Below the pieces are notes generated by a model. The model worked only from the letters and a program-made list of their open reading frames with translations. It made no database searches and was not told where the DNA came from. 64,000 bases of DNA from an uncultured Bacilli bacterium (lineage in GTDB: Bacteria > Bacillota_I > Bacilli_A > RF39 > UBA660), in the NCBI GenBank assembly GCA_947629395.1, contig CANRDQ010000001.1, forward strand, positions 1 through 64,000, given 5' to 3'. Positions 1 through 64,000 of the stretch are shown piece by piece; position 1 is the stretch's first letter; every line of letters starts with the position of its first letter. The position numbers were made by a program, and so were the translations under genes.

Positions 1-23
1 TAATGACTCTTTTTATTAACTAA

Positions 24-60
24 AAATAGTGTTAGTGATTTTTACTCACCAACACTATTT
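24..60. repeat. Inverted repeat, probable end-of-transcript hairpin
   Basis: Ten perfectly complementary bases (AAATAGTGTT with AACACTATTT) are extended inward by AGTGA/TCACC with one mismatch, around a seven-base loop. No U-tract follows on the + strand, although an A/T-rich run flanks it. It may be the terminator or 3' end of a gene lying left of the window. Confidence 0.5.
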
Positions 61-76
61 ATTATAGAACCGAAAT

Positions 77-102
77 AAACGCTTTTGGGCGTTTTTTCTT
101 TT
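77..102 (+). terminator. Intrinsic terminator upstream of suf operon
   Basis: AAACGC pairs with GCGTTT around a short loop and is followed by a run of T. It insulates the suf operon from whatever lies to the left. Confidence 0.7.
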
Positions 103-167
103 ACTTTAAAAAAGTTTCAAATTGTGTTATTATATGTACGAAATAACCGAAAATTTAGTTTAATTTG

Positions 168-176
168 TGGTATAAT
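168..176 (+). promoter_or_regulatory. Extended -10 promoter of suf operon
   Basis: TGGTATAAT is a perfect extended -10. The predicted transcription start near base 183 lies just after an upstream in-frame ATG at 182. This supports the second ATG at 200, which has AGGTGAT in front of it, as the true sufC start. No good -35 is visible. Confidence 0.7.
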
Positions 177-199
177 AAAAAATGTTTAAAGGTGATATT

Positions 200-964
200 A
201 TGTTAGAAATAAAGAATTTAAAAGTCAGAGTAGTAGAAACTGATAAAGAAATACTTAATAATTTTAATTTAAATATTGGTAGTGGAGAAGTACACGTAAT
301 TATGGGACCTAATGGAACCGGAAAGAGTACTTTAGCTAAAACTATTTTAGGTCATTATAAGTTTGAGGTTTTAGATGGAGATATATTATTTGAAGGTAAA
401 AAGATTAATGATTTAAAAACTAATGAACGTGCTAAATTAGGTATTTTTCTAGCTATGCAAGATCCTACTGAAATTGAAGGAGTTACTAATAGTGAGTTTT
501 TACGTACAGCTTTAAATGAAGTAACAGGTGAAAAAACTAATTTATATGAATTTATTAAAACTGTGGAAAAAGCTTATGATGAAGTTAAACTTAGTAAAGA
601 TATGATACATCGTTCAGTTAATAAAGGTTTTTCTGGTGGAGAAAAAAAGAAAAATGAGATTCTGCAATTAAAAGTTTTGAAACCTAAATTAATTATTTTA
701 GATGAAATAGATTCTGGTCTTGATGTTGATAGTCTAAAAATTGTGTGTGAAAATATTAATGATTATTTAAAAGAAAATAAAGATACTTCTGTGTTAATAA
801 TTACTCATTATCCTCGAATTTTAAAATATTTACATCCTGATTATGTTCATATAATGAAAGAGGGAAATATTAAGAAAACTGGAGATGCTTCTTTAGCAGC
901 ATTTGTGGAGAAAAATGGTTATGATAGTATAAATGGCGTAGAAGAAAGTGATACTAATGAATAA
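200..964 (+). CDS. sufC: SufC, Fe-S cluster assembly ATPase
   Basis: This is the ATPase of the SufBCD scaffold that builds iron-sulfur clusters in the cytoplasm. Visible motifs are a Walker A (GPNGTGKST), an ABC signature in the variant form FSGGEKKKNE typical of SufC, a Walker B (LIILDEIDSGLD) and a switch His in IITHYP. The length of 254 residues is normal. The start is the ATG preceded by AGGTGAT; the longer reading frame from base 182 would begin at or before the predicted transcript 5' end. It is the first gene of sufCDSUB and overlaps the next gene by eight bases, which suggests translational coupling. Confidence 0.95.
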   Translation: MLEIKNLKVRVVETDKEILNNFNLNIGSGEVHVIMGPNGTGKSTLAKTILGHYKFEVLDGDILFEGKKINDLKTNERAKLGIFLAMQDPTEIEGVTNSEFLRTALNEVTGEKTNLYEFIKTVEKAYDEVKLSKDMIHRSVNKGFSGGEKKKNEILQLKVLKPKLIILDEIDSGLDVDSLKIVCENINDYLKENKDTSVLIITHYPRILKYLHPDYVHIMKEGNIKKTGDASLAAFVEKNGYDSINGVEESDTNE

Positions 965-1556
965 AATATTAGTAGAAAAGAATTCAAATAAGGAAATCTA
1001 TTTAACAGAAGAAGAAAATACTTGTTACATTTTAGAAGAGAATGCACATTTAAAAGTTTATCATTTTGTAGTAGATAAAAGTTCTGATGTGGAAATTTAT
1101 TTAAAAGGAGAACACGCCAAAGTAGAATATTATTTTAGTACAATTAATCATCATAATAATCATTTTAATATAAAAATTCATCATGAAGAAAGTAATACAG
1201 AAAGTAATGTAGTAAATCATGGAGTTAATACTAAAGATAATAGATTAGATTTTAGAGTTGATGGTATAATTCCAAAACAAGCTAGTAATTGTTTATGTAA
1301 TCAAGATAATAAAATTATTAATTTAGAGACGGGTAAAAGTAGTATAGAGCCTAATTTAATAATTGATAATTATGATTCTATTGCTAATCACGCCGCTTAT
1401 ATTGGTAATTTTAAAGAAGATATTTTATTCTATTTAAATAGTAGAGGTATATCTAAAGATAATGCGACTAAAATGTTAATTAAAGGATTTTTAATTCATG
1501 ATGATGTTAAATTAGAGTCAATTGAAGATTTTTTAAAACAAATAGATAAGTTATAG
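957..1556 (+). CDS. sufD: SufD-like scaffold protein, short form
   Basis: The C-terminal part matches the SufB/SufD core, including the hallmark end DILFYLNSRGISKDNATKMLI (seen from about residue 155) and the preceding stretch with HAAYIG. The protein is only about 199 residues, whereas classical SufD is around 430, so it is essentially the beta-helix and C-terminal helices without the N-terminal domain. Position between sufC and sufS fits SufD. The ATG at 957 is preceded by AGAAAG; a GTG three codons earlier is an alternative. Assignment as SufD rests on context and the C-terminal motif. Confidence 0.8.
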   Translation: MNKILVEKNSNKEIYLTEEENTCYILEENAHLKVYHFVVDKSSDVEIYLKGEHAKVEYYFSTINHHNNHFNIKIHHEESNTESNVVNHGVNTKDNRLDFRVDGIIPKQASNCLCNQDNKIINLETGKSSIEPNLIIDNYDSIANHAAYIGNFKEDILFYLNSRGISKDNATKMLIKGFLIHDDVKLESIEDFLKQIDKL

Positions 1557-1570
1557 TAAGGAGGAAAAGT

Positions 1571-2767
1571 ATGAATAGAGAAGACTTTCCTATGTTAAAA
1601 CAAGATATTGTATATTTTGATAATGGTGCTACTACGTTAAAACCTAAATGTGTGGTAGATAAAATTAATGACTATTATTTAAATCATACAGCTAATATTC
1701 ATAGAGGGGAATATGATTCAGCAATTATAACTAATAAATACTATGATGAGGTTAGAAGTCTTGTTAAAGATTTTATTCATGCCGATGATGAAAGAGAAAT
1801 AGTTTATACTAGTGGAACAACTGAAAGTATAAATATGATTGTGTTTGGATTTTTAAAAAATCATTTAAAAAAAGGTGATGTAATTTTAACAGATAGAGCT
1901 GAACACGCTTCAAATGTTTTACCTTATTTAGTACTTGCTAAAAAAATGGGAGTAGTGGTTAAATACGTACCACTTGAGAAAGATTATTCTTTAAGTGTAG
2001 ATAAGTTAGAAAAAGAAATAACTGATGATGTAAAAGTAATTTCTATTGCACATATAAGTAATGTTGTAGGAGATATTCGTGATACTAAGAGAATTGGGCA
2101 AATATGTAAAAAGCATAACATTTATTTTGTAGTAGATGCTGCTCAAGCTGCTTCACATATTCCAATTGATGTAAAAAGAGATAATATTGATTTTCTAGGA
2201 TTTTCTGGACATAAAATGGCTGGACCAACGGGAGTTGGGATACTTTATGGTAAATATGATTTATTAAAAGAAATGGAACCACTAAAATATGGTGGAGGAA
2301 TGAATCAAGAATTTGCTTCAACTGGTGATTTTGAACTAAAAGAAGTACCAACAAAATTAGAAGCAGGAACACCTCCTATTGCTGAAGTAATAGGACTTGG
2401 GGAAGCTATTAGATATGTACAAAAAATAGGTGTTGATAAAATTCATGAACATGAAATGAAATTAAAAAAATATTTAGTAAGTGAACTAAAGAAGATTCCT
2501 AATATAATAATGTATAATGAAAATAGTGATAGTGGTATTTTATCATTTAATATTGAAGGAGTTTTTGCTCAGGATACAGCTATATTTTTAAATCATCATC
2601 ATATTTACGTAAGAGCAGGAAATCATTGTACAAAAATGTTAAAAGAAGAAATGAGTATTAGAAATACTTGTCGTGTTAGTATGTATCTTTATAATAATGA
2701 AGAAGATGTAAAAAAATTAGTTAACGCTTTGAAACAAAGTGAAAATATATTTAAAGTGGTGATATAA
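1571..2767 (+). CDS. sufS: SufS cysteine desulfurase
   Basis: PLP-dependent enzyme that takes sulfur from cysteine and passes it to SufU. The PLP lysine lies in GFSGHKMAGPTG (about K215), the persulfide cysteine in RAGNHCTKML (about C353), and the N-terminal YFDNGATTLKP and IHRGEY motifs are typical of class II desulfurases. At 398 residues it is full length. A strong AAGGAGG site precedes the ATG. It is directly abutted by sufU, whose ATG follows the sufS stop without a gap. Confidence 0.96.
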   Translation: MNREDFPMLKQDIVYFDNGATTLKPKCVVDKINDYYLNHTANIHRGEYDSAIITNKYYDEVRSLVKDFIHADDEREIVYTSGTTESINMIVFGFLKNHLKKGDVILTDRAEHASNVLPYLVLAKKMGVVVKYVPLEKDYSLSVDKLEKEITDDVKVISIAHISNVVGDIRDTKRIGQICKKHNIYFVVDAAQAASHIPIDVKRDNIDFLGFSGHKMAGPTGVGILYGKYDLLKEMEPLKYGGGMNQEFASTGDFELKEVPTKLEAGTPPIAEVIGLGEAIRYVQKIGVDKIHEHEMKLKKYLVSELKKIPNIIMYNENSDSGILSFNIEGVFAQDTAIFLNHHHIYVRAGNHCTKMLKEEMSIRNTCRVSMYLYNNEEDVKKLVNALKQSENIFKVVI

Positions 2768-3199
2768 ATGGATAGTAATTTAAGACGTGAAATAATTTTA
2801 GAACATTATCAAAATCCTGTGAATAGAGGATTAGTAGATGATGATAGTTATATTTTAAAAAATACTAATAATGATTCATGTATTGATAATATCGATATTA
2901 TGGTTAAAATAGAAGATAATATTTTAAAAGACATACGTTTTGATGGAGAGGCTTGTGCTATATCAACTTCTGCAACTTCGGTAATGATTAACACTTTACT
3001 TGGAAAGACTGTAGAAGAAGCTAAAAATATTTTAAAAAATTATCAAAATATGGTTAATGAAAAGGAATATGATAAAGAATTACTTGGAGAACTTAATGTT
3101 TATGATGAAATAAGCAAACAACCAAATAGAAAGATGTGTGCTTTACTTCCAAGTAATGCTATAGTAAGTATTTTAAAAACGTTAGAAGAACATAAGTAA
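2768..3199 (+). CDS. sufU: SufU, sulfur acceptor for SufS
   Basis: Zinc-dependent sulfur-transfer protein of the Gram-positive SUF system. Three conserved cysteines are visible, in NDSCIDN, GEACAIS and KMCALLP, together with the ILEHYQNPVNRG N-terminal motif of the IscU/SufU family. The usual first motif is C-G-D; here it is C-I-D. Length 143 residues is normal. GTGGTGAT inside the end of sufS serves as its ribosome binding site. Confidence 0.93.
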   Translation: MDSNLRREIILEHYQNPVNRGLVDDDSYILKNTNNDSCIDNIDIMVKIEDNILKDIRFDGEACAISTSATSVMINTLLGKTVEEAKNILKNYQNMVNEKEYDKELLGELNVYDEISKQPNRKMCALLPSNAIVSILKTLEEHK

Positions 3200-3217
3200 T
3201 AACAAAGTGGTGATAAG

Positions 3218-4531
3218 ATGGAAGTTGTTGGTTTAAGTAATGAAAAAATCAAACAAATATCTAAATATAAACAAGAAAAGAGTTGGATTTTAGATTATCG
3301 TTTAGATAGTTATAATAAATTCAAGAATTTTTCTATGCCTAAATTTGGACCAGAAATAAAACTTAATTTTGATGATATTATTTATTATAAAGCTAATGAA
3401 AGAGATTTAAAGATTAAAGAAGATTGGAATCAAGTATTAAAACCTATTCAGGAAGAGTTTGAGGGTTTAGGAGTAATTGAGAGTGAACAACATATGGATG
3501 GTATGGGAATTCAATATGAAAGTGAAGTAATATACCATAATATGTTGGATGAAATAAAAAAGAAAAATGTAATCTTTACTTCAATTGAAGATGCTATGAA
3601 GAGATATCCTGAAATTGTGGAAAAATATTTTGGGAAGATAATACCTAATGATGATAATAAGTTTGCAGCATTAAATTCAGCTGTATTTAGTGGAGGAAGT
3701 TTTATTTATATTCCTAAAAATACTACTTTAGATCGTCCTTTACAAAGTTATTTTAGAATTAATAGTAAAAATATGGGACAATTTGAGAGAAGTTTAATTA
3801 TTGTTGATGATAATAGTTCATTACATTATATAGAAGGATGTACTGCTCCAACTTATGCGGAATCTTCATTACATGCTGCTGTTGTAGAAATATATGTAGG
3901 TAAAAATAGTAAGTGTAGATATTCAACTATTCAGAACTGGGCTCCAAATGTTTATAATCTAGTAACTAAAAGAGCTTTAGTAGATGAGGGTGGAACTATG
4001 GAATGGATTGATGGTAATATTGGTAGTAATGTTACTATGAAATATCCATGTTGTATTTTAAAAGGTGATAATTCTAGTGGTACTTGTGTTACAATTAGTG
4101 TCGCTACTAAAAATCAACAACAAGATACAGGGGCAAAAATGATTCATTTAGGTAAACATACTAAGAGTAATATTATTTCTAAAAGTATTGCAAGAACAGG
4201 TGGTAATGCTACTTATAGAGGAAAAGTTTATATTGATAAAGATGCTAAATATAGTGAAGCTACTGTAAAATGTGATACTTTAATTATTGATGATAAATCT
4301 AAAAGTGATACCTATCCTGTTAATGCTTGCTATAATAAAGAAAGTAATATTGAACATGAAGCTACTGTTTCTAAAATTAGTGAAGATAAACTTTTCTATA
4401 TGGAAAGTCGAGGAATAGATAGTGAAAAAGCTACAGAACTTATTGTACTTGGATTTATAGATAAGTTTAGACAAGAACTACCTGTTGAGTATGCAGTAGA
4501 ATTAAATCAATTAATTAAGAGAAACTTATAA
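3218..4531 (+). CDS. sufB: SufB, Fe-S cluster scaffold
   Basis: Main scaffold subunit of SufBCD. The sequence has the SufB hallmarks: GGSFIYIPKNT, a SSLHYIEGCTAPTY segment, IQNWAPNVYNLVTKRA, the ARTGGNATYRG region and the C-terminal FYMESRGIDSEKATELIVLG. Length 437 residues is slightly shorter than the usual 465. GTGGTGAT precedes the ATG at the standard spacing. It is the last gene of the suf operon and is followed by a strong terminator. Confidence 0.96.
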   Translation: MEVVGLSNEKIKQISKYKQEKSWILDYRLDSYNKFKNFSMPKFGPEIKLNFDDIIYYKANERDLKIKEDWNQVLKPIQEEFEGLGVIESEQHMDGMGIQYESEVIYHNMLDEIKKKNVIFTSIEDAMKRYPEIVEKYFGKIIPNDDNKFAALNSAVFSGGSFIYIPKNTTLDRPLQSYFRINSKNMGQFERSLIIVDDNSSLHYIEGCTAPTYAESSLHAAVVEIYVGKNSKCRYSTIQNWAPNVYNLVTKRALVDEGGTMEWIDGNIGSNVTMKYPCCILKGDNSSGTCVTISVATKNQQQDTGAKMIHLGKHTKSNIISKSIARTGGNATYRGKVYIDKDAKYSEATVKCDTLIIDDKSKSDTYPVNACYNKESNIEHEATVSKISEDKLFYMESRGIDSEKATELIVLGFIDKFRQELPVEYAVELNQLIKRNL

Positions 4532-4563
4532 AGTAGTATGTTTGTTAATTAAATTAAAGTAAA

Positions 4564-4597
4564 AAGAAATTTCTAGAGAGGAATTTCTTTTTTTTGT
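4564..4597 (+). terminator. Terminator of suf operon
   Basis: AAGAAATT pairs with AATTTCTT and is followed by eight or more T. It lies shortly after the sufB stop. Confidence 0.85.
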
Positions 4598-4632
4598 TAT
4601 AAAAGAGTATTTGAAAATGTCTTTTTAGCAAT

Positions 4633-4661
4633 TTGCTTTCCTTGAAAATATAAAATATTAT
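4633..4661 (+). promoter_or_regulatory. Candidate promoter of ssb-like gene
   Basis: TTGCTT and TATTAT are separated by 17 bases, just upstream of AAAGGAGG and the start codon. Both boxes are imperfect, so this is a moderate call. Confidence 0.4.
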
Positions 4662-4682
4662 AACAGCCAGAAAGGAGGTATT

Positions 4683-5021
4683 ATGTTAAATTATATTAAT
4701 CTAGTAGGTCGTTTGGTAAGAAAACCAACTCTGGGTAAAACTGAAAACGGGAAGACTATCACAACTGTAACATTAGCAGTTCCTAGAAGTTTTAAAAATA
4801 TGGATGGAGTCTATGATACAGATTTTATTGATTGTATATGTTGGGATAATATTGCGATAAATACATCTGAATACTGTGATAAAGGAGATGTTATTTGTAT
4901 TAAGGGTCGTATTCAATCTAGAACTATAAAGGAAGATGATGTTAATAAAACAAAGTTAGAAGTTATTGCTGAAAAAGTAACTTTCTTAGCTAACCAAAAG
5001 AAAACAAATGAAAATAGCTGA
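4683..5021 (+). CDS. ssb: Single-stranded DNA-binding protein, short form
   Basis: One OB-fold SSB domain fills nearly the whole protein: LNYINLVGRLVRKP at the start, TVTLAVPR, and the DFIDCICWD strand that in typical SSB reads as FI.C..W. At 112 residues it ends at TNENS, without the acidic DDDIPF-type tail that recruits replication partners. It may therefore be an accessory SSB rather than the main replicative one. A canonical AAAGGAGG site precedes the ATG. It has its own candidate promoter after the suf terminator. Confidence 0.88.
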   Translation: MLNYINLVGRLVRKPTLGKTENGKTITTVTLAVPRSFKNMDGVYDTDFIDCICWDNIAINTSEYCDKGDVICIKGRIQSRTIKEDDVNKTKLEVIAEKVTFLANQKKTNENS

Positions 5022-5105
5022 GTTTCGTTTTAGTAAACTTCGGACAAAATATACTTTAGTATCTTTATAATTGATTTGGGTAGACTAGGTATAGAGGTGG
5101 CTCAA

Positions 5106-5456
5106 ATGATTGGAAGACGTATTAGGAAATTAAGACTGGAAAAAGGATTAACACAACAAGAATTAGGTGATATTATTCATGTAACTAAAGTAAGTATTTG
5201 TTGTTATGAAAATGAAACAAGAACACCAACAATAGATACTTTACATGAACTTGGTGTTTTCTTTGGAAAAGATATAAACTATTTTTTAGGAAATGATGAA
5301 TACGTTGTAGCAGACAGTGATATTAAATATGGAACCTCTATGGCTAAAGAAGAAATACAATTTATTGAAGAAATTCGTAAATTACCAAAAATTCATAATA
5401 AAATACTAGATGATCCAAAAAGGATTGTAGAACTTATAAATAGAAAAATAGGATAA
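5106..5456 (+). CDS. XRE-family transcriptional regulator
   Basis: An N-terminal helix-turn-helix domain is clear: IGRRIRKLRLEKGLTQQELG, then VTKVSICCYENETRTPTIDTL, the pattern of the Cro/CI/XRE family. A short helical C-terminal segment follows, with no recognised effector domain. Length from the chosen ATG is 116 residues. That ATG is preceded by GAGGTGG; a TTG 30 bases upstream is open but lacks a better site. It is monocistronic with its own terminator, and its target is not evident. Confidence 0.85.
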   Translation: MIGRRIRKLRLEKGLTQQELGDIIHVTKVSICCYENETRTPTIDTLHELGVFFGKDINYFLGNDEYVVADSDIKYGTSMAKEEIQFIEEIRKLPKIHNKILDDPKRIVELINRKIG

Positions 5457-5480
5457 AACTAAAGCAATTTAGTTTTTTTC
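5456..5480 (+). terminator. Terminator after XRE regulator
   Basis: AAACTAAA pairs with TTTAGTTT around a short loop, followed by a T run. The stem begins at the stop codon. Confidence 0.75.
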
Positions 5481-5492
5481 TTTGCTAAAAAA

Positions 5493-5501
5493 TGATATAC
5501 T
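5493..5501 (+). promoter_or_regulatory. Extended -10 before GlmU-like gene
   Basis: TGATATACT, with a predicted start about 15 bases before the GGTGG ribosome binding site region. It fits the short-leader pattern seen across the window. Confidence 0.5.
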
Positions 5502-5523
5502 TAATTAAAGGTAGGGTGGAAAT

Positions 5524-6162
5524 ATGAAACAATATAAGATAATGGATAAAAAGACAGCATATATAGATAAAAATGTTGTTATTGAAGACGGTGCTGTTAT
5601 TGGACCAAATGTTTCTTTACGTGGAAATACATTAATAGGTGCAAATACAGTTATTGATGCAAATACCATTATAAAAGATAGTGTTATTGGAAAAAACAAT
5701 TATATAATTTCTAGTGTTATAGAAAAAGATAATAATATAGGTGATAATAATAAAATTGGACCATTTACACATTTAAGAGAAAATAATAAAATAGGAAATT
5801 TCAATGAAATAGGAAGTTATGTAGAAGCTAAAAGTAGTGTAATGGGAAATCATAATAAAGCTAAGCATTTATCTTATTTAGGAAATGCTGTTATAGGTGA
5901 TAATGTAAATATAGGAGCAGGAGTAATTTTTGCTAATTATCATTCTAAAAAGAAATTAAAAGAAAGTACTAAAGTAGAAGATGGTGTTAGTATAGGTTCT
6001 AATTGTACAATAGTGGCACCAGTTACAATAAAAAAAGGTGCTTTTATAGGCGCAGGTACTATTGTTAGAAGAGATTTAATAGAAGAAGATAGTTTATATT
6101 TCTCAACTAATAATGAAATTTATAAAGAAAAATATTATCAAGGAGAAGAAAATGATCGTTAA
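5524..6162 (+). CDS. GlmU C-terminal-type acetyltransferase, stand-alone
   Basis: A left-handed beta-helix protein of 212 residues built from hexapeptide repeats. It matches the acetyltransferase half of GlmU: the PFTHLRENN arginine region, VEAKSS, the AKHLSYLG segment holding the catalytic His and Tyr, and NIGAGVIFANYHS. The N-terminal uridylyltransferase half of normal bifunctional GlmU (about 230 residues) is completely absent, and the preceding intergenic region leaves no room for it. Predicted reaction: acetyl-CoA plus glucosamine-1-phosphate to GlcNAc-1-phosphate; another hexosamine phosphate is possible. It overlaps the next gene by 11 bases. Confidence 0.82.
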   Translation: MKQYKIMDKKTAYIDKNVVIEDGAVIGPNVSLRGNTLIGANTVIDANTIIKDSVIGKNNYIISSVIEKDNNIGDNNKIGPFTHLRENNKIGNFNEIGSYVEAKSSVMGNHNKAKHLSYLGNAVIGDNVNIGAGVIFANYHSKKKLKESTKVEDGVSIGSNCTIVAPVTIKKGAFIGAGTIVRRDLIEEDSLYFSTNNEIYKEKYYQGEENDR

Positions 6163-7378
6163 TATAATTAATAAAAAGAGAAGAAATGAAGAATTAACTA
6201 ATGAAGAGTTAGATGAAGCTTTTTTAGGTTATTTACATGGTGAAGTAAAAGATTATCAAATGAGTGCACTTTTAATGGCAATTTGTATTAATGGAATGAC
6301 TGATAGGGAAATTTTTCATTTAACAAAATGTTTTGTTGAAAGTGGAGATGTTTTGGATTTATCAGATATTCCTGGTGTTAAAGTAGATAAGCATTCTACT
6401 GGTGGAATAGGTGATAAAACTACTTTGATTATTTCTCCTATAGTAGCAGCATTAGGAGTACCAATGGTTAAATTTAGTGGTAGAGGTTTAGGATTTACTG
6501 GTGGAACAATAGATAAATTAGAGTCAATTCCAGGATTTAAATGTGATTTAGAAGAAGATAAAATTTTAAAACAAGTAAAAGAAATAGGAATAGTAAATTG
6601 TTCGGCAACTAAAAATCTAGTACCACTTGATAAAATTGTTTATGCTTTAAGAGATGTTACTGGAACAGTAGAGTCACTTCCTTTAATAGCTATTAGTGTT
6701 ATGAGTAAGAAGATAGCTAGTGGTGCCGATAAAATATTAATTGATATAAAATATGGTAAAGGTGCTTTTATGAAAAATAAAGAAGAAGCAAAAGCTTTAT
6801 CAGATATAATGATTAGAATAGGAGAAGCTTATAATAAGGAAGTTAGGACTATTCTTTCTGATATGAATACACCACTTGGTTATGCTATTGGTAATAGATT
6901 GGAAGTAGAAGAAGCTATTAATTTATTAAAAGGTAAAGAATCATCACCTCATTTAAAAGAACTTTGTGTTGAATTAGCTAGTAATATGGTAAGTATGGCT
7001 AAAAACATTTCTATAGAAGAGGCTACAAAAGAAGTGTTAGAAGTTATTGATAATGGAAAAGCTTATCAAAAATTTGAACAATTAGTAACTTATCAGGGTG
7101 GAAATTTAGATAAGTTGACAGTAAAGGCGAAAGAAAAAAATATAATTTGCCCAAAAGATGGTAAAATAAAAGAAATAGATGCATTAGCATTTGGTGAATT
7201 ATCTGTAGAATTAGGAGCTGGAAGAGAAGAAATAGAAGATGATATAAATCCTAATGTGGGAATTTATCTAAATTGTAAACTAGGGGATGATGTAGAAAAA
7301 GGATGTATTCTTGGTAAAATATTTTATGATAAAGAAGAACCTAATATAGATGTGGATAAGTTCTTTGTCATAGGATAA
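6152..7378 (+). CDS. pdp: Pyrimidine-nucleoside phosphorylase
   Basis: Phosphorolyses uridine or thymidine in nucleoside salvage. The family signature is plain: VDKHSTGGIGDKTTL, then FSGRGLGFTGGTIDKLESIPG. The C-terminal alpha/beta domain ends at 408 residues, a little shorter than the usual 430-440. The ATG is preceded by AAGGAGAAG; the longer frame starting at 6113 lies inside the upstream gene and is not used. Pdp versus thymidine phosphorylase (DeoA) cannot be settled by eye; Gram-positive members are mostly Pdp. Confidence 0.92.
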   Translation: MIVNIINKKRRNEELTNEELDEAFLGYLHGEVKDYQMSALLMAICINGMTDREIFHLTKCFVESGDVLDLSDIPGVKVDKHSTGGIGDKTTLIISPIVAALGVPMVKFSGRGLGFTGGTIDKLESIPGFKCDLEEDKILKQVKEIGIVNCSATKNLVPLDKIVYALRDVTGTVESLPLIAISVMSKKIASGADKILIDIKYGKGAFMKNKEEAKALSDIMIRIGEAYNKEVRTILSDMNTPLGYAIGNRLEVEEAINLLKGKESSPHLKELCVELASNMVSMAKNISIEEATKEVLEVIDNGKAYQKFEQLVTYQGGNLDKLTVKAKEKNIICPKDGKIKEIDALAFGELSVELGAGREEIEDDINPNVGIYLNCKLGDDVEKGCILGKIFYDKEEPNIDVDKFFVIG

Positions 7379-7430
7379 ATAATTAGAAAATAAAAAAAAT
7401 ATATAAACTATTTCATTTTTTTAAGTAATA

Positions 7431-7439
7431 TGCTATAAT
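7431..7439 (+). promoter_or_regulatory. Extended -10 of thioester-protein operon
   Basis: TGCTATAAT is a perfect extended -10, with predicted transcript start near 7446, upstream of two possible ATGs. Confidence 0.7.
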
Positions 7440-7486
7440 ATAAGCGTGAGAAAGGGAGGAATAGGTTTAAAATGAAAGGTGATAAT

Positions 7487-8659
7487 ATGAAAAATAAAAT
7501 GGATCCAATTGGAAATTTCGTAAGACATGGTAGTTCTTCTGCTAAATGGACTGTATTTTTTACACTAGTTGCTGTATTTTCAGTACTAGCTGTTAGTGTT
7601 GCACAAGTTTCTTATGCAGTGCCAGATACATTCCCTGAGCAATTGAAGAATACTTATGTTGATGATGCAAATAAGCAATTAAATGATCCAAGTGGTAATA
7701 ATGGAGTACCATATAATGCAATTGCATTAAAATATGCAGAAAAACCAGATGGAACTAGAGTTCCTGTATACTGTCTAGAAGTATGGAAACAATTTGGTAA
7801 TAACAAAACTTATAATAAGACAGATAGTACTGATCTTATGAATCCTGGTGTTGTGGCATTATTAACTTATGCACATAAAACAGTATTCCCAAATATCGAA
7901 AAAGATGTTGATGGAACAAAGCAAGAACAAGCAATTGTACAACTTGCACTTTGGGCTTATTTATATGATACTAATGAAACTGTTAGAACAGAAGCTCAAA
8001 AGCATAATGCAATGACTGATGATTCTAGAGCTAAAATCGATAGTGGTGTTTATAGTGGAAAAGTTAAACAATTAGTTGATTATGCTAAAGCTCATAATCA
8101 AGAGTATGGACAACCAGTTGTTAGTGTTCAAAAGAGTGGAGATTGGGTATTAAGCGATGATGAACAATATATGGTTTCACCAGAAATGACTATTAATGCT
8201 ACTCCAGAAGGTGCTTTACAACACTTCAAAGTTGAAGTTGAAGGAGCTCCAACAGGTACTAAAGTTTTAGTTAACAATCAAGGTAGAACTGATGAATGGG
8301 ATTTAGCTGAATTATTATCTGCTACTTATTCAAATGCAGTTAAGATTCAACTTAAAGTTCCTAAAGCTCAAGTAACAGAAAAAGCTAAACAAATTTATGT
8401 TAGTGCTACTGGAACTTATAATTACTATGTTGGTTATGGATATGTTGTAGATGGTGGTGGAGATGACCAAACAATCGCTGCTGGAACAATCCAAGATGTA
8501 GAAGCTACTGGTGAAGTAGAATTAGAGGTACAATACAAAGTAGAAGTACCACCTACAGGACAAAATAGTTCAATGGCGTTATATATTATCGGATTAATCG
8601 TATTATTATGCGGTGCAGGAGTTATATACGCTAATGTTAAACCAGCAAAAGAAAAATAG
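7487..8659 (+). CDS. Sortase-anchored thioester-domain surface protein
   Basis: A secreted, wall-anchored protein of 390 residues. The N-terminus has a signal/transmembrane segment ending near SYAVPDTFP. A thioester (TED) domain is indicated by Cys in VPVYCLEVW (about C96) and Gln in AIVQLALWAYL (about Q152), the pair that forms a covalent thioester in Gram-positive adhesins. After a beta-rich region comes EVPPTGQNSS, a hydrophobic segment and the basic tail KPAKEK, a sorting signal of VPxTG form. The start chosen is the ATG three bases after AGGTGAT; an ATG five codons earlier is possible. The sortase gene overlaps its end. Confidence 0.8.
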   Translation: MKNKMDPIGNFVRHGSSSAKWTVFFTLVAVFSVLAVSVAQVSYAVPDTFPEQLKNTYVDDANKQLNDPSGNNGVPYNAIALKYAEKPDGTRVPVYCLEVWKQFGNNKTYNKTDSTDLMNPGVVALLTYAHKTVFPNIEKDVDGTKQEQAIVQLALWAYLYDTNETVRTEAQKHNAMTDDSRAKIDSGVYSGKVKQLVDYAKAHNQEYGQPVVSVQKSGDWVLSDDEQYMVSPEMTINATPEGALQHFKVEVEGAPTGTKVLVNNQGRTDEWDLAELLSATYSNAVKIQLKVPKAQVTEKAKQIYVSATGTYNYYVGYGYVVDGGGDDQTIAAGTIQDVEATGEVELEVQYKVEVPPTGQNSSMALYIIGLIVLLCGAGVIYANVKPAKEK

Positions 8660-9296
8660 AAAAAAAGTACAAAAGAGTCAAATTTTATTACTTGGCTCTT
8701 TACTTATATTTTTGGGTGGCCTTGCTTTATCTTACAACTATATCAAGATACTAAGGAATGATGTGTTTGAAGAAATGAAGCAATTAATTGCTCAAGGAGG
8801 AGGTACACCACAAGATCAAGAAGTGATTGGAGATATTCCTTTAGTTGAACGAAAAACTGGAGGAGATAGTAGTAACGTCAAAAGAACAGAAAATTTTGAA
8901 AAGTATTTGGGGATTTTGGAAATACCAAAAATAGGGTTGAAAAAAGGATTTTATAATATTGGTTCAAGATATAATTCGATTCAATATAATGTAACAGTAA
9001 TTAATGGTTCAACATTTCCGGATGTTGCTGGAGGTAATCTAATGTTAATGGCACATTCTGGAACTGCTTACATTTCCTATTTTAGATATTTATACAAACT
9101 TCGAGTAGGAGATCAGGCTTACGTTACCTATAAGGGAAAAAAGTATCAATATAAAATAGTTAATATATATGATGTCCCTAAGACTGGTCAAGTAACAATA
9201 AATAGAAATTTTGATGTTACATCATTAACCTTAATTACTTGTACTTATAACGACGATACAAAACAGACTGTTTATGTCGCCGAATTAGTAGATTAA
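8634..9296 (+). CDS. Sortase, class B-like, variant active site
   Basis: A membrane-bound transpeptidase that links surface proteins to peptidoglycan. There is one N-terminal transmembrane helix, then a sortase beta-barrel with catalytic His in LMLMAHSGT (about H141) and Cys in TLITCTYND (about C203). Where class B sortases read TKR shortly after the Cys, this protein reads TKQ, so the catalytic Arg appears to be Gln (about Q211). The start ATG lies 26 bases inside the upstream gene, with AGGAG 12 bases before it. It sits directly after a VPxTG substrate and before a membrane protein. Confidence 0.85.
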   Translation: MLNQQKKNRKKVQKSQILLLGSLLIFLGGLALSYNYIKILRNDVFEEMKQLIAQGGGTPQDQEVIGDIPLVERKTGGDSSNVKRTENFEKYLGILEIPKIGLKKGFYNIGSRYNSIQYNVTVINGSTFPDVAGGNLMLMAHSGTAYISYFRYLYKLRVGDQAYVTYKGKKYQYKIVNIYDVPKTGQVTINRNFDVTSLTLITCTYNDDTKQTVYVAELVD

Positions 9297-9312
9297 AAAG
9301 GAGGTTAGTGAT

Positions 9313-9894
9313 ATGGAAATGAATTTCATGGAAAAGGTCATGACAGTTTTAAAGTATATGATTTCTTCTTTTATGAACATTGAAATATTACTAATTGTCC
9401 TTTTATTTTTTACAATATTATTTTTAAACGTTAAGAGAGATAATCGTATAGTAAAAATCGCTTCTAGTTTAGTATTTTTCATATTTTTTATCGTGATACT
9501 TATTTATAAACACGATTATGTTAAACAATGTTTTGGTTCGACATTAAAATTATTATTAACATACTTTTATTTTCCACCTATTGGAATATATATCGTTGGA
9601 ATAATACTTACGACTATATTTTTAATCTTTAATATATGTAGTGATAAATTTAAACCACTTGTTAGGAAGATAAATATTGTGATGATTGCAGTTATGTATG
9701 TATTTTATCTTAATGTAATTGCTTTACTTATAACTAATAATATTAATATTTCTGATAAAGCTTCTGTATACACTAATAATCAGGTATTATCTTTTATTCA
9801 AGTTGGTAATTTATTGTGGTTAATGTGGGGAGTATGTGTATTTATTTATATTTTATATAAAACATTTAAAGAAAAAGATGAAACTCAAGATTAA
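9313..9894 (+). CDS. Multi-pass membrane protein of unknown function
   Basis: I do not recognise the family. About 193 residues, with roughly six hydrophobic helices (for example the stretches beginning ILLIVLLFFTILF, VFFIFFIVILIY and YIVGIILTTIFLIF) and a short charged C-terminus. It follows the sortase by 16 bases, with AAAGGAGG in front, and shares its operon, so a role in surface-protein display or anchoring is conceivable but unproven. Its stop codon lies in the loop of a bidirectional terminator shared with the convergent gene. Confidence 0.75.
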   Translation: MEMNFMEKVMTVLKYMISSFMNIEILLIVLLFFTILFLNVKRDNRIVKIASSLVFFIFFIVILIYKHDYVKQCFGSTLKLLLTYFYFPPIGIYIVGIILTTIFLIFNICSDKFKPLVRKINIVMIAVMYVFYLNVIALLITNNINISDKASVYTNNQVLSFIQVGNLLWLMWGVCVFIYILYKTFKEKDETQD

Positions 9895-9907
9895 TTCTTG
9901 AGTTTTT
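9881..9907. terminator. Bidirectional terminator carrying both stop codons
   Basis: AAACTCAAGA and TCTTGAGTTT flank the loop TTAA. The loop spells TAA on both strands, giving the stop codon of the + strand membrane protein and of the - strand carboxypeptidase. A T-rich run follows on the + strand and A/T-rich coding sequence on the other. Confidence 0.8.
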
Positions 9908-10715
9908 TTATATAGTATTCTTCTAAAGTTAGATGATGTTTATGTATATATTCACTAATAGTTTTCCCTACATATCGATAATGCCAGGCTTCATATTGAT
10001 AACCTGTTATATCTTCTTTTCCTTTTGGATATCTTAAGATAAATCCATATTTATAGGCATTTTTCTGTATCCATCCAAATTCTTTAGTTTGTTCAAAACT
10101 ATTATAATCAATTTCATTATTATCTATATCAAATGATAAACCTGTTTGATGTTCAGAAAAACCAGGTCTAGCTGAATAAGTATCAGCTTCTTTTTTGCCA
10201 TCACTTTTTACATAATTATCATATAAATTTTGTTGATATTCATAACTTCTATAAGCAGATATAATTCTAATATAGTAACCTTCATTATAGGCAATATTAG
10301 CCATTTCTTCAAATGCTCTACGAGCAGCTTTAACTAATTGTTTATTACCATTAGAAAATACATTACTAATCGTTTCTAAATTATCAGGAATATAATCTGA
10401 TGGTAAATAGTAATACTTATTAACTAATAATTTTTCACTATTTAAAAATTCAGCTCTTTTAGTATGGGTATAAAAGTTATAATCTAAATTCATATTAACT
10501 CTATCAATTACTTCTTGTTTAGATAGATTTAAATTACGTTCTTGAAAATCTTTATATCTTTTTAAATTATTATCTTTATAACCTGTGATATTATCAAATT
10601 CATTATTAACTTTTGATTTTGAATTATCTTTTTTAACGGGGATAGTTAAGAGTAAATATATAGAAATTCCAGTTAATAAGATTATAACGATTGATATAAT
10701 AATATTTTTTTCCAT
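9891..10715 (-). CDS. D-alanyl-D-alanine carboxypeptidase, VanY/M15B family
   Basis: A zinc carboxypeptidase expected to trim the terminal D-Ala from peptidoglycan stems outside the membrane. One N-terminal transmembrane anchor (IIISIVIILLTGISIYLLL) precedes the catalytic domain. Motifs of M15B are visible: SAYRSYEYQQ, the zinc-binding SEHQTGLSFDID (His and Asp) and YEAWHYRYVG, which holds the catalytic Glu and third zinc ligand. Length is 274 residues. It is monocistronic and convergent with the sortase operon. A second M15 protein in this window is wall-anchored instead. Confidence 0.9.
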   Translation of the reverse strand: MEKNIIISIVIILLTGISIYLLLTIPVKKDNSKSKVNNEFDNITGYKDNNLKRYKDFQERNLNLSKQEVIDRVNMNLDYNFYTHTKRAEFLNSEKLLVNKYYYLPSDYIPDNLETISNVFSNGNKQLVKAARRAFEEMANIAYNEGYYIRIISAYRSYEYQQNLYDNYVKSDGKKEADTYSARPGFSEHQTGLSFDIDNNEIDYNSFEQTKEFGWIQKNAYKYGFILRYPKGKEDITGYQYEAWHYRYVGKTISEYIHKHHLTLEEYYIKKLKN

Positions 10716-10804
10716 ATTTTTCTCCTCAACATATTATATAAAAAATATTTCGTAATATGTATATTTTTGTATTAAAGGCATAGAAATTTGGTAGGAGTGA
10801 TTTA

Positions 10805-12025
10805 ATGAAAAAAGTATTAGTGTTGTTGTGTATATCTTTATTATTTTTTCCAACTATTGTATTAGCTGAGGAAAGTAAAGATAAGTCTACTTATACAGTA
10901 GGAGATAATCAAAAACAAACTGAAAATAATAATACCGAACAAGGAGAACTATTAGGTAATGCTATAAGTGGGTTGTTGATGGAAGAATCTACAGGTGAAA
11001 TAATTTTTGAAAAAGAAAAAGATAAAAGAGTACCAGTTGCCTCTATGACTAAGATGGTGGCGCAGATAATTATTTTGGAAAATATTGAAAAAGGAAACTT
11101 AAAATGGGAAGATAAAGTTAAAGTATCTAAAACAGCTGCGGAAATGGGAGGATCGCAAATATTTTTGGAAGCTGGAGAAGAAATGAGTATTAAAGATTTA
11201 TTTAAAGGCGTAAGTATGGCTAGTGCTAATGATGCAGTAGTACAATTAGCAGAAGTTATTAGTGGTACTGAGAAAGAATTTGTAAAACTGATGAATAAAA
11301 AAGTTCAAAGGTTAGGACTTAAAAATACTAATTTTGTCAACTGTACTGGTTTAGATGAAGAAAATCATTATTCTTCGGCTTATGATATGGCCATTATTGC
11401 GAAAGAACTTTTAGCTCATGAAGAAATTTTAAAATTTTCATCTGTATATGAAGACTATCTAAGACAAGATCAAAAAGATAAATTTTGGTTAGTAAATACT
11501 AATAAATTAGTACGTTTTTATGAAGGCGCCGATGGGTTAAAGACAGGGCATACAGATAATGCCAAATATTGTTTAGCCGCAACCGCAAAAAGAAATGGTA
11601 TGCGTTTAATTGCGATAGTTTTAGGAGAAGAAAATGGAACAGTTAGAAATTCAGAAGCAATGGCTTTACTAGACTATGGGTTTAATACTAAAAAAGTAAA
11701 TATTCTAAAAAATAAAGGAGATACCATAAAACAAATTAGTATTTCTAAAGGTGATAAAAATAAATTGGACTTAGTTTGTAAAAATGATTTAGGTATACTA
11801 GAAGATAAAACAGTTGGAAAACATAAATATAGTATTGATACTAAAATTAAGAAGATAACTTTACCTATAAAAAAAGGAGATGTTATTGGTAAAGTTTATG
11901 TTAAAGATAAAAATAAGAAGATTTTAGAAAAAGATTTATTAGCTAAAACAAGTATTAATAAATTAACTTTTGGAGATGTCTACTTAGATTCTTTAAAAAG
12001 TATAGTACTGGGAAGATATAAATAA
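10805..12025 (+). CDS. dacF: D-Ala-D-Ala carboxypeptidase, serine type (S11)
   Basis: A penicillin-binding protein 5/6-like carboxypeptidase. A signal peptide (cleavage near VLAEES) leads to the transpeptidase fold with SxxK as SMTK (S80-K83), SxN as SAN (S140-N142) and KTG at K246-G248, followed by the usual C-terminal beta domain and an end that could be amphipathic. Length 406 residues is normal. The symbol dacF is a guess among Gram-positive paralogues; in Bacillus dacF lies next to spoIIA, whereas here the sporulation block is 16 kb away. Confidence 0.9.
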   Translation: MKKVLVLLCISLLFFPTIVLAEESKDKSTYTVGDNQKQTENNNTEQGELLGNAISGLLMEESTGEIIFEKEKDKRVPVASMTKMVAQIIILENIEKGNLKWEDKVKVSKTAAEMGGSQIFLEAGEEMSIKDLFKGVSMASANDAVVQLAEVISGTEKEFVKLMNKKVQRLGLKNTNFVNCTGLDEENHYSSAYDMAIIAKELLAHEEILKFSSVYEDYLRQDQKDKFWLVNTNKLVRFYEGADGLKTGHTDNAKYCLAATAKRNGMRLIAIVLGEENGTVRNSEAMALLDYGFNTKKVNILKNKGDTIKQISISKGDKNKLDLVCKNDLGILEDKTVGKHKYSIDTKIKKITLPIKKGDVIGKVYVKDKNKKILEKDLLAKTSINKLTFGDVYLDSLKSIVLGRYK

Positions 12026-12028
12026 TAG

Positions 12029-12057
12029 AAAAAGTGAAAATTTATTTCACTTTTTTT
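12029..12057 (+). terminator. Terminator after dac gene
   Basis: AAAGTGAAA pairs with TTTCACTTT, followed by a T run. Confidence 0.8.
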
Positions 12058-12085
12058 AAATAAGTATTTCATTTTAGAAAAATTT

Positions 12086-12094
12086 TGGTACAAT
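12086..12094 (+). promoter_or_regulatory. Extended -10 of mgtE
   Basis: TGGTACAAT, predicted to start transcription about 17 bases before the mgtE ATG. This leaves no room for a magnesium riboswitch. Confidence 0.6.
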
Positions 12095-12117
12095 ATAGGC
12101 GGATAGGAGTTGATATT

Positions 12118-13467
12118 ATGGAAAAAGAAAAAGCAGAAAAACTACTTAGAGAATTACTAGAAGCAAAGAATTACAAAGAAGCTAAAAAAATTTTAATTGA
12201 AATGAATGAATATGATATCGCCTCCATTATTGAAGATTTGCCTAGTGATGAATTGGCAAAGGTATTTAGATTATTACCAAAAGATATGGCTACTGATGTT
12301 TTTGTAAATTTAGAAGATAGTGTTCAAAAAGATTTAATTACTTCTCTTTCTAAAGTGGAAGCAGTTAACTTACTTGAGGATATGTTTACAGATGATGCGG
12401 CTGATTTATTAGATGAGATGCCTGCGGTAGTTGTTACCTCTTTACTTAGTAATGTATCTAAAGAGACTAGAAATCAAATTAATTTCTTATTAAAGTATCC
12501 TGATAATAGTGCTGGATCATTGATGGCTGTTGAATATATTCGTATTGAAAAAGGGTTAACTATCAAAGAAGCTATTTCTAAAGTTAGAGAACAAAAAGAT
12601 GATTTTGTATCTTATGATTCATTCTTTGTAACCGATAATAAACGAAAGTTAATAGGAAAAATATCTGTCAAAGAGTTATTAATTAATGAACCAAAGACTC
12701 TTATTGATGATATTATGGAAGAATGTGAACATTTTGTTAATACTTCTCTAGACCAAGAGGAAGTTGTTAAATATTTCCAAGATTATGATTATAATACTTT
12801 ACCAGTAGTGGATTCAGAACAAAGATTAGTTGGTGTAATTACAGTTGATGATGTTATTGATGTTATGGAAGAAGAAGCAACTGAAGATATTGAAAAAATG
12901 GCTGCTATTGTGCCAACAGAAAAATCTTATGATAGAGTAACTGTTTTTGAAACTTTTAAAGCTAGAATTCCTTGGTTATTATTACTGATGATATCAGCAA
13001 CTTTTACAGGTAAAATAATTCAAAGTTTTGAAAATCAATTAGCGACTTATGCTATATTGACAGCTTTTATACCTATGCTTATGGATACGGGTGGTAATGC
13101 TGGTGGACAAGCTAGTGTTAGTATTATAAGAGCTTTATCCTTAAATGACATTGAATTTAAAGATATCTTTAAAGTTATGTGGAAAGAATCTTGGGTTGCT
13201 ATATTATGTGCTATAACTTTAGGAGTATGTAATTTTATAAAAATATTATTAATAGATGGAGTTAAAATTCCAGTAGCTTTATGTGTTTGTGTAACATTGA
13301 TGCTTACAGTAGTGATTGCTAAATTAATAGGATGTACATTACCAATGGTAGCTAAAAAAATAGGTTTTGACCCTGCAGTTATGGCTAGTCCTTTTATAAC
13401 TACTATAGTTGATGCTTGTTCTTTATTAATTTATTTTCAGGTAGCATCTATGATATTAGGTTTTTAA
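12118..13467 (+). CDS. mgtE: MgtE magnesium transporter
   Basis: A Mg2+ channel/transporter of 449 residues. Domain order is the superhelical N domain (repeated DELAKVFRLLPKD-like helices), two CBS domains (through about residue 260, ending near VIDVMEEEATEDIEKM), a connecting helix, and a five-helix membrane domain with the selectivity-region motif MDTGGNAGGQASVS and the terminal VDACSLLIYF. The ATG at 12118 is preceded by TAGGAG; the longer upstream frame crosses the promoter. It is monocistronic. Confidence 0.95.
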   Translation: MEKEKAEKLLRELLEAKNYKEAKKILIEMNEYDIASIIEDLPSDELAKVFRLLPKDMATDVFVNLEDSVQKDLITSLSKVEAVNLLEDMFTDDAADLLDEMPAVVVTSLLSNVSKETRNQINFLLKYPDNSAGSLMAVEYIRIEKGLTIKEAISKVREQKDDFVSYDSFFVTDNKRKLIGKISVKELLINEPKTLIDDIMEECEHFVNTSLDQEEVVKYFQDYDYNTLPVVDSEQRLVGVITVDDVIDVMEEEATEDIEKMAAIVPTEKSYDRVTVFETFKARIPWLLLLMISATFTGKIIQSFENQLATYAILTAFIPMLMDTGGNAGGQASVSIIRALSLNDIEFKDIFKVMWKESWVAILCAITLGVCNFIKILLIDGVKIPVALCVCVTLMLTVVIAKLIGCTLPMVAKKIGFDPAVMASPFITTIVDACSLLIYFQVASMILGF

Positions 13468-13492
13468 AAAAGATTCAGTAGAATCTTTTTTT
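13466..13492 (+). terminator. Terminator after mgtE
   Basis: AAAAGATTC pairs with GAATCTTTT, followed by T residues. Confidence 0.8.
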
Positions 13493-13493
13493 A

Positions 13494-13522
13494 TTGACTA
13501 TTAATCTTTTTTATGTTACAAT
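13494..13522 (+). promoter_or_regulatory. SigA-type promoter of putative zinc peptidase gene
   Basis: TTGACT and TACAAT are separated by exactly 17 bases. The leader to the next ATG is about 57 nt. Confidence 0.7.
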
Positions 13523-13585
13523 ACAGACAATTTAGTCGGGTAGTGTCTATACTTTTATGTGATAGGTAAATAGGGAGAATTTATT

Positions 13586-14778
13586 ATGGAAAATCAAAGA
13601 GAATTAGAATTAGAAAAATTAGTAGAAAGGACACATACAATAGCGGTAGAATCTCTACGAAATTTTTTTAGCCTCTTAGATTTGGATCCAGATTTATTTA
13701 AACATTTATATGATATTGAAATGAATTTTGATGAAGATGAAGACCTTGCTTCTTATTCGCCTATTACTAATGAAGTGTCTTTAAATAAACAAGAATATGA
13801 AGATGCTTTATATGATATTGAAGATAATCCTCATAGACGAGAGGATATTGAAGCTAATTTAGCGGTGTCTATTGTTCATGAATTAATTCACGCTAATAGA
13901 ACAGTATTAATTAATAATGGGGTTGATTTATTAAATTTAGAAAGAGTTAAAAATAATGAGTTAATTAACTTTGTACAAACAAAGCAAGGTTATGACTTAA
14001 CTATTTTACGTGCACAATTAAGTGAAATGTTAAATAAACCTTATGTTAAAGAATTTGAAACTTATATACCATGTGATTGTAAAAGTAAAGATGGTATTGG
14101 TGATGTGATTGCTTATAATCGTAAAACAAAAAACTACGAGAAGTTTTCTGGTGGTGATTTTTATGACGATTTTTCTAAAGATAAAGATAAGTTTTTGTTA
14201 TCGGTTGGTTTAAAGTTGAACACTTTAAATTATGAATCAGTTGATACAATTTACTCTTTGGTGGGTGAAGATTCAAGACCATTAGTGGCTTGTGATTATG
14301 TTGATGATTATAGACCGTATTTTACTAAGGAAGATTTATCTTTATCTTTAGATGAATTTCAACAGGAATTAGAATATGAATATGATGAGAAAGCTGAAAA
14401 GTTAGATAATAAAAATGCTTTAGAAGAAACTTTAACAGAAAGTTTTGCGATAATGGCTGTGATGAGTAGAAAACATAAGAGTTTAGATTTAGATTTACTT
14501 ACAACTCAAATAGAGTCTAATGAAGAAAGTGTAGATTTAGTAGTGGCTGCTAGAATGATTAGAGCATTGGGTAAAGATACGATTAAGTGGTTTATGACAG
14601 CGGCTTATGAAGAATATTATCGAGATGAATTATCTAATATCTTTGGTGATCAATATAATCGTTTATTATATGACTTTTCTAATTTATATAATGCTAGTAT
14701 CAATGGTGATAATAGTGTTAAAGCTAACAAGTATGAAATTAATGATGTAAAGAAAATAGTTAAACAAAAAGTGTTAAA

Positions 14779-14788
<10 letters not shown>
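13586..14788 (+). CDS. Putative cytoplasmic zinc metallopeptidase, unknown family
   Basis: I do not recognise the family. The 400-residue protein has no signal peptide or membrane helix and is acidic. A SIVHELIHANR segment near residue 100 fits the HExxH zinc-peptidase motif, and LEETLTESFAIMAV near residue 285 could supply a third ligand as in gluzincins; that pairing is inference. It stands alone with a good promoter and its own terminator. The HELIH motif could be fortuitous, so the enzyme activity is a prediction only. Confidence 0.6.
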
Positions 14789-16843
<2,055 letters not shown>

Positions 16844-16880
16844 TAGAAAAAAAGTTATAAGTATTGTATAATAAGTAGTG

Positions 16881-16886
16881 TATAAT
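16881..16886 (+). promoter_or_regulatory. -10 box of anchored-protein gene
   Basis: TATAAT in front of AGAGGTGAG and the start codon. No clear -35 is visible. Confidence 0.4.
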
Positions 16887-16909
16887 AGGTGATAGTAGAG
16901 GTGAGTGGG

Positions 16910-17554
16910 ATGAATATCTTAACAAAAACTAAAGATGCGGTTAATAGAATTAATGAAATTAAACTACAATCTAAGCAAGAAAAGATGATTATTAAAACAT
17001 TAAATATTTTGCTTGTAATTGTGGTGATAGTCGCTATTATTGTGGCAATTGATACAGTATGTGTAAAGAAATATAATAAAGGACCTTATTTTGCGATTCA
17101 ATTAAAGAGATATGATGATGGTGGAACTAAAGAGTATTATGGACTTGGTTATAAGGTAATTAAATATCATCAAGAACAAGGAAGACGTGATACTGTTATG
17201 GGAAGTTGGTTCTTAAATTATTCATCAATTCCAACAACCACTTCACCTGTGGATTTAGCTCTATCTTTTAGAGATGACCCTGCGGGTACTTTTGCTAAAT
17301 TAAAAGGACATTTTTTAAAGATAGAAGGTAAACTTGATAAAGTTAATTTAGATGCAAATAAAGCAAGAATAAGATTTGTTGATGAAGGAAAAAGTTATAG
17401 TTTAGATATTATTTGTAAAATGGCTGAAGGAGAGGATGTAATCAACAATATTGTTGGTACCGATGTAGTCGTTTTAGGAACAGTCGAAAATTATAAAGTA
17501 CAAACTAAAGATAAAGTTAATCAACTAATTATAAAAGATGCTTTTATAGGTTAG
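16910..17554 (+). CDS. Membrane-anchored protein of unknown function
   Basis: A 214-residue protein with one transmembrane helix near residues 33-55 and an extracellular remainder. A conserved-looking segment reads DGGTKEYYGLGYKVIKY, and the last 90 residues alternate strands in a way that suggests an OB-like beta barrel (LKIEGKLDKV ... KARIRFVDEG ... DVVVLGTVENYKV). I cannot assign a function. AGAGGTGAG precedes the chosen ATG. It is a single-gene unit between ligA and gatC. Confidence 0.7.
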   Translation: MNILTKTKDAVNRINEIKLQSKQEKMIIKTLNILLVIVVIVAIIVAIDTVCVKKYNKGPYFAIQLKRYDDGGTKEYYGLGYKVIKYHQEQGRRDTVMGSWFLNYSSIPTTTSPVDLALSFRDDPAGTFAKLKGHFLKIEGKLDKVNLDANKARIRFVDEGKSYSLDIICKMAEGEDVINNIVGTDVVVLGTVENYKVQTKDKVNQLIIKDAFIG

Positions 17555-17563
17555 AAAGATAAA

Positions 17564-17594
17564 GAATTGAACATTAAAATTCAATTCTTTTTTG
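17564..17594 (+). terminator. Terminator before gatC
   Basis: AAAGAATTGA pairs with TCAATTCTTT, followed by T residues. Confidence 0.8.
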
Positions 17595-17611
17595 TACATG
17601 AGTATTATTCA

Positions 17612-17620
17612 TGATATAAT
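17612..17620 (+). promoter_or_regulatory. Extended -10 of gatCAB
   Basis: TGATATAAT, about 26 bases before the gatC ATG, which has AAGGAGGAG in front. Confidence 0.65.
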
Positions 17621-17646
17621 ATCAAATAGTTAAGGAGGAGAAACCA

Positions 17647-17955
17647 ATGGAAGATAAATTAACTCGTGAAGAAGTTTTACACGTTGCAGAACTTGCTAAA
17701 ATAAAAGTAACAGAAGAAGAAATTGCCAAGTTTCAAGTAGAATTAAAGAAAATACTTAATGAAGTAGAAAAAATAAATGATGTTGAAGGTTATGATGATG
17801 AAATTTTAATCGCACCATGGGATTCTAATACTATACCAAGAGAAGATGAAGTAGGAGAAATGTTAAACCCTAAAGAAGTTATAGAAAATGCTCCACGTCA
17901 TTCTGGTAATTATATAGAAGTACCTGTTGTTATTAGTGAGGGAGGTTCTGTATAG
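17647..17955 (+). CDS. gatC: GatC, amidotransferase subunit C
   Basis: Small subunit of the GatCAB complex, which converts Glu-tRNA(Gln) and/or Asp-tRNA(Asn) to the amidated forms. At 102 residues it has the typical N-terminal LTREEVLHVAELAKIKVTEEE and the C-terminal PRHSGNYIEVPVVI. It is the first gene of gatCAB and overlaps gatA by one base. Confidence 0.94.
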   Translation: MEDKLTREEVLHVAELAKIKVTEEEIAKFQVELKKILNEVEKINDVEGYDDEILIAPWDSNTIPREDEVGEMLNPKEVIENAPRHSGNYIEVPVVISEGGSV

Positions 17956-19406
17956 TGAGATATTTAAATAAAAATATAGAAGAAATTCATGAATTATTAA
18001 AGAGTAAAGAAATTAAACCTCTTGACTTAGTTTTAGAAGCTTTTGAACAAATTGAAAAACATAAGGAATATAATGCTTATATTACTTTAAATAAAGAAGA
18101 AGCTATTAGACAGGCTAAAGAACTTGAAAATAAAGAAGTGGATAATATCTTATTTGGTTTACCAATTGCGGTAAAAGATAATATTGTAACTAAAGATTTA
18201 ACTACTACTTGTGCTTCTCGTATTTTAGATAATTTTGTACCTATTTATGATGCTACTGTAGTAGAAAAGATAAAAGCTAAAAATATGATTATTATTGGAA
18301 AAACTAATATGGATGAATTTGCTATGGGATCATCAAGTAGAACTAGTTATTTTGGGGCTCCAAAAAATCCATGGAATAAAGAAAAGATTTCTGGAGGTTC
18401 TTCTGGAGGTTCCGCTACTACTATTGCGAATCGTGATTTATTATTTGCTTTAGGAAGTGATACAGGAGGTTCCATTAGACAACCATCTAGTTATACAGGA
18501 ATAGTAGGAATGAAACCAACTTATGGAAGAATTTCTCGTTATGGATTAGTGGCTTTTGCTTCAAGTTTAGATCAGATAGGACCAATGACTAAGAATGTTT
18601 ATGAAAATGCTTTATTATTAAATGCTTTAGTGGGTGAAGATGATAAAGATTTAACTTCAGCTAAAAAAGAAGAAGAGGATTTTACTAGATTTATTGGCGA
18701 AGATATAAAAGGAATGAAAATAGCTGTACCTAATTATTTTATGAGTGATATTGTATCTAAAGAAATCCAAGATAAAATAAAAGAAACTATAGAAATGTTG
18801 ATGAAAGCAGGGGCAACTGTTGATTATGTTGATGTTAAATATTTAAATAATGCAGTTAGCCTATATCAAGTAATAGCTATGGCTGAAGCTAGTTCTAATT
18901 TAGCTAGATTTGATGGTATCCGTTATGGTCATTCTAGTGAGAATGCTACTAGTATAGATGATTTATACTATGAAACTAGAAAAGAAGGTTTTGGAGACGA
19001 AGTAAAACGTAGAATTATGGTAGGTTCATATTTACTTAGTGGAGAGAATGCTAAAACATATTATAATAAAGCTCTATCAATTAGAGATGATATGAAAAAA
19101 GAATTTGAGAAAGTCTTTACAGAGTATGATTTAGTAATAGGTCCAACAACAACTACTACAGCTTATGATTTAAAGGATCCAATGGATAATCCATTACAAA
19201 GTTTTATGGATGATGTATTAGTAATTCCAGTAAATATGGCAGGACTTCCAGGATTAAGTGTTCCTATTGGTTTTGATAGTCAAAACATGCCTATTGGTAT
19301 GCATATTATAGGAAAAGCTTTTGATGAGGCAACTATTTATAAATTAGCAAGTTATGTTGAAAAAACTTTAAATCTAGATTTAAATCCAAATGGAGGTGAA
19401 GAGTAA
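17955..19406 (+). CDS. gatA: GatA, amidotransferase subunit A
   Basis: Glutaminase subunit of GatCAB, of the amidase-signature family. The Ser-Ser-Lys triad lies in PIAVKDN and the glycine-serine stretch [15 protein letters not shown] ... [11 protein letters not shown]; 483 residues is normal. Translation starts at a GTG whose G is the last base of the gatC stop, behind GGGAGG. The stop overlaps the gatB start by one base, so the three subunits are translationally coupled. Confidence 0.96.
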
Positions 19407-20822
19407 TGGCAAATTATATTCCTACTATTGGAGTAGAAGTACACGTAGAGTTAAAAACAAAATCTAAAATATTTTCAAACTCTATAAATGGTTATGGACA
19501 AATGGCTAATTCTCTAACTAATGTAATAGATTTAGGTTATCCAGGTACTCTTCCAACTTTAAATAAAGAGGTAGTTAATTTAGCTATTAAGGCAGCTTCT
19601 GTATTAAATTGTAAAATTAGACGTGAAATGCACTTTGATCGTAAAAATTATTTTTATCCAGATAATCCAAAAAATTATCAAATTACTCAAAGTAGAACTC
19701 CAATTGGTTATGATGGTTATGTTGAAATTGAAGTTAATGGGCAAAATATTAGAAATGCATATTGAAGAGGATACTTGTAAGAGTACACATAGAAGAAATG
19801 TAACTTTACTTGATTTCAATCGTGCTGGGGTTCCATTAATAGAAATAGTTACTAAACCATGTATTGATAGTCCTGAAGAAGCAAGACTTTATATTGAAAA
19901 GTTAAGAAGTTTACTTCTTTATGCTGATATAAGTGATTGTAAAATGGAAGAAGGATCAATGAGATGTGATGCGAATATTTCACTTCGAAAAGATAAATCC
20001 GAGCCATTTGGAACAAAAGTAGAAATTAAGAATATTGGTTCTATTAACAATGTAAAAGTAAGTTTAGAAAAAGAAATGATTAGACAAAGTATTATGTTAG
20101 ATAATGGAGAAAAGTTTAAAGAACAAACAAGAAGATTTGATAATAAGAAGAATGATACAGTTTTAATGAGAGTTAAGGAAACAGGAAATGATTATAGATA
20201 TTTTCCGGAACCAGATATTCCTACTGTAGTTTTAACAGAAGAACAAATTCAAGATGTAGTTAAAACTATACCTATGTTACCTGATGAAAGAACAAAGGTT
20301 TATAAAGAAAAGAATATTAATGATGTAAATGTTGTTAAATTGATTCAAAATAAACCATTAAGTGATTATTTAAATCAATTTTTGGATACCGATATTGATT
20401 TTGTTATAGCTAGTAATTTATTATTGGGAGATATTTCTAAATATTTAAATGAGACAGCAAAATCAATTTTTGAGACAACTTTAACAAAAGAACGTTTTGT
20501 GGAGTTAGTTAATAAGGTAAGTGATAAAACTTTAACTAGTAAAAATATTAAAGACATCCTAGAAAAAATTATGGAAGAAGAAAGCAGTATAGAGGAGATT
20601 TTAAAATCATCTGGAATTCAAAACATTACTGATGAAGGATTAATTGAAAAAGTGGTTAGTGAAGTAATTAATAATAATCCAGATAGTGTCAATGATTACC
20701 TTAGTGGACATGATAGAGCTCTTAAGTTTTTAATGGGTCAAATAATGAAAGAAACTAAAGGTAGTGTAAATCCTGCGATGGCTTCTACTATGTTAAAAGA
20801 GGCACTTGAAAAAATAAAATAG
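19406..20822 (+). pseudogene. gatB: GatB, amidotransferase subunit B, interrupted by a +1 frameshift
   Basis: Kinase/tRNA-binding subunit of GatCAB. The first frame gives the GatB N-terminus ([27 protein letters not shown]) to a TGA stop at 19763-19765. The rest continues in the next frame from about MHIEEDTCK through GVPLIEIVTKPC, EPDIPTVVLTE and the YqeY-like tail ending VNPAMASTMLKEALEKI. Skipping one base near 19755, in GAAATG, joins both parts into 471 residues; Bacillus GatB is 476. The joined text lacks a few residues of the usual IGIERxHxEED region, so a small deletion is also possible. An essential gene is expected, so sequencing error is a serious alternative. Confidence 0.85.
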
Positions 20823-20891
20823 TTAATAAAGTATAATTGATTATTCATAATGTATAGTGTATAATATAGATGATACTAAGGATGTGAGAAT

Positions 20892-21353
20892 ATGAAATTT
20901 ATTAAGAAAAACAAATTTACCATTATTGCCATTGTGTGCTTTTTAGTATTTATGTTGGTATTAATACAGGTGAAAAATATCTTTTTCCCTAATACTGGTA
21001 AAGCCATTTATGGTGATCGTTTAGATGGTATTGAAGAGGTAGAGGTTTCTAATAGCAAGTTAGATAAAATAGTTTCTAAGTATACAGATAATGAAGCAGT
21101 ATCTTCTGCTAAAACACAAGTAAGAGGAAAAATAATTAATGTTATTGTTACTATCAAGGATGAAGTATCATTAGAAGATGCTAAAGGTCTTGCTAATATA
21201 GTTTTAGATGTACTTAGCAAAAAACAAAAGAAATTTTATGATATTCAAGTTCTTATTGATAAGACTAATGATAGTAAACAATTTCCAATTATAGGATATA
21301 AACACCACTCTAAAGAAACTTTTACTTTCACAAAAGATAGAGCGGAGAGTTAA
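20892..21353 (+). CDS. Membrane-anchored protein of unknown function
   Basis: A 153-residue protein with one transmembrane helix near residues 10-30 (FTIIAIVCFLVFMLVLIQV) and a soluble extracellular domain of alternating strands and helices. No family recognised. It is two bases upstream of the GGDEF-like sensor gene, so the two are probably co-transcribed and may work together. Confidence 0.7.
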   Translation: MKFIKKNKFTIIAIVCFLVFMLVLIQVKNIFFPNTGKAIYGDRLDGIEEVEVSNSKLDKIVSKYTDNEAVSSAKTQVRGKIINVIVTIKDEVSLEDAKGLANIVLDVLSKKQKKFYDIQVLIDKTNDSKQFPIIGYKHHSKETFTFTKDRAES

Positions 21354-21355
21354 TT

Positions 21356-23395
21356 ATGAAAAAAAAGTTAATAATTATAATTCCAGCAATTATAGCTATT
21401 GTTGCTTTTGTTGGAGTTTATAGATATTACAATAAAGAAGATCGTACAACAACATTAACTATAACAGAAAAAAAATGGATTCAAGATAATAGTCAAGAAT
21501 CCGTTGATTTTGAAATAATTAATGATTATCCTTTATATGGACTTAATGGTAAGGGAGTATTTTTTGATTTTATAAATGATTTCAAAAAAGATGTTGGATT
21601 AGATTTTAATGAGATTTCTTATTTAAAAAATTCTGAACCTACTGGTAATTCATATAGTTTTCGTGTTTTAAGTAATAAAGATAAAATGACTAAAGATGAT
21701 TTATTACTATTTAATGATTATTATGTTGCTGTTGGAACTAATTATCAGAGAATAAATCATATATCAGAGATGAAAAACTTAACTTTAGGTGTATTTAAGA
21801 AGGATGCAACTGATGTTAGTTATTATTTAAAATCAGGAAATAGCTTATCATTTAAGCCTTATGAGACTATTGAAGAATTATTCGCAGCTTTAGATAAGAA
21901 TGAAGTTAATATGATAATTATTCCAAATGTTATGTATTTAAATTATACTATTGATAATAGTAAGTATTCTATTAATTATTATTTTACTGAACTTAATAAA
22001 CGTATAGTTTTAACATTAGGAAATTCAGAAGAAAAATTAAATGATATTGTTAGAAAATATTATAAAAAATGGAAAGAAACTAAATATGTAAAAGAATATA
22101 ATAGTTCTTATCTAGATTATTATGTTGCTCAAAAGAAATTATCTGCTAAATCTAAAGATGATTTAATTTCTAAAGTTTATGTTTATGGTTATGTGGATAA
22201 TAAACCATATGAAGTAACAAAATATGGAAAAGTAAAAGGTATAGCGGCAGAATATGTAGATAGATTATCTAGACTTACTAATATATCTTTTGAATATAAG
22301 AAGTATAAATCTCAAAAAGAATTACAAAAGGCTATTAATAAGGGAGAAGTAGACTTATATTTTGATTACTACAACTATAATAGTTCAGATTATTTAACAA
22401 CACTTTCTACATTTGTAGAAGATTATGTAGTATTAGGACGTCAAAAAGATAATCATATTATTAATTCTTTTGAAAGCCTAAAAGATGAAGATATTTTAAT
22501 GGTAAGTGATAATGCCTTATATAAATATTTTAAAACTAATAGTAAAGCAAATATAAAAACAGTATCTGATGTTCGTAAAATAACAGATAAAGCATCAGAT
22601 AAGTTAATTGTTTTAGATCGTGAAGTTTATAATTTCTATAGAAAGTCAGTATTCTCTGATTATACAGTATTGTATACTGATACTATGATGAATGATTATA
22701 AATTTATGGTTAAAGAAGATGATAAAGCTTTCTATGATTTATTTAATTATATAATGAATACTAATTCTTATTATAATTATAGAAATAGTGGATTAGAGAA
22801 CTTAAATTCAGGATTTTTATCTGATAAATCTTTTGAAGAAATCTATATAAATATTTTATTAATTATTTTTGCACCAATTGTTATTATAGGTATAGTGTAT
22901 ATAATTCTTAAAAAGAAGAAGAAAAACAAAAAAATTAGAATTGATGATAGACATAAGTATACTGATATGTTAACATCTTTAAAAAATAGAAATTATTTAA
23001 ATGCGAAAATGCAAGAATGGGAAGATTCTAAGATATTCCCTCAAGCTATTGTAATGGCTGATTTAAATAATGTTAAATATGTTAATGAAAATTATGGTCA
23101 TGAAGAAGGAGATCAACTAATTGTTAAAGCAGCTGGTGTATTAGTTAATACACAACTTGAAAACTCTGAAATCATGAGAACTGATGGTAATGAATTCTTA
23201 ATTTATTTAGTTGGTTATAATGATAAACAAATTAATACTTACGTTAAGAAATTAATCAAAGAGTTCAAGAACTTACCACATGAATTTGGAGCTGGAGTCG
23301 GTTATAGTATGATTGAAGATGATATCAAAACTATTGATGATGCGATTAATGAAGCTACATTAGAAATGATTACTAATAAAGAAGACTTCAAGTAA
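21356..23395 (+). CDS. Membrane sensor with solute-binding-like domains and degenerate GGDEF
   Basis: A 679-residue protein. An N-terminal membrane segment is followed by an extracellular part of about 470 residues that looks like two consecutive periplasmic-binding-protein-type domains (the second starts near YVYGYVDNKPYEV). A second transmembrane helix near residue 500 leads to a cytoplasmic GGDEF domain. Its start is recognisable (DMLTSLKNRNYLN, VMADLNNVKYVNENYGHEEGD), but the signature reads RTDGNEFLIYL, so two of the five GGDEF positions differ. It is probably inactive as a diguanylate cyclase and may act as a nucleotide or ligand sensor. Confidence 0.8.
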   Translation: MKKKLIIIIPAIIAIVAFVGVYRYYNKEDRTTTLTITEKKWIQDNSQESVDFEIINDYPLYGLNGKGVFFDFINDFKKDVGLDFNEISYLKNSEPTGNSYSFRVLSNKDKMTKDDLLLFNDYYVAVGTNYQRINHISEMKNLTLGVFKKDATDVSYYLKSGNSLSFKPYETIEELFAALDKNEVNMIIIPNVMYLNYTIDNSKYSINYYFTELNKRIVLTLGNSEEKLNDIVRKYYKKWKETKYVKEYNSSYLDYYVAQKKLSAKSKDDLISKVYVYGYVDNKPYEVTKYGKVKGIAAEYVDRLSRLTNISFEYKKYKSQKELQKAINKGEVDLYFDYYNYNSSDYLTTLSTFVEDYVVLGRQKDNHIINSFESLKDEDILMVSDNALYKYFKTNSKANIKTVSDVRKITDKASDKLIVLDREVYNFYRKSVFSDYTVLYTDTMMNDYKFMVKEDDKAFYDLFNYIMNTNSYYNYRNSGLENLNSGFLSDKSFEEIYINILLIIFAPIVIIGIVYIILKKKKKNKKIRIDDRHKYTDMLTSLKNRNYLNAKMQEWEDSKIFPQAIVMADLNNVKYVNENYGHEEGDQLIVKAAGVLVNTQLENSEIMRTDGNEFLIYLVGYNDKQINTYVKKLIKEFKNLPHEFGAGVGYSMIEDDIKTIDDAINEATLEMITNKEDFK

Positions 23396-23406
23396 AGGGT
23401 GATTGT

Positions 23407-24264
23407 ATGAAGCAAGTTAGAAAATTCCTAAAGAAGACAATAAAAATCATTGGTAAACCAGAGATGAGAGTCTTGCCAGGTCAACTTGCTTTTTTCTTTG
23501 TCCTTTCACTTATACCACTTGTAGCCTTAGTAGGAGCTATTGCTTCGGTATTTTCGATATCAGTAAGTTCTTTATCTTCTAGTATTTCTGCTTCTTTGCC
23601 AAGTGAAATAGCAACTGCCTTGATAGATAGAATTTCTGGAGAAGGATTAAATTTTAATATTGTTGTATTCTTTGTTTCTGCATTTATTTTAGCGTCTAAT
23701 GGAGCACATTCTATGATAATTACTTCTAATGAAATATATAAAATAAAAGATGCTGATGTTATTAGTAGAAGAGTAAAAGCTATTTTAATGACTTTTATTT
23801 TAGTAGGACTTTTATTTTTCTTATTATTAGTACCTGTATTTGGTGATAAGATATTTTCTTTATTTTATGAGTATTGTAGAGATACTAGTGCTGTGGATTT
23901 TATGTATAAAGTATATGAGATATTTAAATATCCGCTTACTGTACTTGTAGTATTTTTCTGTATTAAGTTGTTATATATTGTTTCTCCAGATGAGAAAATA
24001 CCTAGTAAATCAACTACTTATGGGGCAGTATTTACTACAATTGCTTGGATTGCTTCTACAGAAATTTATGCTTTTTATGTTGGTTCATTTGCACATTATG
24101 ATATTTTCTATGGAAGTATCTCTAATATCTTAATATTACTAATATGGGTATATTTACTTTCTTATATATTTGTAGCAGGAATGGCTTTAAATGCTTATAA
24201 TGTTGAAAGTAAAATGCTGGAAGAAAAGAAAAAAAGCGAAGAAAACACAAATAGTAAAGAATAG
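23407..24264 (+). CDS. YihY/BrkB family membrane protein
   Basis: A 285-residue integral membrane protein with about six helices. Family features are the N-terminal LPGQLAFFFVLSLIPLV, the ASNGAHSMIITSNEIYKI segment, and the C-terminal YGSISNILILLIWVYLLSYIFVAGMALN. The family was once called ribonuclease BN in error; its true role is unknown. GGTGATTGT precedes the ATG, and the gene follows the sensor by 11 bases. Confidence 0.88.
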   Translation: MKQVRKFLKKTIKIIGKPEMRVLPGQLAFFFVLSLIPLVALVGAIASVFSISVSSLSSSISASLPSEIATALIDRISGEGLNFNIVVFFVSAFILASNGAHSMIITSNEIYKIKDADVISRRVKAILMTFILVGLLFFLLLVPVFGDKIFSLFYEYCRDTSAVDFMYKVYEIFKYPLTVLVVFFCIKLLYIVSPDEKIPSKSTTYGAVFTTIAWIASTEIYAFYVGSFAHYDIFYGSISNILILLIWVYLLSYIFVAGMALNAYNVESKMLEEKKKSEENTNSKE

Positions 24265-24278
24265 TCTTTACTATTTTT
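24249..24278 (+). terminator. Terminator after YihY-type gene
   Basis: ATAGTAAAG pairs with CTTTACTAT, then T residues. The stem covers the last codons of the gene. Confidence 0.75.
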
Positions 24279-24314
24279 CATTTTTATTAATTTATTGAAA
24301 TCAATAATATTAAG

Positions 24315-24323
24315 TGATATAAT
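24315..24323 (+). promoter_or_regulatory. Extended -10 of ltaS-like gene
   Basis: TGATATAAT, predicted start about 12 bases before the ATG. Confidence 0.6.
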
Positions 24324-24341
24324 TGACTATGTGAGGTTATT

Positions 24342-26462
24342 ATGAAAAAAGAGAAGAATAGAAAGATAAAATTTGATATAAAAGAAATAAAATCATATAT
24401 TATAAAATATAAAAACAAAACAGTACACTTTTTAAAGAAAGTAAAAAAAGAACACTTAATATCTAAATATTGTAAAAATAATATTTTGTTTTTTACATAT
24501 CTTTTTACGTGTTTAATTAATTCTACTATGCTTAGATTTTTTACTATGCATACTATGGAGAATTATTTAGCTTTTAAACCTATTTTAGCTGATTTAGCTA
24601 TTCTGACTATTGTTGGTTCTTTTGCATATTTATTTAAGCCGAAAAATAGATTTAAATACTTGTTGGTAATAGAAATATTTTTCACAGCTATTTGTATGAT
24701 TAATTCTATTTATTATACATTCTACACATCATTTGCTTCTGTTTCTATGTTATCTCTTACTCAATATATTGGAGAAGTAGGGGATGCAGTTACTGAAAAT
24801 GTATTAGAATTAAAAGATTTATTATATGTATTTGGACCTTTACTTTTAATATTTGTTAATTTCAAATTAAAGAAAAATGGATATTTTAATAAAGTTATTA
24901 TTAAAAAAGAAAGAAAAAGACAAACACTTACAACTTTAATAGTAGGATGTGTTTTGGCAGTAATATTCACAGTAACACTATCTTCTCTTGAAATAGGTCG
25001 TTTTGCTAAACAGTGGAATCGTGAATATGTTGTTATGCGTTTTGGAATATATGTATATCAATTTAATGATGCTTTTGTATCTCTTCAACCAAAACTTAAT
25101 TCATTATTTGGTTATGATAATGCCATGAAAGAATTTAAAGAGTATTTCGCAGATAAACCAGAAGAAGCTACTAATGAATATACAAATATTTTTGAAGGTA
25201 AAAATGTAATTGCTATACATGGGGAAAGTATTCAGAATTTCTTACTTAATTTAAAATTTAATGGACAAGAAGTAACTCCAACTTTGAATAAACTTTCTAA
25301 AGAAGGAATGTATTTTTCAAATTTCTATTCACAAGTTAGTGTAGGTACTAGTAGTGATTCCGAATTTACTTATAATACATCTTTAATGCCAGCCCAAAGT
25401 GGTACTGCTTTTGTTAGTTATTTTGATAGAAAATATTATGCTATACCACAATTCTTAACAGAAAAAGGTTATTATACTTTTAGTATGCATGGTAATACTG
25501 CTGATTTCTGGAATAGACGTATTATGCATCAAAATTTAGGATATCAAAAATTCTATAGTAAAGAAACTTATGATGTTAATAAAGAAAATACAATTGGTCT
25601 TGGTATTTCAGATAAAGAATTCTTTAAACAATCTATTGAAAAATTAAAGAAAATTAAAGAAAAAGGTAAGCCATTTTATGGATTATTAATTACTTTAACT
25701 AATCATACACCATTCTCTGATGTAGAAAAATATGGAGAGTTTGATGTTGATATTAAAAATGGTGGACTTGTAGATGAAGAAACAGGTCAACCAATACCAT
25801 CTCCTTATATGGAAGGAACTAAATTAGGTAACTATTTTAAATCTGCTCATTATGCAGATGCAGCTTTAGGAGAATTTATTCAAGCATTACAAGATAATGG
25901 TTTAATGGAAAATACTATTTTCCTTCTTTATGGAGATCATGATGCAAGACTTCCTAAAAAAGATTATAATCGTTTATATAATTATGATGCTGCTACTGAT
26001 ACAGTAAAAACTGAAGAAGATGAGGGATATGTTAATTTTGACGATTATCAATATGAATTAAATCGTAAAGTTCCATTTATAATTTGGGACCCTAATATGA
26101 AAGGTACTAAATTAAATAAAGAAATTACTAATGTAATGGGAATGTATGATGTTACACCTACTTTAGGAAATATGTTAGGATTTAAAAATAAATATGCTTT
26201 AGGACATGATATCTTTAATATAAAAGAAAATAATATAGTTGTATTCCCTAATGGAAACTGGGTTACTAATAATGTATATTATAATAGTCAAAAAGGAGAA
26301 TATTTAACATTAAAAGAGACAGCTATTAGTGAAGACTATATAGAGAAAAATAATGAATATTCAGAGAAATTATTAAGAGTATCTGATGATATTATTGTAT
26401 TTGATTTATTTAAGAAATTATCTGAACAAGAGGCAGATGCTTTTGCTAAAGAAGGAGAATAA
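24342..26462 (+). CDS. LtaS-like lipoteichoic acid synthase
   Basis: Polymerises glycerol phosphate onto a glycolipid outside the membrane. Five N-terminal transmembrane helices (to about residue 220) precede a sulfatase-fold extracellular domain. Metal/catalytic motifs include IAIHGESIQNF, GTSSDSEFTYNTSLMP, FSMHGNTADFWNR and LLYGDHDARLP. At the nucleophile position, where S. aureus LtaS has Thr in GKTSD, this protein has Ser (S337). At 706 residues it is somewhat longer than the typical 650, mostly through a lysine-rich N-terminus. The next gene starts three bases after its stop. Confidence 0.9.
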   Translation: MKKEKNRKIKFDIKEIKSYIIKYKNKTVHFLKKVKKEHLISKYCKNNILFFTYLFTCLINSTMLRFFTMHTMENYLAFKPILADLAILTIVGSFAYLFKPKNRFKYLLVIEIFFTAICMINSIYYTFYTSFASVSMLSLTQYIGEVGDAVTENVLELKDLLYVFGPLLLIFVNFKLKKNGYFNKVIIKKERKRQTLTTLIVGCVLAVIFTVTLSSLEIGRFAKQWNREYVVMRFGIYVYQFNDAFVSLQPKLNSLFGYDNAMKEFKEYFADKPEEATNEYTNIFEGKNVIAIHGESIQNFLLNLKFNGQEVTPTLNKLSKEGMYFSNFYSQVSVGTSSDSEFTYNTSLMPAQSGTAFVSYFDRKYYAIPQFLTEKGYYTFSMHGNTADFWNRRIMHQNLGYQKFYSKETYDVNKENTIGLGISDKEFFKQSIEKLKKIKEKGKPFYGLLITLTNHTPFSDVEKYGEFDVDIKNGGLVDEETGQPIPSPYMEGTKLGNYFKSAHYADAALGEFIQALQDNGLMENTIFLLYGDHDARLPKKDYNRLYNYDAATDTVKTEEDEGYVNFDDYQYELNRKVPFIIWDPNMKGTKLNKEITNVMGMYDVTPTLGNMLGFKNKYALGHDIFNIKENNIVVFPNGNWVTNNVYYNSQKGEYLTLKETAISEDYIEKNNEYSEKLLRVSDDIIVFDLFKKLSEQEADAFAKEGE

Positions 26463-26465
26463 AAT

Positions 26466-27101
26466 ATGAAAACTAAAAAAAGAATGAAAAAAAAGGTTAA
26501 AATAACTTTAATTGTAATAATTATCTTAATCGTATTAGTTGGAGCATTTGCTTGTTATTCTATATTTTTTAAGAAAACAGAAACTAATACTGTTAAAGTG
26601 GAAAAAGAAATTAAGGAATATGGATATATTTTAAAGGATTCAAAGAGTAAAAAATATAAAAAATTATTTTATAAATTAGCTGATGTTTTGGAAGAAGACC
26701 CAGTAGATGAAGAAAAATATGTTAAATTAATTTCTAGAATGTATTTACTTGATTTCTATTCATTAGATGATAAACTAGCGAAAACAGATGTTGGTGGTGT
26801 AGACTTTGTACATAGTGCCGCAATCACTGATTTCTTAGAAGAAGCTGAAGATACTGTGTATAAATATCTTGAAAGTGATTTATATAATCAAAGAAAACAA
26901 AAATTACCTACTGTTGAAGATGTTAAAATAGAAAGTGTTGAACAAGAAGAATTTGCTTATGGAGAAGAAGTAGATGATAAGGCTTATGTTGTTAAGGCTA
27001 CTTTAACTTATAAGGGTGATGATGATATGGGTTATCCTACTGAAGCAACTTTAAAATTTGTTCATGAAAAAAATAAACTTTCATTAGTTGAAGCCTCTTA
27101 A
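26466..27101 (+). CDS. Membrane-anchored protein co-transcribed with ltaS
   Basis: No family recognised. A lysine-rich start, one transmembrane helix near residues 12-33, then about 175 extracellular residues, largely acidic and helical with a final beta-rich part (KAYVVKATLTYKGDDD). Being three bases downstream of the synthase suggests an accessory envelope function, but nothing in the sequence proves it. Confidence 0.7.
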   Translation: MKTKKRMKKKVKITLIVIIILIVLVGAFACYSIFFKKTETNTVKVEKEIKEYGYILKDSKSKKYKKLFYKLADVLEEDPVDEEKYVKLISRMYLLDFYSLDDKLAKTDVGGVDFVHSAAITDFLEEAEDTVYKYLESDLYNQRKQKLPTVEDVKIESVEQEEFAYGEEVDDKAYVVKATLTYKGDDDMGYPTEATLKFVHEKNKLSLVEAS

Positions 27102-27112
27102 GGCTTTTTTCT
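27086..27112 (+). terminator. Terminator after ltaS operon
   Basis: AAGCCT pairs with AGGCTT around the stop codon, followed by T residues. Confidence 0.75.
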
Positions 27113-27198
27113 TTACAAGAAAATGTAAACTTTTTTATTAATATATTGTATAGAATTAAAAATTATTTTATACTATAAATAATAGGAGAGGATAGGAA

Positions 27199-28155
27199 AT
27201 GAAAAAGCTAAAAGGTATATTATTATTGATTGCAGTAGCAGCTTTATTTCAAATAAGTGATGTAGATGCTGCTGTGGCAACAGGAAAAGATTCTAAGTCA
27301 GGTCTTTCATACAGTGTTGAATCAGTACGTGTTTTTGTAAGAAATGATGAGGGATTAAAGGATTTTGTACATACTCCTGATAATGATAGTAAAATTTGGG
27401 AACAAGATGTTACTGGTTCAGTTACGATGAATCCAGGTGGACCTGTTGTGTACAAAATGAAAAATGGAGCACAATTAATCACTGTTAAACTTAATGTTGA
27501 AGGTGGAGAAGAAAAATTAAAGACTGTTTTAGAAGAAAAGGTACGTGCTTTAAAATCTAGTTTAAAAGGTGGAACTGATAACAAATATTTCTGTACAGTA
27601 TCAGTTGTTTACAAGTTACAATTACCAAATGGAATAACTCATATTGGAGATAATGATTATAAAAATGTATTTAACAAAGAATTAACACCAAGTGATGCGA
27701 CTGCGTCAAATGCTAGTGTTGGATTATATCAAATGTTATATACTGAAATTTATGATTCATCTGCAGATACTTTCGCAGGTGCTAATGCTACTATGACTTA
27801 TGATAGTGGTAAAGTAGCTACTTCACGTGGTCTTGATATTCCATTATTTGATGAATATTTATTATTTGATAGTGAAACTATTACATTAGGACTAGAAAAA
27901 TATAGATTTATGGTACATGATATACCAAATCTAGAAAAGAGTGCATACTTCTTAGAAGATATTGATTTATCTAATCAAGGTGATGATGATGAAGAATCTT
28001 CACCAACAGAAGAAGCACAAAATACAACTCAAACTCAAGTTATTAACAATGTACCAGATACAGATGCTAAGATGGGTAGTATTGTGTTGTTTGGATCATC
28101 ATTACTACTATTAGGTGCTGGTGTGCTTGTTTGGGAATTAAAAAAGACATATTAA
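27199..28155 (+). CDS. Sortase-anchored surface protein (VPDT signal)
   Basis: A 318-residue secreted protein with a signal peptide cleaved near VDAAVATG. The middle is beta-rich and not assigned to a family. A low-complexity acidic/Gln/Thr linker (DDDEESSPTEEAQNTTQTQ) precedes NNVPDTDAKMG, then a hydrophobic segment and the tail ELKKTY: a cell-wall sorting signal with VPDTD in place of LPxTG. It is a single-gene unit with its own terminator. Confidence 0.75.
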   Translation: MKKLKGILLLIAVAALFQISDVDAAVATGKDSKSGLSYSVESVRVFVRNDEGLKDFVHTPDNDSKIWEQDVTGSVTMNPGGPVVYKMKNGAQLITVKLNVEGGEEKLKTVLEEKVRALKSSLKGGTDNKYFCTVSVVYKLQLPNGITHIGDNDYKNVFNKELTPSDATASNASVGLYQMLYTEIYDSSADTFAGANATMTYDSGKVATSRGLDIPLFDEYLLFDSETITLGLEKYRFMVHDIPNLEKSAYFLEDIDLSNQGDDDEESSPTEEAQNTTQTQVINNVPDTDAKMGSIVLFGSSLLLLGAGVLVWELKKTY

Positions 28156-28156
28156 A

Positions 28157-28188
28157 AGATTACTCGAAAAAGTAATCTTTTTTTGTCT
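28157..28188 (+). terminator. Terminator after VPDT surface protein
   Basis: AAGATTACT pairs with AGTAATCTT, followed by a T run. Confidence 0.8.
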
Positions 28189-28208
28189 AATTCTTTTTTT
28201 GTAAGACA

Positions 28209-28217
28209 TTGTCGAAA
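28209..28217 (+). promoter_or_regulatory. Candidate Spo0A box before spoIIAA-sigF
   Basis: TTGTCGAAA contains the exact 0A-box core TGTCGAA known from Spo0A-controlled promoters. It lies about 60 bases before the spoIIAA-like start codon. A weak TATATT at 28244-28249 could be the -10. Control by Spo0A is inference from the match and from spoIIA regulation in Bacillus. Confidence 0.5.
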
Positions 28218-28269
28218 CTATACAAAAATTAATACTTTTATTCTATATTGTTAATGTGAGGAGGAATTT

Positions 28270-28617
28270 ATGTTTAAAGTTATTACTAATTTCAATCAAG
28301 GTATTCTCTTTATGAAATTAGAAGGAGAGTTAACTGATGAAACATTTAAAGATTTTGCGGCTGAGATAAATTATTTTTTATATAAGCAAGGAATGAATTA
28401 TTTAGTTTTTAATTTTGATGAGTTAGAAATAAAAGAACAACAGGTTTTACAATTAGTGGCGAATAAGTTAATAGAAATATGCTTAACTAATGGTAGAGTA
28501 GCTTTGTGTGGCTTGAACAAAGAACAAATAAGAGAACTTGATTGTGGTAATAATAATCTTATATACGTAAAAAGTGAATTGGAGGCATTTAAATATTTAC
28601 ATACACAGAAAGGATAA
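28270..28617 (+). CDS. spoIIAA: SpoIIAA-like STAS protein, phosphosite lost
   Basis: A 115-residue STAS-domain protein immediately upstream of a sporulation sigma factor, the position of anti-anti-sigma factor SpoIIAA. The strand-helix pattern (ILFMKLEGELTDET, YLVFNFDELE, GRVALCGLN) matches SpoIIAA. Where Bacillus has FMDSSGLG, with the phosphorylated Ser58, this protein has IKEQQVLQ, so no serine is available. The gene for SpoIIAB, which should come next, is absent: only six bases separate this stop from the sigma-factor start. A strong GAGGAGG site precedes the ATG. Confidence 0.75.
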   Translation: MFKVITNFNQGILFMKLEGELTDETFKDFAAEINYFLYKQGMNYLVFNFDELEIKEQQVLQLVANKLIEICLTNGRVALCGLNKEQIRELDCGNNNLIYVKSELEAFKYLHTQKG

Positions 28618-28623
28618 GATAAA

Positions 28624-29262
28624 GTGCAAGATATACTAGAATATGAAAGGCTAGTTTATGATATTATAAAAAGATATAGTAATTATTATGATAAAGATGA
28701 TCTCTATCAAGCAGGAATGTTAGGTCTAGCTAAAGCCTATAAAAAGTTTGATGAAAGATATGATACAAAATTTTCCACCTTTGCTTATTTTTATATAAAA
28801 GGGGAAGTCTGTAGTTATATTAGAGATAATAATGGTGTAAAAGTTAATAAAGATTTACTAAAATTAAATAAATCTTTAGAAAAAGCTAGAGAAGTATTAA
28901 GTCAAAAATTACAGAGAATGCCTACTGATCAAGAACTTTCGTTATTTTTGGAAGTTGATGAAGATTTAATTTCACAAGCAAATGCAATTTCTTCTCCAGT
29001 TAAAAGTTTAGATGATGAAAATGAAACACAAGAAGTAAATTTATATAATTATATAAAAACAGAAGATAAAAACTTAGATAGTGATATAATTGATTTAAAA
29101 GTAGAACTTGAAAAGTTATCTGCTGAAGAAAAAAATATTATATATAATCGTTATTATAATGGTTTAACACAAAGTGAGATATCAAACAATTTAGGTATTA
29201 ATCAAGTTCAAGTTTCTAGAAAAGAAAAAAAGATTTTACAAAAATTAAAAACAAGATTATAA
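28624..29262 (+). CDS. sigF: Sporulation-type sigma factor (SigF/SigG-like)
   Basis: A 212-residue sigma-70 family factor. Region 2 is clear (YYDKDDLYQAGMLGLAKAYKKFD then KFSTFAYFYIKGEV), region 3 follows (MPTDQELSLFLEVDED) and region 4 ends it (LTQSEISNNLGINQVQVSRKEKKIL). It is slightly shorter than Bacillus SigF. Start is a GTG behind AAAGGATAAG. Order spoIIAA-sigF with spoVA genes downstream supports SigF over SigG. It has its own terminator, separating it from spoVAC. Confidence 0.82.
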   Translation: MQDILEYERLVYDIIKRYSNYYDKDDLYQAGMLGLAKAYKKFDERYDTKFSTFAYFYIKGEVCSYIRDNNGVKVNKDLLKLNKSLEKAREVLSQKLQRMPTDQELSLFLEVDEDLISQANAISSPVKSLDDENETQEVNLYNYIKTEDKNLDSDIIDLKVELEKLSAEEKNIIYNRYYNGLTQSEISNNLGINQVQVSRKEKKILQKLKTRL

Positions 29263-29292
29263 AAGTTGAAAATTATTTTCAACTTTTTTTGT
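29261..29292 (+). terminator. Terminator after sigma factor gene
   Basis: AAAGTTGAAAA pairs with TTTTCAACTTT, followed by T residues. Confidence 0.85.
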
Positions 29293-29333
29293 ATCAAATA
29301 AAAAATAAAATTCATACTAATAGTGGTGATAAT

Positions 29334-29771
29334 ATGAAAAATGAAAAATATGAAAAGATAGTAGGTAAATATAAAGCTAAAGAAAATAGAGTAAAAAATG
29401 CAGTAGTGGCATTTATTGTTGGAGGTTCTGTTGGAGTAATTGGTGAACTTTTAATAGAATTATTTTGTTATAAGTTTCATATTTCCAGAAGTGAAGCTTC
29501 AGCTTTTATGATTATAACTTTAATATTTATCGGTTCACTTGGTACCGCATTAGGATTCTTTGATAAATTAGTAGGATTTGCTAGATGTGGATTATTAATT
29601 CCAATAACAGGGTTTGCTCATTCTATGACAAGTGCTGCCTTGGATTATAGAAAAGAAGGATTCGTAACAGGAATAGGTGCTAATATGTTTAAACTAGCAG
29701 GGACGGTAATAATATATGGAGTTGTATCAGCTTGGTTTTTTGGAATTATCAGGCTGATAATAGGAGGTTAA
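29334..29771 (+). CDS. spoVAC: SpoVAC, spore DPA channel component
   Basis: A membrane protein of the SpoVA complex that moves dipicolinic acid into spores and out at germination. About four helices; the signature GFARCGLLIPITGFAHSMTSAALD is clear. 145 residues matches the family. The ATG is preceded by GTGGTGAT at the usual spacing; the longer frame from 29289 has no site. It heads spoVAC-AD-AE. Confidence 0.93.
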   Translation: MKNEKYEKIVGKYKAKENRVKNAVVAFIVGGSVGVIGELLIELFCYKFHISRSEASAFMIITLIFIGSLGTALGFFDKLVGFARCGLLIPITGFAHSMTSAALDYRKEGFVTGIGANMFKLAGTVIIYGVVSAWFFGIIRLIIGG

Positions 29772-29772
29772 G

Positions 29773-30768
29773 ATGACTTTTAAATTTAATAATGTTTTTG
29801 TAGATAATACAGCTACTGTGGCTAATATATATGAAACAAAAGGACCTTTAAATAAATATTTTGATAAAAAATATGATGATTTATATTGTGGAGAAAAAAC
29901 TACAGAAAAAGCTGAAGTTAGGATGTTAAAAGATAGTATTCAAATGCTTTTAAAGAAAACTGGTAAATCTAAAGATGACATTGATTTAGTTTTAGCAGGA
30001 GATTTAACTAATCAAATAACAGCTTCTAATTTTGCGACTAGTTGGATGAATGTTCCTTTTTTAGGATTATTTAATGCTTGTGCTACTAGTATGGAAGGAG
30101 TAATAATAGGAGCTAGTTTAATAGATGGTAAAAAGATAAAGAATTGTATTTGTTCTACTAGTTCTCATAACATGGTTAGTGAAAAACAATTTAGAAATCC
30201 AACTGAATATGGAGCACCGAGACCTAATACAGCGACTTTTACAGCTACAGGTGGAGCTTCTATTATGTTGTCAAACACTAAAAGTGATATTGCTGTGGAA
30301 AGTGCTACTATAGGAAAAATTGTGGATTTTGCTCAGAATGATCCTAATAATATGGGAGCAGTAATGGCACCAGCTGCAGCTGATACTTTGGTTACACACT
30401 TAAAAGATTTAAAACGAACTGTAAATGATTATGATTTAATTTTAACGGGGGATTTAGGATTTTATGGAAAACAAATACTTACAGATTATTTAAAAGAAGA
30501 ATATAATATAACTTTAACTAAAAAGAATTACAATGATTGTGGAGTTATGTTATATGATTTAAAAAAACAACCTGAAGTTATGGCAGGAGGTAGTGGACCT
30601 GTTTGTAGTGCTCTTGTTAATTATAGTTATATCTATAAGTTATTAAAAGAAAAGAAATTAAAAAGAGTATTATTAATTACAACAGGAGCTTTATTTTCAC
30701 CAACTTCTGTATTTCAAAAAGAAAATATTCTAAGTATTGCTCATGCAGTTAGTTTGGAGGTCAAATAA
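29773..30768 (+). CDS. spoVAD: SpoVAD
   Basis: Thiolase-fold peripheral subunit of the SpoVA channel, which binds dipicolinic acid. Family marks are LNKYFDKKYDDLYCG, GLFNACATSMEGVIIGA, the CSTSSHN segment and AGGSGPVCSALV. Length 331 residues is normal. It starts one base after the spoVAC stop, behind TAGGAGG, and shares a base with spoVAE. Confidence 0.94.
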   Translation: MTFKFNNVFVDNTATVANIYETKGPLNKYFDKKYDDLYCGEKTTEKAEVRMLKDSIQMLLKKTGKSKDDIDLVLAGDLTNQITASNFATSWMNVPFLGLFNACATSMEGVIIGASLIDGKKIKNCICSTSSHNMVSEKQFRNPTEYGAPRPNTATFTATGGASIMLSNTKSDIAVESATIGKIVDFAQNDPNNMGAVMAPAAADTLVTHLKDLKRTVNDYDLILTGDLGFYGKQILTDYLKEEYNITLTKKNYNDCGVMLYDLKKQPEVMAGGSGPVCSALVNYSYIYKLLKEKKLKRVLLITTGALFSPTSVFQKENILSIAHAVSLEVK

Positions 30769-31118
30769 TGATTTATATAAATTCGTTTTTATTTGCGGGA
30801 TTCATTTGTTGTATTTCTCAAATAGTATTAGATAATACAAAGCTTACTCCTGGTCATATAACTAGTTTTTTAGTTATAGTAGGTAGCGCTTTAGATACTT
30901 TTAATATTTATGATAAAATCGTAGAAGTAGTAGGTGGAGGTGCATTAGTACCAATTACGAGTTTTGGACATTTATTGATTCATGGTGCTTTAGCTAAAGC
31001 TTCATCTATGGGACCTCTTGGTATTGTAATGGGAATGTTTGATTTAACAGCTTCCGGTATTACAGCAGCTATTATATTTTCCTTTATATTTGCAGTTATA
31101 TTTAAACCAAAGAATTAA
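30768..31118 (+). CDS. spoVAE: SpoVAE (AEb type)
   Basis: A small membrane subunit of SpoVA, 116 residues with about four helices. The conserved GGGALVPITSFGHLLIHGALAKA resembles SpoVAC, and the ends fit SpoVAEb. It overlaps spoVAD by one base with GGAGG upstream. SpoVAA, AB and AF are not present here. Confidence 0.92.
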   Translation: MIYINSFLFAGFICCISQIVLDNTKLTPGHITSFLVIVGSALDTFNIYDKIVEVVGGGALVPITSFGHLLIHGALAKASSMGPLGIVMGMFDLTASGITAAIIFSFIFAVIFKPKN

Positions 31119-31157
31119 AAAAAGAAAATTTCTTAGTCGGAATTTTCTTTTTTTGTA
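31118..31157. terminator. Bidirectional terminator between spoVAE and M15 gene
   Basis: AAAGAAAATT pairs with AATTTTCTTT, with A and T runs on either side, so it can serve both convergent genes. Confidence 0.8.
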
Positions 31158-32197
31158 AATAATATAATACTACTTCCACCAATTAATAATAGTATTCCTA
31201 GTATAGTAGTAGAAGAGTGTGCTATAGTATCAGGAACTTCTACAGTTATACTTTGAATAGTCTCATTATTAGCATTCTTATATATTCTAGATTTTGCTTT
31301 AGTGTTATCTTCAATGGTGTTATTGCTTTCATTGTTAAATTTATCATTTGTGTTAGTGTTATCTTCAATGGTGTTATTGTTTTTATTGTTAGATTTATCA
31401 TTTGTGTTAGATTTATTTTCTGTTGATTCATCTTCCTCTTTTAGGTCAGGAATTACAGTTTCTTCAGAATTAGTATTATCCTCTGATGGTGTAGGTTCTA
31501 CACTTGGTTCGGGAGTAGGAGTAACCTCAGGAGCAGGGGTTGGATTATCTCTAGTGGCGAACAAGGCTTGAGCTTCTGGAGTATTTACAAATTGGTCATA
31601 TGTAATTGAGTATTTAGGACGTCCAGAAGTTGTAGTTTTATATTTTGCATAAGCTTGTGCTAATTGAGTTCCTACGAATCTAAAATGATGTTTTTCATTA
31701 GACATATTCCAGAATCTATTAATAAAACCAAATTGTTCACTATGCGCATATAGCCATTCATTAACTTGTGCAATATTGATTCTACCTCTATCGTGATTAG
31801 CAATATCAATAGTAGAACCTAATTGATGTTCAGAATAACCTGCTTGTGCAGGGCTATTTCCTGTAACAGATTTTTGTTGTTCAAAACTACGATAACAAGA
31901 ATTTATACCAATAGAGATTCCTTCTGCGGCGGCAGCAGCCTCCATAGCTTGATAAGCATCCCAAGTTTCAGTAGTTAAATAACATTCACCATCTAAACTA
32001 ACTCTGCCTGTATCAACTAATGGTGGAACATATTCACTACCAAGTCCACCAGGAAAGTTTTTAATAGCAATATGAGCATCACTTGCATAATCACGGCTAC
32101 CATTGTATTCAGCACTAGCCGTAGTACCTGTAAACATAATAGTTATTACTAAAAATAATACAACTAATTTTTCAAAAGTTTTTCTTAATTTATTCAT
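31133..32197 (-). CDS. Wall-anchored M15 D,D-carboxypeptidase with VPDT signal
   Basis: A secreted zinc peptidase of 354 residues. Signal peptide to about TASAEYN, then the M15 catalytic domain (NSCYRSFEQQ, SEHQLGSTIDI, KHHFRFVG), a Pro/Thr-rich stretch (PTPAPEVTPTPEPSVEPTP), a repeated Asn-rich spacer, and EVPDTIAHSS followed by a hydrophobic helix and KKENSD: a sorting signal of VPDT form. The start ATG follows GGGTGAG; a GTG five codons earlier is the only alternative. Unlike the other M15 protein here it should be fixed to the cell wall. Confidence 0.87.
   Translation of the reverse strand: MNKLRKTFEKLVVLFLVITIMFTGTTASAEYNGSRDYASDAHIAIKNFPGGLGSEYVPPLVDTGRVSLDGECYLTTETWDAYQAMEAAAAAEGISIGINSCYRSFEQQKSVTGNSPAQAGYSEHQLGSTIDIANHDRGRINIAQVNEWLYAHSEQFGFINRFWNMSNEKHHFRFVGTQLAQAYAKYKTTTSGRPKYSITYDQFVNTPEAQALFATRDNPTPAPEVTPTPEPSVEPTPSEDNTNSEETVIPDLKEEDESTENKSNTNDKSNNKNNNTIEDNTNTNDKFNNESNNTIEDNTKAKSRIYKNANNETIQSITVEVPDTIAHSSTTILGILLLIGGSSIILFTKKENSD
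31302..31414. repeat. 54-bp tandem repeat in M15 peptidase spacer
   Basis: About two copies of a 54-base unit, for instance GTGTTATCTTCAATGGTG at 31302 and again at 31356, encode an 18-residue Asn-rich repeat containing NNTIEDNT. The unit keeps the reading frame and probably lengthens the wall-spanning stalk. Copy number is likely to vary between strains. Confidence 0.85.
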
Positions 32198-32271
32198 ATC
32201 AATCTCACCCACGAAAAGTTATTATAACATTTTTTTAATTTTTAGCAAAAAAAATAACTATTAATTTTTTA

Positions 32272-32580
32272 TTAACAGTTACCTTTAGTCGATATTTCTA
32301 TTATTTTATCCATATCATCATCTTTAGCAATAATATTTTTATGTGTTTCGCCACACTTTTCACATTTATAAATAATTTTAAAAGTATCTTTATATTTTTC
32401 TATACCAATTGGTTTTAAAAGTCCTTTACAGTTATTCGCTCTATCTCCAGGATTTATATCGACATGTTTAGAATATAAACAAAAAGGGCAATGATCTCTT
32501 GTAGTATAATTTAAAGGTTCTACTTCTTTATTACAGTTTTCGCAAATAAATTGTTCATCTCTTTTTACAAATTGTTTCAT
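32272..32580 (-). CDS. RNHCP domain zinc-ribbon protein
   Basis: A 102-residue protein with two pairs of Cys (CENCNK, then HCPFCL) and another pair near the end (CEKCGE). The motif TRDHCPFCLYSKHVDINPGDR is the hallmark of the RNHCP family, of unknown function and probably nucleic-acid binding. The start ATG lies behind GGTGAT. It is divergent from scpA. Confidence 0.85.
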   Translation of the reverse strand: MKQFVKRDEQFICENCNKEVEPLNYTTRDHCPFCLYSKHVDINPGDRANNCKGLLKPIGIEKYKDTFKIIYKCEKCGETHKNIIAKDDDMDKIIEISTKGNC

Positions 32581-32599
32581 CAAAATCACCTATAAATTC

Positions 32600-32608
32600 A
32601 TTATACCA
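32600..32608 (-). promoter_or_regulatory. Extended -10 of RNHCP gene
   Basis: Read on the minus strand it is TGGTATAAT, with a leader of about 13 nt. Confidence 0.65.
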
Positions 32609-32624
32609 CATCTATATAGTTTTA

Positions 32625-32633
32625 TGTTATAAT
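32625..32633 (+). promoter_or_regulatory. Extended -10 of scpAB
   Basis: TGTTATAAT, with a leader of about 14 nt to the scpA ATG. It is back to back with the RNHCP promoter. Confidence 0.65.
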
Positions 32634-32653
32634 GATTATAGTTGGTGATGTAT

Positions 32654-33379
32654 ATGAACATAGAGTTTAAGATAGATGAGTTTGAAGGTCCATTAGATTT
32701 ATTATTACATTTAATAAAAGAAAGTAAAATGGATATTTTTGATATAGAAATAGAAAAGATAACTAAACAATATTTAGATTATATTGAAAGCCAAGAAAAA
32801 ATGAATTTAGAAGTAGCTAGTGAGTATTTAGTAATGGCTAGTGAATTATTAGAGATAAAATCTAAAATGTTATTACCAAATCCTAAAGCCGAAGATGAGG
32901 AGGAAGAGGTAGAAGATCCTAGAGAACAACTTGTTAGTCGTTTGTTAGAATATGAAGCTTATAAAGAGATTACCAAAACTTTAAAAGAAAAAGAAAGTAT
33001 AAGACGTGATATATATACTAAACTTCCCGAAAATATTAATGATTATGTAGAGGATACTCAATACATGGAAGGTAGTGGAAATATAGATGATTTAACTAAT
33101 GCCTTTATTAAGTTTTTACAAAGGAAAGAAGCTTCTAAACCTTTAAAGACTAAAGTAACGGTTAAAGAGATTTCAGTATCATCTAGAAGACATGATATAA
33201 AAAGGTTACTAGCTAATAAAAAAAGAGTCTCATTCTTTGAACTTTTTCCAATAGTAACTAAAGAATATATTGTCGCTACTTTTTTAGCTATTTTAGAGAT
33301 GGCTAAAAATGAAGAATTACTTATCAAACAGAATGACACATTTGAAGAGATAATTTGTGAGGTGCCAAATGGAAAATAA
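32654..33379 (+). CDS. scpA: ScpA, condensin kleisin
   Basis: Kleisin that bridges SMC heads in chromosome segregation. The N-terminal signature FEGPLDLLLHLIKESKMDIFDI is unmistakable, and the C-terminal winged helix (VSFFELFPIVTKEYIVATFLAILEMAK) is present. 241 residues is normal. The ATG follows GGTGATG. It overlaps scpB by 11 bases. Confidence 0.96.
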   Translation: MNIEFKIDEFEGPLDLLLHLIKESKMDIFDIEIEKITKQYLDYIESQEKMNLEVASEYLVMASELLEIKSKMLLPNPKAEDEEEEVEDPREQLVSRLLEYEAYKEITKTLKEKESIRRDIYTKLPENINDYVEDTQYMEGSGNIDDLTNAFIKFLQRKEASKPLKTKVTVKEISVSSRRHDIKRLLANKKRVSFFELFPIVTKEYIVATFLAILEMAKNEELLIKQNDTFEEIICEVPNGK

Positions 33380-33950
33380 AATAGCAGTATTAGAAGGTCT
33401 TTTATTTGTTGTTGGAGAAGATGGTCTAGATTTAACACAAATAACAGAGATATTAGAAATAACAGAAGAAGAAGCTAAAGACCTAGTAATGGCTTTGAAA
33501 AAAACATATGAACAAGATAATAGAGGTATTAGAATAGATTTCTTAGGTAATAGATTTAAAATGACTACTAAGTTTGAACATAGAGAATACTATCAAAAAT
33601 TATTAGAAAGAAGTGATAGTAATGTTTTAAGTCAACCTGCTTTAGAAACTTTGGCTATTATTGCTTATAATGAACCAATTACCAGATTACAAGTAGATAC
33701 ACTTCGTGGAGTGGCTAGTGCACAAATGATGAGAAAATTAGTAGCGAAAGGTTTTATTAAAGAAGTGGGAAGAAGTGATATGCCAGGACGTCCAATACTT
33801 TATGAGACTACTAATGAATTTTTAGATTATTTTGGATTATCTACTATAGAAGATCTTCCTGATATGACTAAATTTTTAGAACAAAAAGAAGAAAGTGAAG
33901 AAGGGGAAGATTTATATACATCTAAATATACTGAAGAAGAAGTAGAGTAA
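33369..33950 (+). CDS. scpB: ScpB, condensin subunit
   Basis: Partner of ScpA, with two winged-helix domains: LEGLLFVVGEDGLDLTQI and ALETLAIIAYNEPITRLQVD, then GRSDMPGRPILYETT. The length of 193 residues and acidic C-terminus are typical. GAGGTG in the end of scpA is its ribosome binding site. Confidence 0.96.
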   Translation: MENKIAVLEGLLFVVGEDGLDLTQITEILEITEEEAKDLVMALKKTYEQDNRGIRIDFLGNRFKMTTKFEHREYYQKLLERSDSNVLSQPALETLAIIAYNEPITRLQVDTLRGVASAQMMRKLVAKGFIKEVGRSDMPGRPILYETTNEFLDYFGLSTIEDLPDMTKFLEQKEESEEGEDLYTSKYTEEEVE

Positions 33951-33978
33951 AACAAATGTAGAGATATGTTTGTTTTTT
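33948..33978 (+). terminator. Terminator after scpAB
   Basis: AAACAAA pairs imperfectly with TTTGTTT around a loop of about 13 bases, followed by T residues. Confidence 0.6.
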
Positions 33979-34081
33979 TATGAAAAGTGTTTTTTAAAAT
34001 ATTCAATATATTTTTCTTTTATACTCTTTTATTTTAAGATTTTAGTGTTTAAAGAAAGTAACTTTGATTTAAAACATATTA

Positions 34082-34108
34082 AAACTCGAACTATGAAAGT
34101 TCGAGTTG
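34082..34108 (-). terminator. Terminator of tRNA-Leu
   Basis: AACTCGAACT pairs perfectly with AGTTCGAGTT. On the minus strand a TTTT run follows, so it ends the tRNA transcript. It could also stop transcription from the left. Confidence 0.8.
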
Positions 34109-34118
34109 TTTATCTAAT

Positions 34119-34206
34119 TGGTGCTCGTAATCGGACTTGAACCGATACTTTCGTAAGAAAAATAGATTTTGAGTCTATCGTGTCTACCAATTCCACCATA
34201 CGAGCA
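34119..34206 (-). tRNA. tRNA-Leu(CAA)
   Basis: An 88-base class II tRNA on the minus strand. The acceptor stem begins TGCTCGTA and closes with TACGAGCA plus an encoded CCA. The D arm contains GGTAGACACG. The anticodon stem ATAGA/TCTAT holds the loop CTCAAAA, giving anticodon CAA, which reads UUG leucine. A long variable arm with a TTACGAAAGTA hairpin and the T loop GGTTCAAGTCC complete the fold. Confidence 0.95.
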
Positions 34207-34306
34207 GGTACTAATCCATTATATCATATAAATTTTATTTTGGCACTAATAATAAAGTAAAATAACTGTTTTTCTGCTCCTTTTCAATGACGAAATATAT
34301 ATTATA

Positions 34307-34315
34307 TGTTATAAT
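34307..34315 (+). promoter_or_regulatory. Extended -10 of mgtC-like gene
   Basis: TGTTATAAT, followed by GGAGGAAA and the ATG. Together with the tRNA and its terminators this accounts for the 400-base gap after scpB; I see nothing else there. Confidence 0.6.
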
Positions 34316-34353
34316 TAATTAGTAGATTGGATATAAAAACGGAGGAAAATATT

Positions 34354-35103
34354 ATGGATACTATAGAATTTGTTATACGTATAACTTTTTGTTTTATACT
34401 TTGTACAGCAGTAGGTATAGAAAGACAATATCATCATGGAATGATTGGATTAAGAACTAACGTATTAGTTGGAGTTGGATCATTTTTATTTGTTTATATG
34501 TCATTTGGAAATTATATTAATACACCTGATGTAACAAGAATAGCGGCTCAAGTTGTATGTGGGATAGGTTTTTTAGGTGCTGGAGTTATAATTAGAGAAG
34601 GTAGTAGAATTAAAGGATTAAATACAGCGGCGACTATTTGGTGTGTTGCGGCAGTTGGTGTTTTAACAGCGGCAGGTCTCCTTGTAGAAGCAACAATAGG
34701 AACAGTTTTTGTATTGCTTTCTAATATTATTTTAAGACACTTATCACTATTTATGATGGAGAAAATAAAAAGTAATAATAGACAAAAATGTACTATTAGA
34801 ATTAGCTGTAAGAAGGATATTGAAATTGTTGTAAGAACTACTTTAGCTGAAGCTATTGAAAAACATAATTTATCATTAAGAAGTTTAGAAAAAGAGGAAA
34901 TTACTAAAACTTCAGTTAAATTAAAAGCAATTATTGTTACCATGAACAAAGAAACTGTTGAAGATATCGTTAAAAATATAAGTGCAGAACCTGGTGTTTT
35001 GTCAATATCTTGGGAACATAGAAAATATTTTATTCCAGATAATATTGATTCTTCAACTTATTCTGATGATGATGACGAAGATGATGATGATGATGAAAAT
35101 TAA
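34354..35103 (+). CDS. MgtC/SapB family membrane protein
   Basis: About four N-terminal helices carry the family motif: GIERQYHHGMIGLRTNVLVG, AAQVVCGIGFLGAGVII and KGLNTAATIWCVAAVGVL. A soluble ACT-like C-terminal domain (residues about 150-230) ends in an unusual run of Asp and Glu (SDDDDEDDDDDEN). 249 residues. Family members affect Mg2+ homeostasis and ATP synthase in intracellular pathogens; the role here is unknown. GGAGGAAA precedes the ATG. Confidence 0.9.
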   Translation: MDTIEFVIRITFCFILCTAVGIERQYHHGMIGLRTNVLVGVGSFLFVYMSFGNYINTPDVTRIAAQVVCGIGFLGAGVIIREGSRIKGLNTAATIWCVAAVGVLTAAGLLVEATIGTVFVLLSNIILRHLSLFMMEKIKSNNRQKCTIRISCKKDIEIVVRTTLAEAIEKHNLSLRSLEKEEITKTSVKLKAIIVTMNKETVEDIVKNISAEPGVLSISWEHRKYFIPDNIDSSTYSDDDDEDDDDDEN

Positions 35104-35118
35104 TAACTAGGAGGCTTT

Positions 35119-35685
35119 ATGGTTGATACAGAATTAGAAGACAGAATTTATCAAAAGTTAAAAAAATATTTAATAAAAGAATTAATCCAACCTAAGAAAG
35201 TATATATTGAAAAGTGTAGAGAAGATATAGAAATACCATGTTATGCTCATATTGGGGATGCCGGAATGGATGTTAGAGCAGCAGTTGATGTAGAATTAAA
35301 ACCTGGAGAAACAAAAGTAATCCCTACAGGTTTGAAAGTAATTATTCCTGATGGTTATGAAATTCAAATAAGACCAAGAAGTGGTTTATCTTTAAAAACA
35401 CCAATTAGAATTACTAATACTCCTGGCACTATAGATAGTGGTTATAGAGATGAGATTGGTATTATTGTAACTAATTCTTCAGTAGTTAATGATAAAGATT
35501 TAAAAACTTATAATATAGAAGAAAAAGAAAATAGACCGGGTATTTATGAAATAAAAAAAGGCGATAGAATTGCACAAATGGTTTTATGTAAATATGAGAC
35601 TATAGAGTTTGTGGAAGATTTAGATAAAGTGCAAACAAAAACAGAAAATCGTCAAGGTGGATTTGGACATTCAGGAATAAAGTAA
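35119..35685 (+). CDS. dut: dUTP diphosphatase
   Basis: Hydrolyses dUTP to dUMP, keeping uracil out of DNA. All five trimeric dUTPase motifs are visible: GDAGMDVRAA, RPRSGLS, GTIDSGYRDEIG, KKGDRIAQMVL and RQGGFGHSG. The protein has 188 residues, about 35 more than usual, because of a charged helical N-terminus and a spacer between motifs III and IV. AGGAGG precedes the ATG. Confidence 0.95.
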   Translation: MVDTELEDRIYQKLKKYLIKELIQPKKVYIEKCREDIEIPCYAHIGDAGMDVRAAVDVELKPGETKVIPTGLKVIIPDGYEIQIRPRSGLSLKTPIRITNTPGTIDSGYRDEIGIIVTNSSVVNDKDLKTYNIEEKENRPGIYEIKKGDRIAQMVLCKYETIEFVEDLDKVQTKTENRQGGFGHSGIK

Positions 35686-35698
35686 GAAGGAGTAAATA

Positions 35699-36571
35699 AT
35701 GAAAACAGTAAAAGATTTTTATGATTATGAAATTATAGATGCATCATGTGGACAAAAACTAGAAAGATGGAATAATATTTATTTACTAAGACCAGATCCA
35801 CAGATTATATGGGATAATGGACCACTTGATAAAAAATATCAAGGGCTTTTAAATGCCGTTTATCACCGTAGTAATAAAGGTGGCGGTAGTTGGGAGAATT
35901 TGAAAAAGACTCCTCAAACTTGGCAAGTAAAATATCGTGATTTAATATTTAATATTAAACAAATGGGATTTAAACATACAGGACTTTTTCCAGAACAAGC
36001 CGTTAACTGGGATTTTATGATGGAAAAAATAAAGAAAAGTAATAGAAAAATTAAAGTGTTAAACCTATTTGCATACACAGGAGGAGCAACAGTAGCTTGT
36101 CTTAAGGCAGGAGCTAGTGTTACTCATGTTGATTCTTCACGTGGAATGGTTGATTGGTGTAAAGAAAATGTTAGAGCTAATCATCTTGAAGGTGAAAATA
36201 TACGTTATTTAGTAGATGATGTAGTTAAATTTGTTAAAAGGGAAATTAGACGTGGTAATAAATATGACGCTATTATTATGGATCCTCCTAGTTATGGAAG
36301 AGGGGCTAATAAAGAAGTATGGAACATTGAAAAAGATTTATTTCCATTAGTTGAATTGTGTTGTGAAATATTATCTGATAATCCATTATTCTTTTTAATT
36401 AACTCTTATACAACTGGACTTTCATGTAATGTTTTAAAAAATATATTAACAATAACTGTTAATAAAAAACATAAAGGCTTAATTAGTTGTGGAGAAGTTG
36501 GTCTTGATATAAAAGATAGTGAATTAGTTCTTCCATGTGGAATTTATGGGAGATGGGAAAGTAATGAATAA
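35699..36571 (+). CDS. Class I SAM-dependent methyltransferase, RlmI-like
   Basis: A 290-residue methyltransferase. The SAM site reads VLNLFAYTGGATVACLKAGA followed by VTHVDSSRGMVDW, and the catalytic-pocket motif is IIMDPPSYGRG, as in the RlmI/RlmK group that methylates 23S rRNA. The PUA domain of full-length RlmI is lacking. The stop overlaps the next gene, a pseudouridine synthase, which supports an rRNA-modification role; the exact target is unknown. Confidence 0.88.
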   Translation: MKTVKDFYDYEIIDASCGQKLERWNNIYLLRPDPQIIWDNGPLDKKYQGLLNAVYHRSNKGGGSWENLKKTPQTWQVKYRDLIFNIKQMGFKHTGLFPEQAVNWDFMMEKIKKSNRKIKVLNLFAYTGGATVACLKAGASVTHVDSSRGMVDWCKENVRANHLEGENIRYLVDDVVKFVKREIRRGNKYDAIIMDPPSYGRGANKEVWNIEKDLFPLVELCCEILSDNPLFFLINSYTTGLSCNVLKNILTITVNKKHKGLISCGEVGLDIKDSELVLPCGIYGRWESNE

Positions 36572-37244
36572 ATTAGATGTATTATATGAAGATAACCATG
36601 TAATTGTAGTTAAAAAGCCTGTTAATGTTTTAAGTCAAAGTGATAAGACTGAAGATATTGATATGTTATCAATGGTTAAACAATATGTTAAAGAAAAATA
36701 CAATAAACCTGGTAATGTTTATATTGGACTTGTTCATAGATTAGATAGACCTGTTGGTGGTATTATGGTTTTTGCGAGAACTAGTAAAGCTGCTTCTCGA
36801 CTTTCTAAACAAGTTGCCGATCATACATTAAGAAAGACTTATTTGGCAATTACTTCTAGTGTACTTCCTAAAAAAAGTGATGAATGGGTAGACTATATTG
36901 CGAAAAAGTCTAATGGTAATAGTTTTGTAACCGATAAAGAACATGGTAAGATAGCTAAACTTAGTTATGAAGTTATTACTAGTAATAATAAACATTCTTT
37001 AGTAAAAATAAATTTAGAGACGGGAAGACATCATCAAATTAGAGTTCAATTTTCTAGTCGTGGTTATGCTTTATGTGGAGACCAACGTTATGGTAAAGAA
37101 GATAGAATACAAATTGCTCTTTGGGCTTATAAGTTAAGCTTTATACATCCTACTACTAAAGAAGTTTTAGAATTTGAATGTTTACCACCTGAACAAGGAT
37201 GGTGGACAGAGTTTACGTTGTCAAAAATTGTCAACATTAATTAA
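36564..37244 (+). CDS. RluA-family pseudouridine synthase
   Basis: A single catalytic domain of 226 residues. The start LDVLYEDNHVIVVKKPVNVL, the catalytic aspartate in LVHRLDRPVGG, and LETGRHHQIRVQF are family signatures. No S4 domain is present, as in the shorter RluA-type enzymes. GGGAAAG precedes the ATG, which lies inside the end of the methyltransferase gene. The target RNA is not identifiable. Confidence 0.93.
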   Translation: MNKLDVLYEDNHVIVVKKPVNVLSQSDKTEDIDMLSMVKQYVKEKYNKPGNVYIGLVHRLDRPVGGIMVFARTSKAASRLSKQVADHTLRKTYLAITSSVLPKKSDEWVDYIAKKSNGNSFVTDKEHGKIAKLSYEVITSNNKHSLVKINLETGRHHQIRVQFSSRGYALCGDQRYGKEDRIQIALWAYKLSFIHPTTKEVLEFECLPPEQGWWTEFTLSKIVNIN

Positions 37245-37310
37245 TGTTTGCATTTACAGCATTTTTTTGTTATCATTATAGTATAAATAGAATAAAGGGA
37301 GAACGATATT

Positions 37311-38327
37311 ATGAATTTGGATTTTCAATGGTTTTTATCAATTCCTGGTATGTTAATAAGTGGTGGTGTGCTATTATTAGTTATTGCTTTAATTATATTT
37401 TTAGCTACATCTAAAAAGAAAGACAAACCAGCTAAACCAAGTAAAAATAAAAAAATAGATGCTGCAGTACCAAGTGATATGGTTTCTGCACAACAACCAG
37501 TTGCAGATGTTCCTGTAGAACCTCTTAATGAGGTTATGACTCCAGGAGGAGTACAGGCTGCACCTCAATCAATGGGAGATTTACCTCCTATTATAGGACA
37601 AAATCCAGCACCAGTAGTAGATGCAAATCCAACACCTATTCCAGATACAACAAAACCTCAAATGCAACCTACTGCGACTGAACCAATTGCAGGAGTAGTT
37701 CCTAATATGAATACTGTTGCTAACGACCCAATTGCGCCAACAGTAAATTTACAAAGTGATCCAGTTCCACCTGTGGAACCTGCAGTTCAGCCACAACCTG
37801 TAGCACCAGCTACACCACAACCAGTTGTTCAAGCTCCAGTGCCTGAACCTACACCAGCACCAGTTACAGTGCCTACACCAGAGCCAGTTGCTCCGGTTTC
37901 AACTCCAGTAGTAGAAACACCTCAAGTACCAACACCACAAGTTGAAGTTCCTACTCCAGTTGAAAGTAATAATGGAAATAGTAATGTGTCTATATATGGT
38001 GGTGCTAGTCCTGTTGTACCTGATTTAAATTTACAACAAGATAAACCACATCAAATATATGGTGGAGCAGACCCACTTGAAAATACTCAACCATTAAACG
38101 TTGCGGCTATGAATCCAAATCCAACACCAGTGATTCCTCCACAACCTGTACCAATTCCACCAGTTCAAACACCAAATCCAGGTGTTAGTCAACCACCTGT
38201 TTCTACACCACAGCCAGTTGGTGCTCCTAATCCAGTACCAACACCACAACCTGTACAAGGTGGAATTCCAATGCAAAATGTAGAGGCTACAGCACCATCT
38301 ACTAATGTTGAAGTATTAAATATTTAA
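37311..38327 (+). CDS. Proline-rich single-pass membrane protein
   Basis: No family recognised. One transmembrane helix at about residues 10-33 is followed at once by KKKDKPAKPSKNKK, so by the positive-inside rule the long tail should be cytoplasmic. The tail (about 280 residues) is disordered-looking, rich in Pro, Val, Thr and Gln, with PxP repeats. Two short copies of IYGGA (SIYGGASPV and QIYGGADPL) stand out in it. 338 residues, own terminator. Possibly a scaffold in cell division or envelope work, but this is a guess. Confidence 0.7.
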   Translation: MNLDFQWFLSIPGMLISGGVLLLVIALIIFLATSKKKDKPAKPSKNKKIDAAVPSDMVSAQQPVADVPVEPLNEVMTPGGVQAAPQSMGDLPPIIGQNPAPVVDANPTPIPDTTKPQMQPTATEPIAGVVPNMNTVANDPIAPTVNLQSDPVPPVEPAVQPQPVAPATPQPVVQAPVPEPTPAPVTVPTPEPVAPVSTPVVETPQVPTPQVEVPTPVESNNGNSNVSIYGGASPVVPDLNLQQDKPHQIYGGADPLENTQPLNVAAMNPNPTPVIPPQPVPIPPVQTPNPGVSQPPVSTPQPVGAPNPVPTPQPVQGGIPMQNVEATAPSTNVEVLNI

Positions 38328-38330
38328 ATA

Positions 38331-38357
38331 AAAGCCTATAAGAATATAGGCTTTTTT
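38331..38357 (+). terminator. Terminator after proline-rich gene
   Basis: AAGCCTATA pairs with TATAGGCTT, followed by T residues. Confidence 0.85.
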
Positions 38358-38380
38358 ATCTATAGTAAGGGGGATATGTT

Positions 38381-38620
38381 ATGATATTAAATAATGAAAA
38401 TGATAAAGCTACGATAGCCTTAGTTTTAGGTATATGTTCTTTATATTCATGGATAGTTCCAGAAATAGGAATAGTTAATTCAATTGTAGGATTGGTTTTT
38501 AGTTCTATTAGTTTGAAAACTAAAGGTAAGGGTAGGGCTATTTCAGGTCTTATACTTAATATTGTGGGAGCAATACTTTCTGTTTCTTCTTATATTATTG
38601 GTATAATTTTTCATTTTTGA
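38381..38620 (+). CDS. Small DUF4190-like membrane protein
   Basis: 79 residues with two hydrophobic hairpins: ATIALVLGICSLYSWIVPEIG, then GLVFSSISLKTKGKGRAISGLILNIVG. The pattern fits the DUF4190 family of small Gram-positive membrane proteins. Function unknown. Start behind AAGGGGGATATG. Confidence 0.75.
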   Translation: MILNNENDKATIALVLGICSLYSWIVPEIGIVNSIVGLVFSSISLKTKGKGRAISGLILNIVGAILSVSSYIIGIIFHF

Positions 38621-38649
38621 TTGAAATTTTTCTTTTTTTTGTATATAAT
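38621..38649 (+). promoter_or_regulatory. SigA-type promoter of arsR-zntA operon
   Basis: TTGAAA and TATAAT, exactly 17 bases apart. The -35 starts right after the upstream stop codon. Confidence 0.75.
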
Positions 38650-38655
38650 ATGAAT

Positions 38656-38674
38656 ATATGAACAATTATTCATA
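38656..38674 (+). promoter_or_regulatory. Candidate ArsR/SmtB operator
   Basis: An imperfect inverted repeat, ATATGAACAATTATTCATA, sits on the predicted transcription start. TGAA-N6-TTCA is the core typical of ArsR/SmtB metal-sensor operators, so the regulator next to it probably represses its own operon here. Confidence 0.65.
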
Positions 38675-38691
38675 AAAGATAGGAGTTAAAC

Positions 38692-38982
38692 ATGAATGAT
38701 GAATTTTTAAAAGATCTTAGTGAGTTTTATAAAGTATTTGGAGATGTAACAAGATTAAAAATATTAGAGGTTTTATTAAAAAAAGAAAGGGTGGTAAATG
38801 AAATAGTTGAAGAATTAAATATAAGTCAATCGGCTATTTCTCACCAACTTAGAATTCTAAGAAATTTAGATTTAGTAAAAACTAAAAAAATAGGGCAAAA
38901 TGTTTTATATTGTATATCTGATGATCATGTTAAAGTTATTTTAGAATATGGTATAGAACATATAAAAGAGAGGGTGATATAA
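38692..38982 (+). CDS. ArsR/SmtB-family metal-sensing repressor
   Basis: 96 residues with the ArsR winged helix: YKVFGDVTRLKILEVLL, then ISQSAISHQLRILRNLDLVKTKK. There is no CVC metal site near the recognition helix. C-terminal acidic/His residues (SDDHVKVILEYGIEHIKE) resemble the alpha5 zinc site of SmtB and CzrA, so Zn is the likeliest inducer. The ATPase start codon abuts its stop. Confidence 0.9.
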   Translation: MNDEFLKDLSEFYKVFGDVTRLKILEVLLKKERVVNEIVEELNISQSAISHQLRILRNLDLVKTKKIGQNVLYCISDDHVKVILEYGIEHIKERVI

Positions 38983-40809
38983 ATGAAAATTAATTCTCTA
39001 TTATTAAGGATTATTATTAGTACAATTTTATTCATAATGTCTTTCTTTGTACAAAGTTATAAAGAGGTTTATTTAACTTTATTAATTATTAGTTATTTAC
39101 TTGTTTGTTTTGAAATGTATAGAGATTCTTGGAAACATATGTTAAAGAAAGATTTCTTTGATGAGAATTTGCTGATGATTTTAGCAACTTTAGGAGCCTT
39201 TTTTATTGGTAAATATCAAGAAGCAGTGATGGTAATTTTACTTTTTCAAATTGGGGAGTATTTATCTGATTTGGCCGTTGATAGAAGTAAAGAATCTATT
39301 ATAAAAACAATGGATTTAAGAAGTGATTATGCAAATGTTAAGAGAGTTAGAAAGACTGAAAAAGTTTTAGCTAAAAAGTTAAAAATTGGTGATATATTTG
39401 TAGTTAAACCAGGTGAAAAGATTCCTTTAGATGGAAATGTAGTTAAGGGAGAAAGTTATATAGATACAGCATCATTAACAGGAGAATCTATGCCTAGATA
39501 TGTTAGTATTGGTGATGAAGTTTTAAGTGGTTGTATAAATAAAAGTGGTTTATTAGAAGTAAAAACTACTAAAGAATTTAAAAATAGTACAGCTTCTCGT
39601 ATTTTAGAGATTATAGAAAAGTCTAATAATAAAAAGACAAAGACTGAAAAGTTTATTAGAAAATTTTGTAAGGTTTATACTCCTATAGTTGTTTTATTAG
39701 CTTTATTAATTGTATTAGTACCAACTTTATTAGGATATGATTTTAATACCTATTTATATAGAGCTTTAGTTTTTTTAGTTATATCTTGTCCTTGTGCTTT
39801 AGTAATATCTGTACCTTTAGGATTTTTCTTAGGTATAGGAAGAGCTAGTCGTGAGGGGGTTATTATAAAAGGAACTAATGAACTTGATAGATTAACTAAT
39901 ATAGAGACTATAGTTTTAGATAAGACAGGAACTGTTACTAAAGGGGAAGCTGAAATAAGTAAAATTAATAGTAAGGTATTAAGTGAAGAAAGATTTTTAG
40001 AATTAGTTGCTTTAGCAGAATATTATTCTATTCATCCAATTGGAAAAGCTATAGTTAAGAAATATGGTAAGTGGATTGATGAAAAAAGAATTTCTGATTT
40101 TAAAGATATACCAGGAAAAGGTGTTAGTGTTTTAGTTGATAATAAAAAAATGCTTGTAGGAAAAAAAGAGTTATTAGAGAGTAATAATATTCAGGTAGAT
40201 CAAGATAAATCTTTTGGAACTATACTTTATGTTTCTATTGAAAATAAATTTTTAGGGTCAATAGTTATTGAAGATAAAATTAAAGATGAATCCTTTAACT
40301 TTGTGGAAAATATTTCTAAAGTGGGAATTGAGAGAGTTTTAATGTTATCGGGTGATAATCAAAAAACAGTAGCTCATGTGGCTAAAAAAATAGGAATAAC
40401 AGAATATTTTGGAGATTTATTACCAATAGATAAATTAAATAAAGTTGAAGAAATAAAGAAGGAGAGTTTTACTGCTTTTGTAGGTGATGGAGTTAATGAT
40501 GCTCCTGTAATGAAAATATCAGATATCGGAATTTCAATGGGAGGTATTGGAAGTGATGCGACTATTGAAGCTAGTGATATGGTACTTTTAAAAGATGATT
40601 TAAATAAAGTAGTAGATGCGATAAAAATATCTTATCTTACGAAAAAAGTAGTTCGCTTTAATATTTTCTTCTCTTTATTAGTAAAAATTGTAGTTTTATG
40701 TTTAGGTGCTCTTGGATTTACAAGTGTCTGGGCAGCAGTATTTTCTGATGTTGGTGTTACTTTAGTAGCGATATTTAATACATTTATAATTTTAAAAAAG
40801 AAAGTTTAA
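38983..40809 (+). CDS. P1B-type Zn/Cd-exporting ATPase
   Basis: A heavy-metal efflux pump of 608 residues. Motifs are the phosphatase TGES, the metal-site SCPCALVIS (C269, C271), phosphorylation site DKTGTVTKG (D313), the HP motif in SIHPIGKA, and GDGVNDAPV. The last helix pair has FSDVGVT, the Asp typical of Zn2+/Cd2+ pumps (P1B-2). No N-terminal metal-binding domain is present. With the adjoining repressor it forms a metal-resistance operon. Confidence 0.93.
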   Translation: MKINSLLLRIIISTILFIMSFFVQSYKEVYLTLLIISYLLVCFEMYRDSWKHMLKKDFFDENLLMILATLGAFFIGKYQEAVMVILLFQIGEYLSDLAVDRSKESIIKTMDLRSDYANVKRVRKTEKVLAKKLKIGDIFVVKPGEKIPLDGNVVKGESYIDTASLTGESMPRYVSIGDEVLSGCINKSGLLEVKTTKEFKNSTASRILEIIEKSNNKKTKTEKFIRKFCKVYTPIVVLLALLIVLVPTLLGYDFNTYLYRALVFLVISCPCALVISVPLGFFLGIGRASREGVIIKGTNELDRLTNIETIVLDKTGTVTKGEAEISKINSKVLSEERFLELVALAEYYSIHPIGKAIVKKYGKWIDEKRISDFKDIPGKGVSVLVDNKKMLVGKKELLESNNIQVDQDKSFGTILYVSIENKFLGSIVIEDKIKDESFNFVENISKVGIERVLMLSGDNQKTVAHVAKKIGITEYFGDLLPIDKLNKVEEIKKESFTAFVGDGVNDAPVMKISDIGISMGGIGSDATIEASDMVLLKDDLNKVVDAIKISYLTKKVVRFNIFFSLLVKIVVLCLGALGFTSVWAAVFSDVGVTLVAIFNTFIILKKKV

Positions 40810-40880
40810 AAATTAGTTCTTTTCTTTCAATTGATACATATAGTTAATTGTACAAAATATAGAAAGAGAGGAATTAATAT

Positions 40881-41141
40881 ATGGAAACATTAAAAGTTAG
40901 TAGTAAGTCTAATCCTAATAGTGTCGCAGGAGCTCTTGCTAATGTATTTAGAGAAAAGGGTACAGTAGAAATTCAAGCAATAGGGGCTGGTGCTTTGAAT
41001 CAGGCAATAAAAGCAGTTATTATATGTCGTGGTTTTGTGGCTCCTTCAGGTAAAAATCTAATCTGTATTCCAGCTTTTACAGATATTGCGATAGAGGGTG
41101 AGGAAAGAACAGCTATTAAACTGATTATTGAAGCAAAATAA
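40881..41141 (+). CDS. spoVS: SpoVS
   Basis: Stage V sporulation protein S, 86 residues, almost identical in pattern to the family: LKVSSKSNPNSVAGALANV, EIQAIGAGALNQAIKAV, ICIPAFTDI. SpoVS is a small Alba-like protein needed for proper spore coat and septation control in Bacillus. GAGAGGAA precedes the ATG. Confidence 0.95.
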   Translation: METLKVSSKSNPNSVAGALANVFREKGTVEIQAIGAGALNQAIKAVIICRGFVAPSGKNLICIPAFTDIAIEGEERTAIKLIIEAK

Positions 41142-41169
41142 TAAAAATTAACAAATGATTTAGAAATAC

Positions 41170-41198
41170 TTGATATTTTCTAAAAAAAAGCATATAAT
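41170..41198 (+). promoter_or_regulatory. SigA-type promoter of serS leader
   Basis: TTGATA and TATAAT with a 17-base spacer. Transcription would start near 41205, at the beginning of the T-box RNA. Confidence 0.7.
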
Positions 41199-41204
41199 AT
41201 AAAC

Positions 41205-41392
41205 AAATCTGTGATTGGAGACAATAATAAGAATTTTTATTCAAAGAGAATTCGTGGTTGGTGTGAACGATAATAAAAACTTATTTATCTACTCCATAGA
41301 TGAAGTTATACTTCCGGTTTATGCCGTTATTCAAATAAGTTAATAAAAGGATGGTACCGTGCTTAATGCACTCCTTGGGTACTATCCTTTTT
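41205..41392 (+). ncRNA. T-box riboswitch (serine)
   Basis: A tRNA-sensing leader upstream of serS. The conserved T-box sequence TGGTACCGTG (41352-41361) lies in the 5' arm of a terminator whose arms are AAAGGATGGTACC and GGGTACTATCCTTT, ending in a T run. Upstream is a long stem I region with GGTTGGTGTGAACG. A TCC triplet at 41293-41295 is a candidate serine specifier codon. The gene downstream makes serine the expected amino acid. Confidence 0.9.
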
Positions 41393-41414
41393 TATATTAT
41401 AAGGAGGTAATAAT

Positions 41415-41585
41415 ATGATAGATATACATTATAATTTATGGTCGGATTTATATTTTAAATCTTTAAAAAAAGATTTTATTGATACCGATAGTTTTAGTCG
41501 TGAACTAAATAATGATAAGAATATAATTACTAACTTATATTATATAAATCCTAAAGAGGTTAAAGATGAACTCTCCAAAAACTAA
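41415..41585 (+). CDS. Small protein (56 aa) between T-box and serS
   Basis: Begins MIDIHYNLWSD and ends DELSKN. It has a very strong ribosome binding site, AAGGAGGTAATAAT, and lies wholly within the T-box-controlled transcript, 87 bases before serS. No family recognised; the start MIDIH recalls PHP-domain proteins, so a decayed gene fragment is possible. Expression should follow serine tRNA charging. Confidence that it is translated is moderate. Confidence 0.5.
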   Translation: MIDIHYNLWSDLYFKSLKKDFIDTDSFSRELNNDKNIITNLYYINPKEVKDELSKN

Positions 41586-41672
41586 ATGTTATAAAAATAA
41601 GATTAAAAATACTATTAAATGAACATTTTAATAAAGAAAATGTCAAAATATAAATTTTAGGAGGAATGAAAA

Positions 41673-42956
41673 ATGATAGATATTAAATTAATAAGAGAAA
41701 ATAGTGAATTAGTAAAAGAAAATATTAAAAAGAAATTTCAAGATGAAAAATTACCTTATGTTGATGAAGTTAAAGAACTTGATGAAAAAGTACGTGCTTT
41801 AAAACAAGAAGGAGATAATCTTAGAAATGAACGTAATAAAAAAAGTGATAATATAGGTTTAATGTTTCGTGAAGGAAAAAAAGAGGAAGCAGAAAAGTTA
41901 AAAGAAGAAGTAAAAGAAATTAATGATAAGTTAGTAGAAATAGAAGCTGAAGAAGCAGATTTAAATAAAAAAATTACTGATAGAATGATGGTTATTCCAA
42001 ATATTATCGCAGATGATGTACCAATTGGAGAAGATGATAGTAAGAATGTTGAAGTTGAAAGATTTGGAGAACCAGTTGTTCCAGATTATGAAATTCCATA
42101 TCATATTGATATTATGGAAAGTTTAAATGGAATTGATTTAGATGCTGCTAGAGCGGTAGCAGGAGCAGGATTTTATTATTTAGTTGGAGATGTTGCTAGA
42201 CTTCATTCTGCACTTTTATCTTATGCTAGAGATTTTATGATTAATAAAGGTTTTACTTATTGTATTCCACCTTACATGATTAGAAGTGCTACTGTTGATG
42301 GAGTTATGAGTTTTGAAGAAAAAGAAAACATGATGTATAAAATTGAAGGGGAAGATTTATATTTAATTGGAACTAGTGAACATTCAATGACTTCTAAATT
42401 TAGAGATAAGATTTTAGATGTTGATGATCTTCCATATACAATGACTTCATATTCACCATGTTTTAGAAAAGAAGTAGGAGCTCATGGAATTGAAGAAAGA
42501 GGAGTTTATAGAATTCACCAATTTGAAAAACAAGAAATGGTGGTTATTTGTCATCCAGATGAATCTAAAAAATGGTATGAAAAAATGTGGAAATATACTG
42601 TAGAATTATTTAGAAGTCTAGATATTCCAGTTAGAACTCTTGAATGTTGTAGTGGTGATCTTGCTGATTTAAAATATAAGAGTGTAGATGTAGAAGCTTG
42701 GTCTCCAAGACAACAAAAATATTTTGAAGTAGGAAGTTGTTCTAATTTAACTGATGCTCAAGCAAGAAGACTTGGAATTAGAATTAATGATCATGGTAAT
42801 AAGTATTTTGCACATACTTTAAATAATACAGTAATTGCGCCACCAAGAATGTTAATTGCTTTCCTAGAAAATAACTTACAAGCAGATGGAACTGTTAATA
42901 TACCAACAGTATTAAGACCTTATATGGGTGGAGAAGAAAAATTAGAAAAGAAATAA
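41673..42956 (+). CDS. serS: Seryl-tRNA synthetase
   Basis: Class II synthetase of 427 residues. An N-terminal coiled-coil arm (about residues 30-100, rich in Lys and Glu) precedes the catalytic core with motif 2 (SPCFRKEVGAHG, then GVYRIHQFEKQEMV) and motif 3 (NNTVIAPPRMLIAFLEN). TAGGAGG precedes the ATG. It is regulated by the upstream T-box. Confidence 0.97.
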   Translation: MIDIKLIRENSELVKENIKKKFQDEKLPYVDEVKELDEKVRALKQEGDNLRNERNKKSDNIGLMFREGKKEEAEKLKEEVKEINDKLVEIEAEEADLNKKITDRMMVIPNIIADDVPIGEDDSKNVEVERFGEPVVPDYEIPYHIDIMESLNGIDLDAARAVAGAGFYYLVGDVARLHSALLSYARDFMINKGFTYCIPPYMIRSATVDGVMSFEEKENMMYKIEGEDLYLIGTSEHSMTSKFRDKILDVDDLPYTMTSYSPCFRKEVGAHGIEERGVYRIHQFEKQEMVVICHPDESKKWYEKMWKYTVELFRSLDIPVRTLECCSGDLADLKYKSVDVEAWSPRQQKYFEVGSCSNLTDAQARRLGIRINDHGNKYFAHTLNNTVIAPPRMLIAFLENNLQADGTVNIPTVLRPYMGGEEKLEKK

Positions 42957-42960
42957 TGGA

Positions 42961-42985
42961 TTGAGTATGGAAACATACTCTTTTC
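42961..42985 (+). terminator. Terminator after serS
   Basis: GAGTATG pairs with CATACTC around a GAAA tetraloop, followed by a T-rich run. Confidence 0.75.
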
Positions 42986-43011
42986 GTTTTGATGGAGTGA
43001 AGGAGTAGACT

Positions 43012-43650
43012 ATGAAAAATTTAACAGAGCCAGAATTAGAAGATTATGATTTGAAAACCGATAATTTAGAAGATGGTCTATTAAAAGTAAGAGAAAATGG
43101 TTGTCAGAAAAATCTAGATAAAAGTAAATGTAAAAATTGTGAAAATATAATTATAAAAAAATTAAATAGTAAAGAAGTTATGTCTTCACTTAATGAAATG
43201 TTTGAAATAATAAGTACAAATATGGAAAATATAATAGATACTGGTAATTCAAAAGAAGAAAATTATAAAAATTGGAAAACAGCTATGATTAAGGAATTAG
43301 AAAATAATAATAAGAGATGGATTGCTGCTTATGAAAATAATAAATTGATAGGTTATTTCTTATATAAAATAGGTAGTGATTTTATTAATATTGATGAAAT
43401 ACAAATAATAAAAGAACATCAAGGGGATAAGTATACACTTATTAAACTATTAAAATATTTATTTAAAGAAAAACAAGTAGATAATTGTTTAAATGTAACT
43501 GCATACGTAAATAAAAATAATAAAAAATGTCAGGCGATATTAGTAAAAAAATTTGGATTTGAAATTTTAGAAGAAAAGGAAAGAGGAATAAAATATATAA
43601 ATAAGTTTCAGCACTTTAAAGAAGTACTAGAGCAATATGTTATTGAATAA
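43012..43650 (+). CDS. GNAT-like N-acetyltransferase with Cys-rich N-terminus
   Basis: 212 residues. The second half has the GNAT pattern: RWIAAYENNKLIGYFLYKIG, INIDEIQIIKEHQG, a helix, then VTAYVNKNNKKCQAILVKKFGFEIL. The first 50 residues are unrelated, with four cysteines including KCKNC, perhaps a metal site. The substrate is unknown. GAAGGAG precedes the ATG. Confidence 0.7.
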   Translation: MKNLTEPELEDYDLKTDNLEDGLLKVRENGCQKNLDKSKCKNCENIIIKKLNSKEVMSSLNEMFEIISTNMENIIDTGNSKEENYKNWKTAMIKELENNNKRWIAAYENNKLIGYFLYKIGSDFINIDEIQIIKEHQGDKYTLIKLLKYLFKEKQVDNCLNVTAYVNKNNKKCQAILVKKFGFEILEEKERGIKYINKFQHFKEVLEQYVIE

Positions 43651-43667
43651 ATATTTTTTGAAAATTA

Positions 43668-43700
43668 TATAAAGAGTTAAGATAAAAAAAGCTCTTTTTT
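43668..43700 (+). terminator. Terminator after GNAT gene
   Basis: AAAGAG pairs with CTCTTT across an A-rich loop, followed by seven T. Confidence 0.6.
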
Positions 43701-43813
43701 TGTCTGATAAATGTTAATATAAAAGTTAAAAAAATAGAACATAATATAATTAGAAAGTGGTACAAAATAGTGAGTTTTTACATATACTATACAAGGGGTA
43801 GGTGTCTCTTTCC

Positions 43814-43842
43814 TTGACAAATAAGGCCTTTTGTAGTATAAT
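43814..43842 (+). promoter_or_regulatory. Consensus SigA promoter of ankyrin gene
   Basis: TTGACA and TATAAT, both perfect, with a 17-base spacer. It is one of the two strongest promoters in the window. The rest of the 225-base gap holds only the preceding terminator. Confidence 0.85.
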
Positions 43843-43875
43843 AGTAAACCGTCACAAGAAATTAGAGGTGTTATT

Positions 43876-44580
43876 ATGTTTTATAATGAAGAAAAAGCAA
43901 TAAGAGCTTGTGAAGAAGAACCATCCCTGGTTTTTGAGTTAATCAAAGAAGGGCATTTTGAGGTAGTAGAAAAATTACTACGTCGTGGTAAAATCGATAT
44001 TAATACTGTAGATGACGCAGGTAATGATATTGTTTGTCGTTTACTTAAAGCAAAACAATATGATTTAGTTTTAAAATATATGAGAAAAAAGAATTGGAAT
44101 GTTAATCATCAAAATAAAGATGGAAATACTTTTGCTCATATCTTAGTAACTATTAATTATATTCATGTTGCTAAAATTATCGATCAATTGAAAAAGAATA
44201 AAGAGTTTCTTCCTAATATTAAGAATAATAAAGGTGAAACTATCTTAGATAAATCAATAAATGGACAATATATTTATACAACAGCTAAGATTTTAGCAGA
44301 TAATCGTTTTGATAATATAGACCTAATGGCTTTTAAACATTTATGTGACACTTACGTTAAAAGTACATATTACGGAGCATATTCAAAACTAAATAATTTA
44401 GAACTTATTGTTAATAGTTTAGATGAAAAAGAAAATCTACTTCCTAGTATGGAAAAATTACTTCTTTTAATTAAAGGTAACTTTGAATTAATAAAAAAAG
44501 AATTATTAACTAATAGATGGTCTAATTTAGATAGTATTATTGATTTTATGTTAAGAGATGCGGTTACTGCAACTGCATAA
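43876..44580 (+). CDS. Ankyrin-repeat protein
   Basis: 234 residues, cytoplasmic. Ankyrin-like repeats are seen at about residues 25-130: EGHFEVVEKLLRRGKIDINTV, DAGNDIVCRLLKAKQYDLVLKYM, DGNTFAHILVTINYIHVAKII and NKGETILDKSI. The C-terminal 100 residues are helical and unassigned. It is single-gene, under a perfect consensus promoter. Partner unknown. Confidence 0.8.
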   Translation: MFYNEEKAIRACEEEPSLVFELIKEGHFEVVEKLLRRGKIDINTVDDAGNDIVCRLLKAKQYDLVLKYMRKKNWNVNHQNKDGNTFAHILVTINYIHVAKIIDQLKKNKEFLPNIKNNKGETILDKSINGQYIYTTAKILADNRFDNIDLMAFKHLCDTYVKSTYYGAYSKLNNLELIVNSLDEKENLLPSMEKLLLLIKGNFELIKKELLTNRWSNLDSIIDFMLRDAVTATA

Positions 44581-44585
44581 GACAG

Positions 44586-44618
44586 GAGAATGTTAAATAT
44601 AAATTAACATTCTTTTTT
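44586..44618 (+). terminator. Terminator after ankyrin gene
   Basis: AGAATGTTA pairs with TAACATTCT, followed by T residues. Confidence 0.85.
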
Positions 44619-44628
44619 TGATATTTTA

Positions 44629-44657
44629 TTGACAAACATAAGTTCGTGTAATATAAT
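44629..44657 (+). promoter_or_regulatory. Consensus SigA promoter of tex
   Basis: TTGACA and TATAAT, exactly 17 apart. The leader is about 85 nt and holds a small GTCAA/TTGAC hairpin. Confidence 0.8.
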
Positions 44658-44748
44658 TAGATATGTAAATAAAAAAATTAAAAAATAAAATAAGTCAATA
44701 CTTTTTTTTGACAATTTTCTCTGATAGAATGAGTTATGGAGGTACATC

Positions 44749-46896
44749 ATGAATGATATTATAATAAAAGAGATTAGTAAAGATTTACAAATTAAAGAGA
44801 ATCAGGTTAAAACAGTTCTTTCCTTACTTGAAGAAGGAAACACTGTACCTTTTATTGCTAGATATAGAAAAGAAGCAACAGGAGCTCTTGATGAAGAAGT
44901 AATTAGAAGTATTGAACAAGTATATTCTTATCAAGAAAACTTACTAAAAAGAAAAGAAGATGTAATTCGGTTAATTGATGAAAAAGGTTTATTAACAGAT
45001 GAATTGAAAGTTTCTATTATGAAGTGTGAAAAATTAGTAGAAGTAGAAGACTTATATAGACCTTTTAAAGAGAAAAAGAAAACTAAAGCAACAGATGCTA
45101 TTAATGCTGGACTTGAGCCTTTAGCTAAATTAATTATGAGTTTTCCTGAAAAAGGAGATATAGAAAGTCTTTGTAGTAGATTCTTAAATGATAAAGTTAA
45201 GACTGTAGAAGAAGCTAAAACAGGGGCTGGTTATATTATTAGTGAATGGATAAGTGATAGAGCTGGATATCGTAAATATATCCGTAATAATATGTTTTCA
45301 TTTGGAGTTCTTCATAGTAAAAAGAAAAAGTCTGCTGAAGATGAAGACGGTGTTTATGAAATGTATTATGACTATAGTGAAGCTATCAAATATATTAAGC
45401 CTCATAGAGTATTAGCGATGAATCGTGGTGAAAAAGAGAAAATACTGACAGTATCTATTGATTATGATTTAGAAAGAATTATAGCTTATTTAGAAAGCAA
45501 AATAATTAAAAATAAAAATTCTTTTGTTGTAGATATTGTTAAGGATGCTATAGTAGATTCTTTAAAAAGACTTATTATTCCAAGTGTAGAAAGAGAAATT
45601 AGAAGTGAGCTAAAAGAAAAAGCTGAAGAAACAGCAATTAAGAATTTTTCTGAAAATGTAGAAAATTTACTTTTAACACCACCAATGAAAGAGAAGACAG
45701 TTTTAGGACTTGATCCAGCTTTTAGAACTGGTTGTAAGTTAGCTGTATTAGATAAGACAGGTAAACCTCTTGAAATAGCAGTTATTTATCCGACTGAGCC
45801 AAAATGTGATATAGAGGGTTCTAAAAAGAAAGTTTTGGAACTTATAGATAAATATAATGTAGATATTATTGCGATAGGTAATGGTACTGCTTCTCGTGAA
45901 AGTGAAGCTTTTATTGCGGATACTATTAAAGAAGCTAAAAGAGAAGTTGAATATATTATTGTTAGTGAAGCAGGGGCTTCTGTTTATTCAGCTAGTAAAT
46001 TAGCTATAGAAGAATTTCCTGAATTAACAGTAGAAAAGCGTAGTGCCATTAGTATTGGAAGACGTCTTCAAGATTCTTTATCAGAACTAGTTAAAATTGA
46101 TCCTAAAAGTATAGGAGTAGGACTTTATCAACATGATGTTAAACAAAAGTCTCTTGATGAATCTCTTAACTTTGTGGTAACAAAAGTAGTTAACTCTGTT
46201 GGTGTTAATATTAATACAGCTAGTTCTAGTTTATTACAATATGTTTCTGGACTTACTAAACCAGTTATTAAGGAAATACTTAAGACTAGAGAAAAATTTG
46301 GTAAGTTTGAAAATAGACAAAATTTAAAAGATTTAAAGGGCATGACTCCAAAAGTTTATGAGCAATCAATAGGATTTATGAGAATACTAGATGGAGAGAA
46401 TCCTCTTGATAAAACATCTATCCATCCAGAAAGTTATCCAGCAACTTTGGCACTTTTAAAAGAACTTAATATTGATATTAATGAGATAGGAACAGAGCAG
46501 ACTAAAGAGAAGTTAAATATAGATATTAAGAAGTATAGTGAAAAATTAAAAATTGATGAATACACTTTAAAAGATATTATTGATTCTTTAGTTTCTCCAG
46601 AAAGAGATCCTAGAGATTCTATGCCTAAACCAGTTTTAAGAAGTGATATTTTACATATTGAAGACTTACATGTTGGAGATAAACTTCAAGGAACTGTAAG
46701 AAATGTTGTAGACTTTGGTATCTTTATAGATATTGGGTTAAAGAATGATGGATTAGCTCATATTTCTAAACTTACAAACGAATATATTAAGCATCCTAGT
46801 GAGTTATTTTCAGTGGGTGATATCATCGATTGTTATGTAGAGGGAATAGATGTCAAAAAAAAGAAAGTCTCTTTGACGTTAATTGACGTAAATTAA
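44749..46896 (+). CDS. tex: Tex, RNA-binding transcription accessory protein
   Basis: 715 residues, full length. N-terminal helices with LLEEGNTVPFIARYRKEATGALDE, a YqgF-like domain (GLDPAFRTGCKLAVLD), a helix-hairpin-helix region (NINTASSSLLQYVSGL) and a C-terminal S1 domain (GDKLQGTVRNVVDFGIFIDIG). Tex associates with RNA polymerase and ribosomes. GGAGGTACATC precedes the ATG. Confidence 0.96.
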   Translation: MNDIIIKEISKDLQIKENQVKTVLSLLEEGNTVPFIARYRKEATGALDEEVIRSIEQVYSYQENLLKRKEDVIRLIDEKGLLTDELKVSIMKCEKLVEVEDLYRPFKEKKKTKATDAINAGLEPLAKLIMSFPEKGDIESLCSRFLNDKVKTVEEAKTGAGYIISEWISDRAGYRKYIRNNMFSFGVLHSKKKKSAEDEDGVYEMYYDYSEAIKYIKPHRVLAMNRGEKEKILTVSIDYDLERIIAYLESKIIKNKNSFVVDIVKDAIVDSLKRLIIPSVEREIRSELKEKAEETAIKNFSENVENLLLTPPMKEKTVLGLDPAFRTGCKLAVLDKTGKPLEIAVIYPTEPKCDIEGSKKKVLELIDKYNVDIIAIGNGTASRESEAFIADTIKEAKREVEYIIVSEAGASVYSASKLAIEEFPELTVEKRSAISIGRRLQDSLSELVKIDPKSIGVGLYQHDVKQKSLDESLNFVVTKVVNSVGVNINTASSSLLQYVSGLTKPVIKEILKTREKFGKFENRQNLKDLKGMTPKVYEQSIGFMRILDGENPLDKTSIHPESYPATLALLKELNIDINEIGTEQTKEKLNIDIKKYSEKLKIDEYTLKDIIDSLVSPERDPRDSMPKPVLRSDILHIEDLHVGDKLQGTVRNVVDFGIFIDIGLKNDGLAHISKLTNEYIKHPSELFSVGDIIDCYVEGIDVKKKKVSLTLIDVN

Positions 46897-46982
46897 AAAT
46901 AATTTTTCTTATTGAAAACCTTTATCAATAAAGGAATGTAAAAAATTGCCAAAAAAAACTTAAAAAAATGTATAAATTTCTA

Positions 46983-47011
46983 TTGCATTTTTTTCTAATA
47001 ACATCTAGAAT
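46983..47011 (+). promoter_or_regulatory. Candidate promoter of nrd operon
   Basis: TTGCAT and TAGAAT with a 17-base spacer, about 34 bases before the nrdD ATG. I see no convincing NrdR box. A short CCTTTAT/ATAAAGG hairpin lies upstream. Confidence 0.5.
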
Positions 47012-47044
47012 GAATTTATAAATAACATTGGGGAGGATAAAAAT

Positions 47045-49324
47045 ATGATTACAGAAATAGCTACTTTAAAAGTAGTAAAGAGAGATGGCAAAAAAGTTGA
47101 CTTTTTAGGAACAAAAATAGCCGTTGCGATTAAAAAGGGATTTGATGCCACTTCTAACGATGCTTACAGTGATGAAGATGTTAATAAAGTTTTTCGTATA
47201 GTATTAGACCAAATCGAAAAAGATTATGCTGATGAAAAATTTATTAAAATCGAAGATATTCAAGATATGATTGAAGATGCTTTAAGAAAGGAAGGATATC
47301 TTGATGTTTTAGAATCATTTTCTTCTTATAGAGAACGAAGAAATGAATCTAGAAAGGTATTTTTCTCAAGACAACATAAACTAGCTAAAGCAATTGAACT
47401 TTTATCTTTAAAAGAAGCTAAAGAAGAAGATTCAAAAAGAGAGAATGGAAATATTGATGGAAATACTGCTATGGGTACAATGTTACAATATGGTAGTACT
47501 ATTTCTAAAGAGTTTTCTAAAAGTTATTTAATGAGTAAGAAGTTCTCAGAAGCTCATGATTCTGGTGATATTCATATTCATGATATGGATTTCTTACCAA
47601 TGGGTACTACAACTTGTTGTCAAATTGATTTAACGGAATTATTTAAAAATGGATTTTCAACAGGACATGGACATTTACGTTGTCCAAATGATATTATGTC
47701 ATATACAGCACTTGCTGCTATAGCTATTCAATCTAATCAAAATGATCAACATGGTGGACAATCAATACCAGCTTTTGATTATGATATGGCACCAGGAGTA
47801 TTAAAAACATTTAAGAAACAATTTAAACAAATTCTTTATGATTTCTTAGAATTAAATGGATTTGTAGGTTTAATAAAATTTGATAACTTAGTTAAAGATA
47901 TTGATTCACTAAAAACTATGGAGTTTGATATTAGTGAGTTAGAAAATTATTATCAAAAGAGTGATCAAGTAGAAAGAATATTTAGAAAAGCTTATGATAA
48001 AGCTATTGCTAAAACAGATCGTATTACTTATCAAGCTATGGAAGCTTTCATTCATAATTTAAATACTATGCATTCACGTGCAGGTGCTCAAGTACCATTT
48101 TCATCTATTAACTTTGGTACTGATACTTCACCTGAAGGTAGAATGGTAATGAGAAATTACTTATTAGCAGCAGATGCAGGACTTGGAAAAGGTGAAACTC
48201 CTATTTTCCCTATATCAATATTTAAAGTAAAAGAGGGAGTTAACTATAATCCAGAAGATCCTAACTATGATTTATTTAAATTAAGCTGTAAAGTAAGTGC
48301 TAAGAGATTATTCCCTAACTTCTCATTCTTAGATTCACCATTTAATCTTCAATATTATAAACCTGATAATTATAAGACAGAATGTGCTTATATGGGATGT
48401 AGAACTAGAGTTCTTGGTAATGTAGCTAATCCAGATAAAGAAATCGTTTCTGGACGTGGAAACTTATCATTTACATCTATTAATCTTCCTCGTTTAGGAA
48501 TTAAACATGGAAAAGTAACATTAGGAAAACCAGATATGGATGGTTTCTATAAAGAATTAGATGAAAAGATGGAATTGGTTAAAGATCAATTACTTGAAAG
48601 ATTTGAAATTCAATGTAGTAAGAAAGTATATAATTTCCCATTTTTACTTGGACAAGGAGTTTGGATTGATTCTAAAGGACTTAAGAATAATTCTAGACTT
48701 AAACCTGTATTAAAGAATGGTACTTTAACAGTTGGATTCATTGGTTTAGCTGAAACATTAAAAGCTTTAATTGGAAAACATCATGGTGAAAGTAAGAAAG
48801 CTGAACAATTAGGATTAGAAATTATTACTCATATGAGAAAGAAAATGGATGAATATGCTGAAGAGTATAAACTTAATTTCTCATTAATTGCTACTCCAGC
48901 AGAAGGATTATCTGGAAGATTTACTGGTATTGATAGATCAATATATGGAGTAATCGAAGGAGTTACTGATAGAGAATATTATACTAACTCATTCCATGTT
49001 CCAGTATATTATAATATTTCAATCAAAGAAAAATTAAGAAAAGAAGGTCCTTATCACGCATTAACAAATGGTGGACATATTTCTTATATAGAGTTAGATG
49101 GAGATGTTGCGAATAATGTTGAAGCATTTGAAAAAGTTATTCGTACAATGCATGATGAAAAAATAGGATATGGTGCAGTTAACCATCCTGTTGATAGAGA
49201 TCCAGTTTGTGGATATACTGGTGTAATTGGTGATGTTTGTCCAGGTTGTGGAAGACATGACTTTGAAGCAGTTGCACTTGAAAGAGTAAAAAATGCCAAA
49301 TTAAATGATTGTTGTGGCAGATAA
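47045..49324 (+). CDS. nrdD: Anaerobic ribonucleotide reductase catalytic subunit, lacking glycyl-radical domain
   Basis: Class III reductase, 759 residues. An N-terminal ATP-cone (KVVKRDGKKVDF to SSYRERRNESRK) is followed by the ten-stranded barrel, with cysteines in TTTCCQIDL and ECAYMGCRTRVLGN, and a metal-binding end, DPVCGYTGVIGDVCPGCGR. In ordinary NrdD this is followed by RRITGYL with the radical glycine; here the chain ends after another 20 residues at NDCCGR. The missing domain is on the next small gene. GGGGAGG precedes the ATG. Confidence 0.93.
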   Translation: MITEIATLKVVKRDGKKVDFLGTKIAVAIKKGFDATSNDAYSDEDVNKVFRIVLDQIEKDYADEKFIKIEDIQDMIEDALRKEGYLDVLESFSSYRERRNESRKVFFSRQHKLAKAIELLSLKEAKEEDSKRENGNIDGNTAMGTMLQYGSTISKEFSKSYLMSKKFSEAHDSGDIHIHDMDFLPMGTTTCCQIDLTELFKNGFSTGHGHLRCPNDIMSYTALAAIAIQSNQNDQHGGQSIPAFDYDMAPGVLKTFKKQFKQILYDFLELNGFVGLIKFDNLVKDIDSLKTMEFDISELENYYQKSDQVERIFRKAYDKAIAKTDRITYQAMEAFIHNLNTMHSRAGAQVPFSSINFGTDTSPEGRMVMRNYLLAADAGLGKGETPIFPISIFKVKEGVNYNPEDPNYDLFKLSCKVSAKRLFPNFSFLDSPFNLQYYKPDNYKTECAYMGCRTRVLGNVANPDKEIVSGRGNLSFTSINLPRLGIKHGKVTLGKPDMDGFYKELDEKMELVKDQLLERFEIQCSKKVYNFPFLLGQGVWIDSKGLKNNSRLKPVLKNGTLTVGFIGLAETLKALIGKHHGESKKAEQLGLEIITHMRKKMDEYAEEYKLNFSLIATPAEGLSGRFTGIDRSIYGVIEGVTDREYYTNSFHVPVYYNISIKEKLRKEGPYHALTNGGHISYIELDGDVANNVEAFEKVIRTMHDEKIGYGAVNHPVDRDPVCGYTGVIGDVCPGCGRHDFEAVALERVKNAKLNDCCGR

Positions 49325-49358
49325 AATAAAAATAGAATTAGAAAAAGGAGTGATTATA

Positions 49359-49538
49359 ATGTCAAATGAAGAAAGAAAAGTAGGGGAAGGAATCGGTTTT
49401 GAAAGAATAAGAAGAATTACAGGTTATTTAGTAGGTACTACAGATAGATTTAACAACGGTAAAAAAGCTGAAGAGCGTGATCGTGTAAAACATGGTACAC
49501 AAGGTATTCTTCCTACTCAAACACAAAATGCAAATTAG
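49359..49538 (+). CDS. Separate glycyl-radical domain of NrdD
   Basis: 59 residues. GFERIRRITGYLVGTTDRFN followed by NGKKAEERDRVKH is the C-terminal glycyl-radical loop of class III reductases; the radical glycine is the one in TGYL. It has its own ribosome binding site (AAAGGAGTGAT), so it is translated as a free subunit that must dock into NrdD. An upstream extension of the frame overlaps the end of nrdD but has no site. Its stop overlaps the nrdG start, the activase that would generate the radical. Confidence 0.88.
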   Translation: MSNEERKVGEGIGFERIRRITGYLVGTTDRFNNGKKAEERDRVKHGTQGILPTQTQNAN

Positions 49539-50079
49539 ACTTGCTAGTGATCTTCAACCAGATAGTGTTGTAGATGGAGAAGGAATCAGAACAGTTATAT
49601 GGACACAAGGTTGTGGTCATAATTGCCCAGGATGTCAAAATCCCCAAACTCATGATTTTAATGGGGGATTAGAAATAGATGTCGAAGAAGTAAAAGAAGC
49701 CTTAAATGAGTTAAAAGGGCAAGATGGTATAACTTTATCTGGAGGAGACCCTTTATTCCAAGTAGATGCATCTTATGAAATAGCGAAACATGCTCATGAA
49801 CTTGGAATGAATGTATGGTGTTACACAGGCTTTACTTATGAAGAAATTGTAAGTAATAGTAAGTTGTGTAAGATCTTAGATCAAGTTGATATCTTAGTTG
49901 ATGGTAAATTCTTGTTAGAAGAATTTAGTTTAGATTTACAATTTAAAGGATCTAAAAATCAACGTATTATAGATGTCAAAAAGAGTCTAGAAGAAGGAAA
50001 AGTATGCCTTGTAGAAAAGTTTGTTGATAAAAAAGATTATCGACCATTATACCAAAAATCAGATTATATGTTTATTTAA
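49528..50079 (+). CDS. nrdG: NrdG, radical-SAM activase of NrdD
   Basis: 183 residues. The radical-SAM cluster motif is CGHNCPGC, with the family surroundings DGEGIRTVIWTQGC and NPQTHDFNGG, then ITLSGGDPLFQ. It generates the glycyl radical, here presumably on the free small subunit encoded just upstream. The ATG chosen overlaps that gene by 11 bases. It is last in the operon and is followed by a terminator. Confidence 0.94.
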   Translation: MQIRLASDLQPDSVVDGEGIRTVIWTQGCGHNCPGCQNPQTHDFNGGLEIDVEEVKEALNELKGQDGITLSGGDPLFQVDASYEIAKHAHELGMNVWCYTGFTYEEIVSNSKLCKILDQVDILVDGKFLLEEFSLDLQFKGSKNQRIIDVKKSLEEGKVCLVEKFVDKKDYRPLYQKSDYMFI

Positions 50080-50107
50080 GAGGTATTCTAAGGAATACTT
50101 CTTTTTT
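50079..50107 (+). terminator. Terminator after nrd operon
   Basis: GAGGTATTC pairs with GAATACTTC, followed by T residues. Confidence 0.85.
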
Positions 50108-50191
50108 GGTGGGATACTATAAATTAGATTATTCTTGAAAAAACAATCATAAAGAGTTAAAATATTGGTAGATTATTTAAAGGAGAAATGT

Positions 50192-50947
50192 ATGAAAAAA
50201 GGAAAAAGGAATGGCTTTCGTACTCTAATAAAGTTAGTTGTTTGTACAATTCATGTAGTAGTAATAATGATATTAGCCTTTTGTTCATTTAGAGTTTATG
50301 AAAATGGAGATAAACCTATACATTTATCTAATGCCAAAAAAACAAAACAATATTCATATTTAGAAGTTTCTGAAATGTCTAATAAGATTGCTGATTTAGG
50401 TAAAGATAAACAAATACATTTTGTTATTGAAAAGACAGAAAATGATAAGTGGTATACTTATTTAGTGGCGATAAAGACAAAAGATGAATCTAAATTTAAG
50501 GATATGATTGATTATACAGAACAAGAGACGGACAAGGTTCCTGAAAAAGTTCGTTTATATGGATATCCTGCGGAAATAAATAATAAAATAAAAGAAGAAA
50601 CTATTAAAAAAGCTAGTGATTTTTTAGGTAGTTCTGAAGAAAAAAGTAATTTGACAACTAAAAATTTTGAACAATATTTAACAAGTTTTTATTTAGATAC
50701 AACTATTGCTCAACATCATGAATTTAATTATGTTATGTTGATTTTAGCTTTAATGATTGTAGTATTAATGATTACTTTAATATTAGTTATTTTTGATAGA
50801 GATAAATTAGTAGATGAAGTAGATAAAATAGCAGAAGAAAGTTTGAAAAAACGACATCGACAAGAAGAAAAAAAGAATAATAAAAAAGTAAAAGAAGTAA
50901 AAAAAGCTTTAAAAGCTGAAAAAAAGAAAAATAAAATGATGAAGTAA
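50192..50947 (+). CDS. Two-helix membrane protein of unknown function
   Basis: 251 residues. Basic N-terminus, first transmembrane helix near residues 14-35, an extracellular domain of about 150 residues with YSYLEVSEMSNKIADLG, a second helix near residues 187-210, and a cytoplasmic Lys/Glu-rich coiled tail. No family recognised. AAGGAG precedes the ATG. It is 10 bases upstream of a lipoprotein gene. Confidence 0.7.
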   Translation: MKKGKRNGFRTLIKLVVCTIHVVVIMILAFCSFRVYENGDKPIHLSNAKKTKQYSYLEVSEMSNKIADLGKDKQIHFVIEKTENDKWYTYLVAIKTKDESKFKDMIDYTEQETDKVPEKVRLYGYPAEINNKIKEETIKKASDFLGSSEEKSNLTTKNFEQYLTSFYLDTTIAQHHEFNYVMLILALMIVVLMITLILVIFDRDKLVDEVDKIAEESLKKRHRQEEKKNNKKVKEVKKALKAEKKKNKMMK

Positions 50948-50957
50948 GGAGTAAGAA

Positions 50958-51425
50958 ATGAAAAAAGGTATTTTATTGGTAGGGATTATAATATTATGTT
51001 TTATGATAACAGGATGTGGTGAAAAAGAAAAAGCTGTTAAAAATAATAAGGATTTTGTAGCTGTAGCCAAAAAGTTAGGATTTGAAACTAAAGATGTTAC
51101 TAAAGAACAAACTGATGCGCAAAAAGAAATGTTAGATTCAGTTTATATAGCATTCAAAGATGACTTTCAAATAGAATTTTATAAGTTTAAAACATTAGAT
51201 ATTGCTAAGACAGCATTTTTCAATGGTGAGAAAAAGTTTGATAATGGAAATAGTAATAATTATGTAGAAAATATTGATCATGGTAAGAATTATGGTTATT
51301 TCTATTTAGATATTAAATCACGTTATGGTGTAGTTAGTAGAGTAGGTAAAACTTTATTACTTGCGGATACTACTAGAGATAATCGAGAAGAAGTTCAAAA
51401 GTTTGTAAGAGAAATGGGTTATTAA
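50958..51425 (+). CDS. Putative lipoprotein
   Basis: 155 residues. A lipoprotein signal peptide with the lipobox ITGC (lipid-modified Cys near residue 21) and then a small alpha/beta domain (DFVAVAKKLGFETKDVTKEQ). No family recognised. It is co-transcribed with the preceding membrane protein. Confidence 0.72.
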   Translation: MKKGILLVGIIILCFMITGCGEKEKAVKNNKDFVAVAKKLGFETKDVTKEQTDAQKEMLDSVYIAFKDDFQIEFYKFKTLDIAKTAFFNGEKKFDNGNSNNYVENIDHGKNYGYFYLDIKSRYGVVSRVGKTLLLADTTRDNREEVQKFVREMGY

Positions 51426-51454
51426 AATGATTTAGGTAACTAAATCATTTTTTC
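51424..51454 (+). terminator. Terminator after lipoprotein gene
   Basis: AAATGATTTA pairs perfectly with TAAATCATTT, followed by T residues. Confidence 0.85.
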
Positions 51455-51466
51455 ATAGGAGGAAAT

Positions 51467-52354
51467 ATGATTTTAAATGTTAGTGGTAGAACTGATATTG
51501 TTGCATTTTATATGCCATGGTTTTTAAATAGATTAAAAGAAGGCTTTGTAGATGTTAGAAATCCTTTTGTTAAAGAAAATGTTAGTAGGATTTATTTTGA
51601 AGATGTAGATTTATTTATGTTTTGTACGAAAAATCCTATACCTATAGTTAAACATTTAAAAGAAATACAAAAACCAATTATATTTCATGTTACTATAACA
51701 CCATATAATAGAGATTTAGAACCTAATGTGCCATCAAAAAAAGAAATCATTAAAGCTGTAAAAGAAATATCTTCTATTGTTGGTATAGATAATTTATATG
51801 TTAGATATGATCCTATTTTAAAGAATAGTAAATATACAATAGAATATCATAAGAAAGCTTTTAAAAAATTATGTACTTTATTAAATGGTTATGTTAAAAA
51901 TATCATTGTATCATTTGTAGATAACTATAAGAATGTAGAAAAAAATAAACAGATTTTAGATTTACAACAATTAACTGAAGAAGATTATAAAGAGATAGGA
52001 TTATCTTTTTCTAAAATTGCTTCAGAAAACAATATGACTGTTCAAACTTGTTTTGAAGAGAAAAACTTATGTGAATATGGTTTTATTAAAAGGGATTGTT
52101 TATCTAAGAACTTGGCTTTTAAAATGACAGGGAAAACTAATTTTAAAACGTGGAAAGCTAGAAAAGGTAGACTTTGTGATTGTGTAGAAATGGTTGATAT
52201 AGGAGTTTATAATACTTGTAGACATTTTTGTAAATATTGTTATGCAAATTACGATGAACAAAAGGTTATAGAAAATAGTAAAAAACATAATCCTAAGTCA
52301 ACTATGTTAATTGGACAATTAACTGAAAAAGATAATATAAAAGTACGAAAATAA
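51467..52354 (+). CDS. DUF1848 protein with C-terminal Fe-S-type Cys cluster
   Basis: 295 residues. The N-terminal MILNVSGRTDIVAFYMPWFLNR and the FMFCTKNPIPIV stretch are typical of DUF1848, a family related to spore photoproduct lyase and other radical-SAM barrels. Near the C-terminus, CDCVEMVDIGVYNTCRHFCKYCYAN contains a CxxxCxxC motif plus further cysteines, suggesting an iron-sulfur site. The activity is unknown. Confidence 0.8.
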   Translation: MILNVSGRTDIVAFYMPWFLNRLKEGFVDVRNPFVKENVSRIYFEDVDLFMFCTKNPIPIVKHLKEIQKPIIFHVTITPYNRDLEPNVPSKKEIIKAVKEISSIVGIDNLYVRYDPILKNSKYTIEYHKKAFKKLCTLLNGYVKNIIVSFVDNYKNVEKNKQILDLQQLTEEDYKEIGLSFSKIASENNMTVQTCFEEKNLCEYGFIKRDCLSKNLAFKMTGKTNFKTWKARKGRLCDCVEMVDIGVYNTCRHFCKYCYANYDEQKVIENSKKHNPKSTMLIGQLTEKDNIKVRK

Positions 52355-52407
52355 TATTTAATACTTATTTAGTTTGTATTATACTATAATAGTAAGGAGA
52401 GAATAGA

Positions 52408-53022
52408 ATGACAAAGAAAGTAAAAGAAAATTGGTATTTATTGATTGGTTTGTTTTCTATTATAATATTTTCAATAATTGCGATTAATCTTTTAGAAAGA
52501 GATATTTTTCATCTAGATGAATTAGTTTATAACTTTTTAGTTGAAATAAGGACACCATTACTTAATAATTTTTTTAGATTTATTACTTTATTTGGTAATG
52601 GTATACCAATTGTTTGTATCCTGATTGGTTGTGTTATTTTTCTAAAAAATAATAAAGATAGATTTTATTTAGTAATAAATGTTGGTGTAAGTGCTTTATT
52701 AAATTTTATTTTAAAAAGTATATTTTTAAGAGAAAGACCTAATATACTTAGAATAATAGAAGAAGATGGTTATAGTTTTCCATCGGGGCACGTTATGGTC
52801 AGTACAGCTTTTTATGGCTTTTTAATATATCTTGTTTATAAAAAGATTAATAATGTATTAATTAGAAATATAATATGTATACTGCTTTCTGTGTTAATAT
52901 TTTTAATTATGTTAAGTAGAATTTATTTAGGGGTGCATTATACTACTGATGTAATAGCGGGATTTTGTTTTTCTATTTTCTACTTGATGATATTTATAAA
53001 AATTGTGAATTATAAAAAATAA
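52408..53022 (+). CDS. PAP2-family membrane phosphatase
   Basis: 204 residues with about six helices. The three phosphatase motifs are present: KSIFLRERP, SFPSGHVMVS and SRIYLGVHYTTDV. Probably a lipid phosphatase such as undecaprenyl-diphosphate or phosphatidylglycerol-phosphate phosphatase. AAGGAGAGAAT precedes the ATG. Confidence 0.92.
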   Translation: MTKKVKENWYLLIGLFSIIIFSIIAINLLERDIFHLDELVYNFLVEIRTPLLNNFFRFITLFGNGIPIVCILIGCVIFLKNNKDRFYLVINVGVSALLNFILKSIFLRERPNILRIIEEDGYSFPSGHVMVSTAFYGFLIYLVYKKINNVLIRNIICILLSVLIFLIMLSRIYLGVHYTTDVIAGFCFSIFYLMIFIKIVNYKK

Positions 53023-53106
53023 TTTTCAAGGGGATAGTTGTGTAAATAAATTAATTTTAGTAAAATATTACTGTTAGTATGATTATGTTAGGAAAGGGAG
53101 ATAGTC

Positions 53107-55572
53107 ATGTTAGAATTAAGAAAGATTACCAAAATTTATGAAACAGAGAACTTTAAACAAAAAGCTTTAAATAAAGTTAATATTAATTTTCGAAAAAATG
53201 AATTTGTTTCTATTTTAGGACAAAGTGGAAGTGGAAAGACGACTCTTTTAAATATTATTGGTGGTTTAGATAATTATTCTAAAGGAGATTTACTAATTAA
53301 TGGAGTATCTACAAAACAATATAAAGATAGAGATTGGGATATTTATCGTAATCATAAAGTAGGTTTTATTTTTCAAAGTTATAATTTAATTGGACATCAA
53401 ACTGTTTTAGCTAATGTAGAGTTAGCACTTACACTTTCAGGAGTATCAAAAAAAGAAAGAAGACAAAGAGCTAAAAGAGCTTTACGAGAAGTAGGTTTAG
53501 GTGAGCACATAAATAAGAGACCAAATCAACTTTCAGGAGGACAAATGCAAAGGGTGGCAATTGCCCGTGCCTTAATTAATGATCCAGAAATAATTCTTGC
53601 TGATGAACCAACAGGAGCTCTTGATTCTGAAACATCAGTCCAAGTTATGAATATTTTAAAGAAAGTAGCTCAAGATAAATTAGTTATTATGGTTACTCAT
53701 AATCCAGAGCTTGCCAAAGAATATTCAACTCGAATTATTAATCTTAAAGATGGAGAAATAACAGGTGATTCTAATCCATTTGAGGGAGGAGAAGAAGAGG
53801 AGAAAGAAAAGGTTTCTAAAAGACGTCGTAAAAAGAATTCTATGTCCTTTAAAACAGCTTTTGGTCTTTCTTTAAATAATTTAATGACTAAAAAAGGAAG
53901 AACAATTTTAACAGCTTTTGCGGGAAGTATTGGTATTATAGGAATTGCAGTTATTTTATCAGTATCAACAGGAGTTCAAGAATTCATTAATAGAACAGAA
54001 GAGGAAACTTTATCTAGTTATCCTTTGACGATAGAGTCTCAGACTTTAGATTTAAGTAGTTTTGTTAGTAATCAAAATAGTGAAAAGAAGGAATGCCCTA
54101 AGAATAAAGTTTGTTCTAGAAGTGTGATGGAGGATGTTTTAAGCGCTACTTCATCTAGTAAAATTACCAATAATCTAGAAGAATTAAAAAAATATTTAGA
54201 TAACAATAAAGAAATGGCTAAATCGGTTAATGATATTAAATATCATTATGGATTTGATTTACAAGTATATACTAATAAAGATAAGGATAATGTAAAAGTT
54301 AATCCTAATACTTTAATGTATACAATGATGGGTCAAGCTAGTGGAACTGATATGAGTTCAATGGCATCTTCACCTATGGCTAGTGCATCTAATCAAAATA
54401 TTTTTACGGAACTTATGGATAATGAAAGATTATTAAAAAGTCAATACGATGTAGTGGCAGGAAAAATGCCTGAAGCTTATAATGAAGTAGTATTAATTGT
54501 TGATGAAGATAATCAATTAGTAGATTATGTAATGTATGTTTTAGGACTTAAAGATCAAAAAGATATTGTTAACTTTAGAAAAGATATGATAGAGGGTAAA
54601 GAATTTAAGATTAAAGATGTAAGTTTTTCATATAATGATTTATTAAATTTAACTTATAAAGTAGTATTGAATTCTGATATGTATGAAAAGCAATATGGAG
54701 TATGGGTTGATAAAACTAAAGATGCAGACTCTTTACAAGAGTTAATTGATAATGGTATTGAATTAAAAGTAGTAGGAATTTTAAAACCTAGTGAAGAAGC
54801 AACTACTGCGCAAACTAATGTTATTGGTTATACTAAAGATTTAGTAAATCATATTATTAATGAAAATAATAATAGTGAAATTGCCAAAGAACAACAAGAA
54901 AATAAAAATATTGATGTCTTTACAGGAGAAGAATTTAATGAACTTCAAAATAGTTACGATATGAATCTTCAAAGATTAGGTGTTGCGAATACATCTAAGC
55001 CATCATCTATAGAAATTTATCCTAAGAGTTTTAACGCTAAAGAAAAGATTGAAAAACTTTTAACTGATTATAATGAAAAAGCTAAAAAAGATGGTAATGA
55101 AAAGAACGCTATTACTTATACAGATTATGTGGGAATTATTATGTCAGGAGTAACTTCTATAATTGATGTTATTACTATTGGTTTAATTGGTTTTGTAAGT
55201 ATTTCTTTAATTGTTTCAAGTATTATGATTGCAATAATCACTTATATAAGTGTTCTAGAAAGAACAAAAGAAATTGGTATTTTACGTGCTATTGGGGCTA
55301 GTAAAAAAGATATATCGAGAGTATTTAATGCAGAAACATTTATTGAAGGTTTAATAGCGGGAATATTTGGAATCATTATTACTTTACTTATAAATATACC
55401 AATTAATATGATTATTAAAAATTATTCTGATATTTCTAATATTGCTACTTTGAATCCAATTGCGGCAATAATCTTAATTTTAATTAGTGTACTTTTGACT
55501 ATTATTGCGGGATTTATACCTGCCAAGATTGCAGCTAAAAAAGATCCTGTTGAGTCTCTTAGAACAGAGTAA
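53107..55572 (+). CDS. ABC transporter, fused ATPase and FtsX-type permease
   Basis: 821 residues, MacB-like. The ATPase domain (residues 1 to about 225) has Walker [10 protein letters not shown], signature [15 protein letters not shown] and Walker [15 protein letters not shown] first transmembrane helix near residue 270 ([21 protein letters not shown]) is followed by about 360 extracellular residues and three C-terminal helices, the FtsX fold. Such exporters handle peptides or lipids, often antimicrobials. The following gene may be unrelated, as a terminator separates them. Confidence 0.92.
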
Positions 55573-55576
55573 TATA

Positions 55577-55604
55577 AGGAACTAGTATTAACTAGTTCTC
55601 TTTT
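55577..55604 (+). terminator. Terminator after ABC transporter
   Basis: GGAACTAGT pairs with ACTAGTTCT around ATTA, followed by T residues. Confidence 0.8.
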
Positions 55605-55760
55605 ATTATATAGAGTTAAATTTTGAATAAAAATATGTGAAATGATAAAGACTAATATTATTAATTATAGGAATCCTAATAATTGAAAATACATATAAAA
55701 AGTGCTATAATATGCTTATAAGATTTGACCTAATATATATCTTAAAAAGAGGTGGTTGTC

Positions 55761-57080
55761 ATGAAAGAAAATGAAGAAACAATCGAACATTTAACAAAAG
55801 AAGATTTAGAAAAAATCAAAGAAATAAATGAAGAGTCTGAAGATTTAACAGATGAAGAACAAAAACAAGAAGAAGAAAAAGAGAATCAAAAGAAAGATAA
55901 AGATAAGGATAAGAAAAAACAAAAAAATAAAACTGTTAAAAAGAAAGAAACAGTTAAAGAAAAAAATAAAGATAAAAAGGATAAAGACAAAAAGAAAGAT
56001 AAAAGAGATAAAAAGAATAGTACTCGTCCTATAAATGTTACTAATGTAAATCAAAAAAGAACTCCTATTTTATTATGGATACTTATTATTATTCTAGTTA
56101 GTATAGGAGTTGCGGCAGGAGTATTTTATTATGTTGAAAATGAAAAAGATGTGGATTTTGATAATGAATGGGAAGAAAAATACTATGAGTTTTTAGCTAA
56201 TGGTATTATCAAAAAGGGAAAAGATGAAAATGGTAAAACAATAAAAGGTAGTACTGTTTATATGGAAAAGAATCCACAAATGTTTATGTTGGAAATACCA
56301 AATATGGATAATCCAGTAATGATTACTCAAAGTACTGGTTTTAAAACTAAATATCAGACTAATAGTAATAAAAATATTGATAAGTTATTAACTGTTCATA
56401 GTATTGATTATAATGGTAATGTAGATTATAAAATATTAAATATGGAAGATTTAGTATTTTTATACAATATTGAACAAGAGGAATATGGTTGGTATTTATA
56501 TACTAGAGAGGGTAATGAAGATGTTTATAAAACATTAGAAGGTGTTTTAATATCTAGTAATGTTCAATATAGATATAAGACAGAAGAGGACTTTGAAAAG
56601 AACTTTATTAAAGTTAATGTATCTATTGATAAACAAAGATTAGGTGATAATATATCTGAAAATAGATTAAAAAATATAGTTAAAAAAGCTAGTGAAAAAA
56701 TGAAATATCAAGATGATTTAGTTACTGATAAAATCATGGAAGATGTAGAAAAGAAGCTAGATGAATTAAATAAAGTAGAAGAAGATGAAGATAAGGAAGT
56801 AGAAGTTCCAGAACAAAAAGAAGAAAAAGTTGAGGGCTTAACTGCTGGAGATTATGTACTTGCTTATGGAAAATATGTAAATGGATCTACAGAGATAACA
56901 TTAAATAAAGATTATTCTTGTAAATATAAAAAAGATAATAATGAAGCTAGTTGTAAATATAAATTAGAGAGTAGTTCTAATGGTTATCAAATAGTAGTAA
57001 CAGTTGATGGAGAAGATTCACCATTTACTTATAATGTAAAAGAAAATAATAAATTTGATAGTTTTAGTTTTCAAGAATAA
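55761..57080 (+). CDS. Single-pass membrane protein with Lys-rich cytoplasmic tail
   Basis: 439 residues, no family recognised. Residues 1-95 are almost only Lys, Glu, Asp, Gln and Asn (for example KDKDKDKKKQKNKTVKKK) and presumably disordered in the cytoplasm. A helix near residues 102-124 (TPILLWILIIILVSIGVAAG) leads to an extracellular part, with a final small domain holding two Cys (CKYKKDNNEASCKY). The ATG behind AGAGGTGG is preferred to an upstream GTG. The low-complexity DNA also yields long antisense frames that are not genes. Confidence 0.7.
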   Translation: MKENEETIEHLTKEDLEKIKEINEESEDLTDEEQKQEEEKENQKKDKDKDKKKQKNKTVKKKETVKEKNKDKKDKDKKKDKRDKKNSTRPINVTNVNQKRTPILLWILIIILVSIGVAAGVFYYVENEKDVDFDNEWEEKYYEFLANGIIKKGKDENGKTIKGSTVYMEKNPQMFMLEIPNMDNPVMITQSTGFKTKYQTNSNKNIDKLLTVHSIDYNGNVDYKILNMEDLVFLYNIEQEEYGWYLYTREGNEDVYKTLEGVLISSNVQYRYKTEEDFEKNFIKVNVSIDKQRLGDNISENRLKNIVKKASEKMKYQDDLVTDKIMEDVEKKLDELNKVEEDEDKEVEVPEQKEEKVEGLTAGDYVLAYGKYVNGSTEITLNKDYSCKYKKDNNEASCKYKLESSSNGYQIVVTVDGEDSPFTYNVKENNKFDSFSFQE

Positions 57081-57090
57081 AGTTAAAATA

Positions 57091-57119
57091 TAAACATCTC
57101 AAAAAGAGATGTTTTTTGT
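57091..57119 (+). terminator. Terminator before amylase gene
   Basis: AACATCTC pairs with GAGATGTT around AAAAA, followed by T residues. Confidence 0.85.
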
Positions 57120-57227
57120 TAAAAACAGATACAAAATATGATAATAATGATATAATAATATTAGGAGAATAGGAAAGGTCAGTAGCTAGATTGTGGATAT
57201 ATTTATAGGTAGTAAGGATGTGTAAAA

Positions 57228-59084
57228 ATGAGAGAAGATATTTATTGCAGTCTAGACCCAGAATGCAAAAGTCCAGTTGGTGCAGTTAAAGAAGGAGAAC
57301 CAGTGGACATTAGTATTCATGTGGATAAAGATAGTAAAGTGGAAGATGCTAAAGTGGTTATATTTCCAATAGATGATTGGGATGGTCGTGAAGAAATTGA
57401 TTTAGATCTTTCTAGAACAGATGGTAAGAGAAATTTTTATTCCTGTACTTTTACACCAAAAACACCAAAAGTTTATTTTTATTATTTCAAAATGAAGATT
57501 AATGGTGAATATAAAGAGTTAAGAAGAGGAAAAATGGCTGAAGGTGTTTTTGCAGATAGTAAACAAGAATGTTTTCAGTTAACGACATATACTAAAGATA
57601 TAGCTGTTCCTGATTTTATGAAAGGTGCTATATTTTATCAAATATTTCCAGATAGATTTTATAACTCAGGAGCAGTAAAAGATAATGTTCCTCAAGATAG
57701 AAAGATTCATGAAAATTGGTATGAAAATCCTGATTATTTACCTGATAAAGATGGTTCTATCAAAAATAATGATTTCTTTGGAGGAGATATAAAAGGAATT
57801 ATTGAAAAGTTAGATTATATTAAATCATTAGGAGTTAGTATAATTTATTTAAATCCTATATTTGAATCTCATTCAAATCATAGATATGATACCGCAGATT
57901 ATATGAAGATAGATCCTTTATTAGGAAATGAAGATGACTTTAAATTATTATGTGAAGAAGCTCGTAAACGTGGTATTAGAATAGTATTAGATGGTGTATT
58001 TAATCATACAGGTGCTGATAGTGTTTATTTTAATAGAAATAATCGTTATGATAGTAATGGGGCTTATAATTCTTATGATAGTCCTTATCATGATTGGTAT
58101 AGTTTTAGTGAGTTCCCTAATAAATATGATTCTTGGTGGGGATTTGAGACTTTACCTAAGTTAAATAAAGATTCAAAAGCTAGTTTAGAATTTATTAAAC
58201 AAGTAGTAAAAAAATGGATTGGTGATGGGGCTTCTGGTTTTAGATTTGATGTTGTAGATGAAATCAGCAATGAACGTTTTGCGGATATTTCAAAAGCCGT
58301 TAAAGAGGAAGTAGTTGATGGAGAACATGCCACAACATTAGGGGAAGTATGGGAAGACTTATCTACAAAAGAAGCATATGGAGAGAGAAAAACATATTTA
58401 ACGCATAATACTTTAGATAGCGCTATGAACTATGTTTTTAAAGATGCTTTATTTGAGTTTTTTAGAACTAAAGATGCTGAAGTATTTTTAGATAAAATCT
58501 TAAGAATTATAGAAAATTATCCAAAAGATAATTTAGATGCTATGATGAATATTATTTCAAGTCATGATGTTGAAAGAGCGATTACAGTTCTTTCTAAAGA
58601 ACCAGTTAATGGTAGAGATCGTTATTGGCAAGCAGAACATGATTATATGGATAAAGAAACTTATGAAAAGGGAAAGGAAGATTTGAAATTAATGTCTGTT
58701 ATTCAATATTTCTTACCTGGTAATCCATGCTTATATTATGGAGATGAAGCTGGTGTATATGGTTATAAGGATCCTTTCAATAGAAAAACTTATCCTTGGG
58801 GAAAAGAAGATGAAGAGTTAATAGAATTTTATCAAGATTTAGGAAAGGTAAGAAATGAACATCCATTCTTAAGTGATGCTAATTTTGAACCAATAATATT
58901 CAATGGAGGTACTTGTGTCTTTTCTAGAAATTCTTTAGATAGTAAAGATCAAATAATAGTAGGAGTTAATTTATCTGATAATACTTATGATTTAGGAAGA
59001 TTAAAGCCTAAAGAAGTTCTTTATAGTACAGGAGAAGAAAACTTTGAACTTTCACCACATAAAGCTTTAGTATTAAAAAAATAA
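57228..59084 (+). CDS. GH13 alpha-glucan hydrolase, neopullulanase-like
   Basis: 618 residues without a signal peptide, so cytoplasmic. An N-terminal beta-sandwich precedes the GH13 barrel: AIFYQIFPDRFYN, DGVFNHTG, GFRFDVVDE (nucleophile D341), LGEVWED (acid/base E373), and ISSHDVERA (D447). The layout matches cyclomaltodextrinase, neopullulanase or maltogenic amylase, acting on imported maltodextrins. Start behind AAGGATG. Confidence 0.9.
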   Translation: MREDIYCSLDPECKSPVGAVKEGEPVDISIHVDKDSKVEDAKVVIFPIDDWDGREEIDLDLSRTDGKRNFYSCTFTPKTPKVYFYYFKMKINGEYKELRRGKMAEGVFADSKQECFQLTTYTKDIAVPDFMKGAIFYQIFPDRFYNSGAVKDNVPQDRKIHENWYENPDYLPDKDGSIKNNDFFGGDIKGIIEKLDYIKSLGVSIIYLNPIFESHSNHRYDTADYMKIDPLLGNEDDFKLLCEEARKRGIRIVLDGVFNHTGADSVYFNRNNRYDSNGAYNSYDSPYHDWYSFSEFPNKYDSWWGFETLPKLNKDSKASLEFIKQVVKKWIGDGASGFRFDVVDEISNERFADISKAVKEEVVDGEHATTLGEVWEDLSTKEAYGERKTYLTHNTLDSAMNYVFKDALFEFFRTKDAEVFLDKILRIIENYPKDNLDAMMNIISSHDVERAITVLSKEPVNGRDRYWQAEHDYMDKETYEKGKEDLKLMSVIQYFLPGNPCLYYGDEAGVYGYKDPFNRKTYPWGKEDEELIEFYQDLGKVRNEHPFLSDANFEPIIFNGGTCVFSRNSLDSKDQIIVGVNLSDNTYDLGRLKPKEVLYSTGEENFELSPHKALVLKK

Positions 59085-59087
59085 GTA

Positions 59088-59116
59088 ATATAAAAACTGC
59101 ATTAAGCAGTTTTTTT
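59088..59116 (+). terminator. Terminator after amylase gene
   Basis: AAAACTGC pairs with GCAGTTTT around ATTAA. Its T run directly abuts the promoter of the next gene. Confidence 0.8.
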
Positions 59117-59124
59117 GGTATAAT
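59116..59124 (+). promoter_or_regulatory. Extended -10 of UDG-like gene
   Basis: TGGTATAAT, overlapping the end of the preceding terminator; the leader is about 15 nt. Confidence 0.65.
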
Positions 59125-59145
59125 TAATAAGTGGAGGGAAGAGTA

Positions 59146-59808
59146 ATGGTTTTAAAGGATTTAATTAAAGAGTATGATAAACTACAAAATAAATATGGCG
59201 CTCAAGAACTAGATTCTATTTATAATGGTGGATGTGAAGAAAACCCTGATATATGTTTTGTATTTATGAATCCAACAGGAAGAAATATTGCCGCTAGTAA
59301 AGAATGGAAAGGTTTAAAATCTCCTTGGATAGGGACAAAAAATATTTGGGATTTATTTGTAGAACTAAATTTATTAGATGAAAATATTTATCAAAAGATT
59401 AAAACTATGAAAGCTAGTGAATGGACTGAAGAATTTGCCCAAGAAGTTTATGATGATGTTAAAAGGCATAGATATTTTATAACTAATTTAGGAAAATGTA
59501 CTCAAATAGATGCTAGGCCACTTCCAGATTCTGTATATAAAGAATATCTTCATTTACTTTATAATGAAATTAATATTATTAAACCTAAAATTATTATTTT
59601 ATTTGGTAATCAAGTAAGTAGTATAGTTTTAGGTGAAAAAATATCAGTATCACAAGTTAGAAAGAAATGTTTTGAAAAAGAAATTAATGGTCAAAAATAT
59701 AAGTTTTATTCTGTATATTATCCAATTGGTAATGGGAGATTTAATATAGATAAATCTATAGAAGATATTAAGTGGATTATTGATAATGAACTTATGGTGA
59801 AAAATTAA
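59146..59808 (+). CDS. Uracil-DNA glycosylase superfamily protein
   Basis: 220 residues. CFVFMNPTGRNIAAS in strand 1, FITNLGKCTQ in the middle, KIIILFGNQVSSIVLGE, and YYPIGNGRFN near the end give the UDG superfamily pattern; the last motif replaces the usual HPS loop. Probably removes uracil or another damaged base, but the specificity and even the activity are uncertain given the divergent motifs. The ATG follows GGAGGGAAG. Confidence 0.75.
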   Translation: MVLKDLIKEYDKLQNKYGAQELDSIYNGGCEENPDICFVFMNPTGRNIAASKEWKGLKSPWIGTKNIWDLFVELNLLDENIYQKIKTMKASEWTEEFAQEVYDDVKRHRYFITNLGKCTQIDARPLPDSVYKEYLHLLYNEINIIKPKIIILFGNQVSSIVLGEKISVSQVRKKCFEKEINGQKYKFYSVYYPIGNGRFNIDKSIEDIKWIIDNELMVKN

Positions 59809-59872
59809 AAAGAACAATGTCTGATATGAAATCTTTTTAGAAGTGAATTCAAGTCAGTATTGTTCTTTTCTT
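59808..59872. terminator. Bidirectional terminator, large hairpin
   Basis: AAAGAACAAT pairs with ATTGTTCTTT around about 44 bases, in which CTGA/TCAG extend the stem. It lies between convergent genes. Confidence 0.65.
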
Positions 59873-60306
59873 TATAAATATTTTTTTAATTCTTCTAAAC
59901 TATTTTCTTGCATAGCTACATATTTTTCAGCTATTTTTTCTACATTTTTATCTACATCTTTATGGTTTAATAGTTTTCTACCTTCAATAATTCCCATATT
60001 AGTACCTTGAACTAAAAGCTCAGCAATCTTAGAAGTAGAGTGGTCAGTCATAGTTTTCATCTCTATACCATACCAAGTCATGGCTTTATTCATATTACTT
60101 GTCTCATGAGGTTCTTTGTAACTGTACTCTTTATATAACTCATTTATATCATTACTTATTTCACTATACTTCTTACGTTGTTTTTCTAGTAAATCTCTAA
60201 AGTCATCTTCTTCAACTTTGTCAATAATAAAGTCAATGGCATCCATTCCCATACAAGCACCTTTATTTAATTCATCTAATACATTAATATCATTTTTATC
60301 TTTCAT
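59872..60306 (-). CDS. Small helical protein, possibly ferritin-like
   Basis: 144 residues, all predicted helix, rich in Lys and Glu, without signal or membrane segments. The pattern of four long helices (GACMGMDAIDFIIDKVEED, LLEKQRKKYSEISNDINELY, TMTDHSTSKIAELLVQGTN, KNVEKIAEKYVAMQENSLEEL) resembles ferritin-like bundles such as DUF2383, but a metal site is not evident. GAGGAGG precedes the ATG. Function unknown. Confidence 0.65.
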   Translation of the reverse strand: MKDKNDINVLDELNKGACMGMDAIDFIIDKVEEDDFRDLLEKQRKKYSEISNDINELYKEYSYKEPHETSNMNKAMTWYGIEMKTMTDHSTSKIAELLVQGTNMGIIEGRKLLNHKDVDKNVEKIAEKYVAMQENSLEELKKYL

Positions 60307-60351
60307 ATTATTCCTCCTCTAATATTATGGGAATAATATAAATTTTTATAC

Positions 60352-60382
60352 AAAAAAAGGTATCACTTAATGATACCTTTTA
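60352..60382 (-). terminator. Terminator of VPNTG surface protein
   Basis: On the minus strand AAGGTATCA pairs with TGATACCTT, followed by a T run. Confidence 0.85.
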
Positions 60383-60383
60383 T

Positions 60384-62018
60384 TTATTGTTGATTTCTTC
60401 TAACTTTTATTATCGTAGTTCCGATTATTCCCGCACCAATCATTATAATTAATCCTCCAATAATATAAGGAAGAATATTCGCAAATAATCCTGTATTAGG
60501 AACTGGAACTTCTGGAGCATTTTCCATAGTTACAGATGTTATCTTCGAACCATCTACTGTAAAGTCTACACATTCTTGATTTAATTGATATCCTCTTGGA
60601 GCAGTTGTTTCACATAATGTATATTCTCCATTTTCTAAATAGAAGTATTTAGGAGTAGAAGTGGATGTCCATTGTTGTTTTTGTTCCTGTGTTTTTTTAT
60701 CTTTAATAACAAGATTAGCACCAGGAAGTTCTTCTTGATTAGTAACATCAACTTTACTAACTTTAGTTAAATTCTTTAAAGTAAGAGTAACACTAGCTGT
60801 TTCAATAGGAATATCTCCTAAAATAACATCAGCAAATATTTGTTTCTTCTTCACATCATCAAAGACATCTAAATCATTGGCTGTACTTTTAGTAACTCTA
60901 TAACCATAACCACTTATCTTTAAGAATGAACCAGTAATTTCAACTTCAATTGAAGATAAATCTATATCTTCTTTAGTAAGAGGAACATAAATTTTAAAAC
61001 CACTAGTTAAATTAGATGTACTACCAAGTTTATTACCTGATGTATCAGTTAAGTAAGCTCCATAGTCATTTGGATCTTTTAATTTAACAGAATAGTTTAA
61101 GTAATTTTGAGTATTACCACTTGCGACTGGGGTGATTTCATCAGTAGTTAAAGATGTTCCATCAGCGGCAATTTTATAATTAATAGAATTATTAGAAAAT
61201 CCTTGCATTGATGAAGTTAAATCATTTCCTGTATAAGTTTCAGCTTCATCTACTAATTGAGTAATATAATTTAAATAATTGTAAGCAGTTTTTTGTGCTG
61301 CCGCTGTGATTATAGATCTAACTACTTGAGCAGTAGTAGGGGTAACTTCATAAGTGAAATAATCAGAATATTTTATTGGAGAAGTAGTGTAAGAATAAAA
61401 ATCACAAGCACTCATTTCACTCCAAGCATTTATAGTTGTATCACTTTCTTTTAAGTGAACATTTATGTTCTGACAGTAATTACTAGTAAATTTAGTTTTG
61501 TTTTCTAATAAGTATAACCAAAAAGCCATTTGTGTTATATAAGCTTTAATATTATTATCTGTTACAGCACCATATTTATTTTGGGAGAAAACTGTGTTAG
61601 TTGTATTAGTTGTATTGTAACCGTGCATTAAAATATATTTAAGTCCCAAATCTGAAATATTAGCGGGGTTATCACCAGTAATTTCAAATGTTTCTGTTGT
61701 TCTTGGTGTAACTGCATTTTTCATTAGTGTATATAAAGGTGTTTCATTATCACTTGTTCTATAATTGTTTGGAATAGCAAAGTTATCCGCAAAAGGTGTA
61801 TAAGTTGGATTACTTGAGCCAAGAGAATCAAAAACATAGTTCTTTTTATCACCGTTTTTAGCATAATTAGAAGTAAAACTATCAGTGGCCGCTCCTGTAT
61901 TATCTATTGGAATGGCATAACTATTTTTAAAAGTATATAGCGAGAAAGTAAATAATGCGACTAAAACAGTAATTCCACTAACAATGCCTAAAGTTAATTT
62001 ATTAGATTTTAGTTTCAT
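60384..62018 (-). CDS. Sortase-anchored surface protein, thioester-like plus Cna B-type domains
   Basis: 544 residues. A signal segment (residues 8-30) leads to a domain resembling thioester domains: GLKYILMHGY and YITQMAFWLYL, where Q163 and W167 match the TQxAxW signature. No Cys precedes that Gln; the first Cys is about C182, so the usual bond cannot form. A Cna B-type domain near the end (KVDVTNQEELPGANLVI, LCETTAPRGYQL) should carry a Lys isopeptide bond. The end is VPVPNTGLF, a hydrophobic helix and KVRRNQQ, a sorting signal. Confidence 0.8.
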   Translation of the reverse strand: MKLKSNKLTLGIVSGITVLVALFTFSLYTFKNSYAIPIDNTGAATDSFTSNYAKNGDKKNYVFDSLGSSNPTYTPFADNFAIPNNYRTSDNETPLYTLMKNAVTPRTTETFEITGDNPANISDLGLKYILMHGYNTTNTTNTVFSQNKYGAVTDNNIKAYITQMAFWLYLLENKTKFTSNYCQNINVHLKESDTTINAWSEMSACDFYSYTTSPIKYSDYFTYEVTPTTAQVVRSIITAAAQKTAYNYLNYITQLVDEAETYTGNDLTSSMQGFSNNSINYKIAADGTSLTTDEITPVASGNTQNYLNYSVKLKDPNDYGAYLTDTSGNKLGSTSNLTSGFKIYVPLTKEDIDLSSIEVEITGSFLKISGYGYRVTKSTANDLDVFDDVKKKQIFADVILGDIPIETASVTLTLKNLTKVSKVDVTNQEELPGANLVIKDKKTQEQKQQWTSTSTPKYFYLENGEYTLCETTAPRGYQLNQECVDFTVDGSKITSVTMENAPEVPVPNTGLFANILPYIIGGLIIMIGAGIIGTTIIKVRRNQQ

Positions 62019-62128
62019 TGATCATCACCTTATTATATATTCTATCTTATCATTTATATTATATCATAAAAAAAGAAAAGAAAAAGATTAAAATTAATAA
62101 TTATACATGTTTTGATATAAAAAAATAA

Positions 62129-62160
62129 AAAAAGCTACTAATTTTTTGTAGTAGCTTTGA
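62129..62160 (-). terminator. Terminator of PRTase/SLOG operon
   Basis: On the minus strand AAAGCTACTA pairs with TAGTAGCTTT, followed by T residues. The ascending arm encodes the last codons of the SLOG gene. Confidence 0.8.
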
Positions 62161-62668
62161 TAGCTTTAGTTAAAGCTTCTTGTGGAGTTTTGGCACTTTC
62201 ACATTTTAATCTTTTTCTATCATCAAAATATTTGTTAGATAAAGTTTCTGCCCAACCTCCAAAAATATCAACAGTAATGATAGGAATATTAGCTTGATAG
62301 GCGATGGCCATTTCAGTAAGAGTTCCCGAACCTCCACTAATGGCGATAATAACATCACATGATAAGACTAGTGAAAATTCACGACCACCACCAATTTCTA
62401 GACCACAGGGAATTAAAACTGTAGGACGAAAATCTCCATATATTTCTTTTTTCTTACCACCAGTGACACCGACTGTAATACCTCCTGATTTACTAGCACT
62501 AATAGCGGCATTTGTAGATAAAGATGTATAATCTTTTTCAGCACCATATACTAAAATATTTCCACTTTCCGCAATTAGTTTTCCAATTTCTTTAGCAAAC
62601 TCTAAAGCTTCTTTACTATAGTTTAAATCAGCAGCTGATCCCATAATTCCAATTTGTAATTTCTTCAT
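62138..62668 (-). CDS. SLOG-fold protein, TIGR00725 family
   Basis: 176 residues with a Rossmann-like fold of the LOG/SLOG superfamily. IGIMGSAADLNYSKEALEFAK starts it and AISGGSGTLTEMAIAYQ is the nucleotide-binding SGGxGTxxE motif. Relatives include cytokinin-activating LOG enzymes and DprA-like proteins that bind nucleotides or nucleotide-derived signals. It follows the PRTase gene by one base, so the two probably act on related nucleotides. AAGGAAG precedes the ATG. Confidence 0.8.
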   Translation of the reverse strand: MKKLQIGIMGSAADLNYSKEALEFAKEIGKLIAESGNILVYGAEKDYTSLSTNAAISASKSGGITVGVTGGKKKEIYGDFRPTVLIPCGLEIGGGREFSLVLSCDVIIAISGGSGTLTEMAIAYQANIPIITVDIFGGWAETLSNKYFDDRKRLKCESAKTPQEALTKAIKATTKN

Positions 62669-62669
62669 T

Positions 62670-63368
62670 TTATTTTCTTCCTTTCTTTAAAACTTTAATA
62701 ACTAAATCATCATTGTTAGTGTAATTTATTTTTTCTGGTAAATCTCTCATATAAATATTTTTTCCAGATAATCTTTCTATTTCTTGCCATAAATAAAGTG
62801 ATCTATTTATACAACCTTCGGAAAAATATTTTTCATATTCTTTAGGAATAGAAGCTCTTTCATTAGGGTTACCAAAAGGTAGAAAGTAAGGAGCTTTTAC
62901 AATTTCTTGATTTTTAATAGTAGATATTCCAGATTGAGCAATTCCAAAGTAAAAATCTCTTTCACATATTTGATCTATAACATCACTATCTAGTAAATAG
63001 CCACATTTTAAACCTAAAGGTAAAGTTTTATTAAAATATAGATATCCCGAAATGGTAGAAATACAACTTCTTATACCTATAACTTGAATATTATTATTTT
63101 TAAATTTTTCAATAATTGTTTTTAAAACGGAACCACTAAAGACAACGTCATCCGCTAAAACAATATCAGAAATATTATTTTTAATTAATAAGTCAGAAAT
63201 AATTTTAATTTGTTTATCAACACTTTCTAAATCATTAATATTATTCCTAGCTACTAAATTATTTGATTTATCAAGTCGGGTACAATCAAGAAATATAATA
63301 TTTTTCTGATCTTCAGTTAAATAAATTTTATCTAAAGATACAATGGGGATACCTCCCACATACATCAT
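62670..63368 (-). CDS. Phosphoribosyltransferase-like protein
   Basis: About 230 residues. DIVLADDVVFSGSVLKTII is a type I PRTase PRPP-binding loop in variant form, preceded by strands KNIIFLDCTRL. The specific base substrate is unknown. The annotated ATG lies inside the upstream reading frame and lacks a clear ribosome binding site, whereas GGGAGG stands seven bases before an ATT codon within it. Removing one base near 63355 would fuse it with the upstream gene through DVCGGIPIVSLDK, so this may be one 310-residue protein. Confidence 0.7.
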   Translation of the reverse strand: MMYVGGIPIVSLDKIYLTEDQKNIIFLDCTRLDKSNNLVARNNINDLESVDKQIKIISDLLIKNNISDIVLADDVVFSGSVLKTIIEKFKNNNIQVIGIRSCISTISGYLYFNKTLPLGLKCGYLLDSDVIDQICERDFYFGIAQSGISTIKNQEIVKAPYFLPFGNPNERASIPKEYEKYFSEGCINRSLYLWQEIERLSGKNIYMRDLPEKINYTNNDDLVIKVLKKGRK

Positions 63369-63597
63369 TGATAGAATAGTTTATACTTTCTAACATTTCT
63401 TCTTCACTTAAAATAGATACTTTTCCTTCAAAAATTTTATTAACATCTTTCTTAAAATCTAGTCTTAAATCTTCTATTAACTTTTTATTTGGTATTATTA
63501 AACCATTATTAGTGTAACTAAAATCTAAGGCATTACATCCCTTTAATATTCTTTCTATATCATTACTAAATACAATACTATCTTTAATTATTTTCAT
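63328..63597 (-). CDS. Small protein or N-terminal part of a split PRTase
   Basis: 89 residues from the ATG behind AAGGATGAT. No domain recognised; it is charged and helical and ends NDVCGRYPHCIFR, which after NDVCG reads like out-of-frame sequence of the next gene. A one-base excess in GTGGGAGG would explain it. It is the first gene after the histidine-rich leader and attenuator. Confidence 0.6.
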   Translation of the reverse strand: MKIIKDSIVFSNDIERILKGCNALDFSYTNNGLIIPNKKLIEDLRLDFKKDVNKIFEGKVSILSEEEMLESINYSINDVCGRYPHCIFR

Positions 63598-63649
63598 ACA
63601 TATCATCCTTTCTTATTTTAATAATCTTTATAAAGTGATGCTTATGCCG

Positions 63650-63682
63650 AAAATAAAAAACTATACAGAATTACCTGTATAG
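63650..63682 (-). terminator. Attenuator terminator before PRTase operon
   Basis: On the minus strand CTATACAG pairs with CTGTATAG around GTAATT, followed by TTTTTTATTTT. It lies between the leader peptide and the first structural gene. Confidence 0.85.
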
Positions 63683-63730
63683 TTTATCTATAAAATACAG
63701 GCAACAAGCACCACAAATAGCACTTGTGCC
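63674..63730 (-). promoter_or_regulatory. Antiterminator and alternative hairpins of leader
   Basis: On the minus strand CCTGTAT (63701-63695) can pair with ATACAGG (63680-63674), using half of the terminator stem, reinforced by TATAG/CTATA. Just before it GGCACAAGTGC pairs with GCTTGTTGCC (63730-63700). The CAAGTGC of that hairpin can instead pair with GCACTTG inside the leader coding sequence (63761-63755). These are mutually exclusive folds of the attenuator type. Confidence 0.65.
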
Positions 63731-63739
63731 TACAACGTT

Positions 63740-63808
63740 TTAATGTCGTATTAACAAGTGCAGATTATTATGATGATGTTGTCTAATATTTAAATTCATT
63801 TTTAACAT
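63740..63808 (-). CDS. Histidine-rich leader peptide (22 aa)
   Basis: The encoded peptide is MLKMNLNIR followed by QHHHNNLHLLIRH, with five His among the last 13 residues, three of them consecutive CAT codons. AAAGGAAG precedes the ATG and a good promoter lies upstream. With the overlapping alternative hairpins this looks like a ribosome-mediated attenuator that senses His-tRNA charging. Classical his leaders have such peptides before his genes; here the operon is a PRTase and a SLOG protein. Confidence 0.7.
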   Translation of the reverse strand: MLKMNLNIRQHHHNNLHLLIRH

Positions 63809-63838
63809 AACAATCTTCCTTTCTTCAATATAGCCTGT

Positions 63839-63867
63839 ATTATACTATAATTTTAAGAAAAAGTCAA
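63839..63867 (-). promoter_or_regulatory. SigA-type promoter of leader-PRTase-SLOG operon
   Basis: On the minus strand TTGACT and TATAAT are 17 bases apart, with a predicted start near 63832, 24 nt before the leader peptide ATG. Confidence 0.8.
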
Positions 63868-63892
63868 TTTATGAAGTATTATGTATAATATA

Positions 63893-63901
63893 TGATATAA
63901 T
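63893..63901 (+). promoter_or_regulatory. Extended -10 of HD-domain gene
   Basis: TGATATAAT, with a leader of about 13 nt, divergent from the PRTase operon promoter. Confidence 0.65.
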
Positions 63902-63920
63902 AAATCTCGGAGGATTTAAC

Positions 63921-64000
63921 ATGGAAGATATTAAAGAAAAAGCAAAGTTATTTGCGATTGAGGCTCATATAGGACAAGTAAGAAAAAGTGAAAAAGATAA
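63921..64000 (+). CDS. HD-domain protein, N-terminal fragment (cut by window end)
   Basis: Only about 26 codons are visible: MEDIKEKAKLFAIEAHIGQV then RKSEKDK. The pattern A-x-x-AHxGQxRK is the start of the HD hydrolase domain of RelA/SpoT-type (p)ppGpp enzymes and their small relatives. CGGAGGA precedes the ATG. The rest lies beyond the window, so full length and class are unknown. Confidence 0.65.
   Translation, partial: MEDIKEKAKLFAIEAHIGQVRKSEKD

Follow-up and report, generated by a model that had tools for sequence, protein, structure and literature searches.

The locus described here raises the question why a short reading frame with a run of histidine codons precedes genes for a PRTase and a SLOG protein, and by which steps histidine might control them. 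We analyzed the whole stretch of 64,000 nucleotides, referred to as the window, together with the corresponding loci of related genomes. By computation we found a conserved leader with its helices, a conserved frameshift architecture within the PRTase gene, a single predicted fold for the joined product and other His-linked genes behind the same leader.

The original prediction had placed a promoter, a 22-aa leader with three CAT codons and two further His codons and a canonical terminator on the minus strand, and all of these are present (Table 1). It had also proposed mutually exclusive hairpins, one with the coding part of the leader and one taking up half of the terminator; these can be assigned to the pairings 1:2, 2:3, 3:4 and 4:5 of five segments. 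The 3:4 hairpin has an energy of -6.3 kcal/mol in the window, and the intrinsic terminator stands between the leader and the first gene of the operon. Taken alone the promoter match is weak, because the region contains fewer promoter-like sites than shuffled sequence (19 versus 27.6). Terminator-like sites number 5 in 4 kb against 0.9 expected. The motif CATCATCAT is common in the window, with 11 occurrences against 0.8 expected, and the case for the leader therefore rests on its conservation. A T-box or another known RNA was considered and rejected, since a search of the window with the Rfam models yielded only a tRNA (34122-34205) at the gathering score. On the plus strand at 63921-64000 we observed a divergent ORF of which only the start, MEDIKEKAKLFAIEAHIGQVRKSEKD, lies within the window and which by eye we take to resemble an HD-domain phosphohydrolase.

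Table 1. Features of the leader and the PRTase-SLOG operon in the window.
Feature	Position	Strand	Remarks
Sigma-70-type promoter TTGACT-17-TATAAT	63839..63867	-	11/12 matches, best of 19 in the region
22-aa His leader peptide MLKMNLNIRQHHHNNLHLLIRH, then stop	63740..63808	-	Shine-Dalgarno AAAGGAAG before ATG
Control codons CAT CAT CAT (CATCATCAT)	63770..63778	-	two more His codons in the leader frame
Segment 1	63745..63761	-	inside the leader, just past the His run; partner segment 2
Segment 2	63720..63736	-	after the leader stop codon; partner segment 1 or 3
Segment 3	63695..63711	-	partner segment 2, or its end CCTGTAT with segment 4 (antiterminator)
Intrinsic terminator (segments 4:5)	63658..63685	-	12 pairs, then T-run; -12.8 kcal/mol
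Frame-0 ORF, N-terminal part of PRTase	63328..63597	-	ends ...GRYPHCIFR, then stop, without a shift
Internal Shine-Dalgarno-like GGGAGG	63352..63357	-	3 nt before the slippery codon
Shift site TAT CCC CAT	63343..63351	-	slippery CCCC 63348-63345, His CAT in the A site
+1-frame part, PRTase core and C-terminal part	62670..63344	-	PRPP loop DDVVFSG
Trans-frame product, 307 aa without Met	62670..63597	-	read with CCCC as P; predicted single type I PRTase fold
SLOG / LDcluster4 protein, 176 aa	62138..62668	-	starts 1 nt after the PRTase stop
Terminator-like site, overlaps SLOG end	62131..62158	-	terminator scan

Conservation was assessed in 29 loci, namely 28 from a species-level genome collection and the window; two pairs among them are near-copies (L012/L013 and L014/L016). 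L029-L033, L037-L044 and L046 represent species already contained in L001-L028 and were left out of the counts, and the partial low-score matches L034-L036 and L045 were dropped. A His-run leader is found in 27 of the 29 loci, in two divergent sequence classes with a common five-segment layout. Class 1 comprises 23 loci, window included, and class 2 four loci (L006, L008, L009, L011; example MNLRIFLNELHHHRRSL). At least two consecutive His are encoded by all 23 class-1 leaders and at least three by 18 of them. The class-2 leaders, read from the DNA, all contain at least three, and in 4/4 the run ends six bases before segment 1. Of the four class-2 leaders the model of class 1 picks up a single one, L009, with a weak score (33.4 bits, E 0.042), so the classes may be distantly related. 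Loci that keep the genes without the His codons or hairpins, as would speak against attenuation, are confined to L025 and L028, where no leader was seen by eye. At L028:4414-4686 we noticed a distant, one-frame PRTase-SLOG pair located directly behind a YerC/YecD-TrpR-like regulator that ends in RMHHHA, possibly a third way of tying the pair to His.

Pairing of the segments was examined by comparing the duplex energy within a sequence with that of shuffled partners, using the 23 class-1 sequences and 2000 shuffles with kinship kept in. Helix 2:3 reached -16.2 kcal/mol against -14.4 in the shuffles, helix 3:4 -6.3 against -5.0 and helix 4:5 -14.2 against -11.1, and in each case 0 of the 2000 shuffles was as good. 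Helix 1:2 (-18.5 versus -18.6 kcal/mol) is uninformative in this test because it is nearly invariant. The control pairings 1:3 and 2:4 gave no signal in the same 23 sequences. In both leader classes 3:4 is weaker than 4:5, and an antiterminator would therefore have to act kinetically. The proposed check on the His run and stem pairing of relatives thus came out positive, with a leader in 27 of 29 loci and three of four class-1 helices passing. Together with leaders in which the His run is exchanged for Arg and the other genes found behind the leader (see below), this makes the leader a well supported candidate for a His-tRNA attenuator of the PRTase/SLOG operon, as read from sequence.

A covariance model of the class-1 leader was searched in 365 genomes of the order and gave matches with E ≤0.001 in 29 of them, Arg-run versions included. 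For 27 loci the genes behind the leader were named by eye, with one or two per kind tested. Nine are hisS and two hisG (TIGR00070 over cut-off); two are M20 peptidase genes, and in four an unassigned ORF is followed by an M20-like ORF. Another four carry an unassigned ORF of ~490 aa (L125, L126, L127, L143), for which the one tested, L125, has no NCBIfam match. Arg-run versions stand on M20 genes in four, and two loci were not parsed. The leader is also found on a separate hisS in the genomes of L003, L004 and L010, bringing hisS to 12 parsed loci overall. In the genome of L002 it precedes a gene truncated by the contig end, for which histidine racemases are the nearest match (60 bits, cut-off 400).

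Several of these loci deserve a separate description. L113 (reverse strand) carries a contig-cut, DapF-like gene behind a His leader; its closest models are those of histidine racemases, below the curated cut-offs, and it may turn D-His into L-His. In L122 and L129, whose genomes yielded no hisD, the gene behind the His leader is hisG. Attenuators built alike but with runs of Arg (MKLFLQNNRRRYR, MNYLIINIRRRGMITLVMR and similar ones) precede M20-like peptidase genes in L107-L110 and L139-L142; in L108 the M20-like gene behind the attenuator looks broken. The control codons of one RNA platform seem to be swapped between His and Arg. Finally, a weak match to the leader model, MKNYVGKKIMYTTDITLAS, lies before an ABC ATPase in L111 (leader 643-784, reverse strand). 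By eye this ATPase presumably resembles an ABC-F protein, and the attenuator is perhaps antibiotic-sensing.

In 9 of the 29 loci hisS is the next gene after SLOG (as a 117-aa piece in L020), with the window not among them; five of the 29 loci end just behind SLOG. A second, higher-scoring hisS is located elsewhere in 8 of these 9 genomes. Only the leader-linked copy of hisS passes the cut-off in the genomes of L003 and L010. In a quick hisS tree a branch with an SH-aLRT of 89 (99 when L072 is added) sets all 21 leader-linked genes, 12 of them standing alone and 9 within operons, apart from the higher-scoring copies. The hisS upstream in L025 was not counted, as it groups with the housekeeping hisS (it is identical to the top match of its genome). 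We found hisD in 0/28 and 0/25 genomes (0/53); the control was detected in 13 of 14 cases and missed Bacillus subtilis, so that hisD is probably, though not certainly, absent. With 0.8 to 2.4 Mb the assemblies are small. The host genomes look like those of His auxotrophs, and the leader looks like a signal of His shortage. The link to a His-tRNA system suggested originally fits both hisS behind SLOG and the 0/53 count for hisD.

The enterobacterial hisL is a His leader peptide attenuator. For hisS* and hisZ of Bacillus, Naville and Gautheret had predicted His leader peptides in 2010 (PMC2965389), and the attenuator is therefore not new in kind. The leader described here shares with these systems a short ORF with consecutive His and an attenuator ending in an intrinsic terminator, and with the Bacillus hisS* attenuator also the association with hisS in the 12 parsed loci. 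It differs from them in controlling a PRTase-SLOG pair, in having five segments, the first of which directly follows the His run, in occurring as two divergent classes with Arg-run versions and in being followed by a second, presumably His-dependent step within the coding region.

This second step lies 300 bases downstream of the leader/attenuator. Behind the leader an unassigned small protein, a PRTase and a SLOG-fold protein had been predicted. The latter two are borne out; the small protein does not hold as a gene of its own, being the N-terminal part of the PRTase. Sequence comparison and structure modelling indicate that both parts are one gene split by a putative +1 frameshift at a His codon, with the +1 frame resuming at ATT 63344 on the minus strand. 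The N-terminal part and the core are in different frames in 24 of the 29 loci. All 24 of these split loci have CCCC at the junction, read CCC-CAT in frame 0, so that the A-site codon is always the sense codon CAT and never a stop. Counted from CCC, the stop of frame 0 comes as the sixth codon in 23 of them and as the twelfth in L005. P-H near the end is preserved in all 74 frame-0 homologues, the window's own included. Among the best 120 of 600 PRTase homologues, 107 lack the N-terminal part, their start lying close to the core or within it, and 13 carry it in one frame, reading ...YPIVSLDK or similar; the joined product matches these one-frame homologues. AlphaFold2 predicts the joined product with a pLDDT of 94.5 and a pTM of 0.90, the PRTase fold spanning the junction at P83.

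Two genes with overlapping ends, or assembly errors, would make a frameshift unnecessary. The PRTase frame of the window does contain ATG codons a short way ahead of the core, and predicted proteins start there. This explanation is largely refuted and in our view hardly credible: all 24 contigs share the same CCCC and all 74 homologues the P-H, the two halves form one predicted fold, six of the 24 split loci have no ATG, GTG or TTG at all in the PRTase frame before the core, and the candidate starts inspected are without an evident Shine-Dalgarno by eye. An in-frame version without visible leader was observed in L025 (G008:C8:43703-44393), where the PRTase is interrupted ~40 codons into the core; this is either a broken gene or an assembly error and L025 is a weak witness. 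The His leader is present in all 24 split loci and in three of the five in-frame loci. A shift-cassette pattern, TAYCCCCATYGT, occurs at 26 places in 21 genomes, nine of them outside this gene. Reuse of the cassette elsewhere was rejected, as 0 of these nine look like a +1 ORF overlap; taken by its letters the pattern misses 4 of 21 PRTase sites (L001, L005, L011, L021).

The +1 shift of prfB combines a Shine-Dalgarno-like element three bases before CUU-U, a UAU before it and a slow UGA in the A site. The spacing GGGAGG-UAU-CCC-C in the window resembles it, as do the predicted P-site slip by +1 and the presumed tie between a slow A-site codon and the task of the product. Unlike prfB, the slippery sequence is CCC-C, the A site holds a His sense codon instead of UGA, and the Shine-Dalgarno-like element is not universal. 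In the window GGGAGG is the best of 229 positions; across the 24 split loci the element ranks first or second of 229 in eight, with a median rank fraction of 0.066, and it is absent or weak in L006, L009, L012 and L013. Codons were counted in mechanically listed ORFs of at least 200 aa in the window and the 28 loci. CCC is rare among Pro codons (7/503 in the window, 66/1473 in the 28 loci), and none of these 73 CCC codons precedes a His codon. Among His codons CAT prevails (192/212 in the window), so the A site would not be slow by codon rarity.

What would make the ribosome slip at this site? In Gallant's starvation experiments, as summarized in a review (PMC5009743), starvation for the A-site codon lets the P-site tRNA slip. 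Atkins and colleagues considered starvation-specific trans-frame proteins conceivable in 2016 but stated that no examples were known (PMC5009743). The hungry-codon frameshifting treated there differs from the present case, where the site is conserved and the product is a predicted folded enzyme. With E. coli ribosomes, +1 slippage on CCC-C next to an empty A site has been measured; it is slow and was called relevant in starvation, and the native UGG tRNA preferred an unproductive +2 shift on CCC-CG (PMC4519876). Within the open-licence PMC literature, seen in part, we came across no bacterial programmed frameshift that takes place at a sense codon and depends on starvation. Because the His codon is invariant and a His leader lies upstream, we infer a second His-tRNA gate at CCC-CAT. 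On balance we lean towards a conserved natural hungry-codon sensor in which a shortage of charged His-tRNA would be the main condition for the +1 shift at CCC-CAU, the entire enzyme being made in starvation only. Together with the leader it would form an AND gate in which transcription and translation each respond to one and the same signal.

The shift could also be real without sensing His, through slippage of tRNA-Pro at a fixed rate or another cue such as loss of m1G37, magnesium or SAM, with only the leader sensing His. Given the conserved Ile codon, CAU follows automatically from CCCC (C plus AT(Y)), and the presence of His may then be incidental. CCC-C is prone to shifting by itself, a tendency that increases when m1G37 is lacking (PMC4519876), and the Shine-Dalgarno-like element would raise basal shifting in some loci. 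We nevertheless judge this reading unlikely. The fourth base could be T, A or G (TAT, AAT, GAT), yet none of these occurs in the 74 homologues or the 24 loci. A stop codon at the site, as in the CCC-UGA sites described in PMC5009743, is likewise found in 0/74 and 0/24. CAT is a common codon, and every split locus carries the His leader.

A defect of tRNA-His, by cleavage or loss of queuosine, might act as the trigger in place of a shortage of histidine itself. Since Q34 tRNAs decode the codons for His, Asn and Tyr, leader runs such as HHHNN, HHNS, HHYN and HHHYN as well as the shift site TAT-CCC-CAT would agree with this. The class-2 leaders read HHHRR or HHHNK and those of L014 and L016 HHHMH. 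In addition the Arg runs of related leaders before M20 genes argue that the control codons track an amino acid, and hisG and the racemase-like gene also stand behind the leader. We therefore regard a tRNA defect as quite improbable compared with a shortage of the amino acid.

To gain insight into the proteins under this control we compared them with known families. The two Asp of the PRPP loop DDVVFSG are invariant in 35 sequences. Comparison with type I PRTase folds (HGXPRT, OPRT, APRT) gave modest structural scores and 14% identity to the compared chain; folds missing from the VIA-align list do not count as absent. The window ORF scores 25.2 bits against Pfam PRTase-CE (PF24390), just under the cut-off of 27, and PF24390.2 is listed for the window protein and part of its homologues. 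No paper on PRTase-CE alone was found in the open-licence PMC literature.

The SLOG protein matches PF18306 with 95.6 bits (cut-off 26.3) and TIGR00725 with 73.4 bits, under the cut-off of 106.9. It resembles the LDcluster4 Moco carrier protein 2iz5 (phmmer E 4.6e-10), with 1rcu as a further relative. Unlike the SLOG LDcluster4 proteins compared, it is paired with this PRTase in 29 of 29 loci. Its single-sequence AlphaFold2 model is unusable (pLDDT 37.6). An ATG overlaps the PRTase stop by four bases in 19 of the 29 loci (L025 left out), so translation of SLOG may be coupled to the frameshift. The operon likely ends at the terminator-like site overlapping the SLOG end. Behind this site we observed a 544-aa SpaA-domain surface protein (PF17802; 60384-62018, minus strand), without a relative in the stretches fetched from the other 28 loci.

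We consider it fairly probable that histidyl-tRNA gates one PRTase in two steps, attenuation and frameshifting. The direction of switching and the His dependence of the slip are, like a role of PRTase-SLOG in His or His-tRNA shortage, what we infer from this arrangement. A ribosome stalled at CAT-CAT-CAT would leave segment 1 free to pair with segment 2; 3:4 would then pair, no terminator would form and the operon would be read. If the ribosome does not stall it would cover segment 1, whereupon 2:3 would pair and the terminator 4:5 would form. At the shift site, plentiful His-tRNA would let CAU be decoded, with a stop four codons on and a truncated, probably useless N-terminal piece as product. 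If charged His-tRNA is scarce, the A site would stay empty and the peptidyl-tRNA-Pro would slip from CCC to CCC by +1, as in prfB with a His codon in place of UGA. The full 308-aa PRTase would then be made and SLOG translated from the adjoining start. Attenuation and +1 frameshifting are both known, and what would be new is hence their joining on one signal.

Regarding function, PRTase-SLOG might be a stress or anti-phage effector that is released on loss of His-tRNA and depletes nucleotides or PRPP. Double gating would suit a harmful product, and PADLOC gave weak matches (PRTase_III-A, E 0.12; ThsA STALD, E 0.0014). Furthermore near-full matches are patchy, with 5/385, 3/243, 3/243 and 4/243 of the genomes sampled; the centres are included, some genomes are common to the second and third sample, and in the fourth the interrupted gene of G008 is counted as well. 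Because of this patchy spread we keep the effector as an alternative, which we hold to be rather unlikely. The other leader-linked genes look metabolic (hisS, hisG, the racemase-like gene, peptidases). A mobile origin was rejected, since 50,697 phage and 72,556 plasmid records gave no match and the 8 pattern matches in viral contigs included no relative. On account of the other genes behind the leader we lean to a PRTase-SLOG pair that helps the cell to cope with a shortage of His or His-tRNA.

Starvation frameshifting has mostly been treated as error, and this locus offers a concrete, conserved candidate for a functional case. If confirmed, it would be a natural starvation-triggered frameshift in which the logic of prfB is moved from a release factor to an aminoacyl-tRNA. 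It would represent a new class of amino-acid sensor, with two stacked sensors of one tRNA, and the many records that predict the gene as two would need correction. The findings further point to a His-shortage regulon in gut Bacilli with small assemblies, comprising hisS, hisG without hisD, a racemase-like gene and peptidases, and to a PRTase and SLOG enzyme pair within it.
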